The notes under the pieces are model-generated. The model was not told where the DNA came from and did not search any database. It worked only from the letters and a program-made list of their open reading frames with translations. The position numbers and the translations under genes were made by a program. DNA of 64,000 nucleotides, taken from positions 1 through 64,000 of the forward strand of contig JANYCZ010000036.1 in the NCBI GenBank assembly GCA_025360015.1, in the 5' to 3' direction. The stretch is from Verrucomicrobiota bacterium (lineage in GTDB: Bacteria; Verrucomicrobiota; Verrucomicrobiia; Verrucomicrobiales; Verrucomicrobiaceae). Below are positions 1 to 64,000 of the stretch, one piece after another (the first letter of the stretch is position 1; the number at the start of each line of letters is the position of its first letter).

Positions 1-207
1 GTTGGCACGGCCGTGGCAGCCTCGAAGAAGGGGCGCGCGCACCCCTGTGCCTGCCAAAAAAACGAACCTGCCAGATGCGCTGCAATGCTTGCGCAAGCCC
101 CCTCAGAGGCAGTTTTGCGCCGGGACTTTGGACACCGTTGAAACAGAAAACAGATGCCAGGCATTTAATTGTTGATCAAGTCACATTTTTGCTCACTTTC
201 TGCCATC

Positions 208-1344
208 ATGAAATCCACCCCATCCTCTGATCCCCAGCCTTCGCCGCTTGAGGTACAGCTCGTTGGTGTGAATGCGAAAACAGGACTCTATCCCGGCGCG
301 CGGTCATGGTCCGGCGGCAGGCTCCGCATCTTGGGCAAGGGCCCGCTGGAGTCCTACTGCTACCATGTCATGTCCCGCACCTGCGGCGGCGAGGTGTTCT
401 TTGACGATGTCGAAAAAGAAGCCATGCGCCGCGTGATCTGGCGCATGGCGGAGTTCTCCGGCATCAAGATCGTGACTTACTGCCTCATGAGCAATCATTT
501 CCATCTGCTGGCCGAAGTGCCGCATCGGGAGACGTGGTTGCAGCGTTTTGACGGGCCGCAAGGCGAAGCCAAGCTGTTCCAACACCTGCGCACCCTCTAC
601 AGCCATGCCTACCTGAGTCTCCTGCGCGATGAACTGGCAGATTTCCGCGCGCGCGGGATGGACGTGCTGGCCGAGCAGAAACTCGACGCGCTCAAAAAGC
701 GCTTCTGCGATCTGTCCTTGTTCGTCAAAGAAGTGAAGGAGCGTTTCAGCCGCTGGTTCAACAAGCGTCGCGGCCGCCGCGGCACCCTATGGATGGACCG
801 CTTCAAAAGCGTCCTCGTGGAAGGCAAGGGCGAGCCTCTGCGCACCATGGCCGCCTACATTGATTTAAACCCCGTACGTGCCGCCCTGGTCAAAGACCCG
901 AAGGACTACCGCTGGTGCGGCTATGCCGAGGCCCTGGGCGGCAGCCGCAGGGCGCAACGAGGTCTGTGCAAGGCACTGAGCAAGCCCGTGGACGGCTGGA
1001 AGAGTGTCGGCGCTGCGGCCGCGTATCGCTGCCTGCTGCATGATGAAGGGCGCGAGGTGAAAGACGCGCAGAATGAGAAGGTCGTGAAACGCGGCGTGAC
1101 CGCAGAATCAGCACGCGCCGTGCTGGCTGAGATAGGCAAGCTCAGCCCCGCAGAACTGGTGCGGCTGCGAGTGCGCTATTTCACTGACGGCGTTGTGCTG
1201 GGCAGCAGGGAGTTTGTAGAAGGCATCTTCGAAGCGCAGCGGGAGCAGTTCGATCCGCGACGCAAGCAAGGAGCCAGACGCATCGCAGAATCCGATTCCC
1301 CATTTTACACGCTGCGTCAGTTGCGGTTGCATCCCGTGGGCTGA
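208..1344 (+). CDS. REP-associated tyrosine transposase (RAYT, Y1_Tnp family)
   Basis: Single-strand DNA transposase/endonuclease of the IS200-like Y1 class, expected to act on REP hairpins. The HUH-type motif is visible as SNHFHLLAEVP about 95 residues in, and the family block AAYIDLNPVRAAL (catalytic region and NPVRA signature) lies near residue 220. At about 378 residues it is longer than minimal RAYTs, with a C-terminal tail of unknown role. The ATG at 208 is preferred; a TTG at 169 would add 13 residues. It stands alone, and REP-like hairpins lie about 180 bp downstream of its stop, as expected for a RAYT and its substrate. Bases 1-207 upstream show no gene I can support. Confidence 0.85.
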   Translation: MKSTPSSDPQPSPLEVQLVGVNAKTGLYPGARSWSGGRLRILGKGPLESYCYHVMSRTCGGEVFFDDVEKEAMRRVIWRMAEFSGIKIVTYCLMSNHFHLLAEVPHRETWLQRFDGPQGEAKLFQHLRTLYSHAYLSLLRDELADFRARGMDVLAEQKLDALKKRFCDLSLFVKEVKERFSRWFNKRRGRRGTLWMDRFKSVLVEGKGEPLRTMAAYIDLNPVRAALVKDPKDYRWCGYAEALGGSRRAQRGLCKALSKPVDGWKSVGAAAAYRCLLHDEGREVKDAQNEKVVKRGVTAESARAVLAEIGKLSPAELVRLRVRYFTDGVVLGSREFVEGIFEAQREQFDPRRKQGARRIAESDSPFYTLRQLRLHPVG

Positions 1345-1526
1345 TTGCAGGCAAGGCTCTCCACACGCCAGGCATCTTCAGTGAAATGAGAAGACCGCAG
1401 ACAATAACTTCAAAATCAGATCTCAGCGTTCTCCAATCTTACGGTGTTAGAGTGTTTTAAGTAATAACGTGGACCCACACTGGTGAAAATAGCCAAAGGG
1501 CCTCGCGAAGGCGCCAGCAATGTGGC

Positions 1527-1593
1527 CCGCTCAGTCCTCTGAGCGGTGTCTGGGCAGTCGTGCGCGCTGGGAACAGCTCAGAAGACTGAGCTG
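1527..1593. repeat. REPIN-like pair of inverted REP hairpins
   Basis: Two hairpins with 8-bp perfect stems and 4-nt loops: CCGCTCAGTCCTCTGAGCGG (1527-1546) and CAGCTCAGAAGACTGAGCTG (1574-1593). Reverse-complementing the second gives nearly the same sequence as the first, including a shared flank (AATG-GGCC, GCTCAGTC-TCTGAGC), so they are one REP in inverted orientation, the REPIN architecture. Similarity fades further out (about 1505-1620). This fills the gene-free stretch 1345-1686; apparent short reading frames there read the palindromes and are not believed to be genes. Confidence 0.75.
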
Positions 1594-1686
1594 GCCATTC
1601 TATGCGCCAGCCTCCGGCTCCAAACCTCCACCGGCTATAAAATATTTTAAAATGCCTAGATTGGTTCACTGCTTCCCTCAGTTTGA

Positions 1687-2457
1687 TCACGGGTTCAGCC
1701 GCGTAACCTTCAGCCGCAGAAACGCCCGCCCCGTATTCCTGTTGCGAAAGGTCAGAAGATTCGGCGGCACCGGATTGGCCACGCTCACAGCTTCCACATC
1801 AGCCGTGCCCCATTGCAAAAGATTCGTCGAGGACTCGATGAAGTACTGCACATCCGCAGCGCTGGGAACATAGCTCAGCGTGAGATAACCATTCACCAGC
1901 ATCGGCGCAGGCAGCCCCTGGCTGTCCGGAAGCACGGCATTCAGAGCCAGGGCATATTCCAGCAGGTTGGGCACGCCGTCATGATCCCAGTCACCCCCAT
2001 CCGCCGCCAGCGCAGAGCCCGCAGCATCCCCGAAGCTGGCATAACGCCACTGATCCACCGGCGTCGCCAGCAGCGTGAAACCCGCGCTGACCAGCGCCGT
2101 GCTGGCCGTGATGTCCGCGCCCCCTTGCAGCGTGAGCGTGCCCGTATAATTCGCCGCCGCAGAAGCACCGCTCAACGAGATGCGAAACAGCGGCCCAGCA
2201 TAAATCTCACCCGGCAGCAGAATGCCCGGCACGTTACCAAAGAAGGCGTTGCTCGACAACGCAGTGTCACTCTGCGGATCAGCGGTGAAGGTGGCCGTCA
2301 GGTCATTGAGAAACACCTTGTCAGTCGCGCTCGTGTTCGTCAGCGTCCCGCTGAACAGTGCCTCCGCGCCCGCCGAGACCGGCTGTGCTACAGGATTCAG
2401 CGACAGCGTCAGCCCGGCAAAAGCCGTCTGACTCCACAGCAGCAGCAGCCATCTCAC
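1687..2457 (-). CDS. exported protein with a calcium-binding-like DxDxDG segment
   Basis: About 256 residues. A short hydrophobic N-terminus (VRWLLLLWSQTAFA) looks like a signal peptide. The middle resembles a beta-sandwich, and a segment GDWDHDGVPNLLEYAL matches the thrombospondin type 3/EF-hand-like motif common in exported Verrucomicrobiota proteins. The C-terminal part (residues about 190-256) resembles the usual domain that follows it (LSYVPSAADVQYFIESSTNL...W). The GTG start at 2457 is chosen because it overlaps the TGA of the upstream propeller gene (GTGA), indicating translational coupling. Function unknown; it is probably secreted with or attached to the upstream protein. Confidence 0.7.
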   Translation of the reverse strand: MRWLLLLWSQTAFAGLTLSLNPVAQPVSAGAEALFSGTLTNTSATDKVFLNDLTATFTADPQSDTALSSNAFFGNVPGILLPGEIYAGPLFRISLSGASAAANYTGTLTLQGGADITASTALVSAGFTLLATPVDQWRYASFGDAAGSALAADGGDWDHDGVPNLLEYALALNAVLPDSQGLPAPMLVNGYLTLSYVPSAADVQYFIESSTNLLQWGTADVEAVSVANPVPPNLLTFRNRNTGRAFLRLKVTRLNP

Positions 2458-3971
2458 GGCTCCACCTCCCCAATCGCAAACAGAATGGCATTCGCAATCA
2501 CATACACCGTGCCGTCCACCCCGATGACAGAAGGTGTGTAGGCCTCGCCAATGCCTGACGTCAGCATCAGCGGCTCGATAAGCGTGTTGGACGTAAAATC
2601 CCAGCGATAGACCTTGCCGTCCTCGCTGTGCACAATGGCTGACTTCTTCGCGCTGTCGATGGCCACCGTGTTCACGCACCATTCACGCACTGCGCCCGGC
2701 GTGGAAGGATACTCATCATCCGGCGTGGGCCCAATGACCGTGAGAATTTCCTTCATCACGGCCGCTCCGGTGACGCCATCAGTCATCGTGTCATTCGGAT
2801 CCAGCACCGCCAGCTTGTTCAGTCCATCGCCTCCGACACCCGCGTAGTTGTTGTACTTCGAAAGCAGCAGGTACTTGGAAGCGCCCCGATACGCCGCCAC
2901 CAGCGACGCAGGTACCACCGAGGGCGTATGGTCCCAGCCAAAAGCCCCCGACGGCTTCGACTGCGTCAGTGTCTTGTCATAGTGCCGCAACCAGCCACGA
3001 TAATGGTTCACTCCCCACGAGTGCTCAAACACCCCAAAATAAACATCCCCATCAGGCCCGACCATCGGCGAAGCCGTGCCGTCATCCAGCAGCCGCGCAT
3101 CATCAGTCGGGCTCAGCGCATCCTTGAGCCTTACCTTTCCAGTGGTGGCCAGCGTGCGGCTGTCCAGCATCAGTAGATAACCAAAGCCATTCCCATCCAC
3201 CACCGCGACATAGAGCGCCTTGTGATTGTTGCTCAAAGCAGGTGCCAGATTGTGCGGCAGCCGCAGCACCGCCGGATCCGCCGCCGCACTCGTCGCGCTC
3301 ACCCACGAGCCCGTCCCATCCTCCGCAATCCGGGCGATCCCGCTTTGAAGCGCCTGCGTGGTCGCTCCGCTGACCACGAAACCGAAATAAAGATTGCCAT
3401 AACGGTCTGCCGTGATGGGCGTGTTGATCCGCACATTCGCATCAAAAGTTGCGGAATCCGACACATAGTTGGACATCCCGTAAAAGGCGATTTTGCCCAT
3501 CGCCCCCGTGCTTTCATCCGGCGTATCCCGGTAGGAAACCGTGCCACCCGCATCCGCATAATACACCCGGTTCTTCGGTGTCAGCGCGATGCCAAAATGC
3601 GGCACCCAGTTGTGCGTGGGCAGGGAATAGCCCGTCGGCAGCTGCCATCTCTGGGCTCCCGTTGCACCATCACGCGCCTCGATGCGAAAGCCGTCACCCG
3701 CCCCCGTTTTCACCGGCACGATCACCGTGTTCTGCCGCGTGATCAGCGGCGAGCCATAATGCGCGTAGAGCGTGGTGCCGACATACTGCGGCGCCAGATC
3801 CACCGGCATCTGCCACAGAATGCGCTGCAATGCCTTGGAACTCACCTGCGACAGCCCCGTGTGCTGCCCATCATGCCCATGCCCGCTCCAGGGCACAGCG
3901 ATGCTCTGCGCGTGCGCAGCGCAGCCAAGCAGCAGGCTGCAAACAAGCGAGCGATGTAGAAAAGTGATCAT
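2454..3971 (-). CDS. exported PQQ-like beta-propeller protein
   Basis: 505 residues with an N-terminal signal peptide (HRSLVCSLLLGCAAHAQS). The body carries repeated beta-propeller blades resembling PQQ-binding-like repeats: DGATGAQRW, ITADRYGNLYFGF, MVGPDGDVYFGVFEHSWG, PSVIGVDGTVYVI. No catalytic dehydrogenase signature is recognised, so a binding or scaffold role is as likely as an enzyme. It is first in a two-gene unit; its stop codon overlaps the start of the DxDxDG protein. Confidence 0.7.
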   Translation of the reverse strand: MITFLHRSLVCSLLLGCAAHAQSIAVPWSGHGHDGQHTGLSQVSSKALQRILWQMPVDLAPQYVGTTLYAHYGSPLITRQNTVIVPVKTGAGDGFRIEARDGATGAQRWQLPTGYSLPTHNWVPHFGIALTPKNRVYYADAGGTVSYRDTPDESTGAMGKIAFYGMSNYVSDSATFDANVRINTPITADRYGNLYFGFVVSGATTQALQSGIARIAEDGTGSWVSATSAAADPAVLRLPHNLAPALSNNHKALYVAVVDGNGFGYLLMLDSRTLATTGKVRLKDALSPTDDARLLDDGTASPMVGPDGDVYFGVFEHSWGVNHYRGWLRHYDKTLTQSKPSGAFGWDHTPSVVPASLVAAYRGASKYLLLSKYNNYAGVGGDGLNKLAVLDPNDTMTDGVTGAAVMKEILTVIGPTPDDEYPSTPGAVREWCVNTVAIDSAKKSAIVHSEDGKVYRWDFTSNTLIEPLMLTSGIGEAYTPSVIGVDGTVYVIANAILFAIGEVEP

Positions 3972-4113
3972 CCAGGAGGGTGAAGCTTAGCTCACCAAAT
4001 TTTCCGGCAAAGGTCAAGGATGGCAATGTTGCGACCCCAAACTTCTCGATTTGTCATTCCTGCCCCCCTCAGCTGCTTTGCAACAACTCAGCCGCAGCGA
4101 CGTTCAAGGCATT

Positions 4114-5157
4114 ATGAACAAGATGCGTCATCTTACGTCTCTGCTCGTGATGACTATGGCCGCTATGACGACTGCCAAAGCCGTGCCTCCGGCAAATCCC
4201 GCTGAGGCAGCCAAGAGCACCCCGGCGAAAGCTCCGGCACCCATGCCGCCGCCGAGCGAGGCGGAACTCCGCGCAGGGATCACCAAGAGCCTTGGTTTTC
4301 TGGCCAGGGAAGGGGAGGAATGGATGACCGCTAAAAACTGCAACGGTTGCCATCACCTGCCGGAGCTGCTTTGGAGCCACCGCGAGGCAAAACAGCGTGG
4401 ATTTGCCGTGGATGCTAAAAAGTACGAGGAATGGCTCGCATGGGCGATCGAACGCGCAACAGATAAACGGCCGGGACTCGAAGAAGCCGCGCTGATGATT
4501 TTAGCCCTTCCGGACCGACCCGCACCAGAACTGACAAACCTGCTCGTCGCAGAGCAAAAGCCGGACGGTTCCTGGAACCCCGCCGGGCAGTTCACCGGCC
4601 TGCAAAAACGGGGTGCAGGAGATGCGCAGGCCAATACGCTCCGCCTCAATCTGATCGCTCTTGCCACACCCCCGCATGCGATGGCTGAAGCAGATGGCGC
4701 GCGCGTCAAGGCTACGGCCATACTGCAAAAGAAAGATGCCCCAACCACCATGGAGTCGCTCGTTTTCCGCACCCTCTATGCCCGCCGCTTTGACAAGCCG
4801 GAGGACGCCAAGGCTTTGGTCAAAGACATCGTCAAACGACAGCGTGGCGACGGCGGCTGGAGCTACATCCTCGGCGAAAACATGAGCGACGTTCTTGCCA
4901 CCGGCCAGGTGCTGTACGTTCTGCAGCAAGATGCCGCTGATGCACCCACTGCGACCGCCATCGCCCGTGCCCAGCATTGGCTGCTTAAGGCCCAGCGCGC
5001 CGACGGCAGCTGGCCCATCGACATCACCCATATCAGCCAGAATGACCGTAGCGGATCTGACAAAGCCAAATCCTTCAAAGACGCTACAGGCATCTACACC
5101 TATTGGGGCTGTGCTTGGGCAACGATCGGCCTGTTGCAGGGAGTTCCGGTGAAGTAG
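4114..5157 (+). CDS. exported cytochrome c/QW-repeat (terpene-cyclase-like) protein
   Basis: About 347 residues. The N-terminus (MNKMRHLTSLLVMTMAAMTTAKA) is a signal peptide, followed by a Pro/Ala-rich linker. A single c-type haem motif CNGCH follows near residue 75. The remainder is alpha-helical with three QW-like motifs of the prenyltransferase/squalene cyclase toroid fold: QKPDGSWNP, QRGDGGWSY and QRADGSWPI. The DxDD motif of squalene-hopene cyclases is not seen, so true cyclase activity is doubtful. The ATG at 4114 follows an AAGG; 4123 is an alternative. The gene stands alone. A haem-bearing periplasmic protein on a cyclase-like scaffold is the best description. Confidence 0.7.
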   Translation: MNKMRHLTSLLVMTMAAMTTAKAVPPANPAEAAKSTPAKAPAPMPPPSEAELRAGITKSLGFLAREGEEWMTAKNCNGCHHLPELLWSHREAKQRGFAVDAKKYEEWLAWAIERATDKRPGLEEAALMILALPDRPAPELTNLLVAEQKPDGSWNPAGQFTGLQKRGAGDAQANTLRLNLIALATPPHAMAEADGARVKATAILQKKDAPTTMESLVFRTLYARRFDKPEDAKALVKDIVKRQRGDGGWSYILGENMSDVLATGQVLYVLQQDAADAPTATAIARAQHWLLKAQRADGSWPIDITHISQNDRSGSDKAKSFKDATGIYTYWGCAWATIGLLQGVPVK

Positions 5158-5206
5158 CGGTCGGCGCTTGCCGCGTGCAAAATCATCGTCTATTTCTCGT
5201 GCTTCT

Positions 5207-5536
5207 ATGTCCGCCATCCCCGCCGAATTTCCTGGAGTCACCGCTGTCACGAAAGCGAACGTCTATTTTGACGGCAAAGTCGTCAGCCACAGCATCTTGT
5301 TTCCTGATGGCAGCAAAAAGACCCTCGGCCTCATCTACCCCGGTGATTTCCATTTTGGCACCGCCAAGGCCGAGCGCATGGAGATCGTCGCGGGCGACTG
5401 CGTGGTGAAGCTCGATGGCAGCGATGCCAAGACCTCCTACACGGGCGGTCAGTACTTCGACGTCCCTGCCAGCAGCGGCTTCGACATCACCATCAGCTCC
5501 GGCATTTGCGAGTACATCTGCTCGTTCCTGGATTGA
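5207..5536 (+). CDS. ppnP: pyrimidine/purine nucleoside phosphorylase PpnP
   Basis: 109 residues, the usual length for the PpnP (former DUF1255/UPF0345) cupin family. The enzyme cleaves nucleosides with phosphate into base and ribose-1-phosphate. Family features seen: an N-terminal FPGVTAVTKANVYFDGKVVSHSI, the central TLGLIYPGDFHFGTAKAERMEI and the cupin strand GGQYFDVPASSGFDI. The ATG at 5207 gives the normal N-terminus; an upstream in-frame start would add 13 atypical residues. It precedes the potassium genes, but the KdpE-like box between them argues for a separate promoter. Confidence 0.88.
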   Translation: MSAIPAEFPGVTAVTKANVYFDGKVVSHSILFPDGSKKTLGLIYPGDFHFGTAKAERMEIVAGDCVVKLDGSDAKTSYTGGQYFDVPASSGFDITISSGICEYICSFLD

Positions 5537-5563
5537 TCCGGCTTTAACGGGCAGCATCATCTC

Positions 5564-5581
5564 TTCACACATTCTTAACTC
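5564..5581 (+). promoter_or_regulatory. KdpE-like tandem heptamer upstream of kup
   Basis: TTCACAC-ATTC-TTAACTC, two heptamers of the pattern TTnACnC spaced 11 bp, one helical turn, as OmpR-family regulators prefer. The same layout is found before kdpF and before the second kdpD. The site lies 57 bp ahead of the kup start codon. That KdpE binds it is inferred from co-occurrence only. Confidence 0.45.
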
Positions 5582-5637
5582 CGCCTTTGGCGGCATTCAC
5601 TGGAGGCCGGGGTATTTCCGGTGAACATCACGGCGTC

Positions 5638-7584
5638 ATGAACGACACGACAGACAAGCCCGGCCTTCACAAGCATTCCACCACCACCCTCGTCATCGGG
5701 GCGCTGGGGGTGGTCTTTGGGGACATCGGCACCAGCCCGATCTACACGCTCAAGGAATGCTTCAGTCCGCACAGCCCACATCACATTGCTGCGACGCATG
5801 CGAACCTGCTGGGTGTCATTTCACTGGTGCTATGGGCGCTGATCGTGCTCGTCTGCATCAAGTACCTCGTCTTCGTGCTGCGTGCGGACAACAAGGGGGA
5901 GGGCGGTGTGCTCTCGCTCATGGCGCTGGCCTCGCATGGCATGTCGGAGACGTTGAAACGCCGTTCGGTGATCGTACTGCTCGGCCTGTTTGGCGCAGCG
6001 CTACTGTTTGGGGATGGCATCATCACCCCCGCCATTTCCGTGCTCAGCGCCATCGAAGGTCTCAAGGATGGCGGACTGCTCGGCAGCCCGCCGGTGGATG
6101 CCGCTGCGGCATTGCTGTGGGAGGACCAGAGAGAGTGGCTCATCATGGGCATCACCATTGTCATCCTGATCGTGCTGTTTTCGGTGCAGTTCCTCGGCAC
6201 GGCACGGATGGGGCGCTTTTTTGGTCCGATTACCGCCCTGTGGTTTCTCACGCTCGCGGCTCTCGGTGTTTCCCACTTGATTCACGGCCCTGAGATCCTC
6301 GCTGCGTTCAATCCGCTGCACGGCTGGCACTTTCTGATCAGCGGCGGGCATAAGTCGTTCGTGATTCTTGGCAGTGTGTTTCTGGCCGTTACTGGGGGTG
6401 AGGCGCTGTACGCGGACATGGGCCATTTTGGCGCTGGTCCTATTCGCCGTGCCTGGTTTATACTCGTGCTGCCGGCGCTGGCGCTGAACTACCTCGGCCA
6501 GGGGGCGCTGCTTATGAAGCAGCCAGATCTGGCACACGCACCCTTCTTCCAAATGGCTCCCGCATGGGCCACGCTGCCGATGGTGCTGCTCGCCACCGCA
6601 GCGACGGTGATCGCCTCGCAGGCGCTCATCACCGGCACCTACTCGCTGACGCTCAGCGCCGTGCAACTTGGCTACCTGCCGCGCATCAGCATTCGCCACA
6701 CTTCAGAGCATGCCCAGGGGCAGATCTACATCCCCCTGGTGAACTGGCTGCTCATGTTCGCCTGTCTCGCCTTGGTGCTGGCCTTCCGCACCTCCACCAA
6801 TCTGGCCGCTGCGTATGGCGTGGCCGTGACGATGACCATGCTCATCACCACCTTCCTGTTTTACTTTGCCGCGCGCCATCTCTGGAAGTGGTCCCTGCTC
6901 AAGACGGTGCCGCTATGCCTGCTGTTTGGCGTGATCGAACTCGCCTTCCTCAGTGCCAATCTGGTGAAATTTTTCGACGGCGGCTGGTTCCCGATTGTAG
7001 TCGGGATCATCATTTTCACGCTCATGACGACCTGGGCCACCGGTCGCCGCCTGGTGCGTGCCTCGATGGAAAAAAGCTCCCTCAGCCAGGAAACCCTCTG
7101 CGAAAGCCTCAAGCGCAGCCCACCCGTCACCGTGCCCGGCACCGCCATTTTCCTGGCGAGTACCAAGGGGCGCTCCCCCATTGCGCTGCTGCACAGTCTG
7201 AAGCACTACCGTGCTATCCATGAGCGCGTCATCTTCATGACTTTGATCGTCGAAGACGTGCCCTGGGTGCCGCCGAGCCGCCGCGTGGAAGTCGAAAACA
7301 TTGCCGAAGGTTTCTGGCGTGTGACGGGCCGCTTCGGCTTCATGCAAAAGCCCCATGTGCCGCGCCTGCTGCGCCTGTGCTCCAATCAAGGTCTCGAAGT
7401 TACCGCGGAGAAGGCCACCTTCTTCCTTGGCCGCGAAATCATCGTGCCAAGTCCGAAACCGGGCATGGTTAGATGGCGCGAGCACCTCTTTGCGTTTGCC
7501 AGCAAAATGGCGCAGCAGCCTGCAACTTACTTCCAGATTCCCTTGGGCCGGGTGATCGAGCTGGGGCAGCAGGTAGAGATTTAA
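5638..7584 (+). CDS. kup: low-affinity potassium transporter Kup
   Basis: 648 residues; proton-coupled K+ uptake across the inner membrane. The family N-terminus LVIGALGVVFGDIGTSPIYTLKECF is clear, followed by about 12 hydrophobic segments (for example GLFGAALLFGDGIITPAISVLSAIEG) and the usual cytoplasmic C-terminal domain (VPGTAIFLAS through FLGREIIVPS). The ATG at 5638 is chosen because it gives the normal N-terminus. It is immediately followed by the kdp operon, so constitutive and high-affinity K+ uptake are encoded side by side. A heptamer repeat upstream suggests shared control. Confidence 0.95.
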   Translation: MNDTTDKPGLHKHSTTTLVIGALGVVFGDIGTSPIYTLKECFSPHSPHHIAATHANLLGVISLVLWALIVLVCIKYLVFVLRADNKGEGGVLSLMALASHGMSETLKRRSVIVLLGLFGAALLFGDGIITPAISVLSAIEGLKDGGLLGSPPVDAAAALLWEDQREWLIMGITIVILIVLFSVQFLGTARMGRFFGPITALWFLTLAALGVSHLIHGPEILAAFNPLHGWHFLISGGHKSFVILGSVFLAVTGGEALYADMGHFGAGPIRRAWFILVLPALALNYLGQGALLMKQPDLAHAPFFQMAPAWATLPMVLLATAATVIASQALITGTYSLTLSAVQLGYLPRISIRHTSEHAQGQIYIPLVNWLLMFACLALVLAFRTSTNLAAAYGVAVTMTMLITTFLFYFAARHLWKWSLLKTVPLCLLFGVIELAFLSANLVKFFDGGWFPIVVGIIIFTLMTTWATGRRLVRASMEKSSLSQETLCESLKRSPPVTVPGTAIFLASTKGRSPIALLHSLKHYRAIHERVIFMTLIVEDVPWVPPSRRVEVENIAEGFWRVTGRFGFMQKPHVPRLLRLCSNQGLEVTAEKATFFLGREIIVPSPKPGMVRWREHLFAFASKMAQQPATYFQIPLGRVIELGQQVEI

Positions 7585-7591
7585 GCCTGCT

Positions 7592-7609
7592 TTAACGCAT
7601 TTTTGACGC
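7592..7609 (+). promoter_or_regulatory. KdpE-like tandem heptamer upstream of the kdp operon
   Basis: TTAACGC-ATTT-TTGACGC, two TTnACnC heptamers with 11-bp spacing just downstream of the kup stop. A perfect 7-bp stem (TCCTGCC at 7616-7622 with GGCAGGA at 7631-7637) follows in the presumed leader before the first small gene; it has no T-run and so is not a clear terminator. Control by KdpE is inferred. Confidence 0.45.
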
Positions 7610-7682
7610 CGCACGTCCTGCCTTTAACTCGGCAGGATCCGGTGAGCACGCATCTTGGTGGTGGAACAACATCCATCACGCC

Positions 7683-7766
7683 ATGCACGACCTCGTCTAC
7701 CTCGGCCTCACACTGGCCTTCTTCATCGTCAGCGCGCTTTACGTGCGCTTCTGCGAGCAACTCTAA
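7683..7766 (+). CDS. 27-aa membrane peptide upstream of kdpF
   Basis: Short reading frame MHDLVYLGLTLAFFIVSALYVRFCEQL: one transmembrane segment with a charged C-terminal tail ending near RFCEQL. Comparable tiny genes precede kdpF in several phyla. It ends 14 bp before kdpF, consistent with the same operon. No strong ribosome-binding site is visible. Its role is unknown; by analogy with KdpF it may associate with or stabilise the KdpABC complex. Confidence 0.6.
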   Translation: MHDLVYLGLTLAFFIVSALYVRFCEQL

Positions 7767-7780
7767 ACCTAACCACCGCC

Positions 7781-7864
7781 ATGGAAACCATCATCGTGGG
7801 CGTCATCGCCCTGCTCCTCTTTCTCTACCTCTTCGTGGCCATGATCCGGCCGGAAAAATTCTAA
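7781..7864 (+). CDS. kdpF: KdpF, small subunit of the K+-transporting ATPase
   Basis: 27 residues, METIIVGVIALLLFLYLFVAMI followed by RPEKF: one transmembrane helix with the conserved RPE(K/R)F end of KdpF. It stabilises the KdpFABC complex. It sits 10 bp ahead of kdpA, its usual position. Confidence 0.85.
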   Translation: METIIVGVIALLLFLYLFVAMIRPEKF

Positions 7865-7874
7865 TCCCACCACC

Positions 7875-9686
7875 ATGCACTCGACTGACTGGCTTCAATT
7901 CGCGCTCTTCATTGGGCTGCTCGCGCTCATCACCAAACCGCTCGGGATCTACCTGACCCAGGTGCTGGATGTGAACGGAAAAACGTGGCTCGATCCCGCG
8001 ATCGGTCCGCTCGAAAGACTCACCTATGCGCTGATGGGCCTGGACCGCCGCAAGGAGCAGGACTGGAAACAATATACCCTGGCCATGCTGCTCTTCAGCC
8101 TGGTGGGCATCGTATTCACCTACCTGATTCTCCGCTATCAGCATCTGCTGCCGTTGAACCCGCAGAACCTGCCAGGGCTCAGCGATCACCTCGCGTTCAA
8201 CACGGCGGTGAGCTTCACCACCAACACCAACTGGCAGAGCTACGGCGGCGAAAGCACGATGAGCTACTTCTCACAGATGGTCGGGCTGACGATTCATAAC
8301 TTCACCTCTGCGGCGGTTGGCATCTCCATTGCTGCGGCGCTGGTGCGCGGCATCGCCCGTGCCTCAGCCACCACGCTGGGCAATTTTTGGGTCGATCTGG
8401 TGCGCACCACTTACTACCTGCTGCTGCCCATCTGCTTTGTCTTCGCGCTGTTCCTCGTGTCGCAGGGCATCGTCCAGAACTTCAAATCTTACGACACCGC
8501 CAAGCTCGTCGAGCCGCAGGCTGTTCAAGTGGCGAAGATGGACGCGAGCAACCAGCCCCTGGTGGATGCCGCTGGCAAGCCGGTGATGGAAGACAAAATC
8601 GTCTCCGAGCAAACCATCGTGCAGGGGCCCATGGCCTCGCAGATCGCCATCAAGATGCTTGGCACCAATGGCGGTGGTTATGTGAATGCCAATGCGGCGC
8701 ATCCCTTCGAGAATCCGACACCGCTTTCGAACTTCGTCCAGATGCTCTCCATCTTCGCCATTGGCAGCGCTCTGACTTACTACCTCGGCCGCATGGTCAA
8801 GAACCAGGGGCACGGCTGGGCGGTGTGGGCTGCGATGATGCTGCTCTTTGTGGGCGGGGTGCTCGTGTGCGCCCACTTCGAAGCTGCTGGCAATCCGATC
8901 CACCAGGCGCTTGGCGTCGCCACTGCAGACGGTAATATGGAGGGAAAAGAGGTGCGCTTTGGCATCTTTAACTCCTCGCTGTTCGCCACCATCACCACGG
9001 CTGCTTCCTGCGGTGCGGTGAACTCGATGCATGACTCCTTCACCGCCATCGGCGGACTTGTGCCGCTGTTCATGATTGAGATGGGCGAAGTCGTCATCGG
9101 TGGCGTCGGCGCAGGTCTTTATGGCATGCTCGTCTTTGTCGTGCTCGCGGTCTTCATCGCCGGACTCATGGTGGGCCGCACGCCGGAGTATCTGGGCAAA
9201 AAGATCCAGGCTTATGATGTGAAGATGGCCATGCTCTCCCTGCTCGTGCTGTGCATGTCCATTCTGGGCTTCACCGCCTGGGCTTGCGTCAGTGACTGGG
9301 GCCTTGCCGGGCTCAACAACGCCGGGCCGCATGGCTTCAGCGAAATCCTCTACGCCTACAGCTCGGCCACCGGCAACAACGGTAGCGCCTTCGCCGGCCT
9401 CACGGCGAACCCCGCCAACGGTGATCCGCACTATAACGTCACCCTTGGCCTTGCGATGCTCATCGGCCGCTTCCTCATGATCGTGCCGATCATGGCGCTC
9501 GCCGGATCGCTGGTGAAGAAAAAAGTCTCCCCTCCCAGTGCGGGCACCTTCCCAGTCTCGGGTGCCACTTTCACCCTCCTGCTCATCGGCACGGTGGTAC
9601 TCATTGGAGCGCTCAACTTCCTTCCCGCGCTCGCCCTCGGCCCCATCGTTGAGCACTTCCTCACTGCCGGCGGCAAACTGTTCTAA
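7875..9686 (+). CDS. kdpA: K+-transporting ATPase subunit KdpA
   Basis: 603 residues; the K+-binding, channel-like subunit. The four selectivity-filter regions are visible: TNTNWQSYGGE, GTNGGGYVNANAAHPFENP, TAASCGAVNSMHDS and SATGNNGSAFAGL. About ten transmembrane segments are present and the length is normal. It is followed by kdpB after 34 bp. Confidence 0.97.
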   Translation: MHSTDWLQFALFIGLLALITKPLGIYLTQVLDVNGKTWLDPAIGPLERLTYALMGLDRRKEQDWKQYTLAMLLFSLVGIVFTYLILRYQHLLPLNPQNLPGLSDHLAFNTAVSFTTNTNWQSYGGESTMSYFSQMVGLTIHNFTSAAVGISIAAALVRGIARASATTLGNFWVDLVRTTYYLLLPICFVFALFLVSQGIVQNFKSYDTAKLVEPQAVQVAKMDASNQPLVDAAGKPVMEDKIVSEQTIVQGPMASQIAIKMLGTNGGGYVNANAAHPFENPTPLSNFVQMLSIFAIGSALTYYLGRMVKNQGHGWAVWAAMMLLFVGGVLVCAHFEAAGNPIHQALGVATADGNMEGKEVRFGIFNSSLFATITTAASCGAVNSMHDSFTAIGGLVPLFMIEMGEVVIGGVGAGLYGMLVFVVLAVFIAGLMVGRTPEYLGKKIQAYDVKMAMLSLLVLCMSILGFTAWACVSDWGLAGLNNAGPHGFSEILYAYSSATGNNGSAFAGLTANPANGDPHYNVTLGLAMLIGRFLMIVPIMALAGSLVKKKVSPPSAGTFPVSGATFTLLLIGTVVLIGALNFLPALALGPIVEHFLTAGGKLF

Positions 9687-9720
9687 TCGCTGATTCACAC
9701 CCTTCCCAACTCCAACGCAT

Positions 9721-11742
9721 ATGTCTCACAAAGCTCCATCTCTCTTTGACTGGTCCATCGTCGGACCCGCTGTGGGCGACGCTTTCAAAAAGCTCGATCC
9801 GCGCCTCATGGTGAAGAATCCAGTGATGTTCGTGACCTTGATCGGCGCAGTGCTGACCACCGTCGGCATCTTCACTGCCAAGGCCGATCACGGCTTCATC
9901 ATCCAGCTCGCCATCTGGCTATGGTTCACCGTTTTGTTTGCGAACTTTGCCGAGGCCGTCGCTGAAGGCCGTGGCAAGGCTCAGGCCGCCAGCCTGCGTG
10001 CCGCACGCAAGGACACGATGGCCCGCCGCTTAAAAAATGGCGTCGAAGCCAGCGTCCCCGCTCCCGCGCTTGAAAAAGGAGATCTGGTCGTTTGCGAAAC
10101 TGGGGATGTGATCCCCGCGGATGGAGAAGTCGTCGAAGGCATCGCCAGCGTCGATGAGGCTGCCATTACCGGCGAATCCGCACCCGTCATCCGTGAAAGC
10201 GGTGGCGACCGCAGCGCCGTCACCGGTGGCACACGCGTCATCAGCGACCGCATCGTCATCCGCATCACCTCGGAGAAGGGCAACACCTTCATTGATCGCA
10301 TGATCGCGATGGTCGAAGGCGCGAAGCGTCAGAAAACGCCGAATGAAATCGCGCTCACCATTCTGCTCTCCGCGCTGACGCTGATCTTCCTGCTGGTGGT
10401 TGTCACGCTGAAGCCCTTCGGCATCTACTCGGCCACGAATTTCTCCACGCCGGTGCTCATCGCACTGCTCGTGTGTTTGATTCCCACCACCATCGGTGGC
10501 CTGCTCAGCGCCATCGGCATCAGTGGCATCGATCGCCTCATCCGCCGCAACGTGATGGCCACTTCCGGTCGTGCGGTTGAAGCCGCAGGCGATATCGACG
10601 TGCTGCTGCTCGACAAAACCGGCACTATCACCATCGGCAACCGCATGGCGTCCGATTTCCGCCCGGCGCCTGGCATCACTGAGCAAGAACTCGCCGACGC
10701 CGCGCAGCTTGCCTCCCTGGCCGATGAAACACCCGAAGGCCGCAGCATCGTGGTGCTGGCCAAAGAGAAGTTCAACATCCGAGGCCGCGAGCTCGCCGCT
10801 CCCCACGCCACCTTCATTCCCTTCACCGCACAGACTCGCATGAGCGGTGTTGATCTCGATGGTCGCAGCATTCGCAAAGGCGCGGCGGATTCGATCAAAG
10901 CCCACATCGAAAACCTCGGGGGTGTTTATCCGCCGGAAGTTCTCAAGGTGGTGGAAGCCGCCTCCCGGGCCGGACGCACTCCACTCGTCGTTTGCGAAGG
11001 CTGCAAGGTGTTCGGAGTCGTCGAACTCAAGGACGTCGTCAAAGGCGGCATCAAGGAGCGCTTTGCCCAGTTGCGCAAAATGGGCATCCGCACCGTCATG
11101 ATCACTGGGGACAATCCGATGACCGCTGCCGCCATCGCCGCTGAGGCTGGTGTCGATGACTTCATGGCCCAGGCTACGCCCGAAGATAAACTCAAGCGCA
11201 TCCGTGCCGAGCAGGCTGCCGGACACCTCGTCGCCATGACCGGTGACGGCACCAATGATGCGCCCGCACTTGCCCAGGCCGATGTCGGCGTAGCCATGAA
11301 CACCGGCACGCAGGCCGCACGGGAGGCCGGGAACATGGTCGATCTCGACAGCAATCCGACCAAGCTCATTGAGATCGTCGAAATTGGCAAGCAGCTCCTC
11401 ATGACGCGCGGATCGCTGACCACGTTCAGCATCGCCAATGACATCGCGAAATACTTCGCCATCATCCCCGCGATGCTCATGGTCACGTTCCCCGCGATCA
11501 GTCCCCTCAACATCATGGGGCTCGTCTCGCCACAGAGCGCCATCCTGAGTGCCATCATCTTCAATGCGCTCATCATCGTCGCCTTGATACCGCTTGCGCT
11601 GAAAGGTGTCCAGTATCGCGCGGTTGGCGCAGTCGCCGTGCTCCAGCGCAATCTTCTCATCTACGGCCTCGGCGGCATCATCGTGCCCTTCATCGGCATC
11701 AAGGCCATTGACCTCATCATCACCACCCTTCACCTCGCCTAA
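9721..11742 (+). CDS. kdpB: K+-transporting P-type ATPase subunit KdpB
   Basis: 673 residues. P-type ATPase catalytic subunit: the phosphorylation motif DKTGTIT has its Asp at about residue 298, the actuator motif TGES is intact ([11 protein letters not shown]), and the hinge motif [10 protein letters not shown] is present near residue 510. The length is normal. It couples ATP hydrolysis to K+ movement through KdpA. The gap to kdpC is 4 bp. Confidence 0.97.
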
Positions 11743-11746
11743 TACT

Positions 11747-12334
11747 ATGAAAGCTCTCTTCTCTGAAATCCGTGGCGCCGTTGTCTCCACCCTCGTTTTC
11801 GCCGTTGTTCTTTGTGGTTTTTATCCAGTCGCTGTCTGGGGTGTTTCCCAGCTCGCCTTCAAGCACAAGGCAGATGGCAGCCTCATCGTGGACAAGGATG
11901 GCACCGTGCGCGGCTCGAGCTTGCTGGGCCAGGCCTTCACCGGTGAAAAATACTTCCACAGCCGCCCCTCGGCTGCGGGTGTAAATGGCTACGATGGAGC
12001 CAGTTCCAGCGGTAGCAATCTCGGCCCCACCTCGCAGAAGCTGAATGATGCGATCAAGGACCGCATCGCCGCCTACCGCAGCGTCGAAGGCCTCAACGAC
12101 AAAGACGCGGTTCCTGCCGATGCAGTCACCGCTTCAGGCAGTGGCCTCGATCCGCACATCAGCGTGAAGAACGCCGAGCTGCAAGCCGGCCGCATCGCAA
12201 AGGCTCGCAATCTTAGCGTGGAGAAGGTCAAGGAACTCATCGCCGCCAGCACCAGCAAGCCTGACCTCGGCATTCTAGGAGATGCCAGTGTGAATGTGCT
12301 CGAACTGAACCTCGCGCTTGATGCTGCCAAGTAG
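11747..12334 (+). CDS. kdpC: K+-transporting ATPase subunit KdpC
   Basis: 195 residues with one N-terminal transmembrane helix and the family motifs GSSLLGQAFTGEKYFHSRPSA, GPTSQKLND and ASGSGLDPHIS. The C-terminal helix ends VNVLELNLALDAAK. The ATG at 11747, 4 bp after kdpB, gives the canonical N-terminus. Confidence 0.95.
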   Translation: MKALFSEIRGAVVSTLVFAVVLCGFYPVAVWGVSQLAFKHKADGSLIVDKDGTVRGSSLLGQAFTGEKYFHSRPSAAGVNGYDGASSSGSNLGPTSQKLNDAIKDRIAAYRSVEGLNDKDAVPADAVTASGSGLDPHISVKNAELQAGRIAKARNLSVEKVKELIAASTSKPDLGILGDASVNVLELNLALDAAK

Positions 12335-12346
12335 CTCAGCTTCACC

Positions 12347-12379
12347 GACGGCCTCCGGCAAAAAAGCCGGAGCGCCGTC
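12347..12379 (+). other. strong intra-operon stem-loop after kdpC
   Basis: GACGGC-C-TCCGGC, loop AAAAAA, GCCGGA-GC-GCCGTC. A 12-bp stem with a small internal mismatch, no T-run on either side, between kdpC and the KdpC-like gene. It could mark a processing or mRNA-stability point that separates kdpFABC levels from the regulatory genes. It does not look like a classical rho-independent terminator on the plus strand. Confidence 0.5.
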
Positions 12380-12394
12380 ACAGCCTTCAAAGTC

Positions 12395-12865
12395 ATGTCC
12401 TTTGCGCCAGCAACCAAGGTCGGCCGGGTGCCACTGCGTGTCTGGGCGGTTTACTTCGGCGTGCTTGGCCTGCTGCTGCTCTTCTTTGCGCAGATCGCCC
12501 AGCTTGCCAAAAACAGGCTTTCGCAGAAGTTCACGGGGCCACACTATTTCAAGGTCTGCGAAAAGAACGGGCAGATGCCCCAGCACTGCATTTCCGTGGC
12601 TGACGCCAGGGCGCAGATGGGCCGCATCATCCAAGAACGAAAGCTCGCACCCGTGGCCGCTGCTCAAATCAACCAGCTCATTGAAAAATTGACCGTCCCA
12701 GCCTCAGCGCGCGTGATCGGCGTTGACCATGTCAGCGCCTTGCAATTGAACCTCGCCCTCGAAAAGCTCCCAATAAGTCCGACAATTGGCTATGATCAGG
12801 AGGGCAAGAATCAGATCCTAGAAAACGCACGTGAAGAGACGGTAACTAGCCCCCCAAAGCCATGA
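12395..12865 (+). CDS. KdpC-like membrane-anchored protein of unknown function
   Basis: 156 residues. One N-terminal transmembrane helix (VWAVYFGVLGLLLLFFAQIA), then a soluble domain. Its last third parallels KdpC: GRIIQERKLAPVAAAQINQLIEKL, a gap, then VSALQLNLALEKL, compared with GRIAKARNLSVEKVKELIAAST and VNVLELNLALDAAK in the KdpC just upstream. The central KdpC motifs (GPT-K, SGSGLDPHIS) are missing; instead there is a two-cysteine stretch (VCEKNGQMPQHCI). I read it as a diverged KdpC paralogue. It is translationally coupled to kdpD (ATGA overlap), which suggests a link to sensing or to complex assembly. Confidence 0.6.
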   Translation: MSFAPATKVGRVPLRVWAVYFGVLGLLLLFFAQIAQLAKNRLSQKFTGPHYFKVCEKNGQMPQHCISVADARAQMGRIIQERKLAPVAAAQINQLIEKLTVPASARVIGVDHVSALQLNLALEKLPISPTIGYDQEGKNQILENAREETVTSPPKP

Positions 12866-15510
12866 ATGACGAAAACAGGCCCGACCCGGATGCACTGCTA
12901 GCGCAGATGCGGATGGCGGATGCTGTGGCCAAATCTGGCCGGCTCCACATCTTCCTCGGCATGTGTCCAGGCGTCGGCAAGACCTACGCGATGCTGCAAA
13001 CCGCACGTCAGCGCTTGAAAGAGGGCGTGGAGGTGCTGGTCGGTATTGTGGAGACGCATGGACGCTCCGAGACGGCTGCGCTGCTCGAAGGCATGCGCGT
13101 GCTGCCGCGCAAACAACTCGAACACCGGGGCTTCACACTGGAGGAATTCGACATCGATGCAGTGCTCGCCCAGCGGCCCCAGCTTGTACTCGTCGATGAA
13201 CTAGCGCACACCAATGCACCGGGCTCACGCCATGCAAAACGTTATCAGGACGTGCTGGAACTCATCGACATGGGCATCGATGTTTACACCACGCTCAATG
13301 TCCAGCACATCGAGAGCCAGGTGGACGTGGTGCGTCAGATCAGCGGTGTGGCGATTCAAGAAACCGTGCCCGATTCCATCCTCGACCGTGCGCATGAGAT
13401 TCAGCTCATTGACCTCAGCGTCGAAAAACTGCTGGAACGCATGGCCGATGGAAAAGTCTATCTTGGCGAGCGCGCGGAGCAGGCCGTGTCTGGCTTCTTC
13501 AAGGCAGGCAATCTCACCGCGCTGCGCGAGCTGGCCCTGCGCTTCACCGCAGAACACGTGGACCGTGATCTCGAAGACATCCGCCGCTCGAGGCGCGTCA
13601 GCAGTGCGTGGAAAACCAATGCACGGCTCATGGTCGGTGTCGGTCCGAGTCCGTATGCCGAAAGCCTCATCCGCTGGACACGAAGAGCCGCCACTCGTTT
13701 GAACTGCCCCTGGCTCGTCGTATGGGTCGAAGGCTCGCGTGTGCTCACAGCGGTCGAGCAGGAGCGGCTCACACGATCACTCGGCTTGGCGCGGAAACTC
13801 GGCGGTGAAGTCGTCTCCGTGACGGGCGAAGATGTTTCGGAGGCGCTGCTGCAAGTTGCCCGCGAACGCAATGTTTCGCAGATCGTGGTTGGCAAGCCGG
13901 AGAAGGCCGGGAGGTGGAGCAAATCGCTCGCAGAGACGCTCATCATTGGCAGCGGCGACATTGATGTGTGTGTCGTGCGGCCGCTGGCTTCCGCTGACAA
14001 AGCGCGCAACATTGTTCCATTGCAGGAGCCCTTGCCGGATTCGATCATCGGTGAGTACAGTTGGGCCATCGTCGCCATTTTTGCCATCGCCAGTGTGTGC
14101 TGGGGACTGGTGGCATTCACCGGGTACATGTTTGTCGCACTGGTGTTTTTGCTCGCTGTGGTGCTCGCGGCCCTCCGCTTCAGCCGTGGGCCTGTGCTTC
14201 TCATGGCGGCGTTGAGCGCGCTGTGCTGGAACTACTTTTTCATTCCGCCGAGGTTCACCCTCCTTATCAACAAGGCCGAGGACTGGATCATGTTTGGCAT
14301 GTTCTTCATCGTGGCGCTGAGCATGGGCAGCCTCACCTCGCGCCTGCGCCTGCGTGAGGTCGCGGAGCGTCGCCGCCTGCGGCAGACTGACGCTCTCTTG
14401 CGCGTCACCCAGAGCGCCGCGTTGGCCGCCGAGTCGGCCAAGGGCCTTGCCGAAGCGCTGCGTACGATCAACGAACTGCTCAATGCGAACACCGCTCTGG
14501 TCGTGCGGGAGCAGGATCGCTCGCTGCCGAAGGCCGCGCACAAGGCCAGCACTTTTCAACCATCCCACAAAGAATGGGGCGTCGTGGCGTGGAGCTATGA
14601 GAACAAGCAGTGCGCAGGCCGTTACACCGACACCCTGCCCGAGTCCGCCGCCACCTGGTTCCCGCTGCAAACAGCCACCGCTACGATGGGCGTGCTGGGG
14701 GTGCAATTTGAAGACAGTGCACGGCTCGACTTCGTCACGCGCCAGATGATCGAGGCCTTCGCGCTGCAGATCGCGCTCGTGTTGGAAAAAGAGCACTTCA
14801 TTCAGGCCGTCAGCCACGCAGAGATGCTTTCGCAATCCGAGAAACTGCACCGCACTTTGCTGGACAGCGTTTCACATGAGTTGAAAACGCCCATCGCTGT
14901 CATCACTGCCGCGCTTGAAGGGATGGGCGACCAGCGCAGCCCCTACCTCACTGAGATCACCACGGCCACGCAGCGGCTGCAGCGTGTGGTGGACAGCCTG
15001 CTGCAAATGACGCGGCTGGAATCCGATGTGCTCAAGCCCAGCCTCGACTGGTGCGACCTGCGCGACGTTATCGCCGCTGCGCGGCACGCCGTCGGCGCTC
15101 CGCTGAGCACGCATGAGGTGAGGCTGCGCCTGGCGGATGACTTTCCACTGCTGAAGCTGGATCATGCCTTGCTCACTCAGGCTGTCGCCAACATCCTGCA
15201 CAATGCCGCCATCTACACGCCAGCAGGCACTGCGATCGACATCAGCGCTGCGTTGCGTGAGAAGCAGTTGCGTGTGCTCATTCGGGATCATGGTCCCGGT
15301 CTGCCGGAGGGCGCGGAACGGCGCGTGTTCGAGAAATTCTACCGTGTGCAGGGCTCACCGGCAGGCGGCACCGGTCTCGGGCTGGCCATTGCGCGTGGCT
15401 TCATCCAGGCGCAGGGAGGAGAGATCACCGCACGGAATCATCCTGAGGGCGGCGCCGAGTTTGTGATCGAACTCAATCGAATGTCCATCTTCGTTCCTCC
15501 TCTGCCATGA
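12862..15510 (+). CDS. kdpD: osmosensitive K+ channel histidine kinase KdpD
   Basis: 882 residues, full-length architecture. The N-terminal KdpD domain has Walker A GMCPGVGKTYAML, then a universal-stress-like domain (about 250-370), four transmembrane helices of the DUF4118 type (about 390-500), a GAF-like region, a HisKA box LLDSVSHELKTPIAVI and a C-terminal ATPase with N (NILHNAAIYTP) and G (GTGLGLAIA) boxes. It senses low K+ or turgor and phosphorylates KdpE. It starts in ATGA overlap with the KdpC-like gene and overlaps kdpE by 4 bp. Confidence 0.95.
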   Translation: MNDENRPDPDALLAQMRMADAVAKSGRLHIFLGMCPGVGKTYAMLQTARQRLKEGVEVLVGIVETHGRSETAALLEGMRVLPRKQLEHRGFTLEEFDIDAVLAQRPQLVLVDELAHTNAPGSRHAKRYQDVLELIDMGIDVYTTLNVQHIESQVDVVRQISGVAIQETVPDSILDRAHEIQLIDLSVEKLLERMADGKVYLGERAEQAVSGFFKAGNLTALRELALRFTAEHVDRDLEDIRRSRRVSSAWKTNARLMVGVGPSPYAESLIRWTRRAATRLNCPWLVVWVEGSRVLTAVEQERLTRSLGLARKLGGEVVSVTGEDVSEALLQVARERNVSQIVVGKPEKAGRWSKSLAETLIIGSGDIDVCVVRPLASADKARNIVPLQEPLPDSIIGEYSWAIVAIFAIASVCWGLVAFTGYMFVALVFLLAVVLAALRFSRGPVLLMAALSALCWNYFFIPPRFTLLINKAEDWIMFGMFFIVALSMGSLTSRLRLREVAERRRLRQTDALLRVTQSAALAAESAKGLAEALRTINELLNANTALVVREQDRSLPKAAHKASTFQPSHKEWGVVAWSYENKQCAGRYTDTLPESAATWFPLQTATATMGVLGVQFEDSARLDFVTRQMIEAFALQIALVLEKEHFIQAVSHAEMLSQSEKLHRTLLDSVSHELKTPIAVITAALEGMGDQRSPYLTEITTATQRLQRVVDSLLQMTRLESDVLKPSLDWCDLRDVIAAARHAVGAPLSTHEVRLRLADDFPLLKLDHALLTQAVANILHNAAIYTPAGTAIDISAALREKQLRVLIRDHGPGLPEGAERRVFEKFYRVQGSPAGGTGLGLAIARGFIQAQGGEITARNHPEGGAEFVIELNRMSIFVPPLP

Positions 15511-16169
15511 CCGCCCTCATCATCGATGACGAAATCCAGATCCGCCGCCTGCTGCGCATGGCATTGGAGGCCAGGGGCTACATCGTGAGGGAGGCTGACA
15601 AAGGTCAGTTAGGATTGCAGGAAGCCGTCTTCCATAAGCCAGATGTCATCCTGCTCGATCTCGGTCTGCCAGACATGGACGGGGTCGAGGTGCTGAAGCG
15701 ACTGCGCGAGTGGAGCACGGTCCCCGTACTCATCCTCAGTGTGCGCGATCAAGAAGCCGTCAAACTTGCCGCCTTCGATGCCGGAGCGGACGACTATGTT
15801 TCCAAGCCCTTCAGCACCGCAGAGCTCATCGCGCGGCTCACCGCAATTCAGCGCAGGCAGGGAACCCATGACGCGGCCAATCTGCAGCTCGGGCCGCTCG
15901 TGCTGGATCCAGTGCATCATGAAGCATCCTTGAATGGCCAGCCGCTCAAGCTCACCCCCACCGAATATGCGCTGCTCGCGCAGCTCGTGCGACATGCCGG
16001 CAAGATTGTGACTTTGAAGCAGCTTCTCCGTGCCGTCTGGGGGCCGCAGGCGGAGGAGCAGAGCCATTACCTCCGGGTGTATGCCAACCACCTGCGCAAA
16101 AAGCTCGAAGGCTCCGCCTTGGAGATCAAAAACGAACCCGGGATCGGCTACCGGCTGGAGGAGACTTGA
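15507..16169 (+). CDS. kdpE: response regulator KdpE
   Basis: 220 residues, OmpR family. The receiver domain has the acidic pair (DDE) near the start, the phospho-acceptor Asp in VILLDLGLPDMDG and a Lys in YVSKPFS. The C-terminal winged helix ends with LRVYANHLRKKLE and NEPGIGYRLEE. It overlaps kdpD by 4 bp. It is expected to activate the kdp operon, possibly through the three TTnACnC repeats found in this window. Confidence 0.94.
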   Translation: MTALIIDDEIQIRRLLRMALEARGYIVREADKGQLGLQEAVFHKPDVILLDLGLPDMDGVEVLKRLREWSTVPVLILSVRDQEAVKLAAFDAGADDYVSKPFSTAELIARLTAIQRRQGTHDAANLQLGPLVLDPVHHEASLNGQPLKLTPTEYALLAQLVRHAGKIVTLKQLLRAVWGPQAEEQSHYLRVYANHLRKKLEGSALEIKNEPGIGYRLEET

Positions 16170-16176
16170 GCCTGCT

Positions 16177-16194
16177 TTTACACTTTCTTAACGC
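16177..16194 (+). promoter_or_regulatory. KdpE-like tandem heptamer upstream of the second kdpD
   Basis: TTTACAC-TTTC-TTAACGC, two TTnACnC heptamers at 11-bp spacing, 56 bp ahead of the second kinase; a further TTACAGC follows. Together with the boxes before kup and kdpF it gives a shared pattern TTnACnC-N4-TTnACnC. It implies that the second pair has its own promoter and may belong to the same regulon. Confidence 0.45.
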
Positions 16195-16249
16195 GCTTAC
16201 AGCGGCTGTTCACTGGCGGGTCGTTCTTTTGCAGTGAAAGTGCCCGGCC

Positions 16250-17359
16250 ATGTCTGACTCGAAAAGCTCCAGCGCCCCACCCTCTCCCAAGCCAGTTTCT
16301 CTGGCAGAGGTGGGCCAGTACAGTTGCGGGCTCACCCTCGTGTTTGTGCTGGCGTCCAGCTGCTGGGTGCTGCTGCCCTACACCGGCGATCTTTTTGTCG
16401 CGCTGGTTTTTCTGATGGCCATCGTGCTCGCTGGTACCTGGTGGAATCGTGGGCCGGTGCTGATGATGGCGGTGGTCAGCGCGCTGGTGTGGAATTATTT
16501 CTTCATCCCGCCGCAGTACACCCTGCATATCGACAAGCCGCAGGACATGGTGATGTTCAGCCTGTTCTTCATCGTGGCGCTGAGCATGGGGCATCTCATC
16601 ACGCGGTTGCGCGCACGCGAGGCGACCCTGGCGCAGCATCATCAGGAGCGTGAGCATCTGCTCGAATTGAAGCATCGTGCTGAACTGCTGGCAGAGTCCG
16701 AGCGCCTGCACCGCACCTTGCTGGACAGCGTTGCGCATGAGCTGAAGACGCCCATCGCCATCATTCGTACCGCGTTGGACGGCCTGGGGCAGGGGAACCC
16801 GTATGCTTGTGAGATCGAGACCGCAAACCGCCGCCTGCAGCGCATTGTCGAAAACTTCCTTGAAATGACGCGCGTGGAGTCTGAGGCGCTGGAACCGCAG
16901 CCCGACTGGTGTGAGATTGGCGATGTTCTGCATGCCGCCATCAAGCCGATCCAGCAGGAGCTTTCCGAGCACACGCTGCTTATCACAGGCACGAAGGATC
17001 TGCCGCTGCTCAGGCTCGACAGCCGCCTGCTTGCCCAGGTGATGGGCAATGTGCTGCACAATGCCACGCGCTATGCCCCTGCAGGCACCGACATCGAAAT
17101 CCAGGCATCGCTTGCCGGAAGCACTTTGGAACTGCGGGTGCGCGACCACGGCCCCGGCCTGCCGCTGGGTGCTGAAGACCAGTTGTTCGAAAAATTTTAC
17201 CGTGCCCCCGATTCACCCGCTGGCGGCACCGGCCTGGGGCTCGCCATCGCGCGCGGCTTGATGCGGGCGATGAAAGGTGACATGGAGGCGCACACTCACC
17301 CTACGGGCGGCGCAGAATTCGTGCTGCACCTGCCGGTGAAAACTCGCAGTGCCGCATGA
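16250..17359 (+). CDS. shortened KdpD-type histidine kinase (DUF4118-HisKA-HATPase)
   Basis: 369 residues. It lacks the N-terminal KdpD ATP-binding and USP domains and starts almost directly with the four-helix DUF4118 membrane module (about 20-120, with WNYFFIPPQYTLHIDKPQD matching the first KdpD). A coiled-coil linker, HisKA (LLDSVAHELKTPIAII) and ATPase domain (NVLHNATRYAP, GGTGLGLAIARG) follow. The close match to the C-terminal half of the upstream KdpD indicates duplication. It is coupled to its own KdpE-like regulator by a 4-bp overlap. The ligand is unknown. Confidence 0.85.
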   Translation: MSDSKSSSAPPSPKPVSLAEVGQYSCGLTLVFVLASSCWVLLPYTGDLFVALVFLMAIVLAGTWWNRGPVLMMAVVSALVWNYFFIPPQYTLHIDKPQDMVMFSLFFIVALSMGHLITRLRAREATLAQHHQEREHLLELKHRAELLAESERLHRTLLDSVAHELKTPIAIIRTALDGLGQGNPYACEIETANRRLQRIVENFLEMTRVESEALEPQPDWCEIGDVLHAAIKPIQQELSEHTLLITGTKDLPLLRLDSRLLAQVMGNVLHNATRYAPAGTDIEIQASLAGSTLELRVRDHGPGLPLGAEDQLFEKFYRAPDSPAGGTGLGLAIARGLMRAMKGDMEAHTHPTGGAEFVLHLPVKTRSAA

Positions 17360-18024
17360 GCAAAGCCCTCATCATCGACGACGAACAGCAGATGCGCCGC
17401 CTGCTGCGCATGGTGCTGGAGTCACGCGGCTATGAGGTTTGCGAGGCTGCCGAAGGCCAGCTCGGTCTGCAGGAGGCCGCATTTCATCGGCCCGATGTGG
17501 TGCTGCTCGATCTCGGTCTGCCCGGCATGAATGGCATTGAGGTGCTGAAGCGGCTGCGTGAATGGAGCGATGTTCCCGTACTCATCCTCAGCGTGCGCGA
17601 TCAGGAAACCATCAAGGTCGAGGCGCTGGAAAACGGCGCAGACGATTATGTGACGAAACCTTTCGGCACCGCTGAACTCCTAGCCCGTCTGACGGTCATT
17701 CAACGCCGTCGTTTCACGCGCCAGAGCGCCGAGATCATTGTGGGTCCCTTGAAGCTGGATCTGCTGCATCATGAGGCTTCGCTTGATGAGGTGCCGCTCA
17801 AACTCACGCCCACGGAATTCGCGCTGCTCAAGGTGCTCGCCGAGCATGCGGGGCGCATCGTCACGCAGAATCAAATCATGAAGCAGGTTTGGGCCGGCCA
17901 GACCAGCGATCCGAGCGAAGGCCTGCGTGTGCACATCAATCACCTCCGCAAAAAAATCGGTGAAGCCGGTCCGCGTATCGTGAACGAGCCGGGCATTGGC
18001 TACCGCTTGGAAGATGGGTCATAG
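17356..18024 (+). CDS. second KdpE-like response regulator
   Basis: 222 residues, OmpR family, closely similar to the upstream KdpE along its whole length (for example VVLLDLGLPGMNGIEVLKRLREWSDVPVLILSVRDQE, written here as the phospho-acceptor region). It has the conserved Asp, the Lys of YVTKPFG and a winged helix (HINHLRKKI, NEPGIGYRLED). It pairs with the shortened kinase. Because the DNA-binding helices of the two KdpE proteins are alike, they may share targets. Confidence 0.88.
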   Translation: MSKALIIDDEQQMRRLLRMVLESRGYEVCEAAEGQLGLQEAAFHRPDVVLLDLGLPGMNGIEVLKRLREWSDVPVLILSVRDQETIKVEALENGADDYVTKPFGTAELLARLTVIQRRRFTRQSAEIIVGPLKLDLLHHEASLDEVPLKLTPTEFALLKVLAEHAGRIVTQNQIMKQVWAGQTSDPSEGLRVHINHLRKKIGEAGPRIVNEPGIGYRLEDGS

Positions 18025-18113
18025 CCCTTGCAAGGCTGCTTCAATCATGCCGCGATCAAGGCTGGGCATGAATTCAGGCTTTCCGTCTGGGAACTGCTGT
18101 GATTAGTGGCGGG

Positions 18114-19373
18114 ATGTCTTTGTCTCCGACCCAAGCTGACGCCCCGTCCATCCTCATGCGCCGTGCCTGGCTGATCGTGGGGCTGCTGTTTCCCGTGGCG
18201 CTGCTGAACTACTTGGACCGGCAGATGATCGCCTCCATGAAGGTGTCTGTGATGGGCGACATCAAGGACATCGGCAGTGAGGAAAACTGGGGGCACATGC
18301 TGGCGTCGTTCAAATGGGTCTATGCCATCTGCAGCCCCATCGGCGGATACATTGCGGACCGCTACAGCCGCAAGCTGACGATTTGCGGCAGTCTGTTTGT
18401 GTGGTCGCTGATCACCTGGCTCACCGGGCATGTGGGCAGCTTCAATGAGTTGTTCTGGGCGCGCACGCTGATGGGCATCAGTGAGGCGTTTTACATTCCA
18501 GCGGCGCTGGCCTTGATCGCGGACTATCACACCGCCGGGACGCGCTCGCGTGCCATTGGCGTGCACCAGATGGGCATCTACTGCGGCGTGATTACGGGCG
18601 GCTTCGCGGGCTTTGTGGCGGATGCGCCCGAGCTTGGCTGGCGCTTTATGTTTGATTTCACCGGGCTGGCGGGCGTGCTCTATGCCATCCCACTGCTGCT
18701 CCTGCTGCGCGACGTGCCACGGCAGACGGACACGCAGGAAGCCCTGAGCCCGACAGCGCGTGGTGGCCCGATCGGCGAACTGCTCTGCAATCGCAATTTC
18801 ATCCTGCTCGTGTTCTATTTCACGCTGCCCGCACTCGCGGCCTGGGTGGTGCGTGACTGGATGCCTGCCATCCTGCAAAAAGCCTTCAACATCAGCCAGG
18901 GCAAGGCTGGTGTATCCGCCGCGCTGTACTGGCAGGGGGCTGCGCTGTTCTCAGCAATTCTCGGCGGCTGGCTGGCGGACCGCTGGATGCGGCGCAGCGC
19001 CCGCGGCCGCATTTACGTCAGCGCCCTCGGTATGATGCTAATTGTTCCTGCGATGTTCGGCGTTGGGAACGCACCCGCATGGAATTCTTTCGGACTCGCC
19101 ATCGCATCGCTGATCCTGTTTGGCGTTGGCTGGGGCTTTTTTGACTGCAACAACATGCCGATCCTCAGCCAGATCGTGCGGCCGCACATGCGCGCCACCG
19201 GCTACGGCCTCATGAACTTTGTCAGCATGATGTGCGGCGGTCTGGCCGACTGGGGCTTTGGCAAGATGAGTGACAGGCACGTGCCGCTCAATGTCATCTT
19301 CGGCGTCTTCGCCATGATCTGCGTGTTCTCGCTCGTGCTGGTGCTGCTGATCAAGCCAAAGCCGGGAACGTGA
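18114..19373 (+). CDS. major facilitator superfamily transporter
   Basis: About 419 residues with 12 predicted transmembrane segments. The start of helix 1 (PVALLNYLDRQMIASMK) and the loop after helix 2 (GYIADRYSRKLTICGS) match the anion:cation symporter-like MFS group (sugar acid or organic acid transporters). An early GTG at 18099 is possible; the ATG at 18114 is preferred. The gene ends 5 bp from the convergent cysteine desulfurase gene. The substrate cannot be told from sequence. Confidence 0.8.
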   Translation: MSLSPTQADAPSILMRRAWLIVGLLFPVALLNYLDRQMIASMKVSVMGDIKDIGSEENWGHMLASFKWVYAICSPIGGYIADRYSRKLTICGSLFVWSLITWLTGHVGSFNELFWARTLMGISEAFYIPAALALIADYHTAGTRSRAIGVHQMGIYCGVITGGFAGFVADAPELGWRFMFDFTGLAGVLYAIPLLLLLRDVPRQTDTQEALSPTARGGPIGELLCNRNFILLVFYFTLPALAAWVVRDWMPAILQKAFNISQGKAGVSAALYWQGAALFSAILGGWLADRWMRRSARGRIYVSALGMMLIVPAMFGVGNAPAWNSFGLAIASLILFGVGWGFFDCNNMPILSQIVRPHMRATGYGLMNFVSMMCGGLADWGFGKMSDRHVPLNVIFGVFAMICVFSLVLVLLIKPKPGT

Positions 19374-19378
19374 TGCGG

Positions 19379-20497
19379 CTACTGCGGTCTGCCGCCACGG
19401 TTCAGCTCCTCATACACCTCGATGAACGCGGCGGCGAGCGCCTGCCAGTCTGCCGCCGTTGTCTCCCAGCCGCTGCTGATGCGCACGACGCGTTTCAGCT
19501 CTTCCGCACTGGCACCTAGCGCTGTCACCACGACGGAAGAACCTTCCTTGCCCGAACTGCAGGCGGAACCCGTCGAGATGCTGAAGCCGCGCCGTGACAG
19601 CCGCGTGAGCCATTTCAGATTGTCGTGTTCCGGCATCACCATGAGCACGGTGTTCCAAAGTCGTGGTGCCGATTCACTGATGACGCGCAGAGCGTTAAAC
19701 CGGGCACGCAGCGCCATGATGAATTCATCGCGCAGCTTGCTTTGCGTGAGTTCGATCTCGCTTAGGCGCGGTGTGATCGATTCCAGAGCCGTCACCATCG
19801 CCTCAATGGCTGGATAATTTTCCGTGCCTGCACGTCGCCCACTTTCCTGCGGGCCGCCACGGATGAAGCCGAGGCGCGAATGTTCTTTCGGCAGCACCAG
19901 AAATCCGCAGCCCTTGCTGCCGCCAAATTTATGGGCGCTGCCGGTGATGAAATCACATTCACCAAGGTTCGCGGCGTCGAGCTTGCCGAGCCATTGCGCG
20001 GCATCGGTGTGAAACGGCACGCCAGGCTCACGGCACAGCGCGGCCAGTTCGCGCCAGGGCTGCAATGCACCGCTTTCGTTGTTCGCCGCCATCATTGAAA
20101 CCAACGCAGGTCGTTTCTCGATCAACGGCTTCACGGCGTTCAATTCAACCACGCCATCAGCATTCACCGGCAACTCCACCACGTTTCGACCCCGCGCAGC
20201 TTCGCGCACACTCGGGTGCTCGATGGCGGAGACCAAAACGACAGCGTCAGGTGGAAGCGAGGCAAACAAGGCGTTGTTTGATTCCGTGGCACCCGAGGTG
20301 AAGACGATGCGTTCGGCGTCCGCGCCGATCAGTGTGCCCAAGCGTTCACGTGCAGATTCAAGCTGCTGGGCCGCCAGTCCGGCATCGCGATACAGGCTGG
20401 AAGGATTGTGCCAGTGCTTCTCACTGGCGCGCAGCCAGGCGTCACGCGCGGCGGGCTGCAGCGGCGTGGTGGCGTTGTGGTCAAAGTAGCCGTTCAT
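19379..20497 (-). CDS. cysteine desulfurase (NifS/IscS-like, class V aminotransferase)
   Basis: 372 residues. PLP enzyme taking sulfur from cysteine as a persulfide. Seen: the N-terminal YFDHNATTPLQP, the PLP region TDAAQWLGK, the PLP lysine in TGSAHKFGGSKGCGF and the active-site cysteine loop SISTGSACSSGKEGSS. It is last in a four-gene coupled set with lpxK, fdhD and a membrane protein. FdhD passes sulfur from an IscS-type desulfurase to formate dehydrogenase, so this enzyme is a plausible dedicated donor. Confidence 0.9.
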   Translation of the reverse strand: MNGYFDHNATTPLQPAARDAWLRASEKHWHNPSSLYRDAGLAAQQLESARERLGTLIGADAERIVFTSGATESNNALFASLPPDAVVLVSAIEHPSVREAARGRNVVELPVNADGVVELNAVKPLIEKRPALVSMMAANNESGALQPWRELAALCREPGVPFHTDAAQWLGKLDAANLGECDFITGSAHKFGGSKGCGFLVLPKEHSRLGFIRGGPQESGRRAGTENYPAIEAMVTALESITPRLSEIELTQSKLRDEFIMALRARFNALRVISESAPRLWNTVLMVMPEHDNLKWLTRLSRRGFSISTGSACSSGKEGSSVVVTALGASAEELKRVVRISSGWETTAADWQALAAAFIEVYEELNRGGRPQ

Positions 20498-20916
20498 GCA
20501 GCGGGCTTGAAACGGGAGGGCAGCGGGATGTGCGCGAGCATCAGCAGGAACGCGACGCCGATGTAGGGCACCCAGGCATCACCTCGGCCATTCGAGAGGG
20601 TGCCATTCACGAATCCGAGCACGCCAACGCCTTCGCTCAATGCAAAGACCACAACGTTGCCAGCCACAAAACGGCCACGATGCGCTGGATCATCCAGGTC
20701 GAGAGTACCGGTGGCAAACCCGCCGAGTAGGAGTTTGCACAGGAAAAAACTCAGGACCGCCGCGCTGCCAGCGGCGAGGGCGATGACCTGCCCTATCGAC
20801 TGGGCAGTCCCTTTGGCGGGAGCAAAAGTCATGGCGCTCAGCATAAAGGCATACAGGCAGAGCGAAGAGCACAGCGCTCCCCAGATGATGAAGACGACAA
20901 GTTGAACTGGTTTCAT
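20494..20916 (-). CDS. four-helix membrane protein of unknown function
   Basis: 140 residues, with four hydrophobic segments (about 5-30, 42-66, 88-105, 117-133) and short loops. No family is recognised with confidence. It starts in a 4-bp overlap with fdhD and overlaps the desulfurase start by 4 bp, so it is translated with them. A role linked to the sulfur-transfer pair is possible but rests on position only. Confidence 0.65.
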   Translation of the reverse strand: MKPVQLVVFIIWGALCSSLCLYAFMLSAMTFAPAKGTAQSIGQVIALAAGSAAVLSFFLCKLLLGGFATGTLDLDDPAHRGRFVAGNVVVFALSEGVGVLGFVNGTLSNGRGDAWVPYIGVAFLLMLAHIPLPSRFKPAA

Positions 20917-21737
20917 GGTGCCATCCTCACACGCTGCACATGGGTGTAAACATTCATCGTTTCACCCCGCAGGAAACCGATGAGCGTCTGGTCCGCCTCC
21001 TGCGCGAAATCCACAGCGAGACTGCTGGGCGCGGAAATGGCCGCGACGAGCGCGATGCCACCTGCCAGAGCCTTTTGGATGATCTCAAACGACACGCGGC
21101 CACTCACCAGCAGGATGTGGCGGTTCAGCGGCAGGAGATCGCGCTGGAGTGCGTAGCCTAGGATTTTATCCAGCGCGTTGTGACGGCCCACGTCTTCACG
21201 CAGCACGAGCAGATTGCCTTCGAGGTCAAACAGGCCGCTCGCATGCAGGCCTCCCGTTTTGGCAAATGTTTCCTGCGCGGCACGGAGCTTGTCGGGCAGG
21301 CTGGCGATCAATTTTGGCGTAACCTGCCAGTCTCCTTTCACAGCGGGAAACTGCTGAAACACACTCTCGATGCTCGTCTTGCCGCACAGTCCGCAACTGG
21401 ATGCGCTGAAGACATGCCGCGTCAGCGAATCCCAGTTCACCACCGCGCCGCCCAGCAGCACATCGACGATGTTGCCGTGCTTGTTGTTGGTGCTGGGACA
21501 CTGCGAGATTTCCAGTATGTCACGCGGACGCTGCACCACGCCTTCGCTAACGAGAAACCCGGCGGCGAGTTCTTCATCATGCCCCGGCGTGCGCATCACC
21601 ACGGCCACGGAGCGGCCTTCGACACGGATTTCGAGCGGCTCCTCACGGGCGGTGACGTCGCAGACCTCGCTGGTGCTGCCAGCGGTGTTCACCTTGTGCA
21701 GTTGCACAGCGGTCATGGCTGGATTCTCCACGCTCAT
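20913..21737 (-). CDS. fdhD: formate dehydrogenase accessory sulfurtransferase FdhD
   Basis: 274 residues. It transfers sulfur from a cysteine desulfurase to the molybdenum cofactor of formate dehydrogenase. Family features: EEPLEIRVEGRSVAVVMRTPG, DEELAAGFLVSEGV, the CxxC-bearing SSCGLCGK and the C-terminal VGRHNALDKILG and SGRVSFEIIQKAL. The ATG at 21737 overlaps the TGA of lpxK and gives the normal start. No formate dehydrogenase gene is in the window. Confidence 0.93.
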   Translation of the reverse strand: MSVENPAMTAVQLHKVNTAGSTSEVCDVTAREEPLEIRVEGRSVAVVMRTPGHDEELAAGFLVSEGVVQRPRDILEISQCPSTNNKHGNIVDVLLGGAVVNWDSLTRHVFSASSCGLCGKTSIESVFQQFPAVKGDWQVTPKLIASLPDKLRAAQETFAKTGGLHASGLFDLEGNLLVLREDVGRHNALDKILGYALQRDLLPLNRHILLVSGRVSFEIIQKALAGGIALVAAISAPSSLAVDFAQEADQTLIGFLRGETMNVYTHVQRVRMAP

Positions 21738-22960
21738 CACGAAGCCTCCATGAAATCGGCAGGCAGCACGCCTGCGGGCACCCGGCGCGGTTCGGCGATA
21801 AGGCGCACCATTTTGTCGAAGATGTCCCGGCCACGAATGATCTCGATCTCCACACGCATGAAGTAGAAAGGGATATCGGCGACGGGCAGTTTGGGAAAGC
21901 GCACAAAATCTTTCTCCGTGGTGACCATGCAATGCACATCCCGACGCACGCAGCGATCGATGAAATTTTTCAGGTCCGGGCCACGAAAGCGATGATGATC
22001 CGCGAAACGTGAGATGACCTCGACCTTTGCGCCAAGCTTGCGCAGCCCGTTTTCAAAGCTTTCCGGCACGGCGATGCCGGAGAGGGCACCCACAAATTTG
22101 TCACGCAGTCCGTCGATGGGCAGGTGCTCTCCGGTATGGATGTTTTCGAAATGCATCGCACGATGGCGGCACTCAATGATTTCGGCGGCCCGGTTGTAAC
22201 GGCGGATCTGCTTGATGACGTCCTCGCTGTCGCCGTCGGATTTGGTGATGAAGATGTAGCTGGCGCGGCGCAGGCTGCGCGGCGGCTCGCGCAGGGTGCC
22301 GCGTGGCAGCATGTAGCCGTTGTTGCCGAAGACCGCCGTTTTGTCGATCAGCACGATGTCGTGGCGGTGCTTGAGCTTGAGGTATTGCAGGCCGTCATCG
22401 AGGACGAGCACATCGGCACCGAAGCGCTGAATGGCATGCGCGCCGGCCTTCACACGGTTTTTGTCCACCACGACCGGAATGCCCGGGCAGTTTTTCGCCA
22501 GCATGAAGGGCTCGTCGCCTGCATTGTGGGAGTCGAGCAGCACGTTCTCACCATCGGAGACGATGCGTGGCAGAGGTTCGGGTGGCTTCGGGATGAAGCC
22601 CAGGCGCGCAGCGAGTTTTTTAGAAAAGGGCAGTTTCTTCTGCCGCTTGCTTTTGTAGCCCCGGCTCAGAATGCAGACGCGGCGGCCATGGGCATGCAGC
22701 GCCTTGGCCAGCATCTCCACCACCGGAGTTTTGCCCGTGCCGCCGACTGTGAGATTGCCCACACTGATGACCGGCACACCCAGATGATGGTCGTGGATGT
22801 AGCGGTGGCGGTATAGATAAAGGCGTGTCCGTACCACCGCCGAGTAAATGCCGGAAAGACCACGGAAGACGACCCGCAGCAGCGAAGCGCGGATGCCACG
22901 GCGGTTGTTGATAACCACGTCGATGACGAAGTTTTCGATGTCTTCCAGAGTGTCTCTCAC
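21737..22960 (-). CDS. lpxK: tetraacyldisaccharide 4'-kinase LpxK
   Basis: 407 residues. It phosphorylates the lipid A disaccharide at the 4' position at the inner membrane. The P-loop GNLTVGGTGKTPVV is present about 70 residues in, and DVLVLDDGLQYLKLKHRHDIVLID matches the family. The N-terminal 45 residues are longer than in Proteobacteria. A lipid A gene supports a Gram-negative envelope. It heads the coupled operon with fdhD. Confidence 0.9.
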   Translation of the reverse strand: MRDTLEDIENFVIDVVINNRRGIRASLLRVVFRGLSGIYSAVVRTRLYLYRHRYIHDHHLGVPVISVGNLTVGGTGKTPVVEMLAKALHAHGRRVCILSRGYKSKRQKKLPFSKKLAARLGFIPKPPEPLPRIVSDGENVLLDSHNAGDEPFMLAKNCPGIPVVVDKNRVKAGAHAIQRFGADVLVLDDGLQYLKLKHRHDIVLIDKTAVFGNNGYMLPRGTLREPPRSLRRASYIFITKSDGDSEDVIKQIRRYNRAAEIIECRHRAMHFENIHTGEHLPIDGLRDKFVGALSGIAVPESFENGLRKLGAKVEVISRFADHHRFRGPDLKNFIDRCVRRDVHCMVTTEKDFVRFPKLPVADIPFYFMRVEIEIIRGRDIFDKMVRLIAEPRRVPAGVLPADFMEAS

Positions 22961-23041
22961 AGGAGGACATTGGAAGCGGGAAAGCGCACCGCGTCAACGA
23001 GACGCCTTGCTGTTTGCAGCGGAGTTTGTAGCGTCGTAAAT

Positions 23042-24685
23042 ATGAAATTATTTGCCTGTGCGCTGCTGGGTATTCTTTTGGCCGCAAACACTGCCCATGC
23101 CCGCACTCTGGCGGAGGCTGCGGGGAAAATGGCGAAGCAGCTCAAAGTCGGATGTGTCGTCACGGGCGAGCGCGTGGGCGGCGATGTTAAGTGTGCCCTC
23201 TCAGGCACTGCGCCAGAAGCGGGAAGCACACCGCCTGAGAAGGTGGTTTTTGAGATCGGCTCCATCACCAAGGTGTTCACAGGTCTGCTGCTGGCGCAGG
23301 CGGTGGTGGAGAAGAAAGTGGCGCTGGAGACGACGCTAGGCAGCCTTCTGGCCGGGCAGGTAAAATGGGCGGATCCGCGCATCGCGGCGATCACGCTGGA
23401 GCAACTCGCCACCCACACCAGCGGCCTGCCACGCATACCGGACAATGCAGTCGCCGGTGCCAAAGAGGAAGATCCTTATGCGGACTATGATGAGAAACTG
23501 CTGCTGAGCTACCTCTCCACGGCAAAGCTCGACGGTGATTCTCCTTTCTCCTGCAGCTATTCAAACCTCGGCATGGGACTGCTGGGTTATCTGCTGGGCG
23601 GAGCGTACCAGATGACCTGGGAACAGGCAGTGGTTGAGAAAATCTGCCTGCCGCTGGGCTTGAACGACACCGCTGTGAATCCCGATGCCAAACTGCCGCG
23701 TGCCACACCTCATGATGGCGACAAGGAGGTGAAGCCCTGGCACTGTGCGGCGCTGGCAGGCTGTGGTGCTTTGCGCAGTACGGCGGCAGATTTGATGAAG
23801 CTGGGGGCTGCCATGCTGCAGCCGGACAAGACACCCCTGCTTGAGGCTTTTGCGCTTGCCCTGAAACCGCATGCCGATACGCCTGCCTATGGGGGTGAGA
23901 TCGGCCTAGGAGTGTTCATCAGCCAGTTTGAGGGCGAGGAGACACTGCATCATGACGGCAGCACCGGCGGTTATTGTTCAGGATTTCAAGTGATCCCTGC
24001 CAAAGCGGTCGTGCGTGTCGTTTTGATCAACAACAGCAGCCTTTCTGGTTCGGTGGCGATTGCCGCCACCTCCGAGGCCAAGCCGGTGGATCCAGCGAAG
24101 CAAAAAGAAGTCACCCTGTCTGAAGAAATGCTGAAGCAGTACCCCGGTGTGTATGTGCTGGACCGCGAGTCACGCTTTACCGTGCTGCTGCGCGACGGCC
24201 GGCTCTATGCGAACCTCACCGGGCAGCCGTTTCTGCGTGCCTTTGCCAAAGCGCCGGACCGCTTCTTTTACAAGGCTGTGGCCGCGGAGATCGCCTTCAA
24301 CCGGCATGAGGGTGAGGTTCAGTCGCTGACGCTGTTTCAGAACGGCAACGAAATCACCGCCAGACGCAGCAGCACCCCGCCGCCGGAGTACAAGCTGCGT
24401 CCCGGTAGAGAGCTGCAACCCTACGTGGGTGAGTATGCATTGATGGGCTTGACGCCGCTCAAGGTCACCATGCAGGCCAGCACGCTGTTTGCGCAAATCG
24501 AAGGCCAGTCAGCGCTGCCGGTGTTTGAAACTTCGGCGGACTATTTCGAATACGACGCTGTGAAGGCCGCTCTCATTTTCACGCGTGACGACAAGCAGCA
24601 GATCAACGGGCTCACCCTCCTGCAAAACGGCCTCACGGTGCCTGCGCCCCGCGTCAAGAGCCCGACCAGTGCCCCGACGAAGTGA
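23042..24685 (+). CDS. exported serine hydrolase, class C beta-lactamase/PBP-like
   Basis: 547 residues with a signal peptide (MKLFACALLGILLAANTAHA). The serine beta-lactamase/transpeptidase-like fold is marked by SxxK (GSITKVFTG), a YSN motif (SCSYSNLGMGLLG) and HDGSTGG in place of KTG. A C-terminal part of about 200 residues repeats a lipocalin-like pattern (YPGVYVL..., YVGEYALM...) typical of Verrucomicrobiota esterase/peptidase relatives. It may be an esterase or D-amino peptidase rather than an antibiotic resistance enzyme. The 3' end overlaps the convergent methyltransferase gene by 32 bp. Confidence 0.82.
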   Translation: MKLFACALLGILLAANTAHARTLAEAAGKMAKQLKVGCVVTGERVGGDVKCALSGTAPEAGSTPPEKVVFEIGSITKVFTGLLLAQAVVEKKVALETTLGSLLAGQVKWADPRIAAITLEQLATHTSGLPRIPDNAVAGAKEEDPYADYDEKLLLSYLSTAKLDGDSPFSCSYSNLGMGLLGYLLGGAYQMTWEQAVVEKICLPLGLNDTAVNPDAKLPRATPHDGDKEVKPWHCAALAGCGALRSTAADLMKLGAAMLQPDKTPLLEAFALALKPHADTPAYGGEIGLGVFISQFEGEETLHHDGSTGGYCSGFQVIPAKAVVRVVLINNSSLSGSVAIAATSEAKPVDPAKQKEVTLSEEMLKQYPGVYVLDRESRFTVLLRDGRLYANLTGQPFLRAFAKAPDRFFYKAVAAEIAFNRHEGEVQSLTLFQNGNEITARRSSTPPPEYKLRPGRELQPYVGEYALMGLTPLKVTMQASTLFAQIEGQSALPVFETSADYFEYDAVKAALIFTRDDKQQINGLTLLQNGLTVPAPRVKSPTSAPTK

Positions 24686-25631
24686 GGCGGTTTTCCTTCT
24701 CTGCCAGCGCTAGAATCGTCTGAAAGTGGGGACTTTTGCTTTCGCGGTGCACCACGCTCGTCTCGATTTTTTTGAAACCAGCCGTGGTCAGCATGTCATG
24801 CAGATCGCTCTCCGAAAAGCCGAGCCAGACATCGGCATACAGATCACGTGCCTGCTCAAACTGATGCTTTAAAAGATCCAACACCACGATGCGGCCGCCC
24901 GGACGCAGGATGGTCAGCGCAGCTTTGAGCGCCTTCTCCGGATTTTGTGCATGGTGCAGCGCCTGGCTGAGGAAGACCAGATCCACACTCATCGGCGGGA
25001 TCGGCGGAGACTCGATGTCACCCAGGCGAAATTCGAGATTCGCAAAGCCGTGCTTCTGGGCCAGTTCCGCGCCATAGGCCACCATCTTCTCGCTGTTATC
25101 CACGGCGATGACTTTTTTCGCCCGTTCGGCGAGCAATTGGGAAAGTGTGCCCTCCCCTGCGCCCAGATCGGCAATGACCAGCGGCGGCATGAGTTTGAGC
25201 AGCGTCTCGCCCAGACCCTTCCACGAACGGCCGGGAATGTAGTGACGGCCAAATTTGCCCGCCAGCGCGTCGAAGTAGGCTTTCGCGGTATGCGCCCGCT
25301 TTCGCAGGACGATTTGCAGCGCTTCAGCATCCTTGGTGACCTCGCGCAGTTCAGCGCCAGCAGCATCCAGCAGCGCGAGAAAATGCTCATGTGTCGGCAA
25401 GTCCTTGGCACCGGGTTCTTCAAGCTGGTACATCCGGTTCTTGCCACTGCGGCGGTCGGTGACCAGCCCCGCCGTCTTCAATTTGGCGAGCTGGGCGGAG
25501 ATGTTGGACTGCGGCAGAGACAGCACCTCCTGCAGCTCCGCCACACTCAGCTCTTCCTGCTTGAGCAGCAAAAGCAGCCGCACCCGCGTGGGGTCGGCAA
25601 TGAGACTGAGCGATTTAAGAACGGAGGCCAC
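24654..25631 (-). CDS. ArsR-family regulator fused to a SAM-dependent methyltransferase
   Basis: 325 residues. The N-terminal winged helix (about 1-90: LIADPTRVRLLLLLKQEELSVAEL, LPQSNISAQLAKLKTAGLV) is ArsR-like but lacks the metal-binding ELCVC motif. The C-terminal class I methyltransferase (about 140-290) has the SAM motif VIADLGAGEGTLSQLLA and a DLVFLSQALHH motif. Such fusions include S-adenosylhomocysteine-responsive regulators, so SAH/SAM sensing is the leading idea, not proven. An inverted repeat just upstream may be its own operator. Confidence 0.83.
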   Translation of the reverse strand: MASVLKSLSLIADPTRVRLLLLLKQEELSVAELQEVLSLPQSNISAQLAKLKTAGLVTDRRSGKNRMYQLEEPGAKDLPTHEHFLALLDAAGAELREVTKDAEALQIVLRKRAHTAKAYFDALAGKFGRHYIPGRSWKGLGETLLKLMPPLVIADLGAGEGTLSQLLAERAKKVIAVDNSEKMVAYGAELAQKHGFANLEFRLGDIESPPIPPMSVDLVFLSQALHHAQNPEKALKAALTILRPGGRIVVLDLLKHQFEQARDLYADVWLGFSESDLHDMLTTAGFKKIETSVVHRESKSPHFQTILALAEKENRLTSSGHWSGS

Positions 25632-25644
25632 AGAGAGCCCATCG

Positions 25645-25662
25645 TATCAACGCATCATGATA
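25645..25662. promoter_or_regulatory. candidate operator of the ArsR-methyltransferase
   Basis: Inverted repeat TATCA-N8-TGATA, 14 bp upstream of the ArsR-fusion start codon, in a short AT-rich spacer. Size and position fit autorepression by an ArsR dimer. Confidence 0.4.
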
Positions 25663-25690
25663 CATCAATACCAGAGTTTTGACACATCGG

Positions 25691-26383
25691 TCAGAGCTTC
25701 GAGGCCGCCCAGATCCCCACTTTGCTCTGCTGAGCCCGCTTTCGCAGTGTCTGCAACTCCAGCGCGTAGTCGTTGATCGAGCGCGCATCCCCAGGCAGGC
25801 TTGAGGTCACGCCAGCCACGCGGGCAAAACCCTGCTGCACCAGCAAATCCGCCAGATACACCTGCTTGCCAGGGCTGATCTCCACCAGAATCAGCGCGTA
25901 GTAGCGGCTGAGCCCCGGCACCTCCTCCCAGCGCGTCATCACGGTGAAGGGCTGTTGCTTGAGAAGCTGGGCCACATACTGCGTCGCCCGCTGCCCCTCC
26001 TCAATGATGCGCTGGCTGCTCACGCCAAAGTAACGCGCCTGCTCCTGCACGCGCTGTGGATGGGTGAGCGTGGGGTCCAGTCCATCGACATAATAAAGCA
26101 CGAAAATGTGCTCTTCCTCGGTGTCATTGACCTTGATGCGCAGCGTGTCCGCCTCATTGGCGCGGCTGTCGATGAACTTGGCCTTGGGGAAAATTTTGAA
26201 CTGCTGCAGCGGAGTACGACCAGCATCAGACGCCGTCTGCCCCGGAGGCATCTGGGCTACCTTCACAGGCAGCGCCTGCAATGGAGCGGGACGGCTCTCC
26301 TTCAGCAGCACCGCCACGAGCACGATGATCAGCACCAGCACGCAGGTGATGGCGAGATTCAGCAATGTGTCACGGAAAGGCAT
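25691..26383 (-). CDS. membrane-anchored SNase-like protein
   Basis: 230 residues. One N-terminal transmembrane helix (LAITCVLVLIIVLVAVLL) and an outside domain resembling staphylococcal nuclease: RIKVND..., FVLYYVDGLDP, VYLADLLVQQGFARV. The classical catalytic Arg/Glu/Arg set is not evident, since the loop that normally reads D(A/T)PE has become DPTLTHPQR, so it may bind nucleic acid or protein without cutting. It is a single gene on the minus strand. Confidence 0.65.
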   Translation of the reverse strand: MPFRDTLLNLAITCVLVLIIVLVAVLLKESRPAPLQALPVKVAQMPPGQTASDAGRTPLQQFKIFPKAKFIDSRANEADTLRIKVNDTEEEHIFVLYYVDGLDPTLTHPQRVQEQARYFGVSSQRIIEEGQRATQYVAQLLKQQPFTVMTRWEEVPGLSRYYALILVEISPGKQVYLADLLVQQGFARVAGVTSSLPGDARSINDYALELQTLRKRAQQSKVGIWAASKL

Positions 26384-26505
26384 GCGATGGGGTGCGAAGA
26401 TTCGAGCGGTCCACTGTCACGCGTTCGGGCGGGTGCTCAAGCTTAAGGACGATTTTTCTCGCCTTGGGTTGACGGTGGTCGTCTAATCGTCAGCCATACC
26501 TTCAA

Positions 26506-27195
26506 ATGAAACGCGCTGCTGGCTTCAACATCATTGAACTGACACTGGTGCTCGGGATCCTGGCGGTTTTGGGCATTCTGAGCGTGGGAGCTTTAAAACA
26601 AGTCCAACTGCACCGTGCGCAGGCCCAAGGAGTTCATCATTGCCAGCAGATCATCTTCGCTTTGAGGCAGTTCGCCAGGGACCATGAAGGACAATATCCC
26701 GACTCCGTCGCGGATCTGCAGTCCGGCATGCTGGCACAGAATGCCAACGATGCTTTCCGCCAGTTGATCAAACGGCAGCTTGTCAAAGACGAACAGATCT
26801 TCGGCTGCGCAAATGGCTTTAACCCGGATGGGAATATTGGGAATGCGCCTGAATGCAAAATGGCTTTGCTATCAGACGAGAATCATTGGGCCATGACCGC
26901 TGGACAAAAAGATTGCAGTGTCGCCAACATGCCTCTGGTATTTGAAAATCCTGCAAGCGGCAGCTGGCCGCCTCGATGGAATGATGACATTCACGCCAGG
27001 GGAAAGGGATGCGCGTGGCCTGACGGGCGCATCATCATCGGCCGCAACGATGGCAGCGTAGCGGTGGAAAAACTTGATGCTACGAAGGGCGTGTTGTCTC
27101 CGAAACGTGACTCCAAAGGAATGGATTGCTTCACGCGTGCCTCACAGGGGGCGCCACAACGGGTGCTCCCGGCAGTATCAATAACCCCGCGTTAG
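26506..27195 (+). CDS. type II secretion/type IV pilus-type pseudopilin
   Basis: 229 residues. The N-terminus carries a prepilin leader MKRAAG, cleavage before Phe, Glu at position +5 (FNIIELTLVLGILAVLGIL) and the long hydrophobic helix. The rest is a soluble domain with four or five cysteines. Verrucomicrobiota carry many such single pseudopilin-like genes. No secretion-apparatus genes are nearby. The gene-free stretch after it (27196-27331) shows nothing I can name. Confidence 0.75.
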   Translation: MKRAAGFNIIELTLVLGILAVLGILSVGALKQVQLHRAQAQGVHHCQQIIFALRQFARDHEGQYPDSVADLQSGMLAQNANDAFRQLIKRQLVKDEQIFGCANGFNPDGNIGNAPECKMALLSDENHWAMTAGQKDCSVANMPLVFENPASGSWPPRWNDDIHARGKGCAWPDGRIIIGRNDGSVAVEKLDATKGVLSPKRDSKGMDCFTRASQGAPQRVLPAVSITPR

Positions 27196-27331
27196 GCATA
27201 ACAGACTTCCTCGGCCACAGAACATACGAGTATCAATCTTTGCTTCCTCCTGGGGCGACTCCAAGTGGACCGCCGCCATCTGGTTTGTAATCTATGACGT
27301 GCAGGCAGCGGTCGGTGATCGCAGCAAAAGT

Positions 27332-27381
27332 TTGAAATAATTTTCAACGACCGGTGTAATTGGTATGACCTCCTACCAATT
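27332..27381 (+). promoter_or_regulatory. promoter and GntR/FadR-type operator
   Basis: A -35 (TTGAAA, 27332-27337), 17-bp spacer and -10 (TGTAAT, 27355-27360) are followed by a perfect inverted repeat AATTGGTA-N8-TACCAATT (27358-27381), which overlaps the -10 and ends 2 bp before the ATG of the GntR gene. The TTGGT...ACCAA form is typical of FadR-subfamily operators. Autorepression of the whole downstream operon is the natural reading. Confidence 0.65.
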
Positions 27382-27383
27382 GC

Positions 27384-28085
27384 ATGATCATTACTCCGCT
27401 CAAATCTTCCCCCTCGCTCGTTGAGCAGGTCTGCTCACGCCTGGCGCGTCAGTTGCGCGACGAAGTTGATTCGGGTGACGACCGGCTGCCGCCGGAGCGT
27501 CTGATGGCCGAACGTCTCGGCGTAAGTCGTACCGTGTTGCGTGAGGCGACGAAGCGGCTCGAACTGCAGGGGCTGCTGGAAATCCGCCACGGCAGCGGCA
27601 TTCGGGCGGTGAACCGGCTTCACAAGCCGTTGAGCGGTTCTTTGTCGATCCTGCTTCCCGAGATGCAGGAGCGGCTGCGTCAATTGAGCGAAGCCCGCGC
27701 AGCCATCGAGCCGGAGATTGCGCGCCAAGCCGCCTTGAAGGCGAAATCCGCCGATGTGAAGCAGCTGCGCGGTATTCATGAACGGCTGCTGGCGGCTGAG
27801 GCGCAGGACGAAGCCGTCGAGGCGGACATCGACTTCCACCGCACGCTGGCACGCATCGCGGGCAATGAGATCATGAAGCTCATGCTCGAATCGCTGGCAG
27901 ACCTCGGGCGTGAGAGCCGCCGGGTGACGATCGGCAACGTCGGCAGGCAGCGTGCCATCGACCATCACACCGCCATCCTGGATGCGGTGGTAGCGCATGA
28001 TGGCAACGCCGCAGCCAAGGCGATGAAGCACCACATGGACGAAGCGGCACGCGATCTGGCCGCCAAAGCAAAAGCCAAACGATGA
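27384..28085 (+). CDS. GntR-family (FadR/FCD) transcriptional regulator
   Basis: 233 residues. The N-terminal winged helix (about 1-75: RLPPERLMAERLGVSRTVLREATKRLELQGLLEI, spanning the recognition helix) is joined to an FCD ligand-binding domain (about 95-225) with metal-binding histidines in DIDFHRTLA, DHHTAI and MKHHMD. FCD regulators commonly sense sugar acids or other carboxylates. It is coupled (ATGA) to the PSD1 gene, making it the likely local regulator of the polysaccharide operon, with an operator at its own start. Confidence 0.9.
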   Translation: MIITPLKSSPSLVEQVCSRLARQLRDEVDSGDDRLPPERLMAERLGVSRTVLREATKRLELQGLLEIRHGSGIRAVNRLHKPLSGSLSILLPEMQERLRQLSEARAAIEPEIARQAALKAKSADVKQLRGIHERLLAAEAQDEAVEADIDFHRTLARIAGNEIMKLMLESLADLGRESRRVTIGNVGRQRAIDHHTAILDAVVAHDGNAAAKAMKHHMDEAARDLAAKAKAKR

Positions 28086-31015
28086 AAACCACGCTCTTCA
28101 TCCTCCTGGCTGCGGCTCCCGCTCTGGCGGTTGATTTCGATGAGGACATCCGTCCGCTGCTGCAGCAGCACTGCGTCGAATGTCACGGCGAGAAAAAGCA
28201 GAAGGGCGAACTGCGCCTCGATGCCAAAGTTTTTGCCTTGAAAGGCGGCCATGCGGGGATGGCCATTGTGGCGGGGGACGCGGCCAAGAGCCTGTTGTTC
28301 CAGCGCATCCATTCCACGGATGACGACGAGCGCATGCCTCCGAAGGGCCAGCCGCTTTCGCCAGCGCAGGTCGCGCTGGTTCAGGCATGGATCACTGCGG
28401 GAGCCGTGTGGCCTGAAAACGCCGCAGACAAAGCTGCCGCCGTGGACAAGCGCCTTCAGCATTGGTCCGTGCAGCCTGTGCGAACGTCTACAGACGCCTC
28501 CATCGATGCGCTGATTACGGCGAAGCTCGCGGAGAAAAATCTCACGATGTCACCTGCGGCTGACCGTCGCACTTTGATCCGTCGCTTGAGCTTTGATTTG
28601 GTCGGCCTGCCGCCGACATCGGAGCGAGTGGAGCAGTTTGTGAAGAATGCCGATCCCAAAGCGTACGAAAAACTGGTGGATGAACTGTTGCGATCCCCCC
28701 ACTACGGCGAGCGCTGGGCACGGCACTGGCTCGACATCGCGCATTACGCTGACACGCATGGCTTTGAGCGGGATCAACTGCGCCCGAATGCGTGGCGGTA
28801 TCGCGACTACGTCATTGAGTCTCTCAACGCCGACAAGCCTTACGATCAATTCATTCGCGAGCAGATTGCGGGGGATGTGATCGCGCCGAATGATCCGCAC
28901 GCTGTCATCGCCACTGGGTTTCTCGCCGCTGGGCCGTGGGATTATGTCGGTCAGGTGGAAACCAAGAGCGACATGCTTAAACGCGCCGCACGCGCGGGCG
29001 ATTTGGATGACATGGTCACGCAGGTCATCACCTCCACGATGGGCATCACCATCAACTGCGCACGCTGCCACGATCACAAGCTCGATCCCGTGAAGCAGGA
29101 GGAGTATTACCGGCTGTGGGCGGTGTTTGCCGGAGTGAAGCGCGGGGATCGCGAGGTGGACGGTGCGGAGGCAAAGCGCATCGCTGGTGAGAAGACGCGT
29201 CTCACTCAGGAACTGACGGCGGCGCGTGCGCTGATCGCCAAACTTGCCGGTGAGGGCATTGATCTTGCCAACGCAGTAGGCGGAGGAGTCAAAGGCCGCG
29301 GCATCGACTTGCGCACGGGGAATCTGACGGCTGGCAAACTCGGCTACCACCGCGACATTCAGACCAATCGGCTGCAACGCATTGAGTGGCCCGCCGAGGT
29401 GAAGGACGCGGAGCGCTGGGTGTCGTGGGTCTTTGTGCCGGATGGCCGCAATCCCGTGCCGGTGTCCGCCGGGCAGGAGGTCAAAGGACTGCCCGCCACC
29501 AGCGGCCACACCTGGGATGCGATTCGCAATGGCCCGCTGAACGCCCAACGCAATACGAAAATCAACGGCGTGGATTACGCCGAGAAAGAGCACGCCATCC
29601 TCGGCCTGCATGCGAACAGCGGCATCACCTTTGACCTCGCAAAGATCCGCCAGAGCAGCGGCTTGGGCGCGATGCATCTCACTGCCGCGCTCGGCTTTGG
29701 TGCTGACGCGAGTGCTGCGGCCACACACGCAGACTTCACCGTGTATGTGGATGCGGAACGCAAGTTTCAGCAGCTCAAGCTGCGCAAGGATGAGTTCACG
29801 CATCTTGACATCGCCATTCCTGCGACGGCGAAAATCCTCACGTTCATCGCCACGGATGGTGGCGATGGTATCGGTAGCGACCTGTTGTTTCTGGGCGATG
29901 CACGACTGGTCCCAGAGGCGGAGCACAGCAGGCTCACGGCTGCCGAGCAGGACCAGCTAAAACAACTGCGGGCACAAGCCGTCAAACTGGAAACTTCGCT
30001 CAAAGCATTGCCGGATCCAGCCAAAGTCTATGCCGTGATCAGCGATGCGCAGCCGCCTATGATCAAGGTGCAGCGGCGTGGCAATCCCGAAGACCTGCAG
30101 CAGGAGGTGCAGCCCGGGGCTTTCGCCTGGGCCCGGCATGCCAGCATGGATTTCGGCACCAATGCCATGCCCGAAGGCCAGCGTCGTCGCATGCTGGCGG
30201 AGTGGATCACCCATCCCGACAATCCTCTCACCCGCCGTGTGCTGGTGAACCGTCTGTGGCATCATCACTTTGGCCAGGGCCTCGTCACCACTCCCAGCGA
30301 CTTCGGGCTCGGCGGTGACAAGCCCTCGCATCCCGAACTGCTCGACTGGCTGGCTGATAAACTGCTGCACAGCGGCTGGTCGATAAAGCATATGCACAAG
30401 CTCATCGTCATGAGTGCCGCGTATCAGCAGCAGTCCACCTCGCACAACGAAACGGCACGTGGTGTTGATGCTCAGAATCGCCTGCTCTGGCGGCAAAATC
30501 CCCCCCGCCTGGATGCCGAGTCCGTGCACGATGCAGTGCTGAGTGTCGCTGGCACCTTGAACCCCGCCATGGGCGGCCCCGGTTATCGCGACTTCAATTT
30601 CACCGAAGCCTACGCGCCCATCTACGACTACATCACGCCCGACAAGCCCGAGCTTCTGCGGCGCAGCATCTACCGCTTTGTGGTGCGTACCACGCCGCAT
30701 CAGTTCATGTCCACACTCGACTGCCCCGATCCCGCCAATTTCACTCCAGCCCGTGCTCAAACCACCACCGCGTTGCAGGCCCTCACGCTGAGCAACAACG
30801 AGTTCATGCTGCAGCAGGCCGGCAATCTCGTCACCCGCATCGAAAATGAAACCGACTCACGCACAGCCGCCATCCGCCGGGCGTTTCAGCTTTGTTTGCA
30901 AAGAGAGCCCAAGGTTGAGGAGCAAAGCGCCGCCACACATCTCGTCGCCGAGCAGGGCCTCTTTGCGCTCTGCCGCATGCTGCTCAACACGAACGAGTTT
31001 GTTTACATTGACTGA
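28082..31015 (+). CDS. exported PSD1 cytochrome protein (DUF1549/DUF1553)
   Basis: 977 residues with a signal peptide (MKTTLFILLAAAPALA). A planctomycete-type cytochrome c domain has the haem motif CVECHG near residue 33. The DUF1549 domain follows (about 135-350, including ERWARHWLDIAHYADTHG) and a concanavalin-like insert, then the C-terminal DUF1553 domain (about 690-960, NPLTRRVLVNRLWHHHFG and TTTALQALTLSNN). Such proteins occur with DUF1501 partners in Planctomycetota/Verrucomicrobiota and are linked to breakdown of complex glycans, though their reaction is unsettled. Confidence 0.9.
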   Translation: MKTTLFILLAAAPALAVDFDEDIRPLLQQHCVECHGEKKQKGELRLDAKVFALKGGHAGMAIVAGDAAKSLLFQRIHSTDDDERMPPKGQPLSPAQVALVQAWITAGAVWPENAADKAAAVDKRLQHWSVQPVRTSTDASIDALITAKLAEKNLTMSPAADRRTLIRRLSFDLVGLPPTSERVEQFVKNADPKAYEKLVDELLRSPHYGERWARHWLDIAHYADTHGFERDQLRPNAWRYRDYVIESLNADKPYDQFIREQIAGDVIAPNDPHAVIATGFLAAGPWDYVGQVETKSDMLKRAARAGDLDDMVTQVITSTMGITINCARCHDHKLDPVKQEEYYRLWAVFAGVKRGDREVDGAEAKRIAGEKTRLTQELTAARALIAKLAGEGIDLANAVGGGVKGRGIDLRTGNLTAGKLGYHRDIQTNRLQRIEWPAEVKDAERWVSWVFVPDGRNPVPVSAGQEVKGLPATSGHTWDAIRNGPLNAQRNTKINGVDYAEKEHAILGLHANSGITFDLAKIRQSSGLGAMHLTAALGFGADASAAATHADFTVYVDAERKFQQLKLRKDEFTHLDIAIPATAKILTFIATDGGDGIGSDLLFLGDARLVPEAEHSRLTAAEQDQLKQLRAQAVKLETSLKALPDPAKVYAVISDAQPPMIKVQRRGNPEDLQQEVQPGAFAWARHASMDFGTNAMPEGQRRRMLAEWITHPDNPLTRRVLVNRLWHHHFGQGLVTTPSDFGLGGDKPSHPELLDWLADKLLHSGWSIKHMHKLIVMSAAYQQQSTSHNETARGVDAQNRLLWRQNPPRLDAESVHDAVLSVAGTLNPAMGGPGYRDFNFTEAYAPIYDYITPDKPELLRRSIYRFVVRTTPHQFMSTLDCPDPANFTPARAQTTTALQALTLSNNEFMLQQAGNLVTRIENETDSRTAAIRRAFQLCLQREPKVEEQSAATHLVAEQGLFALCRMLLNTNEFVYID

Positions 31016-31034
31016 TTCAGTCCGCACGTGCCCA

Positions 31035-32393
31035 ATGATGAAACCAATCATTCCACTTCTATTCGGACTGCTTGCGTCGCTGTCTGCCGCTGATGTTGAC
31101 TCATCGTTCGCGCATGCTTCGGCCTGGACTGAATCCTGGCCTGATGCGGGGCCTCGTGAAGTCAAAGGCGAAATCTGGAACGAAGCCATCCAAACCGTCC
31201 TCGACAAAGACAACGCCGTCCACTTGCCGAAGCGCGAGCAGCCCTACTATCTCGATGGTCCGGTCATCTTAAAATCCGGTCAGAAGCTCACGGCGGATCT
31301 GGACACCGAGATCCGCCTGAAACCCGGCTCCAACACCTGCATGGTGCGCAACGAGCACATCGTCGGCTTTGGTGAGAAGCCAGTGCCTGAAGGCAACAAG
31401 TCCGACACCAACATTACCATCGAAGGAGGCATCTGGACGACGTTGGCAAATGGCGTGAAGGATAACAACGGCAACCAGCGTGGCGCATCGTCGAAAAAAG
31501 ATCCCGTGCCCGGCACGCACGGCGTCATTCTGCTTCACAACGTCCGCCATGTGACCGTGCGCAATGTCACCGTGCGCCAGAGCCGAGCCTTCGCGGTGCA
31601 CTTGGCCAACGTGAGCGACTTTACTATTGATGGCGTCACACTAGATCGTCATGGACGCGACGGAGTGCACGTGAACGCTCCGGCGAGCCATGGGCTGATC
31701 CGTCGCGTGAGCGGGGTTTCGCATGATGACACCGTCGCTCTGAACGCGTGGGAATGGAAAAACTACGCGCCGAGCTTTGGGGCCATACATCACATCGTCA
31801 TCGAGAACGTTTGTGGTGCTCCTGATGGGGCACCTTCAGCGAATTCCATCCGACTCCTCCCCGGCGTGAAGCGCTTCAGCGACGGCACGACGCTCGACTG
31901 TCCCGTCCACGACATCACGATGCGCGACATTACCGACATTCGCGACTTCAAGCTCTACGACCAGCCCAACCTCGAAGTCGGACGTAACAACGACGCAAGC
32001 GTCGGCATCGGCACGCTGCGCAGAATCGTCTTCGAAAACCTCACCTTCAGCCGTCCCGGCAGCATCCATGTCCACGCCAATACCGACGGCCTGACCGTCC
32101 GCGACGTGAAGCTCAATTTCATACCAGCAGCAGACTATCACTTCATCGAGCTCGGTCCGAAATCGCAGACCTACAAACACAAGTCAGACGACCCTGCCAC
32201 CTGGACCGAAATCTTCTCCCCCGACCTCGACTGCACCGTTCGCAACCTGAGTGTTTCCGGCGTTCGCCTTCGCGAGGCAACGACCGATTTGCCCATCACG
32301 CAAGTCGTCCTCGTCATCGAACTGAAGCCCAATCCCGACTACCCAAAGACCACGCCCAAAGGAGGCACCGGTAAAGGCATTTGGCTTCGCTAA
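31035..32393 (+). CDS. exported right-handed beta-helix protein, GH28-like
   Basis: About 452 residues with a signal peptide (MMKPIIPLLFGLLASLSAA). Parallel beta-helix rungs are obvious (VRHVTVRNVTVRQSRAFAVHL, VSDFTIDGVTLDR). In the positions of the polygalacturonase catalytic motifs NTDG and DD there are GRDGVHVNAP and SHDDTVALNA, so the acid residues may be kept while the RIK motif is not obvious. It is likely a glycoside hydrolase or lyase of pectin/uronate-type polymers. It sits between the PSD1 and DUF1501 genes that are usually adjacent. Confidence 0.75.
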   Translation: MMKPIIPLLFGLLASLSAADVDSSFAHASAWTESWPDAGPREVKGEIWNEAIQTVLDKDNAVHLPKREQPYYLDGPVILKSGQKLTADLDTEIRLKPGSNTCMVRNEHIVGFGEKPVPEGNKSDTNITIEGGIWTTLANGVKDNNGNQRGASSKKDPVPGTHGVILLHNVRHVTVRNVTVRQSRAFAVHLANVSDFTIDGVTLDRHGRDGVHVNAPASHGLIRRVSGVSHDDTVALNAWEWKNYAPSFGAIHHIVIENVCGAPDGAPSANSIRLLPGVKRFSDGTTLDCPVHDITMRDITDIRDFKLYDQPNLEVGRNNDASVGIGTLRRIVFENLTFSRPGSIHVHANTDGLTVRDVKLNFIPAADYHFIELGPKSQTYKHKSDDPATWTEIFSPDLDCTVRNLSVSGVRLREATTDLPITQVVLVIELKPNPDYPKTTPKGGTGKGIWLR

Positions 32394-32404
32394 ATCACAC
32401 CACC

Positions 32405-33844
32405 ATGAGCACTCACTTCCCCAGCTCCTCACGCCGCGACTTCCTCCAGAAACTCGGCGGCGGCTTTGGCGGCATCGCACTCGCCTCCATGCTGGAACAG
32501 GATGCTCAGGCCGCGATAAATCCGCTTGCTGCTAAACGTCCTCCCTTGCCAGCCAAGGCACGGGCCGTGATTCAGATTTTCTGTCCAGGCGGGCTCAGCC
32601 ATGTGGATTCGTGGGACTACAAGCCGGAACTGGCCAAGCGCAGCGGCAAGCCTTTCGATCCCGATGGCAAGATGCAGTTTTTTGCGTCGAAGCCAGGCAA
32701 CTGCCAGGGCAGCTACTGGCCTTTCCGTCAGCATGGGCAGTGTGGACGCTGGATCAGCGATTTGTTCCCGCAGCTCGCGACCTGTGTTGATGACATGGCC
32801 TTCATCCACTCGATGCAGAGCAAGAGCGCGCTCCATGGACCAGCGATGTTCATGGCGAACACCGGCTTCATCCTGCCTGGCTTTCCGAGCATGGGCGCAT
32901 GGGTCACTTATGGCCTAGGCAGCGAGAGCGAAAACCTGCCTGCGTTTGTGGTGCTGCCCGACTCGCGCGGCCTGCCGCCCGGCGGTGTGATCAACTGGGG
33001 CGCGGGCTTCCTCCCCGCCGTGCATCAGGGCACGACCTTGCAGACCGATGCTGAAAAGCCACCCATCGCTGATCTGTTTCCGCCCAAAAGTTTCGCGCAA
33101 CTGCGTGGCGACACCGAGCAGACAAGCCGTGACTTTCTGCAAAGTCTCAACCGAGCGCATGCTGCCGAGCGCGCGGGAAACACGGAGCTCGAAGCCCGCA
33201 TCGCCGCGTATGAACTCGCCGCGCGCCTGCAACTCAGCGCGCCGGAAGTCACCGACCTGCGTGGTGAAACGGAGGTCACCAAGCAGCTCTACCAGCTCGA
33301 TCACGAAGACATCGGCCCGTTTGGACGGCAGTGCCTGCTGGCGCGGCGGCTGGTGGAGCGTGGCGTACGCTTTGTGCAGATCTACTGCGGCGCTGAAAAC
33401 ACCACGGCTAAAAAAATCCGTCCAAACTGGGACAGCCACGAAGACCTGGTGCGTGACCACGGCTACTGGGGGCAGGTGCTCGATACCGGTGCTGCGGCCC
33501 TGCTGCGCGATTTGAAATCACGCGGCATGCTCGACAGCACGCTTGTCATCTGCACCAGCGAATTCGGCCGCCAGCCTGCGGCACAGGGGAAGGGGCGAGA
33601 TCACAATCCCGGCGCCTTCACCGCCTGGATGGCCGGTGGCGGTATGCGGGGCGGCACGGCGTACGGCAGCACGGATGATCTCGGCTCCAAGGCGGCGGAA
33701 AATCCCGCCTACTGCTACGATCTCCACGCCACCGCGCTGCATCAGCTAGGCATCGACCACGAAAAACTCAGCTTCTACCACAACGGCATCCAGCGCCGGC
33801 TCACGGATGTGCATGGGGATGTCATCAAGGACATCATCGCATGA
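32405..33844 (+). CDS. DUF1501 protein with Tat signal
   Basis: 479 residues. The N-terminus SSRRDFLQKLGGGFGGIALAS is a twin-arginine signal, so it is exported folded. The body is of the DUF1501 type, related to the alkaline phosphatase/sulfatase fold (VIQIFCPGGLSHVDSWDYKP, GRDHNPGAFTAWMAGGG). It is the customary partner of PSD1 proteins and is probably periplasmic. The ATG at 32405 starts the signal cleanly. Confidence 0.9.
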   Translation: MSTHFPSSSRRDFLQKLGGGFGGIALASMLEQDAQAAINPLAAKRPPLPAKARAVIQIFCPGGLSHVDSWDYKPELAKRSGKPFDPDGKMQFFASKPGNCQGSYWPFRQHGQCGRWISDLFPQLATCVDDMAFIHSMQSKSALHGPAMFMANTGFILPGFPSMGAWVTYGLGSESENLPAFVVLPDSRGLPPGGVINWGAGFLPAVHQGTTLQTDAEKPPIADLFPPKSFAQLRGDTEQTSRDFLQSLNRAHAAERAGNTELEARIAAYELAARLQLSAPEVTDLRGETEVTKQLYQLDHEDIGPFGRQCLLARRLVERGVRFVQIYCGAENTTAKKIRPNWDSHEDLVRDHGYWGQVLDTGAAALLRDLKSRGMLDSTLVICTSEFGRQPAAQGKGRDHNPGAFTAWMAGGGMRGGTAYGSTDDLGSKAAENPAYCYDLHATALHQLGIDHEKLSFYHNGIQRRLTDVHGDVIKDIIA

Positions 33845-33899
33845 GGTGCATTTTTTCTGGAAGACACGGAGTGGCTTCTCAGTTTGTCATCCTCACGGA

Positions 33900-35396
33900 A
33901 TGAAGACGAGACATCCCCACGCACTCCTGGCGGCTTTGCTGCTGATTTCCGCCACTGTCAGTGCGGAGGTGGTTGCTTCAACAGATGCCTTCAGCAAGGC
34001 CTTCTCGTCACTGGCTCCCGGCTCGGTCATCGAATTCGCAGACGGCACCTACACAACGAAAGGCGGGACCAAGCTTGTGGGTAAAAAGGGCACTGAGGAG
34101 AGACCCATCGTCCTCCAGGCGCAGCATCGTGGCAATGCGATGATCGCGGGTGGGGCCGGGTTCATCCTCAAAGACTGCGAGCACGTTGTCCTTGAAGGCT
34201 TCGTCTTTGAGCACGATGCCGATCAGCAGTCGGTAATGCTCGAAAACTGCCATCACGTCCGCGTGACTCGAAACACCTTTCGTCCGGTCGAGCGCGCCAA
34301 GCCTCGCCATTGGGAGCATTGGGTGACGGTGGACGGTGCCAGCAGCGGAGAGAACCGCATCGATCACAATTCGTTCGGGCGCAAAGTCAATCGCGGCAGC
34401 CCGGTCTTCGTCCGTGGGGATGATGTCGCGCTCGTCTGCTCCCAGCATGATCGCATCGACCACAATCATTTCAGCGACGTGGTCTTTGCGAATGGTGAAA
34501 ACGGTCATGAAACCATTCGCACCGGCGGCAACGATCTGGGTGCCTCGGGTCGGAGTTCGTTCACGGTCATCGAGGACAACCTCCTCGAACATTGCAGCGG
34601 TGAAGACGAACTCATGTCATTGAAGTCTTCGGACAACATCGTGCGCAACAACACGCTTATCAACTGCCGTGGGGCGATCTGCATGCGCCTGGGCAATCGC
34701 AACGTCGCCTCCGGAAACTTCATCATCGCGACCGAGGACGGTCCCGGCTTTGGCGGCATCAAGCTCTATGGATTTGAGCACCGTGTTTTTAACAACTACT
34801 TCTCCGGCCTGACGGGCAGAAGGCATGATGCTCCGTTTGCGCTGGTGCCCGGCATGTATGACACGCCGACCACTGACAACATCGGCAAAAAGTACGACGA
34901 CAACACCGCTTCGGCGCCGACTCGCTGCTGGATCGCGTTCAACACTTGGGTGGACTGTTCTCCCCTCCAGTTTGGTTTTGAGAAAGAGGAGAAGGGACGG
35001 CAGCATGCGCCCGGCGCCTGTGTTTTCATCAACAACCTGATCGTGCGCACCAAGCCCGCTCCAACACCGTTCATCAATCTCGGGCGTGTTCGAGATCTGC
35101 AAGCCCATGACAATCTGGGATACGCTGTTGAGCCAGCACCTGCAGCAGAGTGGGCACGTTGGTTTCGCTTTGAAGAACCTCGACTTCTCCTGACGGAAAA
35201 TGGCATGACGATGTGGCGGCTGACGGCCCAGAGTCCTGCAATCAACGCTGGCGTTGAAGATTCCATGAAGATACGGGACGACATCTTTGGTCATGTGCGG
35301 AATCGCCCCTATGATGTCGGGGCCGAGGAGTACAGCCAGGAGACCGCTGTCCGCATTGTTCTAACTGCGGACAAAGTCGGCCCAGACGCTCCCTGA
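33900..35396 (+). CDS. exported polysaccharide lyase family 6 (chondroitinase B/alginate lyase type)
   Basis: 498 residues with a signal peptide (LLAALLLISATVSA). Beta-helix with PL6 hallmarks: NGENGHETIRTG, then a candidate Lys242 in ELMSLKSSDNIVRNN and Arg263 in ICMRLGNRN. The 21-residue spacing equals that of the Lys/Arg catalytic pair of chondroitinase B. PL6 enzymes cut alginate or dermatan by beta-elimination. The start at 33900 lies 55 bp after the DUF1501 stop. It is the clearest enzyme in the operon and points to a uronate-rich substrate. Confidence 0.88.
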   Translation: MKTRHPHALLAALLLISATVSAEVVASTDAFSKAFSSLAPGSVIEFADGTYTTKGGTKLVGKKGTEERPIVLQAQHRGNAMIAGGAGFILKDCEHVVLEGFVFEHDADQQSVMLENCHHVRVTRNTFRPVERAKPRHWEHWVTVDGASSGENRIDHNSFGRKVNRGSPVFVRGDDVALVCSQHDRIDHNHFSDVVFANGENGHETIRTGGNDLGASGRSSFTVIEDNLLEHCSGEDELMSLKSSDNIVRNNTLINCRGAICMRLGNRNVASGNFIIATEDGPGFGGIKLYGFEHRVFNNYFSGLTGRRHDAPFALVPGMYDTPTTDNIGKKYDDNTASAPTRCWIAFNTWVDCSPLQFGFEKEEKGRQHAPGACVFINNLIVRTKPAPTPFINLGRVRDLQAHDNLGYAVEPAPAAEWARWFRFEEPRLLLTENGMTMWRLTAQSPAINAGVEDSMKIRDDIFGHVRNRPYDVGAEEYSQETAVRIVLTADKVGPDAP

Positions 35397-35419
35397 CTCT
35401 CCGCTTCATCACTCATATT

Positions 35420-36418
35420 ATGCCCCAGCCTCACATCGCCATCATTGACTGGACCACCTCGCCCCAGGGGGATCCTGAATCCACCGTCGAACGCCAGATC
35501 ATCGGCGATGCCGCACAAGTCTCGCGCACGCTTTGCGAAACCGACGCCGATTTGACCGAGGAGATCTGCCGTGCCAACGCCATCATTATCTGGCACAACA
35601 TGCCGCTGACAGCCAAGGGCATCGCGAGACTCCAGAACTGCCGCGCCATCATCCGCAATGGTGTTGGTTTTGACAGCGTGGACGTGGCCGCCGCACGCGA
35701 GCGTGGCATTGCCGTATGCAACGTGCCTGATTATGGCACCGAAGAAGTGGCCGATCATGCCATCGCGCTCGCCATGGCATTGTGCCGGCAAATCCTGCCG
35801 CTGGATGCCGAAGCCAAGCAGCTCGGCTGGAACATCCGCGTCTCGCCAAAGCTTCGCCGCCTTAGCACTCTCACCTTTGGCATCGTCGGACTCGGTTGCA
35901 TCGGCACTGCGACCGCGCTCCGTGCCAAGGCGCTCGGTTTCCGCGTCATCTTCTACGATCCGCATCTTCCCAATGGAGCCGACAAGGCCGTGGGCATCGC
36001 CCGCGTGCGCACGCTTGACGAACTTCTCACGCAGACGGACGTCCTCTCGCTGCATTGCCCCCTGAATGCGGAAACGCGGCATCTCATCGCCGAGCGTGAA
36101 CTCGCGCTGCTCAAGCCCGGTGCCTTTGTGGTGAACACTGCGCGCGGAGGCGTGATCAAGAAGACCGCCATCCTCGCTGCCCTGCGCGAAAATCGCATCG
36201 CCGGTGCGGGGCTCGATGTCATCGAAGACGAGCCCCTGCGCACTGCGGATGAAGCCGCCACGCCAAATCTCATCGCCACCTGCCATGCCGCGTTTTGCAG
36301 CGTGGAGAGCAAGATTGAAATGCGCAGCACCTCCGCCCGCATCGCTCTTGCCGCAGTGCTTAATGAGCCGCTGGAAAACGTCGTGAACGGCGTTTCCTCC
36401 ACTGGAAACATTCTCTGA
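35420..36418 (+). CDS. D-isomer-specific 2-hydroxyacid dehydrogenase (CtBP-like)
   Basis: 332 residues. Rossmann motif GIVGLGCIGTATALRAKALGF, substrate-domain GVGFDSVDVAAARERGI, the catalytic Arg in NTARGGVI, Glu in VIEDEPLR and His in ATCHAAF. It is NAD(P)-dependent and cytoplasmic. In this operon it may reduce or oxidise a keto- or hydroxy-acid derived from uronate breakdown, but the substrate is not determinable. Confidence 0.85.
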   Translation: MPQPHIAIIDWTTSPQGDPESTVERQIIGDAAQVSRTLCETDADLTEEICRANAIIIWHNMPLTAKGIARLQNCRAIIRNGVGFDSVDVAAARERGIAVCNVPDYGTEEVADHAIALAMALCRQILPLDAEAKQLGWNIRVSPKLRRLSTLTFGIVGLGCIGTATALRAKALGFRVIFYDPHLPNGADKAVGIARVRTLDELLTQTDVLSLHCPLNAETRHLIAERELALLKPGAFVVNTARGGVIKKTAILAALRENRIAGAGLDVIEDEPLRTADEAATPNLIATCHAAFCSVESKIEMRSTSARIALAAVLNEPLENVVNGVSSTGNIL

Positions 36419-36435
36419 TCTCTTCTCCCCACCCC

Positions 36436-37029
36436 ATGAAACTCCGCCACTTACTTGTCGCTTTTTTCGCCCTGACCGCAGCCGCTCTGGCCCAGGAAGC
36501 CAAGCCCCTGCTGCACAATCAGGCCCTGCCAGTTCTCGCCACGCCTGATTTCAAGGCCCCGCTGGATGCCAGCTTCAGCATCGCCAAAGGGCAATGGACA
36601 ATGCAGGACGGTGTCATGAGCGTGCTGGATCTGCCGGAGCAGAAGCACATTCCGGTGCTGCATCACAAGGTGGGTCTGGCCAGTGCCACCATCGAAGTGG
36701 AGTTTCTGGTCGAAGGTCCAGGCACGTTTCTGGTGGGATGCGATTCAGACAAGCATGTGGGCCGCGTGGTGGTCACTGCGGCGGGTCTGAGCATCGCTGA
36801 AGATTCGGTGAAGCCCTCGAACACCATCGCCAAACTGCCGATGGCGGTGAAGCCGGACGAGTGGCACAAGCTGCGCGTCGAATGGCAGGGAGATCAAATG
36901 GCCGCCAATCTCGACGGCCAGGAACTCAAGGCACAGCATCCATTTTTCGCGACGCCGAAGGCCCGAAGCTGGCTGGCTGCCGGGAAGTCCGTGAAAGTAC
37001 GCAATCTCAAAATCAGCGGAGCGCCCTGA
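36436..37029 (+). CDS. exported DUF1080-like beta-sandwich protein
   Basis: 197 residues with a signal peptide (MKLRHLLVAFFALTAAALAQ). A jelly-roll of the DUF1080/laminarinase-like kind: the pattern GQWTMQDGVMSV near the start, KPDEWHKLRVEWQGDQMAANLDGQEL in the middle. It may bind carbohydrate or hydrolyse 3-keto-glycosides as some DUF1080 proteins do. It lies 17 bp after the dehydrogenase and fits the same operon. Confidence 0.7.
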   Translation: MKLRHLLVAFFALTAAALAQEAKPLLHNQALPVLATPDFKAPLDASFSIAKGQWTMQDGVMSVLDLPEQKHIPVLHHKVGLASATIEVEFLVEGPGTFLVGCDSDKHVGRVVVTAAGLSIAEDSVKPSNTIAKLPMAVKPDEWHKLRVEWQGDQMAANLDGQELKAQHPFFATPKARSWLAAGKSVKVRNLKISGAP

Positions 37030-37119
37030 ATTCATCTTAAGGCAGGTACATTGGAGCTTGAGCGCGCCACGCGGGTTGACTGGCACTCTCTGTGCTGCAT
37101 CCTAGCAGACTCCTCCCGC

Positions 37120-38637
37120 ATGAAATTTTTCCTCCCGTTTGCCGCTCTCGTCATCTCCGCCTCTTGGTGCCAGGCCCAGGTCGCCTTGGAATCGGTCAAA
37201 GGTTTTGCCGATCTCGAAAAAGTGGCCGCACAACTGGCGCTGCAGCCCTACCAGGCACCCACGCAGCAGCTTGACCCGTTTTTCGAAGGGCTGAAATACG
37301 ACGGCCACCGGCAGATCCGCTTCCTGCGTGACAAGGCGCTGTTTGCCGAGCAGGGCGATACGTTCCGTGTTGAGTTCTTCCACCCTGGCTGGATGTTCAA
37401 AAAGCCCGTCGTCTTCTACAACATCAAGGAGCCCCAGACTGTCGATGTTCCCTTTGACCGAAGTCATTTCGAATATGGCGACCTCAAGGTGCCTGCGAAT
37501 GCCAAAAATCCCATCGGCTACGCAGGCTTCCGCGTGCTGGCACCCGACTCTTTGGTAAAGCGTCCCTTCGAATTCATGGTGTTCATGGGAGCCAGCTATT
37601 ACCGGGCGGTGACGACACAGCTCGGCTACGGCATCTCCGCACGCGGCGTGGCGGTGAATACCATCGGCGGTGATCCGGAAGAATTTCCTGACTTCACGCA
37701 TTTCTGGTTCAAGGAGCCGAAGGCAGGCGAAAAGTCGTTCAAACTGCTCGCCCTGCTCAATGGGCCGAGCATCACCGGCGCGTATGAGTTTGAATCCACG
37801 CCTGGCATCAGCACGGAGATGAGGATCAAAGCCACGCTGCATCTGCGCAAGCCGGTGAAGATGCTGGGCATCGCACCCTTTTCGAGCATGTTCTGGTTTG
37901 GCGAGAACTCGCATCCGAAGCCCTATGATTTCCGGCCTGAGGTGCATGACTCGGACGGCCTGCAGGTCGAGATCGACGGTGGTCCCTCGATCTGGCGTCC
38001 GCTGGATGTCAGCCGGGACATGCGCCTGAGCATTTTTGAAACGGACAAGCTCAGGGGCTTTGGCCTTGCGGAGCGGGATCGCGACTTCAACAACTTCCAG
38101 GATCTCGAAGCCAACTATCATCGCCGTCCGGCGGTGTGGGTGGAACCTGTGAGCGGCTTTGGCAAAGGCGCGGTGACACTGGTCGAGCTTTCCAGCGGTG
38201 AAGAGACCTGGGACAACATCGTGGCGATGTGGAAGCCGGCGCACCTGCCTGCCACGCCAGCAGAGCCGCTCAAAGTTGAGTACAAACTGCACTGGCTGGA
38301 TCAACACCTGCCGGGCGTGCTGTGCCGGGTCATCAGCTCACGCCGTGGTTTTGTGATGGACTCTGACGATCATCTTTATGTGGTCGATTTTGGCAAGGGC
38401 AAGGAAAACGGGGAGGCCCAGCCCAAGGACTGGACGCCCGATATTGATGTGGTCCTCAGCGCCGGCGAAGGCAAGGTGCTGGACAAGCGCGTGATGCGCA
38501 ACAGCGAGACCGGCGGCTGGCGCGCCTTCTTCAAGCTCGACATTCCCGAGTCCTCCAACCTGCTGGAAATCATGATGGAGCTGAAGGACAAGGAGAAGGT
38601 CATTTCTGAACGCTGGATGTACCAATGGCGTCGCTAA
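37120..38637 (+). CDS. opgG: periplasmic glucan biosynthesis protein OpgG/MdoG
   Basis: 505 residues with a signal peptide (MKFFLPFAALVISASWCQAQ). Family features: YDGHRQIRFL, FPDFTHFWFKEP, SMFWFGENSHPKPYDFRPEVHDSDGL and a C-terminal Ig-like domain ending in a YQWRR tail. It acts in the periplasm on beta-glucans (osmoregulated periplasmic glucans). No opgH is adjacent. The 3' end overlaps rsgA by 13 bp. Confidence 0.92.
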   Translation: MKFFLPFAALVISASWCQAQVALESVKGFADLEKVAAQLALQPYQAPTQQLDPFFEGLKYDGHRQIRFLRDKALFAEQGDTFRVEFFHPGWMFKKPVVFYNIKEPQTVDVPFDRSHFEYGDLKVPANAKNPIGYAGFRVLAPDSLVKRPFEFMVFMGASYYRAVTTQLGYGISARGVAVNTIGGDPEEFPDFTHFWFKEPKAGEKSFKLLALLNGPSITGAYEFESTPGISTEMRIKATLHLRKPVKMLGIAPFSSMFWFGENSHPKPYDFRPEVHDSDGLQVEIDGGPSIWRPLDVSRDMRLSIFETDKLRGFGLAERDRDFNNFQDLEANYHRRPAVWVEPVSGFGKGAVTLVELSSGEETWDNIVAMWKPAHLPATPAEPLKVEYKLHWLDQHLPGVLCRVISSRRGFVMDSDDHLYVVDFGKGKENGEAQPKDWTPDIDVVLSAGEGKVLDKRVMRNSETGGWRAFFKLDIPESSNLLEIMMELKDKEKVISERWMYQWRR

Positions 38638-39749
38638 GTCTCACCGATCTGGGCTGGAACGAGTTCTTCGCGAAGCACTTCGAACCCTATCACGCGCAGG
38701 GCTGGAAACCTGCGCGCCTGATCCGCGACAACAAGATCAGCTACGGCGCGCTGCTCGAAGATGGCACGAACGGCTTCGATGAATTCGAGGTCATCCTGGG
38801 CGGCAAAGTCTATCACGATGCTGAAACCGATGCCGAGCTGCCTGCCGTGGGCGACTGGGTGGCGCTGGAAGTCGGTGGCGAAAATGGCGACAACATCATC
38901 CGTGCCCGTCTGCCACGGCAGACCTGCTTTTCACGCAAGGCCTCCGGCTTCAGCGCGGAGGAGCAGGTGATCGCCGCAAACGTGAACGCGGTGATCGTCG
39001 TCACCGATGCCGGGCCTGACTACAGCCTGCGCCGCATGGAGCGCTACTTCACCCTGATCGCCCGCAGTGGGGCGAAGGCGGTCGTTCTAGTCAACAAGGC
39101 CGACCTTTATCCCGACAAACAGAATCAGGAGGCGGCCGAGGCAATCCGTGCGCTGAATGCCGATGCCGATGTGCATGTGACCAGCGTGAAGAAGCGCAAG
39201 GGTCTCAAAGTGCTGAAGGATTACCTCAAGCGCGGCCAGAGCGTGGCCGTGATCGGCTCCAGCGGTGTGGGCAAGTCCGCGTTCGTCAATCTGCTGCTGG
39301 GTGAGGACTGGCAGTGGGTGGATGAGGTGAACGAAGTCACCGGCAAAGGCCGCCACACCACGACTGCGCGTGAACTGCTCGTACTCGACAAGGGCGGCAT
39401 CCTCATCGACAACCCCGGCATCAAGGAGGTGCAGATGTGGACGAATGAAACCACGCTGCGAGAACGCTTTGCCGACATTGAACAACTCGCCCAGCAGTGC
39501 AAATACCATGACTGCAAGCACGGGACCGATGCTGGCTGTGCCATCCGCACCGCCGTGGAGGCGGGCACCATGGATGCCGAGCGTTACGAAGGCTATTTAA
39601 AGCTGGAGGACGAGATCTCCAAGCTGCGCAAACAGCGAAAGAAGCGCCAGATGACCGTCGAGCGCCGCAACAAACGCGATCACAAAATCAAAGCGCGCAA
39701 TCGCGTCGATCGCGAGGATATCGAGCGCGATTTGAAGCCACGCATGTAG
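38625..39749 (+). CDS. rsgA: ribosome small-subunit-dependent GTPase RsgA
   Basis: 374 residues. An N-terminal OB domain, then a circularly permuted GTPase: G4 VLVNKADL, G1 IGSSGVGKSAFVNLL, G2-like GKGRHTTTARELL, G3 DNPGIKEV, and a C-terminal zinc motif with CKYHDCKHGTDAGCAI. It matures 30S subunits. The start overlaps opgG; the basic C-terminal tail is longer than average. Confidence 0.95.
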   Translation: MASLSLTDLGWNEFFAKHFEPYHAQGWKPARLIRDNKISYGALLEDGTNGFDEFEVILGGKVYHDAETDAELPAVGDWVALEVGGENGDNIIRARLPRQTCFSRKASGFSAEEQVIAANVNAVIVVTDAGPDYSLRRMERYFTLIARSGAKAVVLVNKADLYPDKQNQEAAEAIRALNADADVHVTSVKKRKGLKVLKDYLKRGQSVAVIGSSGVGKSAFVNLLLGEDWQWVDEVNEVTGKGRHTTTARELLVLDKGGILIDNPGIKEVQMWTNETTLRERFADIEQLAQQCKYHDCKHGTDAGCAIRTAVEAGTMDAERYEGYLKLEDEISKLRKQRKKRQMTVERRNKRDHKIKARNRVDREDIERDLKPRM

Positions 39750-39762
39750 TAGTCTGCAACCA

Positions 39763-40515
39763 ATGCCTCCCCAGCCCCCCCCAACCCGTACCGGCCTCGC
39801 CCGCGCCATGTCAAAGCTCGGCTTCTGCTCCCGCAGCCGCGCCACTGAGCTGATCCGCATGGGCAAGGTAAAGGTGAACCTCGTCGTGCGGAAGAATCCC
39901 GAGTTCCCCGTGATCCTCAAAAAGGACGTCATCATCATGGACGACGTCAGCATCAATCAAGCACCGCGACTCTACGTCATGCTCAACAAACCGCGCGGTC
40001 TCGTCACCAGTGCCTCGGACGAACTCGGGCGCGAGACGGTGTTCTCCTGCTTTGAGAATTCCAAGCTGCCACATCTCTCCCCGGTGGGCCGGCTGGACAA
40101 GGCCAGCGAAGGCATGCTGCTCTTCACCAATGACAACGCCTGGGCGGACACCATCACCAATCCCGACACGCATCTCGATAAAACCTACCACGTTCAAATC
40201 AGTGGCACGGTAGATGAAAAGCGGCTGGCACAGATCCGGGAAGGGGTCGTTGACGAGGAGCTAGGTGATCACCTCTCTGCCAAGGTTGTCAAAATCCTCC
40301 GCTCGGGCGAAAAGAACGTCTGGCTGGAAGTCGTCCTCGATGAAGGCCGCAACCGCCACATCCGCCGCCTGCTCGAAGCCTTCAACATTGAAGTCCTCCG
40401 TCTCGTCCGCGTAAAAATCGGCATGCTCGTTCTTGGAAACCTGCAAAAAGGCCAGTGGCGTGAGCTGACGAAGTATGAGGTGCTGAAATCACGCGAGCCG
40501 CAGGAACTGCGTTAA
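39763..40515 (+). CDS. rRNA pseudouridine synthase, RsuA/RluB family
   Basis: 250 residues. An N-terminal S4 domain (about 5-60, SKLGFCSRSRATELIRMGKVKVN) and a catalytic domain with the Asp-bearing motif SPVGRLDKASEGMLLFTND. C-terminal EGRNRHIRRLLEAF is typical. It lies 13 bp after rsgA, a ribosome-maturation pair. Which rRNA position it modifies cannot be told. Confidence 0.9.
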   Translation: MPPQPPPTRTGLARAMSKLGFCSRSRATELIRMGKVKVNLVVRKNPEFPVILKKDVIIMDDVSINQAPRLYVMLNKPRGLVTSASDELGRETVFSCFENSKLPHLSPVGRLDKASEGMLLFTNDNAWADTITNPDTHLDKTYHVQISGTVDEKRLAQIREGVVDEELGDHLSAKVVKILRSGEKNVWLEVVLDEGRNRHIRRLLEAFNIEVLRLVRVKIGMLVLGNLQKGQWRELTKYEVLKSREPQELR

Positions 40516-40525
40516 AGCCACGCCA

Positions 40526-42130
40526 TCACTTCAGCAACTGATCCCAGCTTAGTTTAAAGCGAGCCAGGTATTTCTTGATCCGGTCAGCGTCGTTCATCTT
40601 TGAGCGCTTGGCGCGCGAGACCGTGAAGAGCTTGCGTCCGGCATCCGAGAGCGTTTTGCTTTCGCGGCAGACCTGTAGCACGAAGTCGAGTTGAGCCAGA
40701 TCGAAGGGATCAAACGCGGCTCTTTGCGCCTCGGTGAGCACGGTGCTTTCCGGGTGTGGTTTTTGAGCACCGGCATCCCGCCAGCCTTCGCGCAATCGCG
40801 CAGCCTCGGTCTCCACGCAGGCCACGGTGATCCTGCCTCTGGGGGCCAGCGTGGCCATGCGTGTCACCGCTGCATTCAGATCGCGAAAATTGGCACTCCA
40901 TTTCGCCTCGGGACTGCGGGAAAATTTGAGGAAGGCCTCACGGGCTTCTTTGTTCATGCGCACCTGGCGCCGATGCGACTTCGCAAAGCGTTCCAGCTCG
41001 AAATCGAGATTGGCGGCGATATCTTCACGGCGCTCGGCGAGGCTTGGCAGCGTGAAGGTCCATAGATTGATGCGGGCAAGCAGGTCATCGCGAAATTTGC
41101 CAGCAGCAACCTGCATTCGCAGATCGCGATTGGTCCCCGCGATGAGTTCGAAATCGCTCTGCACCGCTTTGTCGCCACCCAGAGGCAGGAAGGTCTTATC
41201 CTCAAGCGCCCGCAGCAGCATCGCCTGCTCGTCGAGGCCGAGTTCGCCGATTTCATCCAGGAAGATGAGGCCCTTGTCTGCCTCCTTGAGCAGCCCAGGA
41301 CGGTCTGATTGTGCGCCGGTGAAGGAACCGCGTTTGTGACCGAACAGCGCCGACAATGCGTGGTCGCCACGCAGCGTGGCGCAGTTCACTTCCACAAATC
41401 TGCCGCTGAGACCGGCTCGAGAACGCCGCAGGTCATAGATGCGGCTGGCGAGCATGGATTTACCCGCACCCGTCGGACCCATGATGAGGATGGGCGCTTT
41501 GGAGTTCACGGCCACGAGTTCAATCTGCTCGATGAGCTTGTTGAAGCCCTTGCTCTTCGTGGCGATGCCGCTCTTCAGAAAGTCCAGCGTGCGCTCCTGC
41601 TCCTGTGCAAAGCGGGTCGAGAGCCGGTCATACTTCGAGAGATCGAGATCGATGATCTCATAGCGTCCTGAGGGCTTCGCATCACGCCCTCCTTCACGTG
41701 ACGGCGATGTTTGCAGAAGCCGTGCCGGAATGAAGTTCGCCTCATTGAGCAGGAACCAGCAGATCTGCGCCACATGCGTTCCCGTGGTAAGATGGATCAA
41801 ATAGTCCGCCTTCTCCGGATCAAAGGTATAACCCCGAACGAAGTCGTAAAGCCGCTCATACACCTCCTGCAAATCCCACGGATCCTTCAATGCAAACTCA
41901 TGCACCACCACCGTCGTTTCTGGGGACACCTTCTCGATGTCCGCCTTCACCTGCCGCGCCAATTCGGCAAACTTAGGCTCCGCCAGCATCTCCAGCCGTG
42001 AGATCAATAGATCCTCCTGCTGGCACATCGCCACCGTGGGCCGCCATTTTGACCATCTTTCGGGTCCTGAGGCACGGTCCAAATTCGAACCGAGAAATCC
42101 AAAAGTGACGATGGGCTTAGTTGACGGCAT
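40526..42130 (-). CDS. rtcR: RtcR, sigma-54 activator of the RNA-repair operon
   Basis: 534 residues. The N-terminal domain (about 1-175: VTFGFLGSNLDRASGPERWSKWRPT, LIHLTTGTHVAQICWFLLNEANFIPARLLQ) is the CARF-like RtcR regulatory domain. In Salmonella it is activated by tRNA fragments carrying 2',3'-cyclic phosphate ends. The AAA+ module has Walker A GPTGAGKSML, the sigma-54 loop as GSFTGA (canonical GAFTGA, one change) and Walker B GLIFLDEIGEL. The C-terminus is a short DNA-binding region. It is divergent from the Ro60 operon, whose promoter is sigma-54 type. The ATG at 42130 is chosen for the family N-terminus. Confidence 0.94.
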   Translation of the reverse strand: MPSTKPIVTFGFLGSNLDRASGPERWSKWRPTVAMCQQEDLLISRLEMLAEPKFAELARQVKADIEKVSPETTVVVHEFALKDPWDLQEVYERLYDFVRGYTFDPEKADYLIHLTTGTHVAQICWFLLNEANFIPARLLQTSPSREGGRDAKPSGRYEIIDLDLSKYDRLSTRFAQEQERTLDFLKSGIATKSKGFNKLIEQIELVAVNSKAPILIMGPTGAGKSMLASRIYDLRRSRAGLSGRFVEVNCATLRGDHALSALFGHKRGSFTGAQSDRPGLLKEADKGLIFLDEIGELGLDEQAMLLRALEDKTFLPLGGDKAVQSDFELIAGTNRDLRMQVAAGKFRDDLLARINLWTFTLPSLAERREDIAANLDFELERFAKSHRRQVRMNKEAREAFLKFSRSPEAKWSANFRDLNAAVTRMATLAPRGRITVACVETEAARLREGWRDAGAQKPHPESTVLTEAQRAAFDPFDLAQLDFVLQVCRESKTLSDAGRKLFTVSRAKRSKMNDADRIKKYLARFKLSWDQLLK

Positions 42131-42256
42131 CAAAGATAAAAAGCTATCTAAACGGATAAACAAATAAAATTAATTGGATGGGTGAATTGAGAGCTGAAAG
42201 TACTGAAAAACTTTCTTCGCCTGATTTTACAAGGGTTCCAGTCTCATCGGACCCTG

Positions 42257-42284
42257 CGTGCCAAGTATTGGCACGCCGCTAGCA
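42257..42284 (+). promoter_or_regulatory. sigma-54 promoter of the Ro60-Y RNA-rtcBA operon
   Basis: TGGCACGCCGCTAGCA at 42269-42284 matches the -24/-12 consensus TGGCACG-N4-TTGC(A/T) at every fixed base except one (TAGC for TTGC). The -24 element is the right arm of a perfect palindrome CGTGCCAA-GTA-TTGGCACG (42257-42275). It lies 34 bp upstream of the Ro60 ATG, with rtcR divergent on the other side, exactly as expected for an RtcR target. Confidence 0.8.
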
Positions 42285-42317
42285 CTAGGTATTGGCTCAA
42301 CCAACCCAATCAACACC

Positions 42318-43886
42318 ATGGCTAGCAAAACACTCTTTTCGACCCTCCGCGGCGCTCTGGCTCTGAAGGCTGACAGCTTCAATGAAGCCGGTGGCCCGGC
42401 CTACCAGCTCATGCCCCGTCATGCGCTGGCGCAGTTTGCGGCCACGGGCTGCCTGAACCGCACCTTTTACGCCACGGCGCAAGATCAGCTTCAGCAGGTG
42501 CTGAAGCTGTGTGAGAAAGTTCCGACGGATTTCATCGCCCGCACGGCGCTTTACTGCCGCCAGAAAGGTTTCATGAAGGATGTGCCGGCTCTGCTCTGCG
42601 CCGTCCTGGCCGCCCGTGATGCCGAACGTCTGGAACTGATCTTTGATCGCGTGATTGATGACGCCAAGATGCTGCGGAACTTCGTGCAGATGCTGCGCTC
42701 CGGCGTGACGGGTCGTAAATCGCTCGGTTCCCTGCCAAAGCGCCTCGTTCGCCGCTGGTTTGAGACTCGTTCGGACGAGGCCATCTTCCGCGCTGATGTG
42801 GGTCAGTCGCCTTCGCTGGCGGACATCGTGAAAATGGTGCACCCACGTCCGGCTAACAAGACCCGCGAGGCGCTGTATGGCTACCTCATTGGTCGCAAGC
42901 ATGATGCCGCAGCCCTGCCGAAAATCGTACGCGAGTTCGAGGCCTGGAAATCCGACCCTGCGGGTGATCCGCCGGACGTGCCGTTCCAAATGCTCACCGC
43001 ACTGCCTTTGACGGCGGAGCAGTGGCAGGCCATCGCTCGTCGTGCCCCGTGGCAGATGACGCGCATGAACCTGAACACCTTCGCCCGTCATGGTGTGTTC
43101 ACCATCAAGGAGATCACCCGTCTTGTGGCCAGCCGCCTGCGCCACGAGGAGCAGGTGCGCCGCTCCAAGGTGTTCCCTTATCAGCTCATGGCCGCCTATC
43201 ACAACGTCGGCGCGGAAGTCCCGCACGACGTGAAGGAAGCGCTGCAGGATGCGATGGAGATCTCGGTCTCCAATGTGCCGGTGGTGGCTGGAAAGGTGAT
43301 TGTGGCTCCAGACGTGTCTGGATCGATGCACTCCGCTCTCACGGGTATCCGCAAGGGTGCCACGAGCAAGGTGCGCTGCATCGATATCGCCGCCTTGGTG
43401 GCCGCCGCCTTCCTGCGTCAGAACCGTGATGCCGAAGTGCTGCCGTTCGAGAGCAACGTTGTTCGTGTGTCGTTGAATCCCCGTGATTCCGTGATGACGA
43501 ACGCGCAGAAGCTCGCGTCTCTGCCTTGCGGCGGGACAAACTGCAGCGCCGTGCTCATCGATCTCAATGCCCGCAAGGTGCAGGCGGATCTGGTGATCTA
43601 CGTCTCCGACAACGAGTCTTGGATCGACACACCGTATCACGGCCACTTCGGTGGTTCGGCGACTCGCACGATGAGCGAGTGGATGATCTTCAAGCAGCGG
43701 AATCCCAAAGCCCGTCTCGTGTGTCTGGACATCCAGCCATACACCTCAACTCAGGCCCAGGAGCGTGAGGACATCCTCAACATCGGTGGTTTCTCCGATG
43801 CAGTGTTCAACGTGATCGCCGCCTTTGCCCGTGGCGAACTCAGCAGCGCCCACTGGGTCGGCGAGATCGAGAAAACACCTCTTTAA
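42318..43886 (+). CDS. rsr: Ro60-like TROVE/vWA RNA-binding protein (Rsr)
   Basis: 522 residues. The N-terminal TROVE domain of helical repeats (about 15-340, PAYQLMPRHALAQFAATGCLNRTFY...) forms the RNA-binding ring. The C-terminal vWA domain has an intact MIDAS motif DVSGSM and a later SDNESW. Ro60 proteins bind Y RNAs and misfolded or damaged RNAs, and in bacteria work with exoribonucleases. The ATG at 42318 follows the sigma-54 promoter. Four Y-RNA-like genes lie immediately downstream, the expected ligands. Confidence 0.95.
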   Translation: MASKTLFSTLRGALALKADSFNEAGGPAYQLMPRHALAQFAATGCLNRTFYATAQDQLQQVLKLCEKVPTDFIARTALYCRQKGFMKDVPALLCAVLAARDAERLELIFDRVIDDAKMLRNFVQMLRSGVTGRKSLGSLPKRLVRRWFETRSDEAIFRADVGQSPSLADIVKMVHPRPANKTREALYGYLIGRKHDAAALPKIVREFEAWKSDPAGDPPDVPFQMLTALPLTAEQWQAIARRAPWQMTRMNLNTFARHGVFTIKEITRLVASRLRHEEQVRRSKVFPYQLMAAYHNVGAEVPHDVKEALQDAMEISVSNVPVVAGKVIVAPDVSGSMHSALTGIRKGATSKVRCIDIAALVAAAFLRQNRDAEVLPFESNVVRVSLNPRDSVMTNAQKLASLPCGGTNCSAVLIDLNARKVQADLVIYVSDNESWIDTPYHGHFGGSATRTMSEWMIFKQRNPKARLVCLDIQPYTSTQAQEREDILNIGGFSDAVFNVIAAFARGELSSAHWVGEIEKTPL

Positions 43887-43899
43887 TAACTCAAACTTT

Positions 43900-43971
43900 G
43901 GAGCCTGGTGAATGCTGGAGCGGACTACATTTCCAACTGTCGCGTCTCTCCGATTCTTGTCACCAGGCTCC
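43900..43971 (+). ncRNA. Y RNA-like unit A (short, no tRNA module)
   Basis: 72 nt. The outer stem GGAGCCTGGTGA/TCACCAGGCTCC is a perfect 12 bp. Then comes the shared block AATGCTGGAGCGGACTACAT on the 5' side and TTCTTG before the closing strand. The second helix pairs GGAG (43917-43920) with CTCC (43948-43951). The centre (TTCCAACTGTCGCG) has no T-arm or D-arm, so this is a minimal Ro-binding Y stem. It begins 14 nt after the Ro60 stop codon and lies in the same transcript. Confidence 0.7.
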
Positions 43972-43987
43972 ATCCCAACTCTTTCCA

Positions 43988-44122
43988 ATGATGGCGAATG
44001 CCCCGAGGAACTACATTGAACCAGTCGGCCGCAGGTTCGAGCCCTGCCTGTCATGCGCAAGCATGGCAGTAGCTCAGCGGTAGAGCAATTGGACCCGTTT
44101 CTCACCTCCTTGTCGCCGTCAT
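43988..44122 (+). ncRNA. Y RNA-like unit B with circularly permuted tRNA module
   Basis: About 135 nt. Outer Ro-type stem ATGATGGCGA/TCGCCGTCAT, conserved blocks AATGCCCCGAGGAACTACAT and CCTTGTCGCC, second helix GAGG (44005-44008)/CCTC (44105-44108). The centre is tRNA-like but permuted: T-arm GCAGG-TTCGAGC-CCTGC (44031-44047), then a 9-bp acceptor-like helix CTGTCATGC-GCAA-GCATGGCAG (44048-44069) capped by a GCAA tetraloop, then D-arm TAGCTCAGCGGTAGAGCA (44070-44087). A T6 tract follows (44124-44129) and may terminate some transcripts. This matches the YrlA class of bacterial Y RNAs. Confidence 0.8.
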
Positions 44123-44148
44123 CTTTTTTCAATCTTAACCACCACCTT

Positions 44149-44239
44149 TGGCGAATGCCGGAGCGGACTACATCGGTAATCAGCGGGTTCGACCCCCGCC
44201 CCGCAGCAATGCGGAGAAGTCTCTCCATCCTTGTCGCCA
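44149..44239 (+). ncRNA. Y RNA-like unit C with reduced tRNA module
   Basis: About 91 nt. Outer stem TGGCGA/TCGCCA, conserved 5' block AATGCCGGAGCGGACTACAT and 3' block CCTTGTCGCC, second helix GGAG (44160-44163)/CTCC (44223-44226). A T-arm GCGGG-TTCGACC-CCCGC and a short CCGC/GCGG helix are seen, but no D-arm. It looks like a partly reduced version of units B and D. Confidence 0.7.
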
Positions 44240-44269
44240 TCTCTTTTCATAAAACCAATCACCTCAAAT

Positions 44270-44412
44270 GGTGACGAATGCCGATGGAACTACATGGCTA
44301 TTACCCCTCCTGTCGTGGGTTCGAATCCCACCGGTCCCACCTTGCCAATTTCCCGGGACCGTAGCTCAGCCTGGTAGAGCAGGGAACGTTTCATCAATCC
44401 CTTGTCGTCACC
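44270..44412 (+). ncRNA. Y RNA-like unit D with circularly permuted tRNA module
   Basis: 143 nt. Outer stem GGTGACGA/TCGTCACC (perfect 8 bp), shared blocks AATGCCGATGGAACTACAT and CCCTTGTCG, second helix GATG (44283-44286)/CATC (44392-44395). Permuted tRNA module: T-arm GTGGG-TTCGAAT-CCCAC (44315-44331), acceptor strand CGGTCCC (44332-44338) with a tRNA-like ACC after it, partner strand GGGACCG (44355-44361), then D-arm TAGCTCAGCCTGGTAGAGCA (44362-44381). It ends 18 nt before the rtcB start codon, so it could also influence rtcB translation. Confidence 0.8.
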
Positions 44413-44430
44413 GCCAATTTCCAAACAACC

Positions 44431-45918
44431 ATGACATCTCCATTCCACATCACCGCCGAAGCCGAAGCCATCCTTCCTGCCCGCAACAACGCGGGTAAAC
44501 CGATCACTGTGATCGGCACGGAAGCGATTCGTTCCGGCTTTGACCAAACCTGCATTGAGCAGGCTCTAAACTCGCGCTCCGCTCCAGGCGTGACCGATCT
44601 CGTGCTCAATCCTGACGCGCATGCCGGTTACGGTGCCCCGGTGGGTTGCGTGATGGTTTCGCCAACGCACATCTATCCAGGCCCTGTGGGCGTGGACATC
44701 AAGTGCTCCATGTCGCTGCTGCAGATGAACATCCCTGCCGATGCGATCGTGGACAAAGGGGTGCGCCGCCGTCTCATTGACGCCATCTTGGAGCGTACGC
44801 CTACCGGCGCGGGCCGTGGTCAGCGCGAGGCGAAAAAATCGCGCCGTGTCTCCGCTGATCTCGGTGTGCAGGTGTGCACCGAAGGCGCCCGCAAGAGCGT
44901 ATGCGAAGCACTCGGCATCCCGCCGGAGTGGGCGTTGCGCTGCGAGGACAGCGCGCACCTCGGTCATGATGGAAATGTCTCCACGTTGGATGAGCGCCTG
45001 GACAAGATGCGCTCGTTCAACGGCTTCTCCGGATTTGAAAACAAGATGATGCAGCTCGGCTCTTACGGTGGTGGAAATCACTTCGGTGAGTGCGAGGTGG
45101 TGCAGCTTGACGATGATCCTGCCATGCGTCAGACCGCCGAGGTCTTCGGCCTGCAGGACAACCACGTCGCCTTCCTCAGCCACTGCGGATCGCGCGGGTT
45201 TGGGAACATTCTGGCGCAGCGTCAGTTCAAAGCGCTGGAAGGTTTCTTCCGCACCTGGGGCCTCGCATTTCCTGCCGAAGACAAACAGCTTGTCTATGCC
45301 CCGCTCGGAACCCCCGAGGCGGACGCGTATCTGGATGACATGGCTCTCGGGGCGAACTTCGCCACGGTGAACCACATGCTCATCAATGCGCTCGTGCTGG
45401 AGGCTTTCCAGGAAGTGCTGCCAGGGGCGAAAGGTCAGCTCGTGTACTTCATCAGCCACAACATCGCCCGTCAGGAGGTCGTGGACAACCAGCTCGCCTG
45501 GGTTCACCGCAAAGGCGCAACTCGCGCCTTCCCAGGTGGACACCACGCGCTCAAGGACACCCCTTTTGCCAACACCGGCCACCCAATCCTGCTGCCGGGA
45601 AATCCGCGCGATGGTTCCGTGATCATGGTGGCAAAACCCGATGCCGTGAAAACCTGCTACAGTGTGAACCACGGTGCCGGCCGCTGCATGGGCCGCAAAG
45701 CCGCTGCTCGTACACTCGATCAAAAGAGCGTCGATGCCGACTTCGAAACCCACGACATCCTCTACAACGCCCGCCAGTACCCGATCGACGAAGCCCCCAA
45801 CGCTTACAAGGATTTCAAAGAAGTCCTCCGCAGCGTCGAAGCCGCCGGTCTGGCCCAGCAGGTGTGCAAACTCAAAGCCCGCTTCGTCATCAAGGACGCG
45901 GCGGAGGCGGATGATTGA
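44431..45918 (+). CDS. rtcB: RtcB-type RNA ligase
   Basis: 495 residues. GTP- and Mn2+-dependent ligase joining 2',3'-cyclic phosphate (or 3'-phosphate) to 5'-OH RNA ends. Seen: NPDAHAGYGAPVGCV, the metal Cys92 in GVDIKCSM, GGGNHFGE, HCGSRGFG, and the guanylylated His at about 414 in NHGAGRCMGRKAA. Several motifs differ slightly from Escherichia coli RtcB (GVDIKCS for GVDIGCG). It sits behind the Y-RNA array in the RtcR-controlled operon. Confidence 0.96.
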   Translation: MTSPFHITAEAEAILPARNNAGKPITVIGTEAIRSGFDQTCIEQALNSRSAPGVTDLVLNPDAHAGYGAPVGCVMVSPTHIYPGPVGVDIKCSMSLLQMNIPADAIVDKGVRRRLIDAILERTPTGAGRGQREAKKSRRVSADLGVQVCTEGARKSVCEALGIPPEWALRCEDSAHLGHDGNVSTLDERLDKMRSFNGFSGFENKMMQLGSYGGGNHFGECEVVQLDDDPAMRQTAEVFGLQDNHVAFLSHCGSRGFGNILAQRQFKALEGFFRTWGLAFPAEDKQLVYAPLGTPEADAYLDDMALGANFATVNHMLINALVLEAFQEVLPGAKGQLVYFISHNIARQEVVDNQLAWVHRKGATRAFPGGHHALKDTPFANTGHPILLPGNPRDGSVIMVAKPDAVKTCYSVNHGAGRCMGRKAAARTLDQKSVDADFETHDILYNARQYPIDEAPNAYKDFKEVLRSVEAAGLAQQVCKLKARFVIKDAAEADD

Positions 45919-45945
45919 GAAAATGAGCGTTAACCCAAATAACTG

Positions 45946-46335
45946 GTGAACAGTCAAAAAACAGAGCCCATTTCAACATGGGTAGAAGTAGAGGAGGATC
46001 ACGATTCTGGAGGGATGATGCTGTCTGGTGATCGGACCGGCCTGATGGCCCTTCGCGATGCCATTGATATTGCGATTGCTGAGGGAGAAGCTCCAATTGC
46101 TGCCGAGTGTGTAGAATTCAGTGGAGTGCGTCGTGTCGATGCACTCCGCAAACCCGAACCTCAATCTTTCCACTCGAAATTGGCGGGAGCGGGTTGTTTG
46201 ATTTTCATTGTCATCGGTTTCTTGATTTTTTTACTCGGGATCTGGCAGTTGAAATCTCTCATTCTGCGCTTCGGACGCGGTGCAGCCGAGGTCACAGCCC
46301 CGTCATGCTCATGGACGCTTGCCAAACAAACATGA
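45946..46335 (+). CDS. small membrane protein between rtcB and rtcA
   Basis: 129 residues, GTG start. The soluble N-terminal part (about 1-80: STWVEVEEDHDSGGMMLSGDRTGLMALRDAIDIAI) is followed by one hydrophobic helix (about 85-105, GCLIFIVIGFLIFLLGIW). No family is recognised. It ends in an ATGA overlap with rtcA, so it is part of the repair operon. A stress-related or membrane-tethering role is only a guess. Confidence 0.65.
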   Translation: MNSQKTEPISTWVEVEEDHDSGGMMLSGDRTGLMALRDAIDIAIAEGEAPIAAECVEFSGVRRVDALRKPEPQSFHSKLAGAGCLIFIVIGFLIFLLGIWQLKSLILRFGRGAAEVTAPSCSWTLAKQT

Positions 46336-47423
46336 AATCCACCCCCATCCTCCAAATCTCCGGCGAATCCGGCGGCGGTCAGTTGCTGCGCTCTTCACTC
46401 TCTCTGTCGCTCGTCACCGGACGTCCATTTCGCATGACAAACATTCGTGGCAAGCGGCCCAAGCCAGGCCTGATGCGTCAGCATCTCACCTGCGTGAAAG
46501 CCGCAGCTGAAGTCTGTGACGCGAGCGTCGATGGCGCGGAGCTGGGCTCGGTGGAGCTTGTGTTCTGTCCCGGGAAAATCGTGGGAGGCGACTATTCCTT
46601 TGCCATCGGGTCGGGCGGCAGCACCACCCTTGTCTTGCAAACCCTGCTTCCCGCGCTGTTGCATGCAGAGGTGTCGAGCACAGTGCGCATCGAAGGCGGG
46701 ACGCACAACCCAATGGCACCGCCCTTTGAATTCATCGAGCAATGCTACCTGCCGGTGGTTCAGCGCATGGGTGTGGATGCCTCGGTAAAGCTGGAGCGAC
46801 ATGGCTTCATGCAGGCGGGTGGCGGTGCCATCACGGCGGCCATTTCCCCCATCAAGAAGTGGGAGAAACTCATTCTCACGGATCGCGGAGATACGGTGGA
46901 AACGTTTGGTCGTGTTCTTCATGCTCATCTGCCAGGTGACATCGCGAAGCGAGAGATCGCAACGGCTTCGAACCTCCTTGGTTGGGCTGACAGTCACATT
47001 GAACTGCGCTACGCAAATGACAGCACAGGTCCCGGGAATGTCCTCCTGCTCGGCGCGCGCTTTGCGAATGTTTGCGAAATCAGCAGCGGGATCGCGCAGC
47101 AGGGCAAGTCTTCTGAGGCCGTGGCGACGGGCGCAGCAAAGGGACTGCGCGCATATCTCGCGTCGTCCGCACCCGTGGGCGCTCACCTGGCCGATCAACT
47201 GCTGCTGCCCATGGCTCTGGCAGGCGGCGGTGTGTTTCACACCCTGTCGATCACCGATCACACTCGGACGAACATAGCGCTGATCGAGCAGTTCCTGCCC
47301 GTGAAATTCATAGTCGAAGAACTGGAGCCAGGCGTGAAGCAAATTCGCTGCGGTTTGATCCCGCCGCCCTCCATCACTCCGCCCAGGCTTCACGCAGCAG
47401 GCGCAGGTAGTTGCCGTGCATGA
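46332..47423 (+). CDS. rtcA: RNA 3'-terminal phosphate cyclase RtcA
   Basis: 363 residues. It converts 3'-phosphate ends into 2',3'-cyclic phosphate with ATP, preparing ends for RtcB. Family motifs: ISGESGGGQLLRSSLSLSLVTGRPF, RGKRPKPGLMRQHL, HLADQLLLPMALAGGG and the adenylylated His at about 310 in TDHTRTNIALIEQF. The C-terminal 15-20 residues (after IRCGLI) are an unusual low-complexity tail that overlaps the convergent dipeptidase gene by 50 bp. Confidence 0.95.
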   Translation: MKSTPILQISGESGGGQLLRSSLSLSLVTGRPFRMTNIRGKRPKPGLMRQHLTCVKAAAEVCDASVDGAELGSVELVFCPGKIVGGDYSFAIGSGGSTTLVLQTLLPALLHAEVSSTVRIEGGTHNPMAPPFEFIEQCYLPVVQRMGVDASVKLERHGFMQAGGGAITAAISPIKKWEKLILTDRGDTVETFGRVLHAHLPGDIAKREIATASNLLGWADSHIELRYANDSTGPGNVLLLGARFANVCEISSGIAQQGKSSEAVATGAAKGLRAYLASSAPVGAHLADQLLLPMALAGGGVFHTLSITDHTRTNIALIEQFLPVKFIVEELEPGVKQIRCGLIPPPSITPPRLHAAGAGSCRA

Positions 47424-48450
47424 TGTTGGCGATGTCCGCGTCCTTGTAGCCGCGCTTTTGCAGCATGGCGGGGATGCGGGAGAGATCGGCGATGGTGTCG
47501 AGATCCTCCGGCGTCTGCTCGGTGCCGTAGCCACCGTCGAGATCTGTGCCGATGCCGCTGTGCAAGGTGTTGCCGGCAAGCTGGCAGACGTGGTCGATGT
47601 GGTCGCAGATCACTTCGAGCTTGAGGCCCACTTCCTGCGGCGTGGTCTTGCCACGGATCCAACCGGGGATCATCATCCAGGCATCCAGTGCAGCGCCGAC
47701 GACGCCACCGCGTTCAATGAGGGCCTTGATCTGGTCATCGGAAAACTGGCGCGGGTCCGGGACGAGAGCGCGGCAGTTGCTATGGCTGGCCCAGACGGTG
47801 CCCTGATGAATGTCCAGCGCCTCCCAGAAGCAGTCATCGCTGAGATGTGTGACATCGAGGATCATGCCCAGGCGGTCCATTTCCTGGATCAACTCTTTGC
47901 CACCAGCGGGCAGAGGGCCCACCATGTCGTGACCCAGCGCGTACCGGCAGACGCCGTAGTGCGCGGGGCCCATGGCGCGCAGTCCCTGCTCCCAGGCTTT
48001 TTCGAGATGGCCCACGCTGCGGATGGAATCAGCACCTTCCAGGCTGAGGATGTAGCCGATGGCTTTTTTGTCATCGGGAATGGTGGTGTCGTTCCAAAGG
48101 GCGATCATTTCATCGAGCTCGCGCACATTGGTGATCTGACGCATTTCTCCAGCTTCCTCCATAGCGCGATACCATGAGAGCTGGCCCTGAGTTTCCGCCC
48201 AGGCCTGCTCCGCAGACATCCACCCTGCGATAGGGGAGGGGCCGGGCATGCAACCCGCGAGCTGGGTGGCGACGCAGATGCCGACTTTTCCACGCCGCAT
48301 GTCGGGAAAGGCGGTGGTGCCGCAGGCGCGTCCTTTGCCGGTCATGCCCGCCTCCCGACGGCGAATCTCATGCACGGGGAGGCGGAGGTCGCGATTGAAG
48401 CCGCCGAGGGCATTGAGACTGAGGTCGAGGTGGGCGTCGAAGGTAAGCAT
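47374..48450 (-). CDS. membrane dipeptidase, peptidase family M19
   Basis: 358 residues, renal dipeptidase-like zinc enzyme that cleaves dipeptides including D-residue C-termini. Seen: the N-terminal FDAHLDL (metal HxD), LSLEGADSI, LDVTHLSDDCFWEAL and ASHSNCRAL (metal ligands) and the C-terminal GTDLDGGYG. No signal peptide is evident, so it is probably cytoplasmic. It is a single gene, convergent with rtcA. Confidence 0.9.
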   Translation of the reverse strand: MLTFDAHLDLSLNALGGFNRDLRLPVHEIRRREAGMTGKGRACGTTAFPDMRRGKVGICVATQLAGCMPGPSPIAGWMSAEQAWAETQGQLSWYRAMEEAGEMRQITNVRELDEMIALWNDTTIPDDKKAIGYILSLEGADSIRSVGHLEKAWEQGLRAMGPAHYGVCRYALGHDMVGPLPAGGKELIQEMDRLGMILDVTHLSDDCFWEALDIHQGTVWASHSNCRALVPDPRQFSDDQIKALIERGGVVGAALDAWMMIPGWIRGKTTPQEVGLKLEVICDHIDHVCQLAGNTLHSGIGTDLDGGYGTEQTPEDLDTIADLSRIPAMLQKRGYKDADIANIMHGNYLRLLREAWAE

Positions 48451-48500
48451 GGGAGAGAATGACGAATGTGCGCGTCAGTCTACGCAGGCAGCATCATGGG

Positions 48501-49184
48501 TCATTCAAAGCGATAGCCCGCGCCATGCACGGTGCGAATGATTCGAGGCTGTGCGGGGTCTTTTTCGATGCGTTTGCGCAACTGCGAAATGTGCTGATCC
48601 AGCGCCCGGCTTTCAGGGAAGTAGTCCACGCCCCAGACTTCATCGGCCAGGGTGTTACGGTCGATGACCTTGCCCCGGCGGTCGTAAAGCAGGCGCAGTA
48701 CTTTGACATCGCGGGGGCTCAGGGCGAGCTCGAGCTTGTCACGATAGGCGCGCAGTTCCGTGGGGACGATGCGCAGGTCATCCATGGTGAAGTCATCATC
48801 CGTCCTGCCGCCGCCACGTGAGGCCGTACGGCGCAGAATGGCGCGGATGCGGGCGATGATCTCCTTCACACCAAAGGGCTTGGTCATGTAGTCATCGGCC
48901 CCGAGTTCGAGTCCGAGGACTGTGTCGATCTCCTCGGCTTTGGCCGTGAGAAAGAGGATGGGCACTTTTTCATCCTGGCGGCGGATTTGTTTGCACACCT
49001 CATAGCCATTGAGGCCGGGCATCATGACATCCAGACACACGAAGTCCGGACTCTCAGCGCGGAAAAAATCCACCGCCTGCAGGCCGTCACTGGCGGGGAT
49101 GACTTCGTAGCCTTCCATGGTGAGCACTTCGCGCAGCGCATCGCGTGTGTGGTCGTCGTCTTCGGCGATGAGTATTTTAGTCAT
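48501..49184 (-). CDS. OmpR/PhoB-family response regulator
   Basis: 227 residues. The receiver has the phospho-acceptor Asp in FVCLDVMMPGLNG and the Lys in YMTKPFG. A linker of Arg/Gly-rich residues leads to a winged helix (SPRDVKVLRLLYDRRG, HISQLRKRIEKDP, RTVHGAGYRFE). It is coupled by a 4-bp overlap to the upstream kinase gene. Three heptamer direct repeats of Pho-box spacing lie upstream of the pair and may be its target. Confidence 0.9.
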   Translation of the reverse strand: MTKILIAEDDDHTRDALREVLTMEGYEVIPASDGLQAVDFFRAESPDFVCLDVMMPGLNGYEVCKQIRRQDEKVPILFLTAKAEEIDTVLGLELGADDYMTKPFGVKEIIARIRAILRRTASRGGGRTDDDFTMDDLRIVPTELRAYRDKLELALSPRDVKVLRLLYDRRGKVIDRNTLADEVWGVDYFPESRALDQHISQLRKRIEKDPAQPRIIRTVHGAGYRFE

Positions 49185-50857
49185 GACTTGTTAGGGAGGG
49201 TGAGAATGAAGCGCGCGCCGTCGCGGTAATTAGGGCACACCGTGAGCGAGCCGCCATGCAATTGTGCCAGTTCGCGCGAGATGGTCAATCCGATGCCGGT
49301 GCCGCTCACACCTTCGGCCAGGTCCGAGCGGAGGCGTTCAAAGGGTTCGAAAACGGTGCGGCGTTTGCCGGACGGAATGCCCGGGCCGTGATCCTCCACG
49401 ATGATGCGCGTGCTGCGCTCGTCGTGCTCCGTGCGGATGGCGATCCACTTGCCGGCGTTGGCGTATTTATCCACGTTGGAAATGAGGTTGCCGAGGATCT
49501 GCTCAATGGCATCTGGGTCGGCCATGACGGTCTCCGGCCCGCTGAGGGAGGTGACGATTTCAAAGCCCTTGTTTTCGAGCAGTGGTTTCCAGAACTCAGC
49601 AATGCGCGACACGTTTTGATCCAGCGCCAGCAGCTTGGGCTGGATGGTCAGCTTGTCACGCTGCTGACGGGCGTAGTTCAGGACGTTTTGGATCAGGCGG
49701 TCCAGGCGGCAGGTTTCCGCCTCCACCACCCCCAGCTGGCGCTTTGCGATGGTATCTCCCTGCGACTCCGCGCGGTGCGCTGCCATTTCCGCGTAGAGGC
49801 GGATGTTGGTGAGCGGCGTCTTCAGCTCATGGGAGATCTGATTGACGAATGTGACGCGCTGCTGCGCCACGCGGATCTCACTGGCACTTTCATGGAAGTA
49901 GAGCCAGCCCACCACAAAGACAAGCATGATGCCGGAGCTGACGCCGAGCAGGATCGGAAAGAGGTAGGGCTTTGGAAACTCCTCATTCGCGGGTGTGTAG
50001 GCCATCTCCCACTGTGAGAGCGGCTCCGAGCAGGCGCGGTGGGCGGCCGGAGTGCCTTCGGACCCAGGCAGCCTCTTGCCCCATTCATGCAGGGGGATGC
50101 CTCTGACCGTAGTCAGCATCATGCGGCCGGGAGGGATGGCCAGTCCGGGCTGCGGCAGGCGCTGAAACAGGGAGTTCATCAGCATCTGCGGGTTCATCAG
50201 GGCGCAGCTCAGACTGCCATCAGCAAAGCGGTGCCAGTAGATAAAGACCGAATCCCCCACATGCCAGCCGCTCCAGGACATGGGGGTCTCAGACTGCACC
50301 GGACGGTCGTCAATGTGGTAGCCGAACATCTTGAGGTAGGTCATCCACTGGGAGGAGCGCTGCTGGACGGATGACAGCCGGGAAACATAGACACGCTGAA
50401 ACGGCGGGCCGCCGTCCTCCAACACGGAGACAAACTGCGGCATGCTGTCGGGATTCCGGGTGGATTCCAGAATGGCCTTGATACGGTCTTCAGCTTTGAA
50501 AATCTCCCCCGGCTCATAGTTGGCCATGCCCTCAAACGATTCGATGGGCGCGGTTTCGCCCTCTCCGGTCACAGACCACGTCTGCGCGATCCACGGGTGC
50601 GTGGCCAGCCGCTGGGACATCAGACGGGCTGAGCCGATACTTTGCGCACCCCAGACATCTAGCCGGTCAGTGAGCTGCCGCATATCGTGGAGAAGGTGCT
50701 GGTCTGACGAGCTAAGACGCTCAGCCAGAATGGCCTGCATGGAGGCATCGGTGCGCTTTTCGGCGTCGCGAATGAGGTACGTTCCCAGCCAGGCCAGCAG
50801 GGCCAGGGGCAGGATCACCAGGATGATGAAGAGAATCGTGGAGCGGCGTTGGAACAT
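49181..50857 (-). CDS. membrane sensor histidine kinase
   Basis: 558 residues. Transmembrane helix 1 (about 8-28), a periplasmic sensing region of about 270 residues with no named domain seen, helix 2 (about 293-315, LLGVSSGIMLVFVVGWLYF), HisKA with FVNQISHELKTPLTNIRLYAEM, and an ATPase domain (NLISNVDKYANAG, DHGPGIP, GTGIGLTIS). It is the partner of the response regulator downstream. Its signal is unknown. Confidence 0.9.
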   Translation of the reverse strand: MFQRRSTILFIILVILPLALLAWLGTYLIRDAEKRTDASMQAILAERLSSSDQHLLHDMRQLTDRLDVWGAQSIGSARLMSQRLATHPWIAQTWSVTGEGETAPIESFEGMANYEPGEIFKAEDRIKAILESTRNPDSMPQFVSVLEDGGPPFQRVYVSRLSSVQQRSSQWMTYLKMFGYHIDDRPVQSETPMSWSGWHVGDSVFIYWHRFADGSLSCALMNPQMLMNSLFQRLPQPGLAIPPGRMMLTTVRGIPLHEWGKRLPGSEGTPAAHRACSEPLSQWEMAYTPANEEFPKPYLFPILLGVSSGIMLVFVVGWLYFHESASEIRVAQQRVTFVNQISHELKTPLTNIRLYAEMAAHRAESQGDTIAKRQLGVVEAETCRLDRLIQNVLNYARQQRDKLTIQPKLLALDQNVSRIAEFWKPLLENKGFEIVTSLSGPETVMADPDAIEQILGNLISNVDKYANAGKWIAIRTEHDERSTRIIVEDHGPGIPSGKRRTVFEPFERLRSDLAEGVSGTGIGLTISRELAQLHGGSLTVCPNYRDGARFILTLPNKS

Positions 50858-50924
50858 GCGCGAGGCGGATAATTTAGCCTCGCGATTTATTTGGTCATCT
50901 AAATTTTATAAAAACCATAAAAAG

Positions 50925-50957
50925 AACCGGGACGGACTTTTAAGGTCCGCCCCGGTT
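50925..50957 (-). terminator. rho-independent terminator, minus strand
   Basis: Hairpin AACCGGG-a-CGGAC, 7-nt loop, GTCCG-c-CCCGGTT; read on the minus strand it is followed by CTTTTTATGGTTTTTATA. No recognised minus-strand gene ends here, since the nearest upstream one (asd) has its own terminator at 51146-51180. A short untranslated transcript may therefore end at this point. Confidence 0.65.
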
Positions 50958-51092
50958 GATTCGTTAGGAGTCTCCAACAGCCAGAAGGATAACCACACTT
51001 GAAGAAAGGGTTGATCTGAGGTTCAGGGCCGACGCCGCGCTCCTTTGATCTGTGGGTATCTTCTCACAGCCGGAAAACAAAGCGTCAGCAGC

Positions 51093-51121
51093 TTGTGAGC
51101 AGGTTGTAAGGAAATTGTAAG
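51093..51121 (-). promoter_or_regulatory. Pho-box-like triple direct repeat
   Basis: On the minus strand CTTACAA-TTTC-CTTACAA-CCTG-CTCACAA: three heptamers with exact 11-bp spacing, the layout of PhoB-type sites. It lies 236 bp upstream of the kinase-regulator pair in the gene-free stretch 50858-51207. Between it and the terminator at 50925-50957 I see no credible protein gene, so it may drive a small RNA or, by read-through, the two-component pair. Confidence 0.45.
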
Positions 51122-51145
51122 GCGTCTTTTTCTCCACCCCCCCAA

Positions 51146-51180
51146 ACAAAAAGGCGGAGCCAACCCGTGGCCCCGCCTTT
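51146..51180 (-). terminator. rho-independent terminator of asd
   Basis: Stem AAAGGCGG-a-GCCA, loop ACCCG, TGGC-c-CCGCCTTT; on the minus strand it ends in CCTTTTTGTTT. It starts 28 bp past the asd stop codon. Confidence 0.8.
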
Positions 51181-51207
51181 CATGAATCGTTGGCTAAGTC
51201 AGGCTGC

Positions 51208-52233
51208 TTACAGCAGGCACTCCGCGATCTGCACCGCATTCAGCGCCGCACCTTTGAGGAGCTGGTCACCGACGACCCAGAAGGCCAGACCATTGTCGAG
51301 GGCGCAATCCATGCGGATGCGGCCGACGGCGCAGTTGTCGCGGCCCGCGATGTCGAGGGCGAGCGGATAGACCTTGTTCGCGGTGTCGTCGAGCACGTCC
51401 AGACCTGGAGCCTTGCTGAGCACTTCGCGTGCAGTTTCAACAGTGATGGGCTTTTCAAACTCTGCGCTGATGGCGATGCTGTGCGCACGGAAGACCGGGA
51501 TGCGGACGCAGGTCACAGACGCACGGAACTTGTCGTGGTGCATGATCTTGCGGCCCTCGTTCTCCATCTTCATCTCTTCTTTGGTGTAGCCGGACTCCAG
51601 GAAGGAATCCACATGGGGGATGGCGTTGAAGGCGATCTGGTGCGGATACACATGCGGCTTGCTGTCCAGCTTTGCAGCATCCCAGGCGCGGTTTTCACTG
51701 GCCCATTCGCGGGACTGGTTGGCGAGCTCCTCAATCGCCTGCGCACCCGTGCCGGACACGGCCTGGTAGCTGGAGGCAAAGATGCGCTTCACACCGAAAG
51801 CTTGGTGCAGCGGATACAACGCCATCAGCGAGATGGCCGTGGTGCAGTTCGGATTGGCGAGGATGCCCTTGTGGGACTTCACGTCCGCAGCATTGATTTC
51901 CGGCACCACGAGAGGGACGTTCGGGTCCTGCCGGAAGAAGGAGGAATTGTCCACCACCACGGCACCCGCTTTCACCGCATGCGGGGCAAAATCCCGCGAG
52001 ATGCCGCCGCCCGCGCTGAACAGCGCGATGTCGATGCCTTTAAAAGAATCCGGAGTCAGCTCCTGAATGGTGATGTTCTCGCCCTTGAATTTCAGCTTCT
52101 TCCCGGCGCTGCGTGCGGAGGCAAGGAGGGTAAGCTGGCCGACGGGAAACTTACGCTCTTCCAGGCAGCGGATCATCTCCGCGCCCACAGCGCCTGTGGC
52201 TCCGACGATGGCGACATTCTTCAGGGTGCTCAT
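51208..52233 (-). CDS. asd: aspartate-semialdehyde dehydrogenase
   Basis: 341 residues. It reduces aspartyl phosphate to aspartate semialdehyde (lysine, threonine, methionine, diaminopimelate). Seen: the Rossmann start VAIVGATGAVGAEMIRCLEER, the catalytic Cys in ANPNCTTAIS and the later VRIPVFRAHSIAI with the active-site His. It is followed by a terminator, so it is transcribed alone. I see no lysine riboswitch in the upstream spacer. Confidence 0.95.
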   Translation of the reverse strand: MSTLKNVAIVGATGAVGAEMIRCLEERKFPVGQLTLLASARSAGKKLKFKGENITIQELTPDSFKGIDIALFSAGGGISRDFAPHAVKAGAVVVDNSSFFRQDPNVPLVVPEINAADVKSHKGILANPNCTTAISLMALYPLHQAFGVKRIFASSYQAVSGTGAQAIEELANQSREWASENRAWDAAKLDSKPHVYPHQIAFNAIPHVDSFLESGYTKEEMKMENEGRKIMHHDKFRASVTCVRIPVFRAHSIAISAEFEKPITVETAREVLSKAPGLDVLDDTANKVYPLALDIAGRDNCAVGRIRMDCALDNGLAFWVVGDQLLKGAALNAVQIAECLL

Positions 52234-52450
52234 GGTATTCTACTAACGAGGGGTTGGTTCAAAGGGGCCGCGATAGTAAGGCCTCACCCGCCGGATGCAA
52301 GGACGGGTAAACAGCCGGAAAGGCAGCGCCTTCCCCTGTAATCCTTCTCCTCCTCCCGGCTTCTGAAGCCTCTCCCGCATCCTCCATCCTTCCGCCTCGC
52401 TTTCTCGCAACCTCCTCCCCTCCGAAACCAAGCTCCCCAAAACTCCCACC

Positions 52451-52497
52451 TTGACTTCGTGTTAAAAATACACATTACTTCGTGTGTGAAACACACG
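52451..52497 (+). promoter_or_regulatory. promoter region and candidate NrtR operators
   Basis: TTGACT at 52451-52456 could be a -35, with a weak -10 (ATTACT, 52474-52479) after 17 bp. Two inverted repeats overlap it: GTGTTAAAAATACAC (52459-52473) and CGTGTGTGAAACACACG (52481-52497). Both are preceded by ACTTCGTGT or a close match, 23 bp apart. The second spans the GTG start codon of nrtR, which would make the mRNA nearly leaderless. They are attributed to autoregulation by position. Confidence 0.5.
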
Positions 52498-53175
52498 TAC
52501 GAATACTCCAGAGCCGCCCTCACCGTTGACTGCGTTGTCTTCGGCTTCGACGGCGGTGCCTTGCAGGTCCTGCTCATCCGCCGTGGTCTGGCACCCTTCA
52601 AAGACCACTGGGCCCTCCCCGGTGGTTTCGTCCGCGTCGAGGAAACCCTGGACGCCGCCGCCCGCCGCGAGCTGGAGGAAGAAACCGGCCTCAAAGACCT
52701 CTTCCTCGAGCAGCTCTACACCTTCGGCACCGTGAACCGCGATCCGCGCGAGCGCGTCGTCAGCGTCGCCTACTACGCATTAACCAAACCCGCCGATCAC
52801 ACCACCGCCGCCTCCACAGACGCCGCCGAAGCCCGCTGGTTCCCCGTGTCAGACATCCCCCCGCTTGCCTTCGACCACGCTGAAATCTTCGCCACCGCCC
52901 TCGCCCGCCTCCGCGGCAAGCTCACCTACCAGCCTGTCGGCTTCGAACTCCTCCCCCCCAAGTTCACTCTGACGCAGCTCCAGCTCCTCTACGAAAGCGT
53001 CCTCGGCACCCACATCGACAAGCGCAACTTCCGCAAAAAAGTCCTCAGCCACGACCTCCTCATCCCCCTCAAAGAACAACACCGCGAAGGCGCTCACCGC
53101 CCCGCCCAGCTCTTCCGCTTCGACCCCGTGAAGTACGAGCGCCTGAAGAAGAAGGGATTCCTTTTTGAGATATGA
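52486..53175 (+). CDS. nrtR: NrtR-type Nudix-related transcriptional regulator
   Basis: 229 residues. N-terminal Nudix-like domain ([24 protein letters not shown]) and C-terminal winged helix (about 145-229: [25 protein letters not shown]). NrtR repressors sense ADP-ribose and control NAD metabolism. Unusually the Nudix box [18 protein letters not shown] plus EEETGL fits the catalytic consensus, whereas many NrtR proteins have lost it, so it may still hydrolyse a nucleotide. It heads an eight-member operon of ADP-ribose genes, all coupled or closely spaced. Confidence 0.88.
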
Positions 53176-53747
53176 AAACGACCACTCTACCACGAACTCA
53201 AAGCGAACTGATCCAGGCCATGCAAAAAGGCTGGCGGCCAAAATGGGCATTCTTCTGGGGACATACACCATCAAAAGACGGCTCAGTGACGAAAGCCTGT
53301 TTCAGCCAATGGTGGGCAGGACATCCGTTCGAGTTCGATGGCATTCGTTACACCACTGCTGAGCATTACATGAGGGCTGAAAAGGCGCGGCTCTTCCAAG
53401 ATGAAGCAACTTTTTCAAAGATCATTGGCGTCAGGAGTCCGGAGATTGCCAAGAAACTTGGCCGCCAAATCGCCAATTTTGATGACCAAATCTGGCTTAG
53501 GCATCGGTGGGATATCGTCGTGCGCGGGAACAGAGCGAAATTTGCCCAGCATGCAGAGTTGAAAACCTTTCTCCTTCAAACTGGCGACCGACTTCTCGTC
53601 GAAGCCAGCCCCTTCGACCCCATCTGGGGAATTGGAATGGCAGCAACAGATCCGAATGCCGAACGACCACAGTATTGGAAAGGTCTGAATCTCCTGGGCT
53701 TCGCACTCATGGAAGTGCGTGAGGAGTTTCAGCAAACAACGAGATGA
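53172..53747 (+). CDS. NADAR-family protein (YbiA-like)
   Basis: 191 residues. NADAR domain motifs: [70 protein letters not shown]. Members remove or process ADP-ribose from N-glycosidic linkages, and the superfamily is associated with NAD/ADP-ribose operons. It overlaps nrtR by 4 bp. The first 17 nt of the gene are identical to those of the small protein gene at 57271. Confidence 0.9.
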
Positions 53748-54385
53748 AAACCACTTTGAAAATCACACCTTATGCCGAGCAGGCACTGACTTGGCCACAA
53801 TCCGGCCGCCACATCCTGGCTCAGTTTGATGACGATTCAATTGTGGTCTATCAGGCTTACCGACCTGCAATTGCCTGCTTTGCTGTCGAACATCAGCACT
53901 TTGGCGGCGAGTTCAGCTTTTCACGCATGAGCTGGATCAAACCCAACTTTCTCTGGATGATGTTTCGTTCTGGATGGGCATGCAAAGAAGGGCAGGAGCA
54001 CGTTTTGGCCGTGCGCTTGAAGCGCTCCTTCTTTGATGAGGTTCTGGAGGCCTCAGTCGCTTCATCCTTCGCTGGCAGCCGCTATGACAGCCACGGAAAG
54101 TGGCAGGGTGCCGTTGCGCAATCCGATGTCCGTCTTCAGTGGGATCCAGACCACGACCCGAATGGCCATTGCCTCGAAAGACGCGCTGTCCAGCTCGGAC
54201 TGCGGGGAGAGACCCTGCGCCGCTTTGGCCAGACTGAGCTTGTCGGCATTGAAGACGTCACTCCCTTCGTGATCGAGCAACGGGAGTTCTTGAAGGAAGG
54301 CTTCAAGGGGCTGCACACGCCTGACGAGCAGATCTATCGTCCGCATTCAAACACTGCCGCACTAGCGGTCGGCATCGACTTATGA
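53744..54385 (+). CDS. DUF4291 protein
   Basis: 213 residues. The family blocks are clear: WPQSGRHILAQFDDDSIVVYQAYRPAIA, SFSRMSWIKPNFLWMMFRSGW, LERRAVQLGLRGETL. The function is not established. The many conserved Tyr/Arg/Trp residues suggest an enzyme that binds nucleotide or RNA. Its position between NADAR and ADP-ribosylglycohydrolase genes, with 4-bp overlaps on both sides, implies a role in the same ADP-ribose process. Confidence 0.85.
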   Translation: MKTTLKITPYAEQALTWPQSGRHILAQFDDDSIVVYQAYRPAIACFAVEHQHFGGEFSFSRMSWIKPNFLWMMFRSGWACKEGQEHVLAVRLKRSFFDEVLEASVASSFAGSRYDSHGKWQGAVAQSDVRLQWDPDHDPNGHCLERRAVQLGLRGETLRRFGQTELVGIEDVTPFVIEQREFLKEGFKGLHTPDEQIYRPHSNTAALAVGIDL

Positions 54386-55377
54386 CTCAAGAAAAACACA
54401 TCCTTGGTGGCCTCTACGGCTCACTCGTCGGCGACGCCCTCGGCGTGCCGGTCGAGTTCGCATCACGTGAGAAACGGAAGCTCGATCCTGTCCTCGGAAT
54501 GCGTAGTCATGGCGTGCACGGCCAGCCCGCCGGCACTTGGAGTGACGATGGCTCCCTGCTGCTCTGCTCCGCCGAAAGCCTGGTCGAGAAAGGCTTCGAT
54601 CTTCAAGACATGGGCGAGCGTTTCCTACAATGGTTCGAGCTTGGACATTGGGCCGCACATGGACTTGTTTTCGACATTGGCAATGCCACCCGTCAGTCTT
54701 TGCTCCGCATCCGTCACGGCATCCCGGCTTTCGAGGCGGGAGGCCGTGAACCGTACGACAACGGCAATGGCTCGCTCATGCGCATTCTGCCTGTGGCGTT
54801 TGCCAATCTCAACCAAGACGAAAGCACTTTCACCAGCCGCATCGCACAAGCTTCAGCCATCACTCATGGCCATGCTCGTTCGCAGATGGCCTGCGTTTTC
54901 CACGGGCTCGTGGTTCACGAGCTGATGGATGAAGTGACTCCTCAAGAAGCCCTTCAAAAGGCACAGCAGATCTTCCAACGGCTTTATTCGGACAACGAGG
55001 AACTCGGCACTTTCCGCGACGTGTTGCGTGACGACTTGGTCTCCCGGCCTGAGATTCACATCCATTCGGGCGGCTATGTCATGGAGACACTCACTGCCTC
55101 TCTTTGGTGCCTGCTCACCACTGACAATTTTTCTGACTGCGTTCTCAAAGCAGTGAACCTCGGTGACGACACTGACACCACCGGCTGCGTCGTCGGCGGC
55201 CTCGCGGGCGTGGTCTATGGCATTGATGCCATCCCTGCCGAATGGCTTCTGGCTCTTCCGCGCCAGAAAGATCTGTGGGAGCTGTTTTCCAAGTTCGAAC
55301 AAAGCCTTCACCCGCATGAATCTCAATACTCACGAAGATCGCGACCAGTGCCTCCAACGCGCGCTGCTCTCCCTTGA
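54382..55377 (+). CDS. ADP-ribosylglycohydrolase 1
   Basis: 331 residues. ARH fold: N-terminal GSLVGDALGVPVEF, a metal site in GTWSDDGSLLLCSAE and the C-terminal NLGDDTDTTGCVVGGLAGV. The N-terminal metal motif reads SDDG rather than the usual (T/S)DDT, a mild departure. It removes ADP-ribose from protein or small-molecule acceptors. The last 62 bp overlap the next ARH gene. Confidence 0.9.
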   Translation: MTQEKHILGGLYGSLVGDALGVPVEFASREKRKLDPVLGMRSHGVHGQPAGTWSDDGSLLLCSAESLVEKGFDLQDMGERFLQWFELGHWAAHGLVFDIGNATRQSLLRIRHGIPAFEAGGREPYDNGNGSLMRILPVAFANLNQDESTFTSRIAQASAITHGHARSQMACVFHGLVVHELMDEVTPQEALQKAQQIFQRLYSDNEELGTFRDVLRDDLVSRPEIHIHSGGYVMETLTASLWCLLTTDNFSDCVLKAVNLGDDTDTTGCVVGGLAGVVYGIDAIPAEWLLALPRQKDLWELFSKFEQSLHPHESQYSRRSRPVPPTRAALP

Positions 55378-56242
55378 CGGTCTCTCCGTTGGAGACGCGT
55401 TTGGGCAGAGCTTTTTCTTTGTCACGCCAGTGATCGCTGACCAGCGCCTCGGAGGACGCTTCATCCCGCCACCGCCTTGGTTCTTTACAGATGATACCGT
55501 GATGGCAGTCGCGATCATGCACAGCCTCCATGAGCACGAAGGCATCGTGCCCGACTGGCTTGCCGGAGAATTTGCCGCACAATACAAAAAGGAGCCTGAT
55601 CGTGGCTACGGCGGTACCGCCCATGGGATATTGCGGGCCATTGGTGAAGGCGTCCCATGGAAGGAGGCGGCAGGCCGCGTCTTTTATGGTGAAGGATCCT
55701 GCGGCAATGGCGGTGGCATGCGTGCTGCACCAATTGGAGCTTACTTCGCGGACGACCTCCAGTTTCTGATCTCAAATGCCAGAGATTCAGCCAAGGTGAC
55801 GCATGCCCATGAGGATGGCCAGACCGGCGCGATAGCCGTTGCGCTCGCCGCCGCATGGATGGTCACTCAGCATGATCCATCCGCGCCGCAGGAGCATGAG
55901 ATGATCCGGTTTGTGCTCGCAAATCTTCCCCAGACAGAAACATACTGGCGCATCAAAAAAGCGCTGACGCTCCCCCTTGAGCTTTCGCCAAAAACAGCGG
56001 CCCTCATTCTTGGCAATGGCTCGCAGGTGATCTCTTCAGACACCGTGCCTTTCTGCCTGTGGTGCGCCTCCCGGCATCCGAATGATTATGCGGAAGCCCT
56101 CTGGTCAGCAGTTTCAGTCTATGGCGATATGGACACCAACTGCGCCATTGTGGGAAGCCTCGTCTCCCTCGGCACCGGCCAAGACGGCATTCCCACCGAT
56201 TGGCTGGCATCACGCGAACCTCTCAATTTAAAATTCAAATGA
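55316..56242 (+). CDS. ADP-ribosylglycohydrolase 2
   Basis: 308 residues. Seen: ALLSLDGLSVGDAFGQSF, the metal site WFFTDDTVMAVAI, EGSCGNGGGMRAAPIGAYF and SVYGDMDTNCAIVGSLV (GDxDT metal motif). It is distinct from the first ARH, so the two probably handle different substrates. The start at 55316 lies inside the end of the preceding gene; the stop overlaps kptA by 4 bp. Confidence 0.88.
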   Translation: MNLNTHEDRDQCLQRALLSLDGLSVGDAFGQSFFFVTPVIADQRLGGRFIPPPPWFFTDDTVMAVAIMHSLHEHEGIVPDWLAGEFAAQYKKEPDRGYGGTAHGILRAIGEGVPWKEAAGRVFYGEGSCGNGGGMRAAPIGAYFADDLQFLISNARDSAKVTHAHEDGQTGAIAVALAAAWMVTQHDPSAPQEHEMIRFVLANLPQTETYWRIKKALTLPLELSPKTAALILGNGSQVISSDTVPFCLWCASRHPNDYAEALWSAVSVYGDMDTNCAIVGSLVSLGTGQDGIPTDWLASREPLNLKFK

Positions 56243-56753
56243 CACAGGAACAAACCACCCGAACCAGCAAGTTTCTCAGTCTGGTGCTGCGCCATCAGCC
56301 CGAAACAGCTCACATCACTCTCGACGCCGCAGGCTGTGCCAAGGTCCGGCGCGACATCACTTGTGCCCAGCTTGACGAAATTGTTGCCACCAACGCCAAG
56401 AAACGGTTCGAGTTCAGTGCCGATGGCACGTGTATCCGCGCCAGCCAGGGGCATTCGGTGGAGGTTGATTTGAACTATGAGTCGAAGGAACCGCCTCCCA
56501 TCCTTATCACGGCACCGCGACGCGATTTCTCGAAAGCATCCGCATCCAAGGTCTGCTAAAGATGGAACGTCATCATGTCCACCTTGCCGCAGAGACAAAA
56601 ATGACCACGGAAGTCGGTGCGCGGCACGGAAAACCCGTCCTCCTCACCATCTTGGCGGCCGACATGCACCAATCAGGTCACACCTTTTACCTCAGTACCA
56701 ATGACGTCTGGCTCGTGGAGCATGTACCTGCAAACTTCATCCGATTCCCATGA
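56239..56753 (+). pseudogene. kptA: RNA 2'-phosphotransferase KptA/Tpt1, frameshifted
   Basis: The first frame (56239-56559) encodes the N-terminal part: SKFLSLVLRHQPE, ATNAKKRFEFSADGTCIRASQGHSVEVDL. After about codon 86 the family sequence continues in the -1 frame: LYHGTATRFLESIRIQGL (from 56502) and [33 protein letters not shown] to 56753. A one-base deletion near 56491-56504 explains it. Compared with E. coli KptA about 10 residues are also missing in the N-terminal lobe. The C-terminal frame still overlaps the macro gene by ATGA, so the lesion is recent, or it is a sequencing error. The enzyme moves a 2'-phosphate from RNA to NAD, giving ADP-ribose 1'',2''-cyclic phosphate. Confidence 0.8.
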
Positions 56754-57274
56754 ACCCCATCCTTAAAACTCTCCAGGCCGACATCACCACACTAGATGTG
56801 GATGCCATCGTCAACGCGGCCAACTCCTCCCTCCTCGGCGGTGGTGGCGTGGACGGTGCCATTCATCGCGCTGCGGGAAAAGAGCTGCTGGCCGAATGCC
56901 GCCTTCTCAATGGCTGCCGCACGGGCGAGGCGAAAATCACCTGTGGCTACAATCTCAAGGCCCGCCACATCATCCACACTGTCGGTCCCGTCTGGAATGG
57001 CGGTAAAAATGGCGAGTCCGAGAAACTGCGCTCCTGCTACGCGAACTCACTGCGCATCGCCGCCGAGCAGCAACTGGCGAGCATCGCCTTTCCCTGCATC
57101 TCCACTGGCGTTTACCGTTTTCCGCCAGATCAGGCGGCGCAGATCGCCGTGGAGGCGGTGCGCGAATTCATCAGCAAGCCTACTTGTCTGAAGCAGATCA
57201 TCTTCTGTTGCTTCGCAGCGGAGGATCAGCAGCGTTACGAAACGTTGATTCAAGGACAAGAACTTCATTCATGA
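56750..57274 (+). CDS. macro-domain ADP-ribose hydrolase (MacroD/YmdB-like)
   Basis: 174 residues, a single macro domain. Key segments: [45 protein letters not shown] and [12 protein letters not shown]. It likely deacetylates O-acetyl-ADP-ribose, removes mono-ADP-ribose, or handles the ADP-ribose phosphate made by KptA. It overlaps kptA and the next gene by 4 bp each. Confidence 0.92.
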
Positions 57275-57621
57275 AAACGACCACTCTTTATCGACCAGTC
57301 GGTCCGGAAGAACTCGCCTTGATCAAGCAAGCGGGTTGGAAGGCATTCCCACCACGCCTGCCCGATCAGCCAATCTTTTATCCGGTGATGAACGAAGACT
57401 ATGCAATCCAGATCGCCCGTGACTGGAATGTGCGGGCCTCAGGCTCGGGATTCGTCACACGCTTCGAGGTCGATGCAGCGTATTTGAGCCGCTTTGAGGA
57501 GCAAATCGTCGGGAGTGCCGTGCATCGAGAGCTCTGGGTGCCTGCGGAGGAACTGGAAGAATTTAACCGGCATATGATCGGTCAGATCGAGGTGACCAGA
57601 GGTTTCCCGGAAACAACATAA
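57271..57621 (+). CDS. small ADP-ribosylation-associated protein, possible ART-like fold
   Basis: 116 residues. I recall this type of protein being labelled ADP-ribosylation/crystallin J1, but it does not look like a crystallin J1/ARH domain. The order of elements, [49 protein letters not shown] and [14 protein letters not shown], resembles small Tpt1/DUF952-type ADP-ribosyltransferases, with Arg, Tyr and Glu where an R/H-Y-E triad would be. That comparison is by eye. It would be the only candidate writer in an operon of erasers. It overlaps the macro gene by 4 bp. Confidence 0.6.
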
Positions 57622-57637
57622 ACCGGACCAACCATTC

Positions 57638-58675
57638 ATGAGCTTTTCCCTGCGAAAGGACGCTATCCTTGGCTGCTTACTCGGCACGGCAGTAGGGGAT
57701 GCGTTAGGGCTTCCTGCAGAAGGTATGTCTCGCAAGCGCGTGGCAGCGATGAAGCTCGGTGAGCGTCACCGCTTCATTTTCGGGCGCGGCATGTTCAGCG
57801 ATGACACCGAGCACACGCTGATGCTGTCTGCTGCGCTCATTGAGCATGGACACGATGCTGCGGCGATGCAGCACGCGCTGGGCTGGAAGTTGCGGTGGTG
57901 GCTGCTGGCATTGCCTGCAGGGGTTGGATTAAGTAAGGCAAAGGCCATCCTGCGGTTGTGGATTGGATTCCCATCAAGGAAAGCAGGCGTTTGTTCAGCT
58001 GGGAATGGTGCTGCCATGCGTAGTGCGATCATTGGCGTAGTGTTTGTCGATGAAGCAGCTCAGCGTCAGGAATTCGCCCTCGCCGCATGTCGTCTGACAC
58101 ACACCGGCCCTCGCGCGGAAGAATCCGCGCTTCTAGTGGCGGAGGCAGCTTCCATGGCCGCACGCCGTCTCCCGTTGCATGAAGTACTGCCCGCCTTGGA
58201 CAAGCTCATCGTGAGTGACGAGATGAAAACGCGGTTTGCAGCATTTAAGACGGCATTGACCGGGCAGAAGAGCCCACAGGATTACGCGATGGAAATCGGC
58301 TGCGGAGATGGCGTGAGTGGGTTTGCTCCGAACACAGTGGCTGTGGCACTTTTTACATGGTTGCGATATCGCGGTGATTTTGAAACGGTGATGCGATCAG
58401 TGATCCGGTGCGGTGGAGATACGGACACAGTAGCAGCAATCACGGGAGCCATCTGCGGTGCTGAAACCGGAGAGGCAAGCATTCCGCGTGCATGGATCGA
58501 AGGCATCTGTGACTGGCCGCGCTCGATAAATTATATCCGACGAGTGGCGGATGCGCTTGCCTCTGAAAATTGCCTCGCCCCTCGCTATTTCTGGCCCGCT
58601 GTTCCTCTACGAAACCTGTTCTTTCTCGTAATCGTGATCTGGCATGGCTTCCGTCGAATGCTGCCTCCCTTTTGA
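57638..58675 (+). CDS. ADP-ribosylglycohydrolase 3
   Basis: 345 residues. Typical ARH: GCLLGTAVGDALGLPAEG, FSDDTEHTLMLSAALIEHG, CSAGNGAAMRSAIIG, CRLTHTGPRAEESALLVA and CGGDTDTVAAITGAICG. All metal motifs are intact. A C-terminal hydrophobic tail (LRNLFFLVIVIWHGF) could anchor or pack against the core. It is last in the operon, 16 bp after the previous gene. Confidence 0.9.
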   Translation: MSFSLRKDAILGCLLGTAVGDALGLPAEGMSRKRVAAMKLGERHRFIFGRGMFSDDTEHTLMLSAALIEHGHDAAAMQHALGWKLRWWLLALPAGVGLSKAKAILRLWIGFPSRKAGVCSAGNGAAMRSAIIGVVFVDEAAQRQEFALAACRLTHTGPRAEESALLVAEAASMAARRLPLHEVLPALDKLIVSDEMKTRFAAFKTALTGQKSPQDYAMEIGCGDGVSGFAPNTVAVALFTWLRYRGDFETVMRSVIRCGGDTDTVAAITGAICGAETGEASIPRAWIEGICDWPRSINYIRRVADALASENCLAPRYFWPAVPLRNLFFLVIVIWHGFRRMLPPF

Positions 58676-58704
58676 TTGCCCCAATGCTTCATACTAAGCG
58701 GCTC

Positions 58705-58749
58705 GTAAAAAACCGCGCCCTGCAGTCGGGTTACCGATGCAGAGCGCGG
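58705..58749 (-). terminator. rho-independent terminator of the SDR gene
   Basis: Stem CCGCGC-c-CTGCA with TGCAG-a-GCGCGG and, on the minus strand, a following TTTTTT. It lies 17 bp beyond the SDR stop and ends the trxA-DUF5069-SDR transcript. On the plus strand it could also stall read-through from the ADP-ribose operon. Confidence 0.8.
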
Positions 58750-58765
58750 TCATGATGCGCGAATG

Positions 58766-59527
58766 TTACTGCGCTAGGAAGCCACCATCCACATTCAACG
58801 AAATGCCGGTGATGAAGGACGCAGCGTCACTGGCCAGGAAGAGCACCGGATTGGCGATCTCCTCGGAGCGGCCCGTGCGTCCAACGGGATGCAGCGAGCG
58901 CATGTAATTGAGTGCGTCTTCGTTGCCACCGCCGGTGAATCGGGTGAACATTTCCGTTTCAATGGCAGCTGGTGCCACGGCGTTCACGCGGATGCCTTGC
59001 TTTGCGTATTCCATCGCGGCGGCTTTAGTGAGACCTTCGACCGCGTGCTTGCTGGCGACATAAACGCTGACTCCGCCCATGCCGACGCGCCCGGCAACGC
59101 TGCTTGTGTTGATGATGACGCCCGCGCCCTGCTTGAGCATGACGGGGATCTCATGCTTCATGGAGGTGAGCACACCCCAGACATTGATGTCAAAGACACG
59201 GCGGTAGTCCGCCTCGGTGACATCCACGATGGGGCCGGTGATTTCGATGCCGGCGTTATTGAAGGCGATGTCGAGCCGGCCATAGGTGGCCACTGTTTTG
59301 GCAACGAGGGCTGCGACATCGGCCTCCACGGCGACGTCCGCTTTTACAAAGGTGGCTTCACCACCTGCGGCTTTGATTTCAGCGGCGACGGCCTGGCCTT
59401 CGACTTCACGGCGACCGCTGACGACGACTTTGGCCCCGGCCTTGGCGAAGGCGAGAGCGGTGACTTTGCCGATGCCGCTGGTGGCTCCGGTGATGAGGAC
59501 GACTTTGTTTTGGAATGAGGTTTGCAT
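58766..59527 (-). CDS. short-chain dehydrogenase/reductase
   Basis: 253 residues, classical SDR: cofactor motif TGATSGIGKVTALAFAKAG, NNAGIE, the active-site Ser in TSSVAGRVG and YVASKHA (Tyr/Lys), and a C-terminal GISLNVDGGF. The Arg in the SGRRE segment suggests NADP(H). The substrate is unknown. It is last in a three-gene unit behind a TetR-type operator. Confidence 0.92.
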   Translation of the reverse strand: MQTSFQNKVVLITGATSGIGKVTALAFAKAGAKVVVSGRREVEGQAVAAEIKAAGGEATFVKADVAVEADVAALVAKTVATYGRLDIAFNNAGIEITGPIVDVTEADYRRVFDINVWGVLTSMKHEIPVMLKQGAGVIINTSSVAGRVGMGGVSVYVASKHAVEGLTKAAAMEYAKQGIRVNAVAPAAIETEMFTRFTGGGNEDALNYMRSLHPVGRTGRSEEIANPVLFLASDAASFITGISLNVDGGFLAQ

Positions 59528-59568
59528 GGGATGTGGTCTTGAGAGTGTGAGTTGGGGGGGAGATTGAG

Positions 59569-60012
59569 TTAGGCTTTGCCGCCGAAGGAGACGTGATCGT
59601 CGAAATCGAGGAAATCGAACCAGGTGCCGATGTCTTCACGTGCGGACCCGCCTGCTTTGGCGATCTGCGCGCTGATGTACTCGCGGCTTTCATTGTCGGC
59701 AGGCACAGCGGCCTCGCGAAATTCGCTCCAGTGGGCGATCTCGTAGTCGCTGCGTTTGTGCAGCGCGCTTGTTTCGATCCAGGAGAAGATGGCGGCGTCA
59801 CCGAGGTCCTTGGCCACTTCGGCTTTCAGGGCTTCATGATCAATGCCGGTGAAACTGAGGAAGCGCTGATCCAGCGGACAGTTGTAGTGATACTCGCCGT
59901 TCTTGCCGGCGATTTCAGCGCGGCATTTGTCGAGCAGGCGTGGCAGTAGGACGTAGCCGCCGAGGCGGACGCGTGGGCTGCGTGGGGGACGCTGGGTGAG
60001 GTCGATGGACAT
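59569..60012 (-). CDS. DUF5069 protein
   Basis: 147 residues, matching the DUF5069 family: LTQRPPRSPRVRLGGYVLLPRLLDKCRAEIAGKNGEYHYNCPLD (start) and TWFDFLDFDDHVSF (end). Function unknown; frequent in Verrucomicrobiota and cyanobacteria. It lies between thioredoxin and an SDR, so a redox-stress role is possible. Confidence 0.82.
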   Translation of the reverse strand: MSIDLTQRPPRSPRVRLGGYVLLPRLLDKCRAEIAGKNGEYHYNCPLDQRFLSFTGIDHEALKAEVAKDLGDAAIFSWIETSALHKRSDYEIAHWSEFREAAVPADNESREYISAQIAKAGGSAREDIGTWFDFLDFDDHVSFGGKA

Positions 60013-60062
60013 GATGGGTGGGTGTATGGGGGGGGGTGTTTTGGTTTGGGGAGAATGGGAAC

Positions 60063-60377
60063 TCAGGCAGCGAGTGCGGCTTCCAGGAAGCCTTTGCTTT
60101 TCACGCCGGTGATCGTGTTCACGGGCTGGCCGTTTTTGAAGACGATGAGCGTGGGGATGGCGCGGATGCCAAAGCGGGCCTGAAGGTCCGGGTAGGCATC
60201 CACGTCCACCTTCGCGATGGTAGCGCGTCCGGCCTGCTCAGTGGCAAGCTGGTCGAGGATGGGAGATATCATTTTGCAGGGGCCGCACCACTCTGCCCAG
60301 AAGTCCACGAGGACGGGCTGGTCAGTGCTGGCGAGGGTGGTGTCGAAGGTTTCGGAGGTGAGGGCGATGGGTTTCAT
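60063..60377 (-). CDS. trxA: thioredoxin
   Basis: 104 residues with the active site WAEWCGPCKM and the conserved cis-proline segment RAIPTLIVFKNG. Cytoplasmic disulfide reductase. It is first gene after a TetR-type operator, which is unusual for a thioredoxin and suggests an inducible copy rather than the housekeeping one. Confidence 0.95.
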   Translation of the reverse strand: MKPIALTSETFDTTLASTDQPVLVDFWAEWCGPCKMISPILDQLATEQAGRATIAKVDVDAYPDLQARFGIRAIPTLIVFKNGQPVNTITGVKSKGFLEAALAA

Positions 60378-60397
60378 ACGAGTGTTAGGGTTTAGAT

Positions 60398-60413
60398 TAG
60401 ACCGGTCGGTTTA
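60398..60413. promoter_or_regulatory. TetR-family operator upstream of trxA
   Basis: TAGACCGGTCGGTTTA, nearly palindromic, 21 bp ahead of the trxA start. It matches the site before the TetR gene at 14 of 16 positions, so the two probably bind the same protein. Confidence 0.65.
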
Positions 60414-60432
60414 TAAGCGACCAAAAAGAAAA

Positions 60433-61020
60433 TCAGGGAGTGAGTTGTGTGGTGATGAAGGCCAGTGCCTCACGCGGAGGCGTGGCATCGCGGCAGATGG
60501 CGGAGCGCTGCATGGCTCCATTCCAGAGGTCATGAATGATAGGGGCCATTTCCGCAGGGATGACGGTTTTGGCGATCTTCTTTTTCTCGACACCTTCCTG
60601 CAGCAGTTGCTCCAGAATGGCGATCCATTCGCGGTTTCCAGCAGCGAGGACTTCACGCATCGCTTCGCTCATGTCAGCGACTTCAGCGGCGAGTTTGAGC
60701 ACCAGGCAGGAGCACTTCCCCTTGGTTTCAAGAACGCGGCAGATGCAGCCTTCGCAAAAACTGAGCAGCCTGCGCAGTGGGTCCGGCTCAGGTGTGGGGG
60801 AGAGCAGCATCTCCTTTTTGTAGGCTGTGGCATCAGCGACATAGTGCTTCAGCAACTCAACGCCAAATTGCTCCTTGGACTCAAAATGGTGGTAAAACGA
60901 GCCCTTGGGAATTTTCACAGCCTCAAGGATTTCCGTCAGCCCGACCGAATGAAAGCTCTTCTCAAGCATCAGCCCTTCGGCTGCGTCGAGAATGCGTTCT
61001 TTGGTCGTGCGGTCGCTCAT
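60433..61020 (-). CDS. TetR/AcrR-family transcriptional regulator
   Basis: 195 residues. The N-terminal HTH (TTKERILDAAEGLMLEKSFHSVGLTEILEAVKIPKGSFYHHFESKEQF region) is typical. The ligand domain carries a cysteine cluster (CEGCICRVLETKGKCSCLV) that could sense thiol-reactive or redox signals, fitting a thioredoxin target. The ATG at 61020 is preferred over the GTG at 61029. Operators lie before both it and trxA. Confidence 0.88.
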   Translation of the reverse strand: MSDRTTKERILDAAEGLMLEKSFHSVGLTEILEAVKIPKGSFYHHFESKEQFGVELLKHYVADATAYKKEMLLSPTPEPDPLRRLLSFCEGCICRVLETKGKCSCLVLKLAAEVADMSEAMREVLAAGNREWIAILEQLLQEGVEKKKIAKTVIPAEMAPIIHDLWNGAMQRSAICRDATPPREALAFITTQLTP

Positions 61021-61034
61021 GGTGGACACAGTAT

Positions 61035-61050
61035 TAGACTGATCGGTCTA
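61035..61050. promoter_or_regulatory. TetR-family operator upstream of its own gene
   Basis: TAGACTGATCGGTCTA, a 16-bp near-perfect palindrome 15 bp before the TetR start. The paired site before trxA gives the consensus TAGACYGRTCGGTYTA. Confidence 0.7.
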
Positions 61051-61108
61051 TTTCGTCAAATGCATTTTTTTGATTTCCCCAAAAACGTTAACGGATGAAT
61101 CTTCTCCG

Positions 61109-61573
61109 ATGAATCTGTCCAACCCACGCCTCGAAGTCAGCATCGGCACCCAGCGGCTGCGGTTGTTTGATGACACGCGCATCGTGCGCGAGTGGCCGTG
61201 CAGCACCTCGAAGTTTGGCATCGGCTTCGCCGAAGGCAGCAACAAGACACCGCTGGGGCGCTTTGAAGTGAAGGAAAAGCATGGCGATGGAGCGGACAGC
61301 GGCACCATTTTCAAGGCACGGCAGCCCGTGGGGCAGTGGCACCCGGGCATGGAGACAAAGTCTGATCTTGTGCTCACGCGCATCCTCTGGCTGCACGGCA
61401 CGGAGCCGCGCAATGAGAACACCTACCAGCGCTACATCTACATCCACGGCACCAATGACGAGGCGAGCATGGGCCGCCCGGCCAGCCATGGCTGCGTGCG
61501 CATGCGGAACCGGGAAGTGATGGAGCTCTTCGAGATTGTACCGGTGGGGACGCCGGTGTGGATCGAGGAATGA
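61109..61573 (+). CDS. L,D-transpeptidase (YkuD/ErfK family)
   Basis: 154 residues, a single YkuD catalytic domain with IHGTNDEASMGRPASHGCVRMRN (His and Cys of the active site). No signal peptide is evident with the ATG at 61109, so export by another route or a cytoplasmic role must be considered. It cross-links peptidoglycan or attaches proteins to it. Confidence 0.88.
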   Translation: MNLSNPRLEVSIGTQRLRLFDDTRIVREWPCSTSKFGIGFAEGSNKTPLGRFEVKEKHGDGADSGTIFKARQPVGQWHPGMETKSDLVLTRILWLHGTEPRNENTYQRYIYIHGTNDEASMGRPASHGCVRMRNREVMELFEIVPVGTPVWIEE

Positions 61574-61609
61574 CAAAGCTCCGGTCATTTGGAGCAAGAT
61601 CAGAGCCCT

Positions 61610-62356
61610 TCAAGCTTTCGCACTGCCGCCGAGAGCCGCCAGAAACACCTCGCGAAGGCGCTTGGTGAACTCTGCCGCACCTTCATCCGGTGGGCTGGCC
61701 AGAGGCTCGCCAAGGGTGATCCGCATGCGGATTTTTTTATCCGGCAGATGCCACAGCGGCCAGCCTTTGGAGAGGTAATCGCTGTTGGTTTCGATGAAGA
61801 CTGGCCACACCGGCGCGCTCGACTGCGTGGCGATGATGCCGAGGCCACCCTGGAGGGTGTTGATGCAGCTTTCCAGTTTCCGCGTGCGCGTCCCCTCAGG
61901 GAAAAACAGGAGCCGGTCGCCCTGGCGCAGCGCCTCGATGGAATGCTGCAGCATTTTATGCGCGGGCTTGTTGGGGATAAAGCCCGCCAGCTTGGCTGCA
62001 CCACGTAGAAATGGGTTGTGCATCAATGAAGCCTTCAAAATACAGCGCAGGCCGTGGATTTTGGAGAGGATGAAAACGGCATCCCACAGCGCTGGATGAT
62101 TTGGCGCAATGATCAATCCTCCTTTGACCCCCTTAAGCGCATCGAAGCCGATGTATTCACACTCAAACACGCCGCATGCGCGGAGGAAGGTGAGGAAGAC
62201 GCGGAACGCCACGCTCAGCAGCCACTGGCCCAGAGCACGGGATTTTTCCACAGGCAGGACCGGCACCAGTGCAGCACCTGCCAGTACAAACAACAAACCG
62301 CCGAGTGCCCAATAAAACATGCTCAGCAGCAGCACTATAGCATGCCACATCTGCAT
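61610..62356 (-). CDS. PlsC-type 1-acyl-sn-glycerol-3-phosphate acyltransferase
   Basis: About 248 residues. N-terminal hydrophobic helix, then the catalytic HX4D motif in APNHPALWDAVF and the glycerol-phosphate motif FFPEGTRTR. It acylates lysophospholipid at the inner membrane. Longer in-frame starts up to 62440 exist but would overlap the divergent fabZ gene, so the ATG at 62356 is preferred. Confidence 0.85.
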   Translation of the reverse strand: MQMWHAIVLLLSMFYWALGGLLFVLAGAALVPVLPVEKSRALGQWLLSVAFRVFLTFLRACGVFECEYIGFDALKGVKGGLIIAPNHPALWDAVFILSKIHGLRCILKASLMHNPFLRGAAKLAGFIPNKPAHKMLQHSIEALRQGDRLLFFPEGTRTRKLESCINTLQGGLGIIATQSSAPVWPVFIETNSDYLSKGWPLWHLPDKKIRMRITLGEPLASPPDEGAAEFTKRLREVFLAALGGSAKA

Positions 62357-62433
62357 GAGAACACGGCAAACCAGAGGCGCAGGCGCGCATCTTGGAGTTT
62401 GCTCTGGTGAGGAATCTTGAATAAGACCATAGC

Positions 62434-62874
62434 ATGTCATCTTCCTCCGACCTAGTTCAAGCGCTTTCCTCCTTGCCGCACGGTTCTGAGTTTCGCTTTA
62501 TCGACGAGCTTGTGGAGCTTAATCCCGGTGCCTCCGCCAAAGCGGTGTGGAAGCTCAAAGGAGACGAGGAGTTTTTACGCGGTCATTTCCCCGGCGCCCC
62601 TCTCATGCCCGGCGTGCTGATGATCGAGGCGCTGGCGCAGCTCGGCGGCATCCTCATTCAAACCCGCCCCGGCGAAGCCGCACTGAAAAACCTCCGTCTC
62701 ACCGCAGTGCGCCAGATCAAAATTCTCGGCAGCATCACGCCCGGCCAGTCGATCCACCTCAGCGGTGCATTGCAAGGCATGCTCGGCAATCTTGGACAGG
62801 TGAGTGGCGAAATTCGGGATGATGCGGGCAATGTCATCCTCACGGGGGCGGTCACTCTCGCGGGAGAGAGCTGA
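62434..62874 (+). CDS. fabZ: 3-hydroxyacyl-ACP dehydratase FabZ-like
   Basis: 146 residues, hotdog fold, with FLRGHFPGAPLMPGVLMIEALAQLGG holding the catalytic His and Glu. Fatty acid elongation step producing enoyl-ACP. It is divergent from PlsC, which also acts in lipid synthesis, and abuts a convergent kinase gene. Confidence 0.9.
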   Translation: MSSSSDLVQALSSLPHGSEFRFIDELVELNPGASAKAVWKLKGDEEFLRGHFPGAPLMPGVLMIEALAQLGGILIQTRPGEAALKNLRLTAVRQIKILGSITPGQSIHLSGALQGMLGNLGQVSGEIRDDAGNVILTGAVTLAGES

Positions 62875-64000
62875 TTATTTGGGCAGGCGCAGCATGAAGC
62901 ACGCCCCGTCCTTGTGCGTGGCATCCAGCGTGATGGCACCGCCCAGCGCCGTGGCCAGTCTGCGGCAGAGGGCCAAGCCCAGGCCGACACCCGGTGCCGA
63001 ATGTGCCGCCTGATCCGCGCTCTTGTGAAATGGGTGGAAAATCCGCCGCCGCTCACTGCGGGAGATGCCGCCGCCGTGATCGCGCACGCGCAGCATGGTA
63101 AATTTGCCGCTGGTGTCCGCTTCTAGATGAATCACCGGCTGCGCTGCACGCGGAGCGGCGTATTTGCAGGCGTTGTCCACCAGGTTGAAAAGAATCTGCT
63201 CTACCGCTGCTGCATCGACATGCAGCTGGGTGTTGCGATCTGCGTCCGTGGCCTGCACACGCACCGTCATGCCGCAATCATCTGCACGCTGCTGCAACCG
63301 AGGCAGGATGCGGTCCAGCAGCTCTCCGACGGTGATGTTCTTGGCCCTCGCCTTCGCGCTGCCGCGTTCGAGCTGGGCATAGGCGAGCACGTTTTCGACG
63401 AGATGGCTCAAGCGGCCCGCTTCACCACTCAGTGTGTCCAGATAGGTCTGCCGCTGCGCCTCATCGGTGACCATGCCATCCGCCAGCATTTCCGAGTAAA
63501 GGCGGAAGGTGGTCAGCGGCGTGCGGAGCTCATGCGTCACGGCAGAAACGAAGTCCGCGCGGCGCTCGCTCAGCGCCACGGTGCCGAACAGCACCAGCGC
63601 CACCGCAACGGCAGCGAGCAGGACGCATGCGAGTGCGATGCCGAGAGATCTGCGCAGGGGCGTCCAAAACGGCAGCGACGGGAGCTGGATAGACCCTGGC
63701 ACCAATCGTACCGGCAGTGCAGCGAAACGCAGCGGATCATCATCCGGGCGTGTGCCTGCGGTGGCATTCGCCGCGGGCTCCAGCTTCGCATCTGGAAACA
63801 GATCCGTGATTTCACGCAGCAGGGATGTGCGCAGCTCGGGCCAGTCCAGCCACACGCCCTGCACCATGCGCACACCGTCGACGAAGGCCTCGCGGGTGAG
63901 CATGAGATTTCCCCCGAGCCACACGCCCTGAAAGGGCCGCGAGCTGTTTGGTGCTGCGGTGTTTCTGGCTGTTGGCGGCGGCGGTGCGCTGGAAGGACCG
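62875..64000 (-). CDS. sensor histidine kinase, partial at the window edge
   Basis: The reading frame runs open to the right end of the window, so the N-terminus is missing; internal GTG codons near 63924 are not convincing starts. Seen: one transmembrane helix (SLGIALACVLLAAVAVALVLFG), HisKA ADFVSAVTHELRTPLTTFRLYSEML and ATPase boxes (NLVDNACKYAAP, RDHGGGI, GVGLGLALC). It is similar in style to the kinase at 49-51 kb. Its response regulator is not in the window. Confidence 0.88.
   Translation of the reverse strand, partial: GPSSAPPPPTARNTAAPNSSRPFQGVWLGGNLMLTREAFVDGVRMVQGVWLDWPELRTSLLREITDLFPDAKLEPAANATAGTRPDDDPLRFAALPVRLVPGSIQLPSLPFWTPLRRSLGIALACVLLAAVAVALVLFGTVALSERRADFVSAVTHELRTPLTTFRLYSEMLADGMVTDEAQRQTYLDTLSGEAGRLSHLVENVLAYAQLERGSAKARAKNITVGELLDRILPRLQQRADDCGMTVRVQATDADRNTQLHVDAAAVEQILFNLVDNACKYAAPRAAQPVIHLEADTSGKFTMLRVRDHGGGISRSERRRIFHPFHKSADQAAHSAPGVGLGLALCRRLATALGGAITLDATHKDGACFMLRLPK

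Follow-up and report, generated by a model that had tools for sequence, protein, structure and literature searches.

The rsr-yrlBA-rtcBA operon of Salmonella is among the closest described systems. In the portions available of two reports, Salmonella RtcR binds tRNA fragments ending in a cyclic phosphate (PMC7790460) and its activation is RecA-dependent (PMC9879122); the available text of the former places the roles of Ro60 and the Y RNAs in the repair operon outside that study's scope. Deinococcus radiodurans Rsr, according to the accessible parts of PMC8394870 and PMC4726728, is tied to PNPase and not to RtcR.

The locus presented here occupies positions 40526–47423 of a 64-kb window, by which we mean the whole stretch of DNA analysed (64,000 nucleotides), and consists of rtcR, a sigma-54 site, rsr (encoding Ro60), four Y RNAs, rtcB, a gene for a small protein, and rtcA. 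As far as the Salmonella operon is laid out in the portions available (PMC7790460, PMC9879122), the two share a divergent rtcR, sigma-54 control, rsr in first place, Y RNAs ahead of rtcB, and rtcA last. They differ in that four Y RNAs of three kinds are present here and two in Salmonella, and that a small protein is encoded here between rtcB and rtcA; the window Ro60 falls below the cut-off of the NCBIfam Rsr equivalog. The locus is a variant of the known rsr-yrl-rtcBA operon and not unique. The Ro60 fold and the Y stem are also shared with D. radiodurans Rsr and its Y RNAs, although the fold match to 2nvo shows 21% identity. The features are as follows (fold z-scores are relative to shuffles).

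40526..42130, minus strand: rtcR, sigma-54 activator with an N-terminal RtcR (CARF-type) domain (Pfam RtcR, 262.7 bits; NF038308)
42269..42284, plus strand: putative sigma-54 promoter element TGGCACG-CCGC-TAGCA, GG-N10-GC spacing (-24/-12), one mismatch to the pattern
42318..43886, plus strand: rsr, Ro60 / TROVE-vWA protein, 522 aa (Pfam vWA_Ro60 and TROVE, both above cut-off)
43898..43974, plus strand: Y1, minimal Y RNA with a Ro60-type stem and short loop, no tRNA-like module (core motif; fold z -5.3)
43986..44124, plus strand: Y2, YrlA-type, T arm - acceptor - D arm, Ro60 stem replacing the anticodon loop (Rfam YrlA, 49.9 bits; fold z -3.0)
44143..44245, plus strand: Y3, T arm and 5-bp stub, no D arm (Rfam YrlA, 29.8 bits; fold z -1.7)
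44266..44416, plus strand: Y4, full YrlA-type, 7-bp acceptor stem (Rfam YrlA, 75.2 bits; fold z -2.2)
44431..45918, plus strand: rtcB, RNA ligase, 495 aa (Pfam RtcB, 336.6 bits, above cut-off)
45946..46335, plus strand: small protein, 129 aa, one hydrophobic stretch (by eye), between rtcB and rtcA
46332..47423, plus strand: rtcA, RNA 3'-phosphate cyclase (Pfam RTC and RTC_insert above cut-off; TIGR03399)

Protein-coding genes and promoter

An earlier sequence-only reading of this DNA had named rtcR, Ro60, rtcB and rtcA, and the Pfam and NCBIfam profile scores agree with all four calls. The rtcR product matches the equivalog NF038308 at 781.3 bits (cut-off 650), and its translation, read by eye, contains GPTGAGKS and GSFTGA, which we take to be the Walker A and loop motifs. 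In the longer ORF the NF038308 match starts only at residue 16, which makes the ATG at 42130 a more likely start than the TTG at 42163. The rtcA product matches TIGR03399 at 359.6 bits (cut-off 250.05). None of the NCBIfam RtcB models scores above its own cut-off for rtcB; the motifs DIKCSM, GGGNHFGE, SHCGSRG, SHNIAR and NHGAGR, presumably the metal and guanylate motifs, can all be read in its sequence. The 129-residue protein has no match in Pfam and a sub-cut-off NCBIfam match to SecE (19.8 bits, cut-off 97). Similar ORFs between rtcB and rtcA are seen by eye in four related loci (L002, L004, L008 and L068), and the protein is not constant among relatives, the rtcB-rtcA gap in L005 being too short for it.

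The rsr product matches 2nvo in a PDB sequence profile search (5.3e-36). Its AlphaFold2 model (pLDDT 82.8) aligns in Foldseek with 13 Ro60/Rsr/TROVE chains (E 5.1e-18 to 8.2e-13; TM 0.60–0.71 by query length), and with both domains and the predicted Ro60 fold it qualifies as Ro60. With 79.5 bits against the 900-bit cut-off of the Rsr equivalog NF041674, it would be a Ro60 relative placed outside that family, and so large a shortfall makes Deinococcus Rsr a distant source from which to infer its function. Genes 87–94% identical to the window Ro60 are found in records that include Verrucomicrobiaceae, Prosthecobacter and Brevifollis, in line with the verrucomicrobial origin that had been suggested.

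The sigma-54 site carries an A in place of a consensus T. The pattern alone is not significant across the 64 kb, with 16 matches at ≤2 mismatches and 17.9 expected from shuffles. The related loci considered are the best 80 of 253, ranked by how closely their Ro60 resembles that of the window in sequence identity, and are not independent of one another; L007 and L028 come from cultured relatives, Brevifollis gellanilyticus and Chthoniobacter flavus. Of 58 loci with a divergent rtcR, 33 have a similar pattern upstream of rsr (the pattern as used is not found in the other 25), compared with 3 of 21 loci counted as lacking rtcR and 0.2% of shuffled upstream regions; in many relatives it sits 31–94 bases 5' of rsr. 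The three exceptions (L058, L078 and L079) all lack tRNA genes, and L058 has an rtcR 3' of rsr. The proposed sigma-54 promoter is thus upheld by the one-mismatch site and by enrichment of the pattern before rsr in relatives with rtcR, and the divergent rtcR together with this site marks a putative RtcR-controlled operon.

Four different Y RNAs

Both strands of the window were scanned for the Y core motif GAATGC-N4-9-[AG]CTACAT. It occurs at 43910, 43996, 44153 and 44276, all within the rsr-rtcB spacer, with no further match on either strand. In 100 dinucleotide shuffles of the window the mean was 0.01 matches and the largest count 1. The bacterial Y RNA stem GAATG...ACTAC...TTGTC, with its paired base, is present in all four. 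In six loci that share this layout, 344 of the 465 Y RNA columns are invariant compared with 20 of 82 spacer columns; the figures are 63 of 72 for Y1 and 83 of 103 for Y3, whose fold is weakly better than shuffles. The motif, the conservation and the Rfam score of Y4 bear out the earlier proposal of four Y-RNA-like genes. The Rfam YrlA search of the spacer suggested with it gave a divided result: Y4 exceeds the 69-bit gathering cut-off of RF02553, whereas Y2 and Y3 fall below it and Y1 has no match in Rfam. Y2 carries the arms of YrlA in the YrlA order, and Y1 and Y3 are without most of the module.

Of the 32 pairs in an alignment of 26 YrlA-type sequences (A5), Y2 and Y4 among them, 23 show double compensatory changes, and in the stem columns 4-12/154-162 and 20-26/136-142 pairing is mostly kept through changes. 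Y2 and Y4 are predicted to fold like a re-ordered tRNA. In nine four-member loci, Y RNAs at one position are 86–91% alike across genomes, whereas positions within one genome are 42–72% alike; judged by these sequences, the four Y RNAs are old paralogues, different genes and not copies. With four Y RNAs that already differ and a single Ro60, the locus offers a built-in dissection of the modules.

Y RNA arrays among relatives

The four Y RNAs had been seen as an unusual expansion, a view that is not supported: loci of this Ro60 clade commonly have several. By a rough regular expression applied to these relatives (best 80 of 253), 72 of 81 loci contain the Y core, 57 of 81 have two or more Y RNAs, and the number per locus ranges from 0 to 6. 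A 2014 abstract by Chen reportedly states that at least one Y RNA per species has a tRNA-like domain, implying that several per species were already known. The order minimal, YrlA, T-arm, YrlA (kinds assigned by eye) is kept in 10 of the 12 Ro60-bearing genomes of the genus; loci L106–L113 have the same Y sequences as L002–L008 and L068 and are in effect identical loci.

The expression is negative in nine loci, two of which (L013 and L025) have fewer than 220 bases after rsr, and six of the 58 loci with rtcR give no match. It is blind in L017, where the covariance model R1 gives five Y RNAs, and its candidates inside rtcB or rtcA in L010 and L053 were dropped. True tRNA genes reach as much as 31 bits with R1, and weak R1 matches were therefore excluded from Y RNA counts. 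An apparent lack of Y RNAs in phages was also abandoned as a contrast: the expression matches 13 of 74 viral contigs, but R1 gives 69 matches at E ≤ 0.001, so that the former figure is too low.

In 16 of 73 loci searched, a Y RNA shows a second tRNA-like design: its tRNA-like part is permuted at the D loop, and the anticodon arm is retained in shortened form. These RNAs match no Rfam family at its cut-off. By regular expression the class makes up 7 of 262 Y RNAs (shuffled mean 0.70, largest 4 in 60 rounds), and it was accepted only once a covariance model and covariation agreed. The member in L019, missed by the expression, was added by eye; that in L070 scores 57.9, a value that ordinary Y RNAs also reach, and was kept because of the order of its arms and the compensation in its D stem. 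Two further candidates, L043:7808 (59.9) and L052:7881 (56.3), were inspected and left uncounted. The class is open to testing because some of its members belong to named strains: Rhabdaerophilum sp. SD176 (L048), Labrys sp. KNU-23 (L070) and Rhizobium etli CIAT 652 (L234, where the RNA lies at 7030–7176 on pA).

Alternation of rtcR and tRNA genes

Among the best 80 of 253 relatives, the 58 loci with divergent rtcR have at most three tRNA genes, whereas 17 of the 21 loci without it have 6–33. These dense tRNA gene sets adjoin the Ro60 gene in mostly acidobacterial relatives; none is present at the window locus. Where the available sequence is long enough, rtcB lies downstream in 43 of 45 loci with rtcR and 6 of 15 without, and rtcA in 27 of 38 and 1 of 15, respectively. 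The sets resemble the tRNA arrays of phages and mycobacteria, which the window locus does not have; no link of those arrays with Ro60 was seen among the 15 of 81 papers listed in a literature search.

The alternation of rtcR with tRNA genes, together with the D-loop-permuted Y RNAs, leads us to read the cassette as a response to tRNA damage. As a tentative proposal, somewhat less likely to be right than wrong, Ro60-Y RNA cassettes may form a modular tRNA-damage system whose tRNA look-alikes are permuted either at the anticodon loop (Y2, Y4 and the YrlA type) or at the D loop (the class outside Rfam). Because the anticodon loop is replaced or shortened in both designs, such look-alikes could bind tRNA-cutting enzymes and remain uncut; the cassette would be wired either to RtcR and RtcBA, for repair, or to as many as 33 tRNA genes, for replacement. 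Repair genes in one form, tRNA sets in the other, and mimics that avoid a normal anticodon loop would turn a vague notion of RNA quality control into a sharp hypothesis about tRNA cleavage.

Proposed function and alternatives

With the genes, the promoter element, four conserved structured RNAs and their old paralogy observed, we consider it likely that the window locus is a tRNA-damage-response operon, and by analogy with Salmonella and Deinococcus the RNA-repair operon is probably damage-inducible. A ribonuclease would cut tRNAs, and 5' fragments with a 2',3'-cyclic phosphate would bind the RtcR sensor domain; fragment-bound RtcR would then open the sigma-54 promoter at 42269, as Salmonella and Deinococcus work suggests. 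A single transcript would supply Ro60, the four Y RNAs, RtcB, the small, putatively membrane-bound protein and RtcA, with RtcA and RtcB resealing cut RNA. If ribonucleoproteins form as in Salmonella and Deinococcus, each Y RNA would dock on the Ro60 ring through its conserved stem and offer a different head: none in Y1, which might act as a gate, a T-arm stub in Y3, and in Y2 and Y4 a permuted tRNA body that lacks the anticodon loop. The tRNA-like heads probably tie up enzymes that bind tRNA, either the attacking nuclease or PNPase, or else guide Ro60 to cleaved tRNAs so that these are degraded or repaired; since they have no anticodon loop, they would not be cleavable there themselves. We infer the PNPase link from work on Salmonella and Deinococcus; that each Y RNA has one role is conjecture.

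It is possible but rather doubtful that the locus instead encodes an RNA decay machine, in which, as in Deinococcus, the Y RNAs do no more than tether and gate a Ro60-PNPase complex that degrades structured RNA, PNPase uses the tRNA-like head as a handle, and RtcBA is unrelated and merely co-induced. The RYPER model of Deinococcus, as given in the accessible text (PMC8394870, PMC4726728), and the fold match to 2nvo speak for such a machine, which by itself leaves unexplained the four different old paralogues, the compensatory changes that preserve a D arm and a 7-bp acceptor stem, and the alternation with tRNA gene sets. An anti-phage defence, in which the operon protects against tRNA cleavage driven by phages or toxins and moves between genomes as an accessory island, is rather unlikely: Ro60 is patchily present (12 of 48 genomes of the genus; 12 of 387 in a sample of the phylum) and related loci also lie on plasmids and contigs classed as viral, yet patchiness would suit any stress island, and such a defence overlaps the tRNA-damage reading preferred here. 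That the array is mere drift after tandem duplication, one Y RNA being sufficient, fits the varying number of Y RNAs per locus but is very improbable given the far higher likeness across genomes than within one and the order kept in the genus.

That each Y RNA copies one tRNA species is not claimed, as YrlA-type scores of 31–45 fall in the range obtained when different tRNA species are compared with one another (up to 42 for most). The best own-genome tRNA match is tRNA-Lys for the Y2 position in 7 of 11 loci and tRNA-Pro for the Y4 position in 9 of 11 (one tied). Mimicry of rRNA was rejected as a general claim: among 202 Y modules, no sense match to E. coli rRNA scores above 14, the best, compared with 15 in three rounds of shuffling and 13 for antisense. 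As a curiosity only, one Y RNA loop in L066 (9441) matches 13 of 13 bases of what we take to be the 23S sarcin-ricin loop, and a second Y RNA of that locus (5703) agrees with a stretch of 23S at 15 of 16 bases.

Gene content of the rsr–rtcBA locus

The divergent arrangement of rtcR, a sigma-54 promoter, Ro60 and rtcB/rtcA proposed by the sequence-only reading is confirmed by NCBIfam and Pfam scores for the gene calls and by a predicted promoter element. The locus itself is a variant of the known rsr–Y RNA–rtcBA operon.

Features of the rsr–rtcBA locus
40526–42130, minus strand: rtcR (RtcR equivalog, 781 bits; cut-off 650)
42269–42284, between rtcR and rsr: sigma-54 element
42318–43886, reading away from rtcR: Ro60 gene, rsr (Pfam vWA_Ro60 and TROVE above cut-offs)
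44431–45918, same direction as rsr, after the four small RNAs: rtcB
45946–46335, between rtcB and rtcA: small protein, 129 aa, with a hydrophobic stretch
46332–47423, last gene of the rsr-side series: rtcA

In the PDB, the Ro60 profile matches both vertebrate Ro60 and the Rsr of Deinococcus (2nvo), and all 13 Foldseek matches to the predicted model (pLDDT 82.8) at E ≤ 0.001 are Ro60, Rsr or TROVE chains. Its score against the NCBIfam Rsr equivalog, 79.5, is well below the cut-off of 900, and the protein therefore represents a distant subfamily. There is one TROVE match in the genome.

Four distinct Y RNAs

Within the 64-kb window, matches to the Y core motif lie only at 43910, 43996, 44153 and 44276 (shuffle mean 0.01). 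The proposed covariance-model check of the rsr–rtcB spacer, which holds the four Y RNAs (Y1–Y4), bears out one member: Y4 passes the Rfam YrlA cut-off (75.2 bits; cut-off 69), Y2 (49.9 bits) and Y3 (29.8 bits) fall below it, and Y1 has no YrlA match. Y1 folds as an extended stem of the Ro60 type capped by a short loop; the fold of Y3 has a T arm plus a 5-bp stub. Aligned to YrlA, Y2 and Y4 follow the order T arm, acceptor stem, D arm, a permuted tRNA order that puts the Ro60 stem where the anticodon loop would be; the minimum-energy fold of Y2 alone differs from this alignment. The consensus of 26 YrlA-type RNAs, drawn from several phyla, has double compensatory changes at 23 of its 32 pairs; the 7-bp acceptor stem shows such changes too.

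Comparison of nine four-member loci (the window and the related loci L002, L004–L009 and L068; L003, with five members, was excluded) reveals 86–91% identity at the same Y position between genomes and 42–72% between positions inside one genome. Invariant columns make up 344 of 465 in the Y RNAs versus 20 of 82 in the spacers of six loci with the same layout. The four Y RNAs are old, separate genes, and from this conservation we infer a separate job for each.

Close relatives of the Ro60 protein were sought in the genomes of 84,980 species, and the best 80 of the 253 loci obtained were combined with the window. By a rough regex, with two candidates inside coding matches dropped, these 81 loci contain no Y RNA in 9 cases, one in 15, two in 18, three in 14, four in 19, five in 5 and six in 1. 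Since 57 of 81 hold at least two and 25 of 81 at least four, a four-member array is ordinary for its Ro60 clade. The earlier claim of four different Y RNAs stands as to their distinctness, and is not supported as to an unusual expansion.

Ro60 of the window kind (E ≤ 1e-30) is present in 12 of 48 genus genomes and 12 of 387 phylum-sample genomes; one genus genome has a second, distant Ro60 (L114). Read by eye, 10 of the 12 genus loci (the window, L096–L098 and L106–L113) follow the order minimal, YrlA, T-arm, YrlA, in some cases with additional members. L096 contains three YrlA-type members only (regex), and L098 has other modules in place of the T-arm member.

A D-loop-opened class of Y RNAs

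In some relatives the Y RNA modules run D-arm 3' half, hairpin, T arm, acceptor, D-arm 5' half, the reading order of a cloverleaf cut open at its D loop that retains the anticodon arm. Eight such cloverleaves have fold z values of -2.3 to -3.9. A covariance model built from six elements (alignment A4) recovers its own members by construction (95.8–139 bits) and finds nine more at 76.5–97.2 bits, the next following after a gap at 59.9. With L070 added (57.9 bits; D stem GAAC/GTTC), the class comprises 16 elements, spread over as many of the 73 loci that the model searched, a single one per locus; in the other 8 of 81 (L004–L008, L011, L025 and L068) the regex covered the Y RNAs found. By record title, 5 elements are from Verrucomicrobia, 5 from Acidobacteria, 3 from Planctomycetes and 3 from Alphaproteobacteria.

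Double changes occur in 22 of 26 consensus pairs of the 16, the D stem contributing two (GAGT/ACTC, GAAC/GTTC). The consensus built from six elements contains the anticodon stem; that of all 16, in which arms differ in length and misalign, lacks it, and there the stem derives from single-sequence folds. Minimum-energy folds pair the D stem elsewhere in L029, L048, L017, L042 and L073 and leave the acceptor stem mostly open in L014. The anticodon-arm loop has 3–6 bases in 15 of 16 elements and 7 in L019, a tendency to short loops in folds that can pair loop bases; by eye, the whole arm spans 13–16 bases in nine elements, too short for five pairs plus seven bases.

Two plasmid elements also score, at 60.6 bits (L233, weaker) and 74 bits (L234). 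No Rfam family at its own cut-off matches the 16 elements or these two, and YrlA matches other Y RNAs in 10 of the 18 loci bearing them. The window has no member of the class under the A4 model (Y2, Y3 and Y4 at 33–39 bits, Y1 not found).

Ro60 relatives are encoded on 71 plasmid records, including Rhizobium etli CIAT 652 pA (L234; four model matches) and Methylosinus trichosporium OB3b pOB3b1 (L233; three). An annotated rtcR adjoins the gene in L233; the divergent regulator of L234 carries only a putative annotation. A further 74 viral-classed contigs (L159–L232) encode a Ro60 relative, some with several model Y RNA matches (e.g. L195, L171, L188).

Two wirings of Y RNA cassettes

Divergent rtcR lies within 1.6 kb of rsr in 58 of the 81 loci (best 80 of 253 plus the window) and is absent in 21, a call requiring more than 1.7 kb of upstream sequence; two are unclassified, and L058, one of the 21, has rtcR downstream of rsr. 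Of the loci with rtcR, 33 of 58 have a sigma-54 pattern no more than 330 bases from rsr, versus 3 of 21 without rtcR (L058, L078 and L079) and 0.2% of shuffled upstream regions. Given sufficient flanking sequence, rtcB is downstream in 43 of 45 versus 6 of 15, and rtcA in 27 of 38 versus 1 of 15.

Relatives do not all have the small protein: comparable ORFs separate rtcB and rtcA in L002, L004, L008 and L068, and L005 has no room for one there. Extra ORFs, some perhaps not genes, occur at different places in the operons of L002, L003, L006, L007, L009, L010 and L011; in L010 and L011 one of them, slipin-like by eye, separates rtcR from rsr. The operon resembles an accessory-gene hot spot.

The 58 loci with rtcR never have more than three tRNA genes (none in 50). 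Among the 21 without, 17 carry 6–33, L041 has two, and L058, L078 and L079 have none.

Loci without divergent rtcR carrying 6–33 tRNA genes
First nine: L014, L022, L024, L026, L029, L030, L036, L038, L046
Other eight: L047, L049, L051, L064, L065, L066, L069, L074

In mapped loci of this kind the tRNA genes are mostly upstream of rsr, sometimes with Y RNAs among them. Five such genomes have 52–64 tRNA matches each (in two, among the first 150 candidates scored), many on other contigs, which suggests that the tRNA genes beside rsr are an added set. By title, 16 of the 17 are acidobacterial and one is Polyangia; lineage and wiring are largely confounded, yet three other loci with acidobacterial titles, L033, L054 and L055, contain rtcR but not a single tRNA gene.

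The window's own genome has a second tRNA-and-RtcB locus (L158; contig C11:106332–111772), where a tRNA cluster is followed by a different RtcB, directly upstream of which lies an ORF resembling a nucleotidyltransferase by eye. Twelve matches there exceed the Rfam cut-off, several with odd T loops; ARAGORN calls six.

In Salmonella, RtcR binding of 5' tRNA fragments with a cyclic phosphate drives rsr–yrlBA–rtcBA (PMC7790460), and RecA-dependent control of that system is described (PMC9879122); the Ro60–Y–PNPase machine has been reviewed (PMC8394870, PMC4726728). The data fit the idea that tRNA-like Y RNAs may act by inhibition: the mimics come in two designs, neither with a normal anticodon loop, and their cassettes are wired either for tRNA repair or with sets of tRNA genes.

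Among the matches listed, no open-literature title or abstract start deals with bacterial arrays of four Y RNAs, with Y RNAs permuted at the D loop or with Ro60 next to tRNA arrays, which is weak evidence of absence, as key papers lie outside; no open-literature paper was found on permuted tRNA together with Y RNA. The D-loop class and the two wirings, rtcR and repair versus tRNA gene sets, may be new.

Unusual Y modules in relatives

The short loop of a Y RNA at L066:9441–9497 shares 13 bases with the sarcin-ricin loop of 23S rRNA; rRNA mimicry as a general Y trait was rejected, this single case not being significant over all modules. A GGTGT...ACACCGGTGATCCTAAGCTGTTC-like module is common to acidobacterial L014:5379, L036:5851, L046:5447 and L047:5827, the last two somewhat divergent, and resembles no tRNA arm known to us. 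By eye, other D arms resemble those of initiator tRNA (L045:7910, L057:7898, and L102 and L103 at 309 and 468 bases after rsr) and of Leu/Ser tRNA (L034:7751, L079:7694, and L099 and L103 at 493 and 1584 bases after rsr).
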